The translations under genes were made by a program, and so were the position numbers. From a virus, in IMG/VR virus record IMGVR_UViG_3300027881_000059, positions 1 to 27,745 of that record: 27,745 nucleotides of DNA; one strand, 5' to 3'. A model generated the notes under the pieces. That model searched no databases. It was not told the DNA's origin and saw only the letters and a list, made by a program, of their open reading frames with translations. Numbering within the stretch: position 1 is the first letter of the stretch; each line of letters opens with the position of its first letter. Of the stretch, positions 1 through 27,745 are shown one piece after another.

Positions 1-1707
1 CTCTCGCCCCCCATGGTCGAATTCATCGCCGATATGTTCTACCGCCGGGCGAGTCAGGCGATCCTCTGGAAAGGCCGTGGTTCCGGCGGCACTCTCTGCG
101 CCGCCATCCTCGTTTGGCTCTGCCTGATCTACCATCGCATGTCCTTCACCTCCATGGCAGGATCCACCGAGCAGGCCAAGCTGATCTACCAGTACACCAA
201 GTCCTTCTGGGATTGCTTCCCGCTGATGTCGAACGCGCTGCTGGAGACGGAGCCTCTTCAGATGGAGACGCGCCTGAAGGGCGGCGTCGTGCTGAAGATC
301 ATTTCCGCGTCTGAAAAGCAGAGCCGTGGCAAGCACAACGCCGGGTTCATCGTGGACGAATCCTGTCAGTCTTCGTCGAACGTGGATTACCTGATCCAGG
401 CCGCCATGCAGGGTGCGATGTCCGAACCGAACTCAATGGTCATCGTTCTCTCGACCTTCCACTTCCCCATTGGTCTTTTCCAGGAGCTGTGGGACTACGC
501 AGATGAGCGTGGGTTCAAGCGGTTCTGGTGGAATTGCTACGATTCGATGAGTGCCTGTGACGAGGGGCTTCAGCTCGCGAATCCCGACGATCCCGAGGCA
601 TTGACGTTCTGCCGAACCAAGTGTGATCTGACGGAGAAGAAGCCTGAACTCGATGCGGATGGGAACCAGGTCGGGTGGGAGTATGTGGGCTGCAACGGAA
701 AGGCGAGGCACACCCAGGGGTTCCAGGAGCGATCGAACGTACTTCTCGCGAAGAAGATGAACCGGGGAACGGATGTCTTTGCGAACGAGTACGAGAACAA
801 CCGGCCCAAGTGGATGAGCCCGATCTACGATCCTCAGACGGTCGATAAGGTCTTGGTTCCCCCCGACTGGCCTCAAATCATGATGGAGGGGGAGGACGAA
901 GAGGCCGCCGTAGTTGCCGAGAAGATGGGAGGCATGGAGCGGTTTTCCATTGGGGAGAAATCTGTCGGGGTTGATTGGGGCCTGGAGGGTCAGACGGCGT
1001 TGGTCATGACGGCGATGATCAACTTCGAGAGGCCGATGTTGGATCCCACCCGTCTCCCGGATGCTCCACCGATCGATTGGTGTATCGGAATTCTTGAGAC
1101 GGAATTCCTATCCGGCAAACTTGCGACTGAGGCCATCAAGGTCCTCATGATGTGGCAGGAGAAGTACGGAGATGACGATTTCTTCGTGTACGGCGATGGA
1201 AGTCACCCCTTCAACAACCTGGAGGTGGATCAGTCCGGGTTCAACATGACACCGGTTCCCTTCTCTAAGTGGAAGGATTACGGGGTCGGAAACTGCGTGA
1301 AGTATCTCCATACCCCGGGCAAACTCTTCATTCGGTCCAACCTCTTTACTTTCCTGGACCAGCTCAAACGGTACAGAAGGGACAAGCACGGGAAGCCGAT
1401 CAAGAAGGATGACCACGGACCAGACGCGTTCATGTGTTCGATGCTTCATTTTCGGTTCGAGGAGCGGTTTCACGCCGAAGATGCTGGGCTTGTTGCGCCC
1501 GAGCCGAGCCGAGATAGGGTGCATCCATATCCCCGTGTTTCCCCCGATCAGGTGATGCAGAAGGCATCCGAGTTCGGGGTCTTTCCTCCGATGACAGCTG
1601 GGGGATCGATCATCCAAGCACCCCCTCCTCCGCCTAAACCCCGGTCCCCTCTTGACAAGAGGGGTCGATCGGGGAAAACTGGTAATAACAATGTCATCAT
1701 AATTTGA
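1..1707 (+). CDS. terL: Phage terminase large subunit (5' end outside window)
   Basis: DNA-packaging motor with an N-terminal ATPase and a C-terminal RNase H-like nuclease. The reading frame is open to base 1, so the true start probably lies upstream; ATG 13 is the first ATG and residues are numbered from it. Seen: Walker A-like KGRGSGGT at 20-27, where the usual GK[ST] lysine is replaced by Gly and K20 sits at the front; Walker B FIVDE at 112-116; a coupling-type STFHFP at 147-152; cysteines C175, C182, C200, C204 and C227 in the ATPase-nuclease linker; nuclease acidic motifs VGVDWG (D321), VYGDGSHPF (D395) and DDHGPDAF (D471). The C-terminus is a Pro-rich basic linker. About 560 residues plus a missing N-terminal segment fits the family. 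No small terminase subunit is visible in the window. Identity is secure from motif order; activity of the deviant Walker A is inferred. Confidence 0.93.
   Translation, partial: LSPPMVEFIADMFYRRASQAILWKGRGSGGTLCAAILVWLCLIYHRMSFTSMAGSTEQAKLIYQYTKSFWDCFPLMSNALLETEPLQMETRLKGGVVLKIISASEKQSRGKHNAGFIVDESCQSSSNVDYLIQAAMQGAMSEPNSMVIVLSTFHFPIGLFQELWDYADERGFKRFWWNCYDSMSACDEGLQLANPDDPEALTFCRTKCDLTEKKPELDADGNQVGWEYVGCNGKARHTQGFQERSNVLLAKKMNRGTDVFANEYENNRPKWMSPIYDPQTVDKVLVPPDWPQIMMEGEDEEAAVVAEKMGGMERFSIGEKSVGVDWGLEGQTALVMTAMINFERPMLDPTRLPDAPPIDWCIGILETEFLSGKLATEAIKVLMMWQEKYGDDDFFVYGDGSHPFNNLEVDQSGFNMTPVPFSKWKDYGVGNCVKYLHTPGKLFIRSNLFTFLDQLKRYRRDKHGKPIKKDDHGPDAFMCSMLHFRFEERFHAEDAGLVAPEPSRDRVHPYPRVSPDQVMQKASEFGVFPPMTAGGSIIQAPPPPPKPRSPLDKRGRSGKTGNNNVIII
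1646..1664. repeat. Perfect 9-bp inverted repeat inside terminase 3' end
   Basis: CCCCTCTTGACAAGAGGGG is a perfect dyad with a one-base centre. It is flanked by a second pair, CCCCG before and CGGGG after, so a nested hairpin could form in the mRNA. It lies in the codons for the Pro/Lys/Arg-rich C-terminal linker of the terminase, about 45 bases before the stop. No T-run follows, so a standard intrinsic terminator is not supported. Confidence 0.6.
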
Positions 1708-1723
1708 TCCTTAGGAGATCATC

Positions 1724-2032
1724 ATGGCGAAGCAGATTTTTGTGTCGTTTCCGCAGATGGGCGTGCCTCAGACCGAGGCCGTCTACAACGAGGCTCTCGC
1801 CAAGAACATCGAGGCCGCGGTGGCCGTGAGACCTTTCTGCATGTTCTTCCGCAGCCAGGTGGGCGCGGTGAAGGTCAACGCCGAGGACGCTGACGACGAG
1901 GATCTCCTCGCGCAGGCCGCGTGCCAGGGCGTCTACGACATCAGCGGGAGTCTCGGCCCCTACAAGGCCGTGGAGCTGACCGACGCCGGTGTCCGCACCG
2001 AGTTGGCCGATCCGACCCCCGTTGTTCCGTAG
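1724..2032 (+). CDS. Hypothetical small protein downstream of terminase
   Basis: A 102-residue protein that I do not recognise. The start is well supported: TTAGGAG lies just upstream of ATG 1724, 16 bases after the terminase stop, so the two genes are probably cotranscribed. The N-terminus is MAKQIFVSFPQMG, then a helical Ala/Glu-rich stretch and an acidic ADDEDL segment around residue 60. It has a single pair of nearby aromatics (RPFCMFF), no signal peptide, no membrane segment and no cysteine pair. The position next to the terminase suggests a packaging or head accessory role, but this is by location only. Confidence 0.7.
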   Translation: MAKQIFVSFPQMGVPQTEAVYNEALAKNIEAAVAVRPFCMFFRSQVGAVKVNAEDADDEDLLAQAACQGVYDISGSLGPYKAVELTDAGVRTELADPTPVVP

Positions 2033-2136
2033 GTACGGCGGGATCTGAATTGCGTCGTTCAAGATCGGCGCTACCGTTCTCCGTGCGATAGCGTTGAGGA
2101 CGGTTGAGAAATTCAATCCGTATGAGGAGCCATCAG
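2033..2136. other. 104-base intergenic gap without a clear signal
   Basis: This is the second largest gap in the window. It contains only weak promoter-like hexamers (TTGCGT then TACCGT with a 16-base spacer) and the Shine-Dalgarno GAGGAG that serves ATG 2137. No terminator-like hairpin with a T-run is visible. Confidence 0.4.
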
Positions 2137-3267
2137 ATGGAGAAGAATCCGTGGACCGGCCGCCTTGGAATCGAGGTGCTCGGGAAAATGGCTGGGTGCT
2201 GCGCCGATACCATCGCCAAATGGCGACCCCAGATGGTCGGGGAAAAGAGGGAATGCATCTATTGCAACCAGTTCATGAAGACGATCCGAGCCGGTGAAGT
2301 TCTCGCTCCCGTCTTCACGGGAGGCATGCTGGAGCACCACGTGGAAGTCGAGGAACCGGAGCTTTCCATCGGCAGCCTCTTCTTCACCTCCACGAAATTC
2401 CCCACTCCCGAATCCATCGAGAGATGGTTGGCCGACCGGGACATGGAGGGCGAGATCTCCAAGATGGACGATCACGCTCACGCCGTCATGATCGGCGATG
2501 CCATCTTCGGCGACTCCTCCAGAATGGTGTGGGTCGCTCCCGGTGTCGTCGGCGAGATCGGTGTTTCCGAGAAGCAGATGGCGACCGGCGGCGGCCAAGC
2601 TTCCATGTCCTCGCCGGGCATGACGACGACCTCCATGGCGTCGGGCGGAGATCTCCATCCGCACCAAGGTCCAGCGGCGGCGGCGTCCGAAGCGAGCGGT
2701 GCTCCTCCTGTCATGCAGGGCGTCACCGATGTGCAGGACGGCCACCAGCACGAGTACTTTTTGCACCCCGTACCCGAAGTGGCGGGGTTCCGCGTGAAGT
2801 CCTTCACGTCCTTCAACGATGGACACGCACACATGGTCGAGTGCGCCGTCGAGAAGGATGGCACCATCGATACGAGGACGGCTCCCGACCAGACTCCGGT
2901 CGGCGGACACGCCCACTCCCACCGCCTCGCATGGCCCGTGGGAAAGTCCTTCGGTGATGAAGACAAGCCGTACGAGCGGCAGTTCACCGTCTCGGGTGCC
3001 GACATGTCGCTTCTCCGCAAGGCGGAGGGGATGGTCGCGGACTTCTGCGCGAACATCAACGGAGCACGCGGAGTCCGCGAAGCCGTCGGAGATCTGATGG
3101 GTCAGATGAGCGCCGCGGTCGAGAGAGCGACGGGCAAGGCCTCCGATGCCGAGGCCGTCATTCCCATTCGGTCCGAACTGATCGAGCGCCTTCAGGAATG
3201 CGCGAAGGAACTCGGCGAGATCGGATCCGAGATCGGAAACTCCTTCTCCATGGCGACGAAGGTCTGA
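2137..3267 (+). CDS. HxH-rich hypothetical virion-associated protein
   Basis: A 376-residue protein of unknown function. I chose ATG 2137 because GAGGAG lies about 8 bases upstream; ATG 2122 and TTG 2104 are in frame but lack a good ribosome site. It has five HxH motifs: DDHAHAV (113-115), HPHQ (174-176), DGHQH (203-205), DGHAH (230-232) and GGHAHSH (258-262). There is a CIYC pair at 40-43 and CC at 21-22. A Met/Ser/Gly/Ala-rich low-complexity linker spans about 145-195, and the C-terminus (about 290-370) is helical. The DGHxH motif recurs in the gene at 4928, suggesting a shared metal-binding beta module; metal binding is inferred. The TGA stop is followed in frame by nine more sense codons (SKVGGKKDE) before TAG 3295-3297. 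Confidence 0.75.
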   Translation: MEKNPWTGRLGIEVLGKMAGCCADTIAKWRPQMVGEKRECIYCNQFMKTIRAGEVLAPVFTGGMLEHHVEVEEPELSIGSLFFTSTKFPTPESIERWLADRDMEGEISKMDDHAHAVMIGDAIFGDSSRMVWVAPGVVGEIGVSEKQMATGGGQASMSSPGMTTTSMASGGDLHPHQGPAAAASEASGAPPVMQGVTDVQDGHQHEYFLHPVPEVAGFRVKSFTSFNDGHAHMVECAVEKDGTIDTRTAPDQTPVGGHAHSHRLAWPVGKSFGDEDKPYERQFTVSGADMSLLRKAEGMVADFCANINGARGVREAVGDLMGQMSAAVERATGKASDAEAVIPIRSELIERLQECAKELGEIGSEIGNSFSMATKV

Positions 3268-3322
3268 AGCAAGGTCGGCGGCAAGAAGGACGAGTAGAAA
3301 ACGGTCTGTTAGGGAGCATTTG

Positions 3323-4462
3323 ATGAACGAAGGCCGAGACGTGTGGAGCGGAGGAAACCTCTCTGAGAAGGGGGACCAGATCAACAAGTCCCTCTTGAGG
3401 GGGCGCGACCTCTACCGTTCCGGGGAACTCTTCCCGAAGGTTCGGCGTCCGACCGAGAACGAAGAGGACGAGAGGGCCGTTGCTGAGGCCCAAGAGTACG
3501 TCGATAAGGAACGGCGGCTCAGGGAGATCGGTGGCCCCTTTGCGACCGATGCTCAGGATGAGTGGTCGGAGAAAACCGGTGAATCTCCTGCGCTCGGCGA
3601 GATACCTTCCGACCCGGACGCCGACGACGACGACGACGAAACTCCCGAAGAGATGCCCGTCAAAAAGGGCGACGGTCCTGAATCGGGAGAATCCCTCGAC
3701 GACGAGGAAGTCGACGAGTGCGAGGGCCCTTCTTCGGGGCAGAAGATGGGTGACGAGGAGGAGGAGGACGTTCCCGGTCCCAAATCCGGCCAGAAGATGG
3801 GGAAGGCCAAGGAGCCCTTCGGCAAGGACTGGATCAAGGACACGATGGGCGCTGTGGAGAAATCCATGCGCCCTTTCGCGGATAGCCCCATCGAGAAGTC
3901 GGACTCCGGTGGGGCAAAACTCTCGAAGGACATGATCGAGAAGGTCATCAAGGACGCCGGTTGGGACAAGGTGCCCATCCCGGACAAGGCCTTGGAAGTC
4001 ATCGAGGATCTCATCAGCAACGGTGCGAAGCCGGTGACGTCCTACACAGGGAAGGTTATGGTCGAGCGTGGGTTCCCTGAGGAGCCTCCCGCTCTTTCGC
4101 CGAGACCCATGAACCTGCGTGCCGGGGACAGGGTGATCCCTCTTGACTGGCAGTGGGTTCGAGGATTCGGAGCCAAGTTCGATATGCCCTACGTTCCTCC
4201 CGCTGCGCGGGTGGCCGCGGTGCATACGGCTCCTGTGACGGTGACGAGGAAGTCGTATCCATTTGGGCGTGTCCCGTCCGACATCTCCAAGGTCGAGACG
4301 GTTAAGGAAGATCGGATCTGGGGGGTTGACCTGGAAGAAGATGGGGTAAAGAAGGACGACGACACTTTTCCCTCCCCCGTCGCGTTGCGAGACACTACAA
4401 TGGTTCTTCGGATGGAACCGTTGGCCTCGCCGTCTGGAGAGGTCGATCCAGGGTTCGTTTAG
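3323..4462 (+). CDS. Acidic, low-complexity hypothetical protein
   Basis: A 379-residue protein that I cannot assign. The start at ATG 3323 follows AGGGAG by about 6 bases. The N-terminal half is charged, with an acidic run (DADDDDDE, near residue 95) and a short internal repeat, GPSSGQKMG and GPKSGQKMG, separated by DEEEEEDVP. The middle has a helical basic/acidic segment (about 155-235, KDMIEKVIKDAGWDKVP). The C-terminal third is more ordered and aromatic (DWQWVRGFGAKFDMPYVPPAARVA). No membrane segment or catalytic motif is seen. Acidic disordered proteins near head genes can be scaffolds or head-internal proteins, but an obvious scaffold-like region exists in the protease at 20277, so I make no functional claim. 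Confidence 0.72.
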   Translation: MNEGRDVWSGGNLSEKGDQINKSLLRGRDLYRSGELFPKVRRPTENEEDERAVAEAQEYVDKERRLREIGGPFATDAQDEWSEKTGESPALGEIPSDPDADDDDDETPEEMPVKKGDGPESGESLDDEEVDECEGPSSGQKMGDEEEEDVPGPKSGQKMGKAKEPFGKDWIKDTMGAVEKSMRPFADSPIEKSDSGGAKLSKDMIEKVIKDAGWDKVPIPDKALEVIEDLISNGAKPVTSYTGKVMVERGFPEEPPALSPRPMNLRAGDRVIPLDWQWVRGFGAKFDMPYVPPAARVAAVHTAPVTVTRKSYPFGRVPSDISKVETVKEDRIWGVDLEEDGVKKDDDTFPSPVALRDTTMVLRMEPLASPSGEVDPGFV

Positions 4463-4471
4463 GTCGGGGAC

Positions 4472-4488
4472 GCGCAAACCGTTTGCGC
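4472..4488. promoter_or_regulatory. Palindrome GCGCAAAC-C-GTTTGCGC
   Basis: A perfect 8-bp inverted repeat with a one-base centre in the gap between the acidic protein and the gene at 4506. It is followed by CCTTTTC, so it could act as a weak terminator (7-bp stem, CCG loop) or as a protein-binding operator. Its 13-base core GCAAACNGTTTGC recurs at 25367-25379, which favours a specific function over chance. Confidence 0.45.
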
Positions 4489-4505
4489 CTTTTCACGGAG
4501 GAATC

Positions 4506-4904
4506 ATGAGCGGACTTGGAAGTCACGCAAGGTCGGGAGGCGGCAAGGTCTCCAAGGCCCAAAGAGCCCGGGAGGGCGACATCAATAAGGCGGTCGCCTC
4601 CAACATCCCCGGTTCGGGGCCGCAGGGTGTGCCTCCCGCAGAACGGGACAAGATGGGCCAGTACGCCCGGACCGGCAACGCGCAGCTGACGCCCAAGATC
4701 GTCGCCGCGCAGACCGGCCTCGGAACGCAGGGACCGAAGGTCGTGGCCTCGCTCGCCCGGATGGGCGGACAGGTTGCGCTCGCTCCCGGGCAGTTCGGAG
4801 CGTGGGCGCATCCGCAGGACCCGACGCCGAAGGCCTCGGACCAGGTGACGAGCGATTCCAAGAAACCCGGATCGCTCCCGCCCCCGGCTCCCCCGGTCTA
4901 TTGA
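4506..4904 (+). CDS. Gly/Pro/Ala-rich hypothetical protein
   Basis: A 132-residue protein without recognisable family. ATG 4506 is preceded by a strong CACGGAGGAATC ribosome site. The sequence is basic at the N-terminus (SHARSGGGKVSKAQRAREGD), Gly/Ala/Gln-rich in the middle (AAQTGLGTQGPKVVASLARMGGQVALAPGQFG) and ends in a Pro-rich tail (PPPAPPVY). It looks largely disordered, with no cysteines and no membrane segment. It sits between two head-proximal unknowns and is probably in the same transcription unit, although the palindrome just upstream may alter expression. Confidence 0.68.
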   Translation: MSGLGSHARSGGGKVSKAQRAREGDINKAVASNIPGSGPQGVPPAERDKMGQYARTGNAQLTPKIVAAQTGLGTQGPKVVASLARMGGQVALAPGQFGAWAHPQDPTPKASDQVTSDSKKPGSLPPPAPPVY

Positions 4905-4927
4905 TCATCGACTGAGGGAGAACTTCG

Positions 4928-5467
4928 ATGCGGTATCTCCATAAGGTGATGAGCCTTCCTTCGGAGGCGGAGCTGAACATCCTCGGACAAGAGGGGTGGC
5001 ATGTCTCTGCCGCTGTCGGGGATCAGATAATCATGGTGAAGAGCGTGGGCGAGCCCGAAGGGGCGGCCCGCGCTTGTTCCAATTGTGCATCGTTCCCCGA
5101 GACCGAGAAGGATTCTGAGGCGGGGAAATGTCCCGAGTGGGGCCTCCTCATGGAGCCCGGAGGAACGTGCGAGAAGTGGAATCGACGGGAGATGGAGAAG
5201 TCCGTCCCCGACGAAGACAGCGCGTGGCACTGGACCGCGAGAACGGATATCGGCGAGAAGAGGATCGAGGCCATCACGAGCCAGGATAAAGGGGGCGTGG
5301 CCCCCGAGCACAAGCATCGTGTCGTTGTGATCCGAGCGGCTGACGGCTCCGTGGTTCGAGGAAAGACCGACGTGGTCAACGAGCATGACCACGAGATCTT
5401 GTTCATGGGAATGACGGAGGAGTCCGACGGACATACCCACACGTTCGTGCTTCCACAGGAAGCTTAA
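4928..5467 (+). CDS. DUF4177-like N-terminus with HiPIP-like cysteines and HxH motifs
   Basis: A 179-residue protein with three visible parts. Residues about 1-40 (SEAELNILGQEGWHVSAAVGD) resemble the short DUF4177-type fold, whose signature is LNxLGxEGWE. Residues 50-84 carry C50, C53, C68 and C81 in a CSNC...GKCPEW...GGTCEKW arrangement, reminiscent of the four cysteines of high-potential iron-sulfur proteins and of a common phage cysteine knot; whether it binds Fe-S or zinc is not decidable here. The C-terminal part has HxH pairs at 128/130, 153/155 and 169/171 (DGHTH), matching the motif in the gene at 2137. Start: GAGGGAGAACTTCG precedes ATG 4928. A virion or assembly role is inferred from context only. 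Confidence 0.75.
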   Translation: MRYLHKVMSLPSEAELNILGQEGWHVSAAVGDQIIMVKSVGEPEGAARACSNCASFPETEKDSEAGKCPEWGLLMEPGGTCEKWNRREMEKSVPDEDSAWHWTARTDIGEKRIEAITSQDKGGVAPEHKHRVVVIRAADGSVVRGKTDVVNEHDHEILFMGMTEESDGHTHTFVLPQEA

Positions 5468-5482
5468 AGTAGGAGATGAAAC

Positions 5483-5839
5483 ATGGCGAACTTCACGGGA
5501 AACATGACGGCGGGCCTCTCGACGAGCGACGGGATCAGCCTCTCGAAGACGGTCAATGGTGCGGCGCTCAACGCGAAGGCGATGCTGGACGACACCTTCT
5601 CGTCCCCCGCGTTGGTCGATCTTGCGCCTCTCATGGCCTCGATCGCCGATCCGAAGTACGCGCTTCTCCTGTGCGACGGCGAGGGTGCGAACCTGAACTT
5701 CGACGGCCTCGGCGCGACGGCGAAGGCCTACACGACGATGCTCATGGAGATCCCCGCGGCTCCCGCCGGGGTGTTCGACATGGAGCTGACCGTGCTCGGG
5801 ACCTCGCAGCGAGTTCGCTTCCTCGGGATGGGCGACTGA
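5483..5839 (+). CDS. Small beta-rich hypothetical, possible virion protein
   Basis: A 118-residue protein. ATG 5483 is preceded by GTAGGAGATGAAAC, a strong ribosome site, 15 bases after the previous stop. The N-terminal half is polar and helical (SLSKTVNGAALNAKAMLDD). The C-terminal half alternates hydrophobic and small residues (YALLLCDGEGANLNFDGLG, then FDMELTVLGTSQRVRFLGMG), as in the small beta-barrel proteins that decorate phage heads or tails. No family is firmly recognised. It has no signal peptide or membrane segment. Confidence 0.68.
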   Translation: MANFTGNMTAGLSTSDGISLSKTVNGAALNAKAMLDDTFSSPALVDLAPLMASIADPKYALLLCDGEGANLNFDGLGATAKAYTTMLMEIPAAPAGVFDMELTVLGTSQRVRFLGMGD

Positions 5840-5858
5840 TCTTTCTTGGCGTTCGGTT

Positions 5859-6761
5859 ATGCAGACCCCTGAATCCGCAAGGATGAGGACACTCGCGGGG
5901 GGTCTGCGGTCCGAGGACCGGGCCGCAGGCTCCCCGCTTGGCATTGGACTTTTGTCCAAAATGCGCTCGGCTGCTGGTGGTCAAGCGTGGCAGCCCGTTC
6001 TCCCGAAAGACGCGGACTTCGCTCTGATGAATCAGATGTGCAGGGAGATGCGAGAGTCCCGCGAAGCATTCGTGGAGCCCATCGGGAAAGGCATCCATCG
6101 TCCCTACCGGGTGGAGTTCCACGACGGTCTCGATTCGGGACCGGTGACGACCAAGAAAGGAGCCCTCAAGACGGTCTACTCCCAGTTCGAGAACAAGAGG
6201 TACTGCGCCTCGATGGATCTCGACGTGACAGGCCCCGAAAGGGAGATCCTTTCATTCGCGTTGGATAGGGCATTTGGCTTCGACCTCGTTCCACCGACCA
6301 TCAGTCGGGAGGTATCGGGTGTCGGGGCCGGAAGCGTTCAAGCGTGGGTTGGGTGTCCGACGGCCTGGGAGTGGATCGACAAGGGGTACGACTACCGTAA
6401 GGATTGGACGAACCCGTGGCTCCACCGGCTGGCCGCCTTCGATTTCATCCGGGGAGAGATCGACAGGCATTCGAACAACTGGATCATGGACGAGAAGAGG
6501 CGCGTGTACGCGATCGATAATGGGTACTCGTTCGTGAAGGGTGACGACCGGACATGGCTCAAGTCAATTGCAGGGAAGCGCCTTATTGGAAAGCCGATCC
6601 ACCCTGTAGTGTTGGCTGAGATTGCTGCGATTGACGAGGATGCCACCTTTGATCTGGTGAACCGTGTTCGCTTCAAGCACGGTGAGGCGGACGGGGTGGT
6701 GAAGAGAATCAAGGAGCTGAAGGGCCTGCTGGAATGGCGAAAGCTCGGAGAAAAGTGGTGA
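5859..6761 (+). CDS. PI3/4-kinase-like (atypical kinase) protein
   Basis: A 300-residue protein with atypical-kinase motifs. Residues about 127-163 (EREILSFALDRAFGFDLVPPTISRE...GSVQAWV) match the REvAAYxLDRxLGxxxVPPTxxR...GSxQxWV signature of PI3/4-kinase-like and FAM20-like bacterial kinases. The catalytic segment GEIDRHSNNW (199-208; D202, H204, N207) and the metal-binding AIDNGYSF (218-225; D220) follow in the expected order. Expected activity is ATP-dependent phosphorylation of a protein or small molecule; the substrate is unknown. The start is uncertain: ATG 5859 has no good ribosome site, and the first 34 residues span two strong hairpins, so ATG 5961 (267 residues) is a real alternative. 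It overlaps the downstream HAD-type gene by 28 bases, suggesting coupled kinase/phosphatase expression. Confidence 0.75.
   Translation: MQTPESARMRTLAGGLRSEDRAAGSPLGIGLLSKMRSAAGGQAWQPVLPKDADFALMNQMCREMRESREAFVEPIGKGIHRPYRVEFHDGLDSGPVTTKKGALKTVYSQFENKRYCASMDLDVTGPEREILSFALDRAFGFDLVPPTISREVSGVGAGSVQAWVGCPTAWEWIDKGYDYRKDWTNPWLHRLAAFDFIRGEIDRHSNNWIMDEKRRVYAIDNGYSFVKGDDRTWLKSIAGKRLIGKPIHPVVLAEIAAIDEDATFDLVNRVRFKHGEADGVVKRIKELKGLLEWRKLGEKW
5895..5959. promoter_or_regulatory. Two hairpins in the leader or N-terminal codons of the kinase gene
   Basis: The first structure nests GCGGGG (5895-5900) with CCCCGC (5932-5937) and CTGCGG (5904-5909) with CCGCAG (5923-5928), plus an inner GGTCC/GGACC pair. 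The second is TTGGAC-TTTT-GTCCAA at 5944-5959, ending one base before ATG 5961. They may form an attenuator or translational control element if translation begins at 5961. Confidence 0.45.
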
Positions 6762-7303
6762 AACCGGCTATGGTGGCCGCCATCGACTTCGACGATACCT
6801 TGGTGTCGGAGAGCGATGGAAAGATGATCCCGGGCGCGAGGGAGGCCATGGCTTACCTCAAGGGGGCCGGGTGGAACATCATCATCTGGACTCACCACGG
6901 TGACCTTGAAGAAGTGAAGGAGACCCTGAATAAATTTAAGATCCCTTACGACGAGATTCGGGAGAAGATCTTTTTCGATGTCATGGTGGACGACAAGGCC
7001 ATCGGCTTCAAGGGGAACTGGGCCAACGTCGTGAACGAGATGGAGAATCAACGGGGAGGAAAGGCCAAGGAGGGAAAGGTGAGTGTCATGTCGGCGAAGA
7101 ACGAGAAGCCGATCGCCATCTTTTCAATTCAGGGCGGATCCGCTGTTGAAGAAACGGGTACAACGAACAAGGCCGTTTCGGTTATGATGGCCGAAGGAAT
7201 TGAAGCGGAAAATGGCAAGACAGTTTTTCCCGGAGACGGGGAACTTTTTCTGAAGGCGCTCTCGGACCTGAGAGGGACTTATCTCTGGGCCGAAGCGTAT
7301 TGA
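6734..7303 (+). CDS. HAD-superfamily hydrolase/phosphatase with extra C-terminal domain
   Basis: A 189-residue protein. HAD motif I is AIDFDDTLV (nucleophile D18, acid/base D20), motif II is IIWTHHG (T53), and the acidic motif IV region is VMVDDKAIGF (D86, D87). This is a compact HAD core of about 110 residues, as in small phosphatases with little cap. Residues 119-189 form a separate segment (MSAKNEKPIAIFSIQGGS...) of no recognised family. The ATG at codon 119 (7088) has AGGTGAG just upstream, so a separate small product is possible. ATG 6734 overlaps the kinase gene by 28 bases; ATG 6770 is an alternative. The substrate is unknown; a nucleotide, a phosphosugar or the kinase product are all possible. 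Confidence 0.78.
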   Translation: MAKARRKVVKPAMVAAIDFDDTLVSESDGKMIPGAREAMAYLKGAGWNIIIWTHHGDLEEVKETLNKFKIPYDEIREKIFFDVMVDDKAIGFKGNWANVVNEMENQRGGKAKEGKVSVMSAKNEKPIAIFSIQGGSAVEETGTTNKAVSVMMAEGIEAENGKTVFPGDGELFLKALSDLRGTYLWAEAY

Positions 7304-7316
7304 CGAGGAGGGTATC

Positions 7317-7562
7317 ATGCCCGCAGGCGGAGGAGACCCCAAGGTTATCGGCGACGGCCAGATCGTCAAGGTGCGTCCGGAGTTCACACGCGGCAATTGC
7401 GACGTCTGGGATCTGCGCGATGTCGTCGTGGCGCTCCTGGAGGAGCGAAACGATCTGCGTCAGGCCATCGTGGACGCGGCGGACTTTGCGGCGCTACAGG
7501 CCGCTGTCCCGCTCCTGCCGAGATGGATCCACATCATCGACTCCATCAACAACAGCCCGTAG
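7317..7562 (+). CDS. Small hypothetical protein
   Basis: An 81-residue protein. ATG 7317 is preceded by GACGAGGAGGGTATC, a very strong ribosome site, 13 bases after the HAD gene stop. The sequence has a short polar N-terminus (MPAGGGDPKVIGDGQIVKV) and then a mostly helical segment (LRDVVVALLEERNDLRQAIVDAADFAALQAAV) that could form a coiled coil. The end (LLPRWIHIIDSINNSP) is amphipathic. Located directly before the BppU-like gene, it may be an assembly partner of the fibre module. I do not recognise a family. Confidence 0.7.
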   Translation: MPAGGGDPKVIGDGQIVKVRPEFTRGNCDVWDLRDVVVALLEERNDLRQAIVDAADFAALQAAVPLLPRWIHIIDSINNSP

Positions 7563-7581
7563 CAGCCGGGGGGAGGTCGAG

Positions 7582-10698
<3,117 letters not shown>

Positions 10699-10705
10699 GT
10701 GAGAC

Positions 10706-11248
10706 ATGGCGACCTTTCAACAAAAGACGAAATACTACCTCTGGTGTAACGCCGAGGACCTCGCCCGATACACGCCCTTCCGGACGGATGCAGAGGGGGA
10801 GCCAACTATATGTCCCGTCTGCTCGTCCTCGAACATTGATGAAATCACAATCAAGAAGCAGATCAATAGGGGGATGGGGTCGGGCGAGAACGAGGCCGAG
10901 TGGTCTATGACCTCGACGACACCCGTCTCGCGGGCCAAGTGCTCGTACGCCGGGATGGCCATCGGCGAGAAGGTGAAGGTCGTCTGGTATTGCGAGCTCT
11001 TCAAGAACAATGTTGGCAACGCCCAGTGCAGGATCAAGGCGACCGGGGCCGTGACCGACGTTCTCATCGCCCAGAGGGACGAGATCGCCGGGGACACCTG
11101 GATTCCGTTCGGGGGCGAGTACGTCTTCGAGGCGGACACGGCGGAGGACATCGACTTCGACGTCATGTTTAACTCCGGGAGCAACGGCAAGCAGGTCTCG
11201 ATTCGAAGGGCGAGGATCTGGACCGAGGAACTCCCCGAAGGAACGTAA
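10706..11248 (+). CDS. Fibre-associated protein: Cys-containing N-terminus plus beta-sandwich domain
   Basis: A 180-residue protein, start ATG 10706 after AGGTGAG. The N-terminal part (YYLWCNAEDLARYTPF..., C14, then CPVC at 37-40) looks like a small zinc-binding knuckle. Residues about 60-180 form a beta-rich domain with the landmarks VVWYCELF, IDFDVMFNSGSNG and IRRARIW. The same landmarks occur in the next gene (FEWYFEL, HDLKIQWKRDSGSGN, IRRARLEI), so the two share a homologous domain, probably a jelly-roll or carbohydrate-binding-like module. Placed between the collagen-like gene and its paralogue, it is a likely fibre tip or accessory adhesin. No family name is certain. Confidence 0.7.
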   Translation: MATFQQKTKYYLWCNAEDLARYTPFRTDAEGEPTICPVCSSSNIDEITIKKQINRGMGSGENEAEWSMTSTTPVSRAKCSYAGMAIGEKVKVVWYCELFKNNVGNAQCRIKATGAVTDVLIAQRDEIAGDTWIPFGGEYVFEADTAEDIDFDVMFNSGSNGKQVSIRRARIWTEELPEGT

Positions 11249-11250
11249 AT

Positions 11251-11820
11251 ATGTCCACGACGTACGAGTACACGAAGACGAGCCTGCCGTACCTGGAGGC
11301 AATCGAGACAGGTGTTGATGCCTCCGCCATGACGGACAAGTCTTACGAGGATTCCTCGTGGGACGGAGGCAATGACAAGCTGTACGTCGTTTTCACGAAC
11401 GCGCTCTCCGGGGGCGACAAAACGATCCTGGATGGAATCATCAGCGGTCTACCAGCCAAACCCACCGGGAAGTCTTCATGGAACCAAGCAAGTGAAGCGA
11501 TTTCCGATACGACGAGCGGTGATTGGGAAACGAAAGTGTCGATGGAAACCGCTGATATACCGAATGGAGGGTGGAGATTCGAGTGGTACTTCGAACTCAC
11601 ATCTTCCCCGGGCACCATGTGCAAGGCCCGCGTGATCCTTGATGGTACGGTTATCGGCTGTGAGGCCGAGACGGACGGGGTGATAGAAAACGTGGGCGGC
11701 TTCGGTTATGTAAACCTCGATGACGGCGATCATGATCTGAAGATTCAGTGGAAACGGGACAGCGGGAGCGGCAACGCATGGATACGCCGGGCGAGGCTTG
11801 AAATCAAGAAGGTGTCATGA
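11251..11820 (+). CDS. Fibre-associated protein: LSGGDKTILDGI N-terminus plus beta-sandwich domain
   Basis: A 189-residue protein that starts 2 bases after the previous stop. Residues 1-70 (MSTTYEYT..., ASAMTDKS, VVFTNALSGGDKTILDGI) match the next gene. The FxxxLSxxDKxxLDxI motif is common in phage tail and fibre proteins as a helical pre-domain. Residues about 85-189 are the same beta domain as the gene at 10706. The architecture therefore combines the N-terminal module of gene 11817 with the C-terminal module of gene 10706. The stop overlaps the next start (ATGA), indicating translational coupling. A receptor-binding or fibre-accessory role is inferred from location and architecture. Confidence 0.7.
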   Translation: MSTTYEYTKTSLPYLEAIETGVDASAMTDKSYEDSSWDGGNDKLYVVFTNALSGGDKTILDGIISGLPAKPTGKSSWNQASEAISDTTSGDWETKVSMETADIPNGGWRFEWYFELTSSPGTMCKARVILDGTVIGCEAETDGVIENVGGFGYVNLDDGDHDLKIQWKRDSGSGNAWIRRARLEIKKVS

Positions 11821-12044
11821 GCACAGTTTATGAATATACGGTGGACTACCCCCCGGATCTGGCGTCCCTCGAAGGAAGTATCGCTGCATCGGCTATGACC
11901 GACAAGTCAGTGGAGCATTCGCGGTGGGACCAGGAAAACGGGAGCGGGACACTCTATATAGATTTCACAAACGCTTTAAGTGGTGGCGACAAGACAATCC
12001 TGGATGGCATAGCGGATGATGTGCCAGAGGAAGATCCGTGGTGA
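11817..12044 (+). CDS. Short stand-alone paralogue of the 11251 N-terminal domain
   Basis: A 75-residue protein that starts in the ATGA overlap with the previous gene. It aligns over nearly its full length with residues 1-66 of that gene: MST.YEYT, ASAMTDKS, FTNALSGGDKTILDGI are shared. Many synonymous codons differ between the two copies (for example GCGCTCTCC against GCTTTAAGT for ALS). This argues for an old duplication kept by selection, not a recent broken copy. It ends in an acidic DDVPEEDPW tail and lacks the beta domain. It may be an alternative or inhibitory assembly partner (speculative). Its last codons overlap the predicted promoter of the next operon. Confidence 0.65.
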   Translation: MSTVYEYTVDYPPDLASLEGSIAASAMTDKSVEHSRWDQENGSGTLYIDFTNALSGGDKTILDGIADDVPEEDPW

Positions 12045-12068
12045 CATTCCGCGTCATCCTCATATAAC
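12041..12068 (+). promoter_or_regulatory. Predicted sigma70-type promoter for the glycan cassette
   Basis: The -35 hexamer GTGACA (12041-12046, 5 of 6 matches to TTGACA) and -10 hexamer TATAAC (12063-12068, 5 of 6 to TATAAT) are separated by 16 bases. It lies in one of the few AT-rich patches and at a gene boundary. Transcription would start near 12075, leaving a leader of about 50 bases before ATG 12125. Confidence 0.5.
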
Positions 12069-12071
12069 AAG

Positions 12072-12123
12072 GGTGGCGTAGGTTGCGCCGCCGGGTAGAT
12101 TGCTGTACCGAGTGAGAGGTACA
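12072..12123 (+). promoter_or_regulatory. Two-hairpin leader; ribosome site held in the second hairpin
   Basis: Hairpin 1 is GGTGGCG (12072-12078) with CGCCGCC (12086-12092), seven pairs including one G-U and a 7-base loop. Hairpin 2 is TGTACC (12104-12109) with GGTACA (12118-12123), six perfect pairs, whose loop and 3' arm contain the Shine-Dalgarno GAGAGG. ATG 12125 follows one base later. This could gate translation of the glycosyltransferase gene. Confidence 0.45.
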
Positions 12124-12124
12124 C

Positions 12125-13969
12125 ATGAACAACATAATGCTCCACATCCATGGTGCCTGCGATAGAGGTGCCGTCCCCTTCCTGATCGCCGAGATGTCGA
12201 TCGCCTTTCCTCAGTTCTTCCACCATTCCCTCTACCTATCTGATGCCGAGGATGCGTCTGCCGTGCAGATGTTGAACGACTTTAAGATCAGGACGGGGTA
12301 TGGGGAAGTCTCAGAGGATCTGGTTTCCTCGATCGATCCCATGGTGATCGTGCTGTATGACGTAGGGGGTGATTCGGTTGATGATTCGCCCTGGCTGTGG
12401 CTCCGAAAGTGGCCGACGATTTCCATTCACTACAGTGCAGTGAGACCTACCGTCCCGTGCGACCTCCATGTCTTCGTCTCCGATAGGATGAGGGGGGCCT
12501 ACGACAATCTTGTGCAGTCCGGTTTCGTATCGAGATGGGAGAAGGTTCTCCTTGAGATGGGGCCGATGGAGGGGCCGTGGTATCGAAGGAAGATTGACGG
12601 GGCCAATGTCCTCGCTCTTCGAAACACGCTGTCCTTCTACCTCCTTGAGTCGCTAACAGGTGTACATCCTGAAAAGGATCTGACACCGAAGGTTGATAAG
12701 CCCGTTATCTCGTCTGTATGGGGCGATAGAAAACCCCTGATGAATAGGGGAGTCGTGGTTGGGTGTGGCATCCATCAGGAGTGGATGCTGAAGTGGTGGT
12801 GGGATAACTACAGGAGACACAACGACCTGCCCGTGCTGTTCGTCGACATGGGCGAGCGCGAGAAGGCCATGACGCTGGGGGCCCGTGAGTGGTGTGAATC
12901 CGTAGGCGAGGTGGCGACCTTGCGGCTTCCTCTTGATGGGTGGTTCCAGAAGCCTTTTGCGTTTGCTCAGACGATCTTCGAAGAGTCGCTCTGGATGGAT
13001 GTGGATTGCGAGGTACGGGGGAGGGTAGACGAGGTCTTTGATCATTGTAAGGCCGGTTTCGCCGCTGCCCAGGATCCTTATTACGTGTTCAGAGGGGTCA
13101 AGGGATGCTTCAACTCGGGGGTGATCGCTTTTAGGTTTGGGAGCGATGTTGTATCCGAATGGTGCGATATCATCACGAAGGAGAAGGAGCGCTACCGGGA
13201 CGACCAGCATGTCCTTCACTCCATCAAGCTGAAGGATCCGTCGAGAATCTCCGCCCTTCCGAGAAAGTTCAACTGGCTTCGGCTCGATGGTGACACCAAC
13301 CCCAGTGCCGTGTGTATTCATTGGACTGGTCCGAGGGGTAAAGAGATCGTCAAGGCGAAGATGGAAGGTCGCTATCTCAGGGAGCATTTCATCGAAGATC
13401 TCGCCAATACGTTTCGGTGGAAGAGAGGTCTTGAGATCGGGACATTGAAGGGCAGAACATTCCTCCATCTTCTTGAGAAATGCCCCACCCTTGAGCTGAC
13501 GACGGTGGACTTGTGGGAGCCCCAGCCGGATAACCCGGGCCCCGAGAAGTACACTCCCGCAGAAGGGGTTTACAAGTGGGATCATGAGGCGAACGAGGCT
13601 TATGTGAGGGAGAAGGCCAAGAAGTACGGGGAGAGGGCGATCATCAAGAAGGGGGACAGCAGGGAGGTTGTTCCCGATCTTCCGGGGGTGTACGACTTCG
13701 TCTTCCTGGACGGGGACCATGGGTCTGAGGCGGTCAAGGCCGACATTCTTAATGCGATTGTGAAGTTGCAGCCTAATGGCGTTCTGGTGGGACATGATAT
13801 CGATTGGCCGTCGGTGAGATCTGCGGTAGAGAAACTCTTTCCGGGCTTCATGGTTGGTCCGGACAACATCTGGCTCATTCCCCTTTCAATGATGGAACAC
13901 CTCGTGAACCAGAGAGGGCCTGTATGCCCTGTTGGGGACAAGGGAGTGGAAGGACCAACGGGTCTATGA
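12125..13969 (+). CDS. Glycosyltransferase-methyltransferase fusion
   Basis: A 614-residue, three-part protein. Residues 1 to about 190 resemble the N-terminal half of a GT-B glycosyltransferase (IDPMVIVLYDVGG, WPTISIHYSAVRP, DLHVFVSDRMRGA). Residues about 205-420 look like a GT-A domain with the DxD motif WMDVDCEV (D292, D294) and a CFNSGVIAFR acceptor-site-like motif (328-337). Residues about 430-585 are a class I SAM methyltransferase of the Methyltransf_24 type: GLEIGTLKGR (435-444), VDLWEP (461-466), FVFLDGDHG (525-533), GVLVGHDIDW (552-561). The last residues (GDKGVEGPTGL) form a Gly-X-Y stub. The likely role is to add and O-methylate a sugar on a virion or host glycan; substrates are unknown. 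The stop overlaps the next start (ATGA). Confidence 0.82.
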   Translation: MNNIMLHIHGACDRGAVPFLIAEMSIAFPQFFHHSLYLSDAEDASAVQMLNDFKIRTGYGEVSEDLVSSIDPMVIVLYDVGGDSVDDSPWLWLRKWPTISIHYSAVRPTVPCDLHVFVSDRMRGAYDNLVQSGFVSRWEKVLLEMGPMEGPWYRRKIDGANVLALRNTLSFYLLESLTGVHPEKDLTPKVDKPVISSVWGDRKPLMNRGVVVGCGIHQEWMLKWWWDNYRRHNDLPVLFVDMGEREKAMTLGAREWCESVGEVATLRLPLDGWFQKPFAFAQTIFEESLWMDVDCEVRGRVDEVFDHCKAGFAAAQDPYYVFRGVKGCFNSGVIAFRFGSDVVSEWCDIITKEKERYRDDQHVLHSIKLKDPSRISALPRKFNWLRLDGDTNPSAVCIHWTGPRGKEIVKAKMEGRYLREHFIEDLANTFRWKRGLEIGTLKGRTFLHLLEKCPTLELTTVDLWEPQPDNPGPEKYTPAEGVYKWDHEANEAYVREKAKKYGERAIIKKGDSREVVPDLPGVYDFVFLDGDHGSEAVKADILNAIVKLQPNGVLVGHDIDWPSVRSAVEKLFPGFMVGPDNIWLIPLSMMEHLVNQRGPVCPVGDKGVEGPTGL

Positions 13970-15117
13970 AATACACGAACAGAGACAACGAGGATTTCAG
14001 GGGGAAACGGATCCTCCTTGTGGGGCAGCCGCAAAAACCTCCGGTGACGACCATCCGTACTCCCATCGCATTGTTGGACTTGGCGCAGTACTACCGGAAG
14101 TACGCGTCGGCGACAGTGGATTGCGTGAGCATGACCCACCTCCCTGATGGGGAGTACGATTATGTGGGGTACTCCGTTCTCTGCGAGAACGAGGAGATCG
14201 AGGCCGAGGTGAGGTTCCTTTCGAGGATGTACCCATCGTCCCGCATCATCGTTGGGGGTAAGTGGGCCACCGACCCTGGGATACCAATAGAGGCACCCGA
14301 CAACGTCGCGTTCTTCAAGGGGCCAGGAGAACTCTTGGCGACGGACGAGATCGATTACGACGAATATCCGGGGTGGAATTCGGACGATCTATGCTCGCCG
14401 GGGTTCGGCATCGGACATCTCGGGATCATGACCACACGGGGATGCCCGTACAACTGTCACTTCTGTCACAACACCGAGAAGAAGGTCCAAAAGTTCAGCG
14501 TGGAGAGGACCGTCCACAACATCAAGATGGGTTTCGAGCGCCTGGGGGTTCCCGCTATTTTCTTCAACGACGATATCTTCACGAGCAATGCCGAGAGGAT
14601 GTACGAAATCATAAGTGCCTGCGCGGATGCAAAAGTTGACCTTAGGGGAAAGAGCAAGTTTTTCACCCATGTGAATTTCGTGAAGGATCCCGTCGTGGCG
14701 ATGATCCGGGTCTACCAACCGTGGCGGGTGGAGATTGGGATCGAGTCGGGGAACACGGATCAGCTGAAGCGGATGGGCAAGACGTTCACGGCGGAGAAGG
14801 CCTATGCAGCTGTGGAGCGTCTCCTGGAGAACGGGGTGCCGTTGAGCGTCCTGATCCTCATCGGATTTCCTGGCGAGACCGTGGAGAGCCTGGAGGATAC
14901 GTTGCGGTTCGTGGACAGATTCCGCAAGAGGATCGATTACATCGGGGTGAGCTACTACCAGCCGGTTCGGAACACCGTTGGGTGGGAGATGTGTAAGGTT
15001 CGGCTTGGGCGCGACCCCAAAGTCGGGACCAGGACTCACAATGTGACGTACGTTGATCCTGGCCTGACGGCGGAGACGTTGGTGAAGTACCATCACAGGA
15101 TCAGACACGGCGCGTGA
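13966..15117 (+). CDS. Radical SAM enzyme with Rossmann-like (B12-binding-like) N-terminus
   Basis: A 383-residue protein. ATG 13966 overlaps the previous TGA and follows GGAAGGA by about 10 bases; an in-frame upstream extension to 13804 would overlap the methyltransferase domain and is rejected. Residues about 12-130 form a Rossmann-like segment (KRILLVGQPQK, YDYVGYSVL, RIIVGGKWAT) as in B12-binding radical SAM enzymes, but the DxHxxG cobalamin motif is absent. The [4Fe-4S] motif is CPYNCHFC (C160, C164, C167), followed by AIFFNDDIFTSN, VEIGIESGN and LILIGFPGETVESLEDTL, the usual class B order. Placed between sugar-modifying genes, it could methylate or rearrange a sugar (inference). The stop overlaps the next start (GTGA). 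Confidence 0.85.
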   Translation: MKYTNRDNEDFRGKRILLVGQPQKPPVTTIRTPIALLDLAQYYRKYASATVDCVSMTHLPDGEYDYVGYSVLCENEEIEAEVRFLSRMYPSSRIIVGGKWATDPGIPIEAPDNVAFFKGPGELLATDEIDYDEYPGWNSDDLCSPGFGIGHLGIMTTRGCPYNCHFCHNTEKKVQKFSVERTVHNIKMGFERLGVPAIFFNDDIFTSNAERMYEIISACADAKVDLRGKSKFFTHVNFVKDPVVAMIRVYQPWRVEIGIESGNTDQLKRMGKTFTAEKAYAAVERLLENGVPLSVLILIGFPGETVESLEDTLRFVDRFRKRIDYIGVSYYQPVRNTVGWEMCKVRLGRDPKVGTRTHNVTYVDPGLTAETLVKYHHRIRHGA

Positions 15118-15887
15118 TTGGGGGGAGGATGTTTTACAGGTACGCGAAGAGGGACATCAGGCTGGCCATCGACCTCGACGGGCTATTCGATGGGCAGGAG
15201 TGCGTTGTGGCGGGGGGCGCTCCTTCGCTCAATGGATTTGCAGAGAAGGCAGCTGGTCATCGGGTTCCTATTCTGGCGATGAACAATGCCGCGACGGTGA
15301 TTCGCCCGACCCTGTGGGTTAGCGGGGACAAGCCGATCTGCTTCGATCCGAGTATTCTTATCGACCCTACAATCATGAAGTTTGCACTCATAAGTAGGCG
15401 TAAATTTGAGGTGGCGGGGAGGCCATGGCAGGAGCAGCCCAACACCTTCTTTTACGGCACGAAGGAGGGATTTAACGAGAGCAACTTGCTGAATCCGCAT
15501 AGAGATCTGGTGTGGTGGAAGAACACTTTTTTCATCAGCCTTCAGTTGGCCTACCGGCTCGGGTTTCGCGTGATATACTTAGTGGGGTGTGGGTTCGAGA
15601 TTTCTTCGGATTCGCAGTATGCATGGGATACAAAACTTAATGATCTTGAAATCGGACGCAACAGGCGCTTGTATGGGGATTCGGTGAGGAAACTAAAGAG
15701 CTTGCTTCCTCATTTCAAAGAGAAGGGCCTGAGCGTTATCAGTGCAACCCCAGGATCTTTAGCAAATGATTTCTTGCCGTATGTGGATGAGGACGAGGTC
15801 CTGCGGAGGTTTGACGGGAGGTACCCGGAGGTCAACACCGTGGTTCTTCCGCATAGCACAAATTCCAAGGTGAAAGAATCTAAATAG
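15114..15887 (+). CDS. MptE/DUF115-like protein (possible sugar or sialyl-type transferase)
   Basis: A 257-residue protein, taken to start at GTG 15114, which overlaps the previous TGA; ATG 15129 is in frame but sits too close to GGGGGAGG. Seen: VVAGGAPSLNGF (31-42), ILAMNNAATVIRPTLWVSGDKP (53-74) and LAYRLGFRVIYLVGCGFEIS (145-164). This order (glycine-rich nucleotide loop, N-N-A segment, P.lWVSGD, then GF..IYLvG..F) resembles the DUF115/MptE-like family that is linked to Maf flagellin glycosyltransferases and CST-type sialyltransferases, and is often found in phage sugar clusters. With the two preceding genes it forms a coupled three-gene cassette. The donor and acceptor are unknown. Confidence 0.75.
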   Translation: MIGGRMFYRYAKRDIRLAIDLDGLFDGQECVVAGGAPSLNGFAEKAAGHRVPILAMNNAATVIRPTLWVSGDKPICFDPSILIDPTIMKFALISRRKFEVAGRPWQEQPNTFFYGTKEGFNESNLLNPHRDLVWWKNTFFISLQLAYRLGFRVIYLVGCGFEISSDSQYAWDTKLNDLEIGRNRRLYGDSVRKLKSLLPHFKEKGLSVISATPGSLANDFLPYVDEDEVLRRFDGRYPEVNTVVLPHSTNSKVKESK

Positions 15888-15942
15888 GAACTTGTTACTA
15901 CTCCACCCAGCGGGTCAAGATGAATTGTTCGGAGAGGGAGGC

Positions 15943-16281
15943 ATGCCGACGAAGCAGGAGATTCTAATAGAGCTTCGGCGCATTCATCGCCTCTTTGACA
16001 CTTGGGTGGAGAAGCGGAATGGCGACGGAAGACGAGAAAGTTCTGGGGGAAATACACGATTCCCTGAGGCGGCTGGAGAAGGCCGTCCGGGAGGGAGGCC
16101 AATCGCCTTCAGGGTCACGGACCCCGCGCTCGACGGAGCAATTTCCGAAGGTCGAGCTGGAGATCATGCGGAAGATTCAGGAGCACAGGACGGCGTGCTC
16201 CGCCTCCATGAAGGAGGTGATCGGGGAAAAGGTGGAACCCCTCCTGGCGAAGATGAAGGAGATCGAGGTTCGGGTAGATGA
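15943..16281 (+). CDS. Possible small overlapping ORF with strong ribosome site
   Basis: ATG 15943 is preceded by GGAGAGGGAGGC, one of the best ribosome sites in the window. The first about 28 residues (MPTKQEILIELRRIHRLFDTWVEKRNG) form a plausible amphipathic helix and resemble the start of the next gene (MATEDEKVLGEIHDSLRRL). Beyond codon 26 the frame overlaps the well supported gene at 16019 in another phase and becomes Gly/Arg/Glu-rich, so the long overlap is doubtful. Options are a genuine short overlapping gene, or a frameshifted duplicate N-terminus of the next gene. Confidence 0.35.
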   Translation: MPTKQEILIELRRIHRLFDTWVEKRNGDGRRESSGGNTRFPEAAGEGRPGGRPIAFRVTDPALDGAISEGRAGDHAEDSGAQDGVLRLHEGGDRGKGGTPPGEDEGDRGSGR

Positions 16282-16582
16282 GATCAATAAGGAGCTGGGT
16301 GGGCGGATCAACGGGGTGAGGGATGAGGCGACCAAGACGGCGACCGGCACGGTCGTCACCCTGACCGACAAGGTCGACAACATCAACGACTCGCTGTTTG
16401 GGACGAGGGGGGATGCGGGCCTTGAGGATTCTGTCAGGGACCATCAGGGATGGATTGATCGATATGAGGAGAAGAAGGCCAAGACGGCTGCTTCCTCTAA
16501 ATTCAAACTTTCTACTCTCCTTCAGATCGCCGGAATTCTTGTGGCGATTGCCCTCGGGGTCATTGGAATCGTTTTGAGGTAA
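16019..16582 (+). CDS. Coiled-coil protein with C-terminal membrane anchor (XhlA-like architecture)
   Basis: A 187-residue protein. ATG 16019 has GTGGAGAAGCGGA upstream. Residues 1-30 form a charged helix. Residues about 45-150 contain heptad-like stretches (EPLLAKMKEIEVRVDEINKE, VVTLTDKVDNINDSLF). Residues about 163-187 (LSTLLQIAGILVAIALGVIGIVLR) are one hydrophobic membrane segment ending in a single arginine. A cytoplasmic coiled coil plus a C-terminal transmembrane helix is the layout of XhlA-type lysis accessory proteins, but XhlA is about half this size, so a membrane-anchored structural protein is equally possible. No endolysin is seen in the window. Confidence 0.72.
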   Translation: MATEDEKVLGEIHDSLRRLEKAVREGGQSPSGSRTPRSTEQFPKVELEIMRKIQEHRTACSASMKEVIGEKVEPLLAKMKEIEVRVDEINKELGGRINGVRDEATKTATGTVVTLTDKVDNINDSLFGTRGDAGLEDSVRDHQGWIDRYEEKKAKTAASSKFKLSTLLQIAGILVAIALGVIGIVLR

Positions 16583-16588
16583 AGGACC

Positions 16589-17248
16589 ATGGCGGGAGTC
16601 GACCCAGCTTTCGTAGGGAGCGTGTTCAACGCCCTCCCTCTCGACAGGATGATCACCATTCCCCTCATGGCGATGGTGCAGGCGCAGGTTCAAGCATCAA
16701 AAGCCTATGTGGACTTCCTCATGGGGGTCTGCATCAAGGAAGGAAAGGCGATCGCCGTCCAGTTCGACTACGACGAGACCCTCCTCGATGCGGAAGGGAA
16801 CATCACCGGATCTCACAGGAAGACGGTTCGCGTCCCCCTCATGGCGATGGTGGTTCATCCCTGTATCTGTATTGAAGAGGGAACCATCGACTTCGAGTTG
16901 ACCGTGACGCAGGCCACCGAGGAGAAGTCGGCCACCGCTGGGGAAGCTTCGCTGGAAGCGACCATCGGTTGGGGACCATTCAAGGTGAGTGTCCACGGGC
17001 AGGTCTCCCACAAGACGGAGCAGACCCGGAAGACGGACACACGGGCCAAGTACTCCATTCACATCACGGCCAAGCGTCAACCTCCTCCCGAGGGTCTTCA
17101 GAGGATCCTCGACCATCTGGTCGACGCCGCCACCAGGCCAGGGACGCTTCCTGCGAACAAGGATCCGAAGCCCGTGGAGGACCTCAAGAACGAGGTGCCC
17201 TTGGACGAATCTCCTCCCGCGCCGGGCGGGACGGGCTTCGGCGATTAG
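16589..17248 (+). CDS. DUF2589-like protein 1
   Basis: A 219-residue protein whose ATG 16589 lies 6 bases after the previous stop. Seen: LPLDRMITIPLMAMVQAQVQASKAYVDF (16-43), an FDYDE strand (59-63), VRVPLMAMVVHPCICIEEGTIDFELTV (80-106) and a final beta strand SIHITAKR. The duplicated PL.AM.qAQ / VPLMAMV..P...I....DFE pattern matches my knowledge of DUF2589 proteins, whose biochemical role is not established as far as I know. The C-terminus (about 185-219) is a Pro/Gly/acid tail. It lies next to a second copy-like gene, and such proteins often occur in tandem. It may bind membranes or assemble into oligomers (speculation). Confidence 0.7.
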   Translation: MAGVDPAFVGSVFNALPLDRMITIPLMAMVQAQVQASKAYVDFLMGVCIKEGKAIAVQFDYDETLLDAEGNITGSHRKTVRVPLMAMVVHPCICIEEGTIDFELTVTQATEEKSATAGEASLEATIGWGPFKVSVHGQVSHKTEQTRKTDTRAKYSIHITAKRQPPPEGLQRILDHLVDAATRPGTLPANKDPKPVEDLKNEVPLDESPPAPGGTGFGD

Positions 17249-17258
17249 GGGGTGACGA

Positions 17259-17768
17259 TTGGGCTGGCTCAGAGACTGGTGGGACGGTAAGCCGGTCAAC
17301 AAGCACATGTTGACCGACATTACCCGTGGGATGCAGCACGCCGCCAGTACCACTACGGCCATGCTTGGAGCCCAGTTTCTCCACCTCATCAAACAGTATT
17401 TCGACAAGGAGCAGGACGGCACCCTCAAGGCCAAGATGGTTCAGATTGAGATATCCCCGGGCCATTTCGTGAAGGTTCCTCTGATCTCTCTTGTGCAGCC
17501 GAGCGCGATCGTCTTGAAAAGACTCAAGATTCGCATGTCGGTCAGGATCGAGGAGGCCGAGATCCGGGAGGCGGTCGAGGAGACGATGGGTAACTCGGAG
17601 GCGACCAGGCTTCAATTCAAGGTGAGCATGTCGCCGAGGACCGGGATCATGGGTAGGAGGTCGGACGTCACGGACATCGAGATGGTCTTCGAGGGGACCG
17701 ATCCCCCCGAGGGTATCATGCGGATAATCGAGCAGCATACGAACCTCATCGAACCACTCAAGAGGTAG
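17259..17768 (+). CDS. DUF2589-like protein 2
   Basis: A 169-residue protein. A TTG start at 17259 is chosen because AGGGGGTGACGA lies directly upstream and it begins 10 bases after the previous stop; ATG 17307 (codon 17) is the first ATG. Residues about 15-50 form an Ala/Gln-rich helix (RGMQHAASTTTAMLGAQFLHLIKQYF). HFVKVPLISLVQPSAIVLKRLKIRMSVRIEE (69-99) is equivalent to the VPLMAMVVHPCICIEE stretch of the preceding protein. RLQFKVSMSPRTG and EGIMRIIEQHTNLIEP close the fold, paralleling the EGLQRILDHLVDA segment upstream. The two proteins are therefore diverged relatives and probably partners. The TTG start may lower expression relative to the first. Confidence 0.65.
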   Translation: MGWLRDWWDGKPVNKHMLTDITRGMQHAASTTTAMLGAQFLHLIKQYFDKEQDGTLKAKMVQIEISPGHFVKVPLISLVQPSAIVLKRLKIRMSVRIEEAEIREAVEETMGNSEATRLQFKVSMSPRTGIMGRRSDVTDIEMVFEGTDPPEGIMRIIEQHTNLIEPLKR

Positions 17769-17838
17769 GCTGGAATCTAACTCGTTGCCCTAAGGGGCCT
17801 TTCCGTGTAGTTTGTGGGTGTATTTTGGGGATCATGAT

Positions 17839-18192
17839 ATGGGAGCTTCCGAGGGAGTCTATCAGGTAGAGCGGGAATTTAAGGTTGGCGCTGGCGACCT
17901 CGTCAAGCTGGCTGGAGCGCGGTATCATCCTTTCCGCCTCGCCACGGTTCTCTGGGAACGCAAAGAAATCGACGCCGTGGACATCTTTCTGGAGGTGGTC
18001 GACGGCGACAGGATTTACAAGATCGATGAGGTACTTGGCTGCATTTGCAAATTCTATGCGTGGCCGAATTCCGCATCACCCCGCGAGATTTACCTCGTCC
18101 CCGACATGCGTGTCAGGTTCCGAGTGATAGGAGCCCAGGCCGCGGAGAATCAGTCGGTCTTCCTCACGTGGGCCGAGCTGGGGGCCATTTGA
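17839..18192 (+). CDS. Small beta-rich hypothetical protein upstream of portal
   Basis: A 117-residue protein. ATG 17839 follows TTTTGGGGATC; a GTG at 17812 in the same frame is the alternative. The sequence is a run of short beta strands (VEREFKVGAGDLVKLAG, VDIFLEVVDGDRIYKIDEV, REIYLVPDMRVRFRVIG, SVFLTWAELGAI), with no membrane segment and two cysteines (CIC) in the middle. The strand pattern with LVPDMRV near the end is typical of small virion or decoration proteins, but I do not recognise a family. It sits 19 bases before the portal gene and is likely cotranscribed with it. Confidence 0.68.
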   Translation: MGASEGVYQVEREFKVGAGDLVKLAGARYHPFRLATVLWERKEIDAVDIFLEVVDGDRIYKIDEVLGCICKFYAWPNSASPREIYLVPDMRVRFRVIGAQAAENQSVFLTWAELGAI

Positions 18193-18211
18193 CCCAAGGT
18201 TTGGAGTCAAC

Positions 18212-20293
18212 ATGGAAGAAAGTCATCCATTCAAGGACAGGGTTGGGGAGGCCCTCGTGTCGAAGGATATGAGTCCCGAGAACCTGGAGAACATGGTGAA
18301 GGTCCTCCTGCTCGGAGGCAATGATGTTGAGAAGGCACGGGGCGGCGATAAGAAGGAAGAGAACAAGGATTCAAAACAGCTCGGGGACTTCCAGCAAATC
18401 GTCGGCGAATTCGTCCCTCCTCCATTCAATCCCCTCGTCTGGGCGCAGACCCTCAAGATCAGTACCCGCCTCGCCAGGTGCGTTCGGACATACGCCCGGA
18501 ACACCGTAGGCCTCGGGTGGTCTATCGACCCCATCCATCCCGTGACCGAGGATACGCCGAAAGAGGTCCGTGAGGAGATCAAGGAGCAGACTCACGTACT
18601 TCGGGCCTTCTTCAACAGGCCGAATCCTCTCATGCCTCTTTCTGAAATCTTCTACCTGGAAAAGGTAGATGAGGAGGCCGTGGGCAACGGGTACGTTGAG
18701 GTGGTGAGGAACAATGGCGGCAAGATTGTCAGGCTGTATCACGTACCGTCCGTCACCATTCGGAAAAGGATCATCAAGGATGGGCAGAATCTGGAGGTCT
18801 CCGGGTTCGTCCAGATTCGTGGAAGCCAGAAGCGGTACTTCAAAGACTTCGGTGATCGTCGGGCGATGGATACTTTTACCGGGAAGTACACGAAGACGGA
18901 TGGTGAAAAGCCCCTTCCTCCTGATAGGCGTGCGACGGAGATCATTCATTTCCTGATCTACGATCCGTCGAGTTCTTACTACGGTGCTCCGCGCTATGCC
19001 CCGTCCGCTACGGCCATCGCCGGGAACAGACAGTCCGCCATTCGAAACGTGAACTTCTTTGAGAACGATGCGGTGCCGAGGATGGCGCTGCTCGTTTCGG
19101 GCGGCAAGCTCAACGCCGAGTCCATGCAGCAGATCGAAGACTTCGTTCGAGCCAAGGGACGCGGCGTTGAAAACGCACACAGGGTTATGGTCGTCCAGGT
19201 GGAACCTTTCAAGGTTGGCTTTCAGCAGCAGGGCAAGGTCATGGTCGACCTCAAGCCGCTGACGGTCGGCGTGACGGAGGACGCTTCCTTCTCGCAGTAC
19301 CGTGAGGCGAACGACGAGGAGGTCCGCGAGATCTTCGGACTGGGCCAGATCTTCTTCAAGGCCGAGGGGGCGAACCGAGCAAACGCGCAGGTCTCCCGCG
19401 AGATCACGAACGAGCAGGAGCTTGAGCCTGATCGACTGGCGAAGGAATATGTCATCAATCAGACCATCGTGGATGACATCCTCTTCCAGATGATGGGGGC
19501 AACGGGGGATGAGACCGACGAGGAGATAGATGAATACAGGAAGAAGATTCAAGTTCGATTCCGCTTTGCCAGGCTCACGCTGACGGATCCGCTGGATGAG
19601 GCGCGAATGAATCAGATGTACGCCTCGCTGGGTGCCATCACGCCGAACGAGCTGCGCGAGGCGATTGGAAAGCCGCCGTACCCGAAGGACTACTTTTTCG
19701 CCGACAAACCTCTCCCCATCGCCATGGCCGAGCTTACGGCTGGGCTGGCTCTCGCCATCTCACAGAAGGAAGAGGAGGCGATGCCGCAGCCCGAAGGCGA
19801 GATGCCTGGGATGGAAGGTATGCCCGGAATGGAACCCGGCGAAGGCGAGGAAGACGAAGAAAAGCCTGATTGGTGGGACGGTGATCCCTCGACTCCTGAG
19901 GAGACTCCCGGCGGTGATGAAGAAAGGAAGCCCGATTGGTTTGAGGGGTCTCGCGGCAAGAAGGGGGATATTCGAGGAATCGATGGAATAGCCGAGGTTC
20001 CTGGGATGGATTCTCCTTCCGCACCTCCCGGCGCACCGGGTGCTGGGCCTGCCCCAGGCGAGGAAACGATCCCGAAGCCGGGCTCCATCGGGAAGCCTCC
20101 GAGAAAACCAAGGGCCCCAAAGCCCACTCAGGGTATTGCCTCGGGACATGGGTCGCGTGTATCATCAAGAAAGAATTTACGGGATCCGCGAGCCTTCGCA
20201 TTGCTTGCGGAAATGATGAGCGACATTCGAAAGTTCTCGTTCAGCCTCAATGGGGCGAACTTCATAGGGGGTACAGATGGAAGTGATCGCTGA
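18212..20293 (+). CDS. Phage portal protein, PBSX (XkdE)-like
   Basis: A 693-residue protein. ATG 18212 follows TTTGGAGTCAAC. Portal proteins form the dodecameric ring at the capsid vertex through which the terminase pumps DNA. Family landmarks: VPPPFNPLVWAQTLKISTRLARCVRTYARNTVGLGW (68-103), LEKVDEEAVGNGYVEVVRN, LYHVPSVTIRKR, IIHFLIYDPSSSYYGAPRYAPSATAIAGNRQSAIRN, and NQMYASLGAITPNELREAIGKPPY near residue 470. The core (about 60-510) is complete. Residues about 515-650 are a Met/Pro/Gly/Glu-rich low-complexity tail with PGMEGMPGMEPGEGEE-type repeats, then a basic segment and a final helix. That extension makes it longer than typical PBSX-type portals. The 3' end overlaps the protease gene by 17 bases. 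Confidence 0.92.
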   Translation: MEESHPFKDRVGEALVSKDMSPENLENMVKVLLLGGNDVEKARGGDKKEENKDSKQLGDFQQIVGEFVPPPFNPLVWAQTLKISTRLARCVRTYARNTVGLGWSIDPIHPVTEDTPKEVREEIKEQTHVLRAFFNRPNPLMPLSEIFYLEKVDEEAVGNGYVEVVRNNGGKIVRLYHVPSVTIRKRIIKDGQNLEVSGFVQIRGSQKRYFKDFGDRRAMDTFTGKYTKTDGEKPLPPDRRATEIIHFLIYDPSSSYYGAPRYAPSATAIAGNRQSAIRNVNFFENDAVPRMALLVSGGKLNAESMQQIEDFVRAKGRGVENAHRVMVVQVEPFKVGFQQQGKVMVDLKPLTVGVTEDASFSQYREANDEEVREIFGLGQIFFKAEGANRANAQVSREITNEQELEPDRLAKEYVINQTIVDDILFQMMGATGDETDEEIDEYRKKIQVRFRFARLTLTDPLDEARMNQMYASLGAITPNELREAIGKPPYPKDYFFADKPLPIAMAELTAGLALAISQKEEEAMPQPEGEMPGMEGMPGMEPGEGEEDEEKPDWWDGDPSTPEETPGGDEERKPDWFEGSRGKKGDIRGIDGIAEVPGMDSPSAPPGAPGAGPAPGEETIPKPGSIGKPPRKPRAPKPTQGIASGHGSRVSSRKNLRDPRAFALLAEMMSDIRKFSFSLNGANFIGGTDGSDR

Positions 20294-21998
20294 CGCATCC
20301 GCACCGAACGATTTGGCGTTTTCTTTCGATGCGGAGTGCCAGAAGGCCTGGCAGGACGACAAAGGAAAGATGTTCGTGCGGGCCTGTGCGTCGGATGACA
20401 AGTTGGATCTCCAACGCGATCGCATGAGTACCAATGCCCTTCAGAAGATGGCCGACGCTGCAAAGTCGGGCGTCCCCTTCCTGGAGACCCACCGCTCGGT
20501 GTTCGAATTCGGTCGCACGACCGGAGGCGAAGTGGCGGAGATCGTAGAGGACGGGAAGAAGGTCCAAAAGTTCTTCGTGGACGTCGAGCTGGACGGCGAT
20601 TTTCCGCAGGCCCGCAAACTTTTCAAGGAGGTGGCGGGGAAGGAATGTAAGCGACAGCTTTCCATCGGCGGGAAGTTGAATCTCAAGAATCGCGAGGCGG
20701 TCCACGTGGAGATGACTCCGACGGGTCTCGCGAGGACTATCAACGACCTTGATCTCGATCACATCGCTTCGACCAGATCGAAGCAGGCGGCCAACCCGAG
20801 AACCTCCTTCACGGAGGCGATCACCAAGGCTCTCGATGACCTGGACGAAGCAGAAAAAGGGCTTGCAAAAGAAAAAGCCGGTGATCAAAATGGAAACGTA
20901 CCTGGAATAAAACTTTCCCCTGATGTGTTGGCTGCACTCGAACTGGTGGTTGAGACGGCGAAAGTTGGAGGAAACAAAATGGACGTTCCCGAAACCCCCG
21001 AGGCCGAGGAGACCACCCCCGAAGCTGAGGAGACTCCCGCGGACGGGGAGAAGTGCGTGAAGAAAGAGAACGAAGAGAACGGCAACGGCGAGGAAGAGGG
21101 CGACGAGAAACCGAAGAAGCCCGCTCCGAAGCCGAAGGTGAAGGACGAGGAGGAAGAAGAAGTCATGGACGTCGAGGACATGGATCTCAAGGGTCAGGAC
21201 GCCGCGACAGCCTCCGATCTCATCAACGACATCTCCGCTCTCCTCTCCAAGAAGAAACCTTTTCCCGGCGCGGCAGAGCCCTTCGGTGGCAAATCCGATG
21301 ACGAGGAAGAGGAAGTGGAGACCGAGGAGAAGGCAGTCGTCGACTCCCTCTGGGCCACCCGCTACATCCTTGCGAAGGCCGTCACCGGCGCGAAGCTCGG
21401 GCAGGGTGAGAAGCTCAGGGTCGCCGACATCATCGTCGCCGGGCCCTACGCCCCGCGCTCGGGTGCAGGCAAGCCGGGGCTCATCCCCGACAAGGCTCCC
21501 AAGGGTGACTCGACCGACGTGGGCGGCTCCGCCGTCAGCGATTCCCGCCGCGACATCCAGATCGGCGGCGAAATCAAACCCACCGCTCCCACCGCCAAGT
21601 CCGCCATGAAGCACACCATGGACGCCCTGAAGGAATCCGAGAAGCTCCCGCAGGACCTCTCGACCTTCGGCAAGGATCTGACCGACGACGTCCTCAACAA
21701 GAGCATGGACATCACCAAGTCCATGATGGAGTCGGTCATCGAGAAGATGGCGGAGGAAAACACCCGGGTGTCCCTCGAAATCCAGAAGTCCGTCGAAGGC
21801 CTCGGAGACGTGGTGAACGACTCCACCAAGAGGCTCGCCACCATGGAAGCGCGGCTCGCCCGCGTCGAGAAGTCCGGGGGCGTGAGCCAGAGCGGCCCGA
21901 AGGGTCGCGACGACGGACTGGAGGAGCCGAGTCGTCCCAGGGGTGTCTGGGGCGGAGTTTTCGGAAAAGCAGCGGGCGACGCGCTCGCTCAGTACTAG
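20277..21998 (+). CDS. Prohead maturation protease (XkdF-like) fused to scaffold-like domain
   Basis: A 573-residue protein. ATG 20277 is preceded by AGGGGGTACAG inside the portal gene. Residues about 15-165 form the protease: FVRACASDDKLDLQRDRM, PFLETHRS with the likely catalytic H72, FFVDVELDGDFPQARKLF, and CKRQLSIGGKL with the likely nucleophile S129. This is the H...S arrangement of HK97/XkdF-type capsid proteases. Residues about 185-350 are acidic and Lys/Glu-rich low complexity. Residues about 440-545 are helical (KSMMESVIEKMAEENTRVSLEIQKSVEGLGDVV). The long C-terminus is probably a scaffold removed during maturation, as in other protease-scaffold fusions (inference). It is followed by the major capsid gene, as expected. 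Confidence 0.85.
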   Translation: MEVIADASAPNDLAFSFDAECQKAWQDDKGKMFVRACASDDKLDLQRDRMSTNALQKMADAAKSGVPFLETHRSVFEFGRTTGGEVAEIVEDGKKVQKFFVDVELDGDFPQARKLFKEVAGKECKRQLSIGGKLNLKNREAVHVEMTPTGLARTINDLDLDHIASTRSKQAANPRTSFTEAITKALDDLDEAEKGLAKEKAGDQNGNVPGIKLSPDVLAALELVVETAKVGGNKMDVPETPEAEETTPEAEETPADGEKCVKKENEENGNGEEEGDEKPKKPAPKPKVKDEEEEEVMDVEDMDLKGQDAATASDLINDISALLSKKKPFPGAAEPFGGKSDDEEEEVETEEKAVVDSLWATRYILAKAVTGAKLGQGEKLRVADIIVAGPYAPRSGAGKPGLIPDKAPKGDSTDVGGSAVSDSRRDIQIGGEIKPTAPTAKSAMKHTMDALKESEKLPQDLSTFGKDLTDDVLNKSMDITKSMMESVIEKMAEENTRVSLEIQKSVEGLGDVVNDSTKRLATMEARLARVEKSGGVSQSGPKGRDDGLEEPSRPRGVWGGVFGKAAGDALAQY

Positions 21999-22009
21999 GA
22001 ATAGAGGTC

Positions 22010-22027
22010 GCCCCATTCAGGGGCTTT
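22010..22027 (+). promoter_or_regulatory. Short hairpin before the capsid gene
   Basis: GCCCC (22010-22014) pairs with GGGGC (22020-22024) around an ATTCA loop and is followed by TTTCGCTT. The short stem and poor T-run make it at best a partial terminator or RNA-processing/stability element between the protease and capsid genes. The capsid ribosome site GCAGGAGG follows about 12 bases later. Confidence 0.35.
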
Positions 22028-22048
22028 CGCTTGATAGCAGGAGGACTC

Positions 22049-23440
22049 ATGGAGACGTCCGGAAGAGGGTCTGCTGGGCTGAACGAGGAGATGATCGAAA
22101 AGACCATCACCACGGGCGACCTGCTGACCGGGGGATTGCTGAATCCGATTCAGCAGACCCAATTCATCACCCTTGTGAAGAAGTTCTCGGTTCTTCTTCC
22201 GATCTCGCGGTTCATCCGCATGCCCCGTCCTTTGATGGACGTGGACAAGCTGTGGATCGGGGAGCCGGTGACCGAGTCGGTGGACGAGGCTACGGACACG
22301 GGGAACCTTGCCCGCGCCAAGTTCCAACGCATCGTCCTTCGCGCCCAGAAGCTGCGGAGCGCGTGGAACATCACCACCGAGGTGCTCCAGGGAAACATCG
22401 AGCAGAACGAGTTCGAGCAGACCGTGATGAACACCATGGTCGAGAGGATCGCCACCGACCTCGAAGACCTGGGCATCAACGGGGACACCACCACGGTCGG
22501 CAACACCCCGAGGGATCGGCTGCTGCGCCGCCTCAACGGGTGGAATGTCCAGACGGAAGGGGCTCACATCCTCGACGTCAAGGGCTCGTCCATCCAGAAA
22601 GGCATCTTCTCCGAGATGAAGAGACGGATGCCGAAGCAGTACAAGAACGACCCCGGCCTTCGCTGGCTCGTCGGTGACGCGATCGCGACCGACTGGGCGG
22701 ACGTGGTTTCCGACCGCGGTACCATCCTCGGCGACGCGGCCCTCCAGGGAGCGGAGATGGCTCCGCTCGGCACGCCCATGATCCGCGTGCCTCTGATTCC
22801 CGACGATGCCCCCATCACCATCCTCCAGGCGACCAGGGCGGAATTCCTGGGTGGCGAGTACGGGCCTTTCGTCATCTCCTCGACCAACGACACCATCAAG
22901 CTGAAGGTGGACGGGGCTCCCGGCGCGGGCGTGACGATCGTCCTCACGCACGGGACTCTGAACACGGTCGAGGTGGCCCGGCAGATCAACGCAGCGTTGA
23001 AGGCCGCCATCGCCACCCTCACCGAGGACGTGGCGCGGGACGACCGCGAGGGACGGCTGTTCATGGAAAGCCCGACGGTGGGCGCGGCCAGCCAACTCAC
23101 CCTCATGCCGGTGGCAACCGGAACCCAGGCGTACACCACACTCGGACTGCTCGGCGCTCCTCCGACTCCTCCCCCGGCCAACTGGCCTGTGGCGGACGTC
23201 GATCACGACGGCGCGGCCTCGGGCGACCCGAACACCGTGTACGAGGGCTCGTTCATCTGGCTGGGGAACCCCAAGAACTTCGTATGGGGCATCCTGGACG
23301 GAACCAGGATTTTCACGGAGTTCAACAAGAACACCGACCAGATCGAGACCATCGTGTACAACCAGGTGGACGCGCAGGTCGAGAACGTGGACGCCATCGT
23401 CAAGGCCAAGAACATCCGGCGACGCACGCTGGTGATCTGA
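22049..23440 (+). CDS. Major capsid protein, HK97 fold, with inserted domain
   Basis: A 463-residue protein. ATG 22049 follows a very strong GCAGGAGGACTC. It is the main shell protein, placed directly after the protease and before neck genes. Landmarks of HK97-fold capsids include the N-terminal helical arm, SRFIRMPRPLMDVDKLWIGEPVTESVDEATDT, KLRSAWNITTEVLQGNIEQNEFEQTVMNTMVERIATDLEDLGINGD, GLRWLVGDAIATDWADVV, LGTPMIRVPLIPDD, and the C-terminal ENVDAIVKAKNIRRR. Residues about 280-382 look like an insertion: TIKLKVDGAPGAGVTIVLTHGTLNTVEVARQINAAL...GRLFMESPTVGAASQLTLMP. That pattern recurs in phage sheath and flagellar-cap-type proteins and may form a surface-exposed decoration. The gene ends just before a strong terminator. 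Confidence 0.9.
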   Translation: METSGRGSAGLNEEMIEKTITTGDLLTGGLLNPIQQTQFITLVKKFSVLLPISRFIRMPRPLMDVDKLWIGEPVTESVDEATDTGNLARAKFQRIVLRAQKLRSAWNITTEVLQGNIEQNEFEQTVMNTMVERIATDLEDLGINGDTTTVGNTPRDRLLRRLNGWNVQTEGAHILDVKGSSIQKGIFSEMKRRMPKQYKNDPGLRWLVGDAIATDWADVVSDRGTILGDAALQGAEMAPLGTPMIRVPLIPDDAPITILQATRAEFLGGEYGPFVISSTNDTIKLKVDGAPGAGVTIVLTHGTLNTVEVARQINAALKAAIATLTEDVARDDREGRLFMESPTVGAASQLTLMPVATGTQAYTTLGLLGAPPTPPPANWPVADVDHDGAASGDPNTVYEGSFIWLGNPKNFVWGILDGTRIFTEFNKNTDQIETIVYNQVDAQVENVDAIVKAKNIRRRTLVI

Positions 23441-23465
23441 TCAGGGCGGCTCCTCCATGAGATCG

Positions 23466-23507
23466 AGCGGCAGATCGGCCCCTCGCGGGATCGGTCTGCC
23501 GCTTTTT
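23466..23507 (+). terminator. Intrinsic terminator after the capsid gene
   Basis: AGCGGCAGA (23466-23474) pairs with TCTGCCGCT (23495-23503), with further internal pairing (TCGG/TCGG with wobbles, CCC/GGG) around a short loop. TTTTTATT follows from 23503. This is the clearest rho-independent terminator in the window and lies 26 bases downstream of the capsid stop. It would set capsid apart from the neck genes in transcript abundance. Confidence 0.85.
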
Positions 23508-23515
23508 ATTGGGGC

Positions 23516-23545
23516 TGGACGGCCCCTCGCCGGGCCGTGTACGAT
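23516..23545 (+). promoter_or_regulatory. Possible promoter restarting transcription of the neck genes
   Basis: TGGACG (23516-23521) and TACGAT (23540-23545) each match the sigma70 hexamers at 4 of 6 positions, with an 18-base spacer. An inverted repeat, ACGGCCC and GGGCCGT, fills the spacer and could be an operator. It lies between the terminator and the AGGAGG ribosome site of the next gene. The match is modest. Confidence 0.3.
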
Positions 23546-23561
23546 GGGGTAGGAGGTCCCC

Positions 23562-23951
23562 ATGGCGACGAGATACTTCATGTATCGCTACGGTGGGACC
23601 ATAACGGTTAAGGGTCCTGCGAGCGGTATTGCGTACGTGTTCTCTCCGGACACGGTTACGCCGGTGTCCGATGAGAGGGATGCCCACATCTTCCTCTTCA
23701 TGGGCTCGCCGGATAGCGGCTTCTACCTCTACAGAGAGACGGACGCTTACGGCAACCCCATCGGCCCATTCCCTCCGACGGATCCTTCCCACAGGCACAG
23801 CATGATCAACCCCCGTAGGTTTCCCTCCGACAGCATGGACATCACCCCGAAGGAGTGGAGGACGATCACGGAGGACCTGGCGGACCCGACCCTGTATTTC
23901 CATTACACCCGCATTAAATTGAACTTTGGCCGAGGCGGTGATCAACCATAG
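23562..23951 (+). CDS. Hypothetical head protein after capsid
   Basis: A 129-residue protein. ATG 23562 follows GTAGGAGGTCCCC. The N-terminal half has the pattern ITVKGPASGIAYVFSPDTVTPVSDERDAHIFLFMG (13-47). It resembles the short G..tG..Y.F.......V...Da..L segment that I associate with small proteins encoded next to phage capsid genes. The C-terminal half contains HRHSMINPRRFPSDSMDITPKEWRTITEDL. Its precise function is unknown. It precedes the head-tail connector candidate by 9 bases and is in the same unit, downstream of the terminator. Confidence 0.68.
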   Translation: MATRYFMYRYGGTITVKGPASGIAYVFSPDTVTPVSDERDAHIFLFMGSPDSGFYLYRETDAYGNPIGPFPPTDPSHRHSMINPRRFPSDSMDITPKEWRTITEDLADPTLYFHYTRIKLNFGRGGDQP

Positions 23952-23960
23952 GAGGGCGAG

Positions 23961-24920
23961 ATGCCCGCAGGATTTGCCACAGGATTGTCGACGACCTTCG
24001 CCTACGTTACGGTGGCGCAGGTCAGGGCGAACGGGATCCCTGACTCCGGTGACGGCGGCATCGGCGACGAGCCCCTCCGGGAGCTTATCAGGCTCGTGAG
24101 CCACTGGATCAACAAGCTCACCGACCAATGGTTCCTCCCTGTGAGACTTCACGAGAGGACCGACTCGGGTGGCGGCTCCGTCGCGAGGATCCCCAACCTC
24201 ATCCCCATCCTGGAACTCTTCTCGCTCATGTTGGAGAAGACGGGTCTCTTCTCGATCTCCCTTCCGGAGGTGGCGTACCAGGTGAAACAGCGGTACGTCA
24301 TGATGGTGGATTGGCGCACAAGGCTCCCTTCCAACCCCCACTTCATCGTTCTGGACGGGGTGTTCGGGTGGCTCGTGGACGACTACGTCAAGGCCAAGAC
24401 GACCTTGACGGCTGACTTGGATGTAACGGCTACGGATGTGGCTGCGGGGACCAAGACGGCTTCGGTGGTGAGCACGGCTGGGATCGCCGTGAGGGATACC
24501 GTCCTCTTCGGGAATCAGCCGGAACCTCTATCCTACCCCGCCATCGTCATTGGGGTGCCCGATGCCACGACCATCGAGTTTGCTCCGGTGGTGCCGTTCG
24601 CTCTTTCCTCGGGACTTAACGTTTCGAGGTACGGGCGCATTCCGGATCTGATCCAGTACGCCACCATGCTTCTCATCCGTGACAAGATCCTGAACGGGTG
24701 GGGGAATGTTGGTCATTGGGATGTTTCTGAAGCGCCGTTCGGGATTGGTACTCGGCTGACCAACGAGTCTGTGGAGGGCTACTCCTACTCGCTGACGCCG
24801 ATGAAGGTTATCAACGGCCCCGGTGGTGGTGAGAGGACCACGGGGAACGCCGAGGTGGACGACATCCTCTCTCAGTACACATGGAACGAGGGTGGTGGCC
24901 TGTTTGTGGGGTACGCCTGA
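23961..24920 (+). CDS. Head-tail connector/adaptor candidate
   Basis: A 319-residue protein. ATG 23961 follows TAGGAGGGCGAG. Residues 14-60 (YVTVAQVRANGIPDSGDGGIGDEPLRELIRLVSHWINKLTDQWFLP) form the helical start typical of gp6/gp15-like connector proteins, which dock under the portal. Residues about 150-215 form an inserted beta segment (AAGTKTASVVSTAGIAVRDTVLFGN, IEFAPVVPFALSSG) before the helices resume (RIPDLIQYATMLLIRDKILNGW). The protein is thus longer than most connectors. The C-terminus carries SVEGYSYSLTPM. Position, directly after the capsid genes and before a stopper-like gene, supports the role. Its stop overlaps the next ATG. Confidence 0.7.
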   Translation: MPAGFATGLSTTFAYVTVAQVRANGIPDSGDGGIGDEPLRELIRLVSHWINKLTDQWFLPVRLHERTDSGGGSVARIPNLIPILELFSLMLEKTGLFSISLPEVAYQVKQRYVMMVDWRTRLPSNPHFIVLDGVFGWLVDDYVKAKTTLTADLDVTATDVAAGTKTASVVSTAGIAVRDTVLFGNQPEPLSYPAIVIGVPDATTIEFAPVVPFALSSGLNVSRYGRIPDLIQYATMLLIRDKILNGWGNVGHWDVSEAPFGIGTRLTNESVEGYSYSLTPMKVINGPGGGERTTGNAEVDDILSQYTWNEGGGLFVGYA

Positions 24921-25363
24921 TGCTTCCGTTCACGAGCGGCAATCCCGTCAGGATCAACCGGATCAAGGTGGGCATCCGGATCCTCTCGAAGTCCACGACC
25001 GTCATGGACGACGACTACCGGGAGGCGAAGGAGAACCGCGTCTACTCCGATCCCGTGGAGGTGATCGGTCAGTGGGTCGGCGGCGAGCAGTCCTTCAAGC
25101 TTGAGCGAACCATGACCGGCGATTCCATCCCAACGGTCGGCCACATGGTGTTCCGATTCAAGGAGCTGGATGCGGTACAAGCTGGCTTCCTTCCGAAGAA
25201 AGGAGATCGCGTCGTTTCGGTGAACGGCATCCCATCGGAGTGGACCATCATCAAATCTTCGAAGGGATCTCCGCTCTACGGGAACAGGATGAAATCCTTT
25301 GCCCGTCCGATTCTTCTTCACGTGGACGTCGAGCAGACCCGAAAAGAGTTCGGCTCCATCTGA
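24920..25363 (+). CDS. Head closure (stopper)-like protein
   Basis: A 147-residue protein. ATG 24920 shares its A with the preceding TGA; an in-frame extension upstream (ATG 24881) would overlap the connector gene and is not needed. The sequence has a beta-barrel look: YSDPVEVIGQWVGGEQSFKLERTMTGD, HMVFRFKELDA, PKKGDRVVSVNGIPSEWTIIKSSKGSPLYG and KSFARPILLHVDV. The kGDRvv...g..W.I segment is characteristic of gp16/FII-like head completion proteins. Its place, second after the capsid block, fits closure of the portal-connector channel. The assignment combines pattern and position. Confidence 0.65.
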   Translation: MLPFTSGNPVRINRIKVGIRILSKSTTVMDDDYREAKENRVYSDPVEVIGQWVGGEQSFKLERTMTGDSIPTVGHMVFRFKELDAVQAGFLPKKGDRVVSVNGIPSEWTIIKSSKGSPLYGNRMKSFARPILLHVDVEQTRKEFGSI

Positions 25364-25366
25364 TAC

Positions 25367-25379
25367 GCAAACAGTTTGC
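25367..25379. promoter_or_regulatory. Palindrome GCAAAC-A-GTTTGC before the tail-completion gene
   Basis: A perfect 6-bp inverted repeat with a one-base centre, filling the 18-base gap between the stopper-like stop and ATG 25382, where no Shine-Dalgarno sequence is visible. Its core matches the palindrome at 4474-4486 (GCAAACCGTTTGC) at all positions but the centre. It may be an operator or RNA element that replaces the usual ribosome site. Confidence 0.45.
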
Positions 25380-25381
25380 AC

Positions 25382-25936
25382 ATGGCCAAGAAATTTAGAA
25401 TTCGGATTGCCCCGAGAGGGCGGTGGGAGAAATTGATCCGGGACCTTACGAACATCAATAGGGTTCTGGAGGGGGAAAAGACCGACACCGCTTTGAAGGA
25501 TCTTGCTGTATCGGGACGTGATTTCATCGCCGATGGCATCGAGAGGGGGCGCGAGGGATGGAAGTCTCTGGAAGAAATCACCAAGAGGATGAAGGGAGGC
25601 TCCAAGATACTCGTGGACTCGGGGGACTTCCTCGATGCCATGGATGTTTGGAAACACGGGAAGAGGTGGTACGGAGGCCTTCGTCCGGATGCTAAGGGCT
25701 CGAAAGGTCAGGATCTGAATATGATCGGTGCTGTGCATGAGCATGGCGCAACCATTCCCGTTACAGAAAAAATGAGGTCGTTCTTCTCCTCCCAGGGCTT
25801 TCCGCTCAGGAAGGACACAACGCATATCACGGTGCCGCCGAGACGTTGGTTCGCCCCGGCGTTTGCCGAGCTGAAGGAATACGCCAGCGAGGTTCTTCGA
25901 CCACTCGTTGACGAGGTGCTTGAGGAGATCGGTTAG
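25382..25936 (+). CDS. Tail-completion/virion morphogenesis protein (P2 gpS/Mu gpG-like)
   Basis: A 184-residue protein. ATG 25382 is chosen over TTG 25376, although neither has a Shine-Dalgarno sequence. The end of the protein carries the family signature: MIGAVHEHGATIPVTEKMRSFFSSQGFPLRKDTTHITVPPRRWFAPAF (about 118-165). In gpS/gpG-type proteins this reads vHq.G.......iP.R.f.g. The N-terminal half is basic and helical (KKFRIRIAPRGRWEKLIRDLTNINRVL). Such proteins act in head-tail joining or tail completion of contractile-tailed phages. Its stop overlaps the next GTG start (TAGTG), implying coupled translation. Confidence 0.8.
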   Translation: MAKKFRIRIAPRGRWEKLIRDLTNINRVLEGEKTDTALKDLAVSGRDFIADGIERGREGWKSLEEITKRMKGGSKILVDSGDFLDAMDVWKHGKRWYGGLRPDAKGSKGQDLNMIGAVHEHGATIPVTEKMRSFFSSQGFPLRKDTTHITVPPRRWFAPAFAELKEYASEVLRPLVDEVLEEIG

Positions 25937-27273
25937 TGCCGGTTCATCTCTATTACATGAGGGAGCGCGAAGTTGAGGTTGAGCCCCCGGACCCGGGGAA
26001 GCTTCCGAAATCTGTCGTGCTACCGGAACTTGGATCCCTTCTGGTAAGGCTCAATCAGGACCAGACCTCGTTCGTTGCCGACGGGGGCTACTACGAGTCG
26101 TGGGTCACCACTCCAAACCTCGTGGGCGAGAAGATCACGGAGCTGTTTGGGGTCCAAGTTTTCTGGATGGCCGATCCCGAGATCCCCGATCTTCCAGAAA
26201 GCGAGAGGGCGTCCGTCGCTCTTCAGGTATCGAACGACGGCGGCACGACGTGGCTCGTGTGGCAGGATTCTTCCTCTGCATGGGTGCCCGCTACGGGAAT
26301 CCTGGATGGCTACTTCAACGATGTGGCGACCGTCGATAGAAGGATCCCGCTCCTTCAATGGACCGCTCCACATCAGATCATGTTTAAGATTCGGATGACG
26401 CCTGGAGCGGCGGGAAAGCAGCGGCCCATCCTCCTCGGTCTTGCGCTCTACAACTCCCACGAAATGGACATCTCGGAGGACTGCGCGAGGTCTGTGAAAC
26501 GGTATCTGGACAGCGTGATCAACGTCCCTATGTACTACATGGCTGAACTCGGATCCCCTTCTACGTTCATCACTATCGACGAGGGGATTGGCCTCGACGT
26601 CACGGTTGCAGAGCCGATCACCGTCTACAACCTGACCACGGATCCGGCCAGGAACATCAACCTGTTCTCTTCGCTCGGTGGTCCGGATGGAAGAACGATC
26701 GATCTTATCTCCGCGCAGCAGGGCCAGCTTGAGGTGAGGTTTCGAGGAGTCCCGGACGTATTCATTGGGGCGGAGGAATTTTTCCAGATCAGCAAGATGC
26801 CGTCCGTCGTGGTCTTCACCCCGAGCATGTCTCAGTACAATGCCACCCGCCATTGGGAGCCTGAGATGGAGGTCTCGGAAGCGCGTGAAGAGGCCCGCAA
26901 GATCAAACCGCGGCAACTTTACAGGATTGAGATGTCCATTCGGGTTCAATCCTCTCTCAACCGAGAGGCCCGCCAGATGACGGACGCGATTGCTCGCGTT
27001 CTGGACAAGGGAGATCACTTCCACTCCGTCGCGAACGGTGAGACGTATTGCGTCTTTGACCAGAGCAGCAGCGTCAGGGAGGATCGGGTCGCCCAGGGCA
27101 TCTGGATTGGGGTCGTGAATATAGTGGTTTTTGGAAAAATGTGGCTCGGCGAACCAGAGGATTCTTATCTCGTGAAGGAGATCGTTCTCTCGGTTGGCGG
27201 CCAGAATACTTGCAACTTGCTTTTACCTGAGTACCTGCGTAGAGTATATCGAGAGAGAAGTATCGTAGAATGA
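25936..27273 (+). CDS. Tail terminator/neck-like protein with N-terminal beta-sandwich
   Basis: A 445-residue protein, GTG start 25936 overlapping the previous TAG. Residues about 60-175 look like a beta-sandwich: VALQVSNDGGTTWLVWQDSS and APHQIMFKIRMTPGAAGKQRPILLGLALYNS, a pattern recurring in phage tail-associated proteins. Residues about 185-440 (CARSVKRYLDSVINVPMYYM, PSVVVFTPSM, LYRIEMSIRVQSSLNREARQMTDAIARVLDKGDHF, IWIGVVNIVVFGKMW) resemble tail terminator or tail-completion proteins, with their alternating strands and the helix between a measured-end motif and a final strand. It precedes the sheath by one small gene, the expected place for a terminator. The size is several times a minimal terminator, suggesting added domains. 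The functional label is tentative. Confidence 0.55.
   Translation: MPVHLYYMREREVEVEPPDPGKLPKSVVLPELGSLLVRLNQDQTSFVADGGYYESWVTTPNLVGEKITELFGVQVFWMADPEIPDLPESERASVALQVSNDGGTTWLVWQDSSSAWVPATGILDGYFNDVATVDRRIPLLQWTAPHQIMFKIRMTPGAAGKQRPILLGLALYNSHEMDISEDCARSVKRYLDSVINVPMYYMAELGSPSTFITIDEGIGLDVTVAEPITVYNLTTDPARNINLFSSLGGPDGRTIDLISAQQGQLEVRFRGVPDVFIGAEEFFQISKMPSVVVFTPSMSQYNATRHWEPEMEVSEAREEARKIKPRQLYRIEMSIRVQSSLNREARQMTDAIARVLDKGDHFHSVANGETYCVFDQSSSVREDRVAQGIWIGVVNIVVFGKMWLGEPEDSYLVKEIVLSVGGQNTCNLLLPEYLRRVYRERSIVE
27222..27250 (+). promoter_or_regulatory. Weak promoter candidate upstream of the sheath block
   Basis: TTTACC (27222-27227) and TATATC (27245-27250), each 4 of 6 matches to sigma70 hexamers, separated by an ideal 17-base spacer, lie in the last codons of the preceding gene in an AT-richer patch. 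This could boost sheath expression. Chance occurrence is quite possible. Confidence 0.25.
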
Positions 27274-27306
27274 TGCATTACTCATGCTCAAGTTGAGGCA
27301 TCAATC

Positions 27307-27528
27307 ATGCCTGAAGAAAACGTTACGAAAAAGCGCGTTCTGATGTGCGTCAGTCGGTCCATGGTTTCGATGGATGTGGCCGGAAAAGGGGTTCATTTCT
27401 TTCCGACCCAACGTGTCGAGCTGTCCGAGGACGAGGTGAACACTCCACAGGTTCGAAAGCTGTTGAAGGCCAAGTTCCTGGTGGATGTGACATCAGCAGA
27501 AGAGAAACGGAACGCCAGGGCGAGGTGA
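27307..27528 (+). CDS. Small hypothetical protein before sheath
   Basis: A 73-residue protein. ATG 27307 has TTGAGG 9 bases upstream, within an inverted repeat (TGATGC at 27271-27276 with GCATCA at 27298-27303). The sequence is basic with short strands (KKRVLMCVSRSMVSMDVAGKGVHFFPTQRVELSEDEV, then VRKLLKAKFLVDV). The pattern (strand, G..v.f.pg..v.Ls.eev, v.kL...k.l.V) is common among small proteins in neck/tail regions of phages. No catalytic motif or membrane segment is seen. Its role is unknown. Confidence 0.68.
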   Translation: MPEENVTKKRVLMCVSRSMVSMDVAGKGVHFFPTQRVELSEDEVNTPQVRKLLKAKFLVDVTSAEEKRNARAR

Positions 27529-27582
27529 TGTGCCCGATCCGAAGCATCAAGCCGCCCGTGTGATTGGGCGCTGATCGTCGTA

Positions 27583-27598
27583 TCCATGAAAGGATGGA
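27583..27598 (+). promoter_or_regulatory. Hairpin presenting the sheath Shine-Dalgarno
   Basis: TCCAT (27583-27587) pairs with ATGGA (27594-27598), placing GAAAGG in the 6-base loop, three bases before ATG 27602. The design echoes the leader hairpin before ATG 12125, with the ribosome site in or beside a loop. The stem is short, so its effect is uncertain. Confidence 0.3.
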
Positions 27599-27601
27599 CA
27601 C

Positions 27602-27745
27602 ATGGCGCTGGCAGGAATCGAAACCCTCCACCCCGACGTGTTCGTCATCGAGCAAGCGGGTATCCCGCGCATCGTCGGTGTGAGCGTCAATACGGGTGGG
27701 TTCGTGGGGATCGCCGAGAAAGGTCCCATCGATCGCTCGGATCTC
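27602..27745 (+). CDS. Contractile tail sheath protein (N-terminal fragment, cut by window end)
   Basis: The window contains only the first 48 residues: MALAGIETLHPDVFVIEQAG, then IPRIVGVSVNTGGFVGIAEKGP and IDRSDL. This matches the sheath N-terminus signature PGVYVeE...g...I.gVsTs..aFVG.a.rGP of contractile-tail (myovirus and PBSX/pyocin) sheath proteins. ATG 27602 follows GAAAGGATGGACAC. Its presence after the neck genes shows that the particle has a contractile tail. The rest of the gene, and presumably the tube protein, lie downstream of the window. Confidence 0.88.
   Translation, partial: MALAGIETLHPDVFVIEQAGIPRIVGVSVNTGGFVGIAEKGPIDRSDL

Follow-up and report, generated by a model that had tools for sequence, protein, structure and literature searches.

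Proteins of the DUF2589 family (PF11655) occur in phages and bacteria as two paralogues, designated A and B, which are encoded together as a nearly constant pair, and a cell-wall hydrolase is often encoded beside this pair, belonging to unrelated families at different loci. The company of wall hydrolases is the new point, and the split into A and B, with its nearly constant pairing, is demonstrated here. Taken together, A and B may represent one heteromeric factor which, jointly with a wall hydrolase, targets peptidoglycan during lysis or during wall passage, a reading that is advanced tentatively and at somewhat less than an even chance.

The window, by which is meant the whole stretch of DNA analysed, is a 27,745-base virus record in which portal and capsid-family genes are present (Pfam, PHROGs). 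An earlier note, made from its sequence, had described tandem, diverged DUF2589 proteins in a phage, and this description holds, with both ORFs present (Table 1) and matching PF11655 at 89 and 54 bits, above the curated cut-off of 23 bits. Both matches run nearly the full length of the profile (Pfam scan; A residues 17–178 on profile positions 1–152 of 154, B residues 18–159 on positions 2–150 of 154) and were also recovered when the window DNA was scanned. Profile search, which the note had named as a possible refuter, returned PF11655 over the cut-off for A and B. Whereas Pfam gives no function and holds A and B under one profile, they are shown here to be two paralogues that go together. 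Comparison of A with B gave 25 % identity over 97 amino acids (BLASTP, E 2e-4, a single comparison) and a profile-profile probability of 98 % (E 3e-14); the two are remote homologues. They are distinct and deeply split paralogues; profiles built separately on A-type and B-type sequences separate the proteins cleanly, with window A scoring 282 bits against the A profile and 31 bits against the B profile, and window B scoring 218 bits against its own. Neither protein matched PHROGs at E 0.05, hence none of its structural phage families, and a tblastn search with A matched one of 50,697 phage records.

Table 1. Features of the window in and around the DUF2589 pair.
Feature	Coordinates	Strand	Details
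Charged, coiled-coil-like (by eye) protein	16019..16582	+	one C-terminal hydrophobic segment, 16517-16576 (hydropathy)
DUF2589 paralogue A	16589..17248	+	219 aa; PF11655 4.3e-25, 89.3 bits
A: RVPLMAMV core motif	16829..16852	+	P83 invariant in 58 aligned A proteins
A: TRKTDTRAKY, strongly conserved in paralogue A	17024..17053	+	T146, R147 and D150 invariant in 58 A proteins
A: PEGLQRIL helix start	17087..17110	+	E168 invariant in 58 A proteins
DUF2589 paralogue B	17259..17768	+	169 aa, TTG start; PF11655 2.5e-14, 54.4 bits
B: KVPLISLV core motif	17472..17495	+	P74 and L78 in at least 90 % of 54 B proteins
B: PPEGIMRII helix start	17703..17729	+	E151 invariant in 54 B proteins
Portal protein	18212..20293	+	PF04860 8.8e-28; phrog_12 8.3e-40

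Two shared motifs had been proposed for the pair. The helix motif EG[LI][QM]RI[LI] is found exactly in both proteins, at A168 and B151. The pattern [KR]VPL.[AS][ML]V.P...I in its full form matches neither, but its core [KR]VPL[MI][AS][ML]V, shortened from that pattern after the sequences had been inspected, can be located in each protein (A81 and B72). Both core motifs are absent from the 18,301 remaining ORFs, counted in all frames, of the examined loci. Besides the invariant residues of Table 1, A153 and Y155 are conserved in at least 90 % of the 58 A proteins. AlphaFold models were too weak for use (A, pLDDT 64 and pTM 0.42; B, pLDDT 72 and pTM 0.41); searches with Foldseek and VIA-align 2 on these weak models gave no credible match (best Z 3.1 for A, none with Z of at least 2 for B), and a search of the PDB by sequence with A returned nothing credible (best E 0.61). 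The literature searched agrees that the function of DUF2589 is not established, holding one passing sentence on DUF2589 and nothing on PF11655 or IPR024510. DUF2589-related genes are mentioned in the archaeon Archaeoglobus in one paper (PMC3949148).

The pairing of A with B is well supported. Adjacent DUF2589 genes, a survey of which had been proposed in phages, were sought in 176 phage and bacterial loci (L003–L013, L019–L171, the window and L189–L199), many of them near-duplicates, with 42 clusters distinguished at 75 % identity of A (175 loci with A counted). Two A-baited locus sets were taken, comprising the best 80 of 312 and the best 80 of 206 relatives, and close relatives are therefore over-represented. 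Exactly one A and one B are encoded in 166/176 loci, always on the same strand. The two lie within 1.1 kb of each other in 157 loci, in the order A-B in 116 and B-A in 41, and are spaced by 1.1 to 4.6 kb in nine, eight of which belong to Pectobacterium or Brenneria. In one Pectobacterium locus (L059), large ORFs that are NRPS-like by eye are situated between B and A and after A (4583–7681 and 8768–10279). In four of the ten exceptions (L053, L065, L067 and L128) A is near the end of the examined stretch; in L102 the pair is broken into several pieces, L199 contains masked bases, and the remaining four (L193, L195, L197 and L198) encode a divergent A subfamily with other partners. This subfamily has no detectable B and is accompanied by two conserved partners of approximately 226 and 190 amino acids, the larger of which was considered as a remote B and found to be unsupported as such (hhalign probability 0.2 %). 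A family of 84–92 amino acid proteins adjoins or separates A and B in a clade of eight loci (L020, L021, L022, L189, L190, L191, L192 and L196), where it is possibly a third component.

Because the loci had mostly been fetched with A, the search was repeated from the B side, where A adjoins B in 28/30 loci and B is at the contig edge in the other two, with many of these contigs overlapping those of the A-side set. Exactly two PF11655 matches were counted in 23/24 whole genomes, which, like the loci inspected in detail, were picked by the authors, partly after hydrolases had been seen. DUF2589 is rare in evenly drawn genomes, with 9/398 in one phylum and 5/148 in another, where each draw includes its centre genome; among these fourteen, two genomes (G277 and G451) have two matches inside one frame and four (G024, G042, G447 and G550) have one match. 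By hydropathy only, no membrane segment is predicted in 169/170 A and 166/167 B proteins and, as nearly all show neither such a segment nor a signal-like start, cytoplasmic synthesis is probable for both.

The earlier note had further placed the pair beside a membrane-anchored protein and before the portal, and had suggested that this may link the family to virion assembly or membrane contact. Both neighbours are present as described, with a 126-amino acid ORF (17812–18192) between B and the portal. Among the loci examined, homologues of the membrane-anchored protein occur in eight viral contigs besides the window (L003–L010), all close relatives, and it appears to be a lineage-specific companion, with the portal-like neighbour forming an ORF cluster in nine loci. 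Tandem DUF2589 proteins in a phage, of no established function, thus stand, but the suggested link is weak, since these neighbours recur in the closest relatives alone. The recurrent neighbours of the pair in other phages and in bacteria are cell-wall hydrolases. Small membrane proteins are mildly commoner close to the pair in viral loci (17/66 small genes near vs 9/68 far) and not commoner in cellular loci (24/110 near vs 13/66 far), and this enrichment, weak in the former and absent in the latter, was dropped as support.

No wall enzyme family was found by Pfam in the 29 window proteins scanned. PF00959 is absent from the window and from the records of four close relatives, phrog_3000 and PG_binding_1 are absent from the records of four close relatives, and GH19 from the two searched. 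Among the close relatives, phage G570 has a contractile tail, encoding families of the sheath, the baseplate and the tape measure, together with a match to a hub/tail-lysozyme family, and no family named endolysin is present among 25 of its 33 families listed (69 proteins, with approximately 77 of 122 kb scanned). Elsewhere in the window are encoded a long collagen-like protein with many GPTGPTG repeats (8050–10698) and a protein with weak, sub-cut-off likeness to PI3/PI4 kinases (5859–6761; E 5e-4), as well as, upstream of the pair, a protein with a methyltransferase domain (12125–13969; PF13578, E 9e-18) and a radical SAM protein (13804–15117; PF04055, E 2e-21).

A and B could instead be virion proteins, for example ejected with the DNA or placed in the neck or baseplate, which aid the genome across the wall, with the hydrolases serving as virion or entry enzymes. 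The position of the window pair directly before the portal argues for this, as do the contractile tail and the hub/tail-lysozyme-family match of G570. However, bacterial loci in which inspection by eye reveals neither head nor tail genes retain the pair, and endolysin families (phrog_7) are the best PHROGs matches of the single GH24 partner scanned, such that a virion role is considered unlikely.

The most frequent hydrolase is a GH24 phage-type lysozyme, detected with our own profile (the seed protein of which was confirmed as PF00959, with Pfam PF00959 matches for L077 and L191) in 50/80 genome loci, where it invariably overlaps the pair or lies within 11 bases of it. In 54 loci the start of the lysozyme ORF falls in an interval reaching from 109 bases upstream to 11 bases downstream of the point where the B ORF ends, and the two ORFs overlap in 51 of these when longest-ORF starts are used. 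A catalytic Glu plus Thr motif pattern is found in 50/60 lysozymes of these loci, with the remaining ten deviating next to the Glu (SEG) or ahead of the Thr, and none of 61 lysozymes has a membrane segment predicted by hydropathy. A LuxR-type regulator is encoded in the examined stretch of 48/50 GH24 loci, and the GH24 cases are mostly of one common ancestry; Pseudomonas loci encode a Mor-like regulator and no GH24. As background, 51 copies of PF00959 were counted in 35 whole genomes (approximately 160 Mb), of which 12 copies in 11 genomes lie within 3 kb of the pair, vs 0.08 expected by even spread, where the genomes were author-picked, many are of common ancestry, and distances were read from coordinates.

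Other lineages have other hydrolases. GH19 enzymes are encoded near the pair in L023, L190 and viral locus L147, in the last after B, and the single genomic GH19 copy adjoins the pair in both G001 (L023) and G193. Two of the seven GH19 (PF00182) copies in 25 cellular genomes are beside the pair, vs 0.012 expected (nominal P 8e-5). This P value overstates the case, since GH19 was selected once L023 (G001) had revealed it, which leaves G193 as the only unforeseen case. Four further kinds occur at single loci, namely an Amidase_3 beside the pair (L192), an N-acetylmuramidase (PF11860) approximately 2 kb from A (L022), a protein combining PG_binding_1 with GH46 (L101), and an M15C endopeptidase recognised by PDB sequence match (4.5e-5) with no Pfam match (L195). 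The PF01471 background gave one adjacent case in cellular genomes, G023, which is L101 and was previously known. Whole-genome backgrounds cover PF00959, PF01471 and PF00182 only, and these families were chosen after adjacent cases had been seen. Among phages, phrog_3000 (family c21) is found in 28/35 viral loci L106–L140, all within 1.6 kb, and in L143; its members also match the endolysin family phrog_33083, and some begin with PG_binding_1. It is present in 15/32 whole viral records, within 3 kb of the pair in ten and at approximately 8 to 210 kb in five (author-read coordinates). On a quick tree of A with states assigned by the author, hydrolase kinds, with the insertion described below as one state, changed at least nine times among 26 rows, and presence vs absence of a hydrolase at least eleven times among 61 rows. 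Five of the twelve evenly drawn DUF2589 genomes that remain without the centres have a hydrolase within 3 kb (G001, G064, G193, G277 and G357), and in the other seven no match to PF00959, PF01471 or PF00182 adjoins the pair.

In one group of large phages (L155, L158, L160 and L164–L167), B is approximately 250 amino acids long with a split profile match. PG_binding_1 (PF01471) scores over its cut-off inside the B proteins of L155 and L164, with DUF2589 on both sides. Ten contigs, most of them already in the locus set, cover the L155 protein almost fully at 80–100 % identity and the same insert is visible in the translations of four contigs, so the insertion is not one assembly error. Some B proteins thus have a domain in common with PG_binding_1 proteins, but in B it is an insertion, found in 2/54 scanned proteins, and the window B is without it.

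Lysis regions of phages are recombination-prone, and an accessory pair could sit in them by chance and be domesticated along with them, its function unrelated to the wall. Such hitchhiking is in keeping with the window, where no hydrolase was found nearby, and with the same result in 7/12 evenly drawn genomes, the neighbours of which were partly scanned. Against it are the variety of mutually unrelated hydrolases found from locus to locus across the A tree, the overlap of B and lysozyme ORFs in 51/54 GH24 loci and the insertion of a domain into B, and chance company is accordingly held to be distinctly unlikely.

Many bacterial cassettes combine the pair and GH24 with a barnase-fold protein and small membrane proteins. 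The barnase-fold proteins have a hydrophobic segment in 21/38 ORFs. Family c15 (37 loci) is encoded downstream of the lysozyme, and its barnase fold is recognised from the sequence match of L049:6866–7357 to PDB 2rbi (E 2e-11); the general-base Glu position of the family, read with the author's pattern, holds Ser in 18/37 and Thr in 1/37, and is unreadable in 18/37. Families c22 and c38 comprise small proteins, mostly with one to three hydrophobic segments; family searches identified neither holin nor spanin, as c22 and c38 have no Pfam match and c22 has no PHROGs match. Tandem copies of a protein of approximately 220 amino acids occur downstream of the lysozyme in Burkholderia (L055:11927–14212), and no credible PDB relative of it was found by sequence. 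The bacterial loci may be domesticated or prophage parts, as their flanks look chromosomal by eye but the Kosakonia-type cassette is also carried by IMG/VR viral contigs L103–L105.

When found outside phages, lysis cassettes have been termed type 10 secretion systems, and PMC10847048 reports them to be lytic. The endolysin, small membrane proteins and LuxR-type regulator of phage lysis cassettes and type 10 systems are also present in many bacterial pair loci, whereas DUF2589 is not among the components described in the available part of that source, and in contrast to such cassettes, with their holin, endolysin and spanins, the window has no endolysin found among 29 proteins scanned. The resemblance of cassettes with the pair, GH24, barnase-fold and small membrane proteins to these release systems (PMC10847048) would fit an assembly of A and B, as a structure or cargo in the cytoplasm, to be freed by the lysis enzyme, their link with the wall being one of release only. 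The peptidoglycan-binding domain inside B, however, points to contact with the wall itself, which makes a cargo role rather improbable.

A heteromeric wall accessory, as favoured here, would explain the pairing, the change of hydrolase family, the B-lysozyme ORF overlap and the inserted binding domain. A and B would be two obligate subunits of one heteromeric factor, which would work on or at peptidoglycan together with the wall hydrolase of each lineage and help to open the wall, most likely during lysis and release and less likely in wall passage at entry. Adjacency of genes is not equal to interaction; we infer the A-B complex, a general binding of peptidoglycan, and a step at exit rather than entry. 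That A and B instead restrain the hydrolase, as inhibitor or timer, draws on the same genetic evidence, including the overlap of B and lysozyme ORFs, but one conserved pair would need to recognise approximately seven unrelated kinds of partner and the inserted domain suggests the substrate rather than the enzyme as target, for which reasons it is very improbable. The peptidoglycan accessory leaves unexplained the loci where no hydrolase was found nearby, among them the window and its close relatives, and the archaeal DUF2589-related genes, since to our knowledge no murein is expected in Archaeoglobus. For the window's own phage, a wall role would follow by homology only.

More broadly, and doubtfully at this stage, DUF2589 A/B could be a widespread two-subunit cofactor of wall opening which docks on peptidoglycan and recruits or licenses unrelated endolysins. 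On this broader reading, both phage and domesticated lysis modules would have a component that current catalogues do not recognise. If the wall role is true, phage annotation overlooks a cofactor of lysis or wall passage, as in the failure of PHROGs to match it and the single record matched by tblastn. DUF2589, a family with no assigned function, hereby gains a concrete and testable candidate role beside wall hydrolases.
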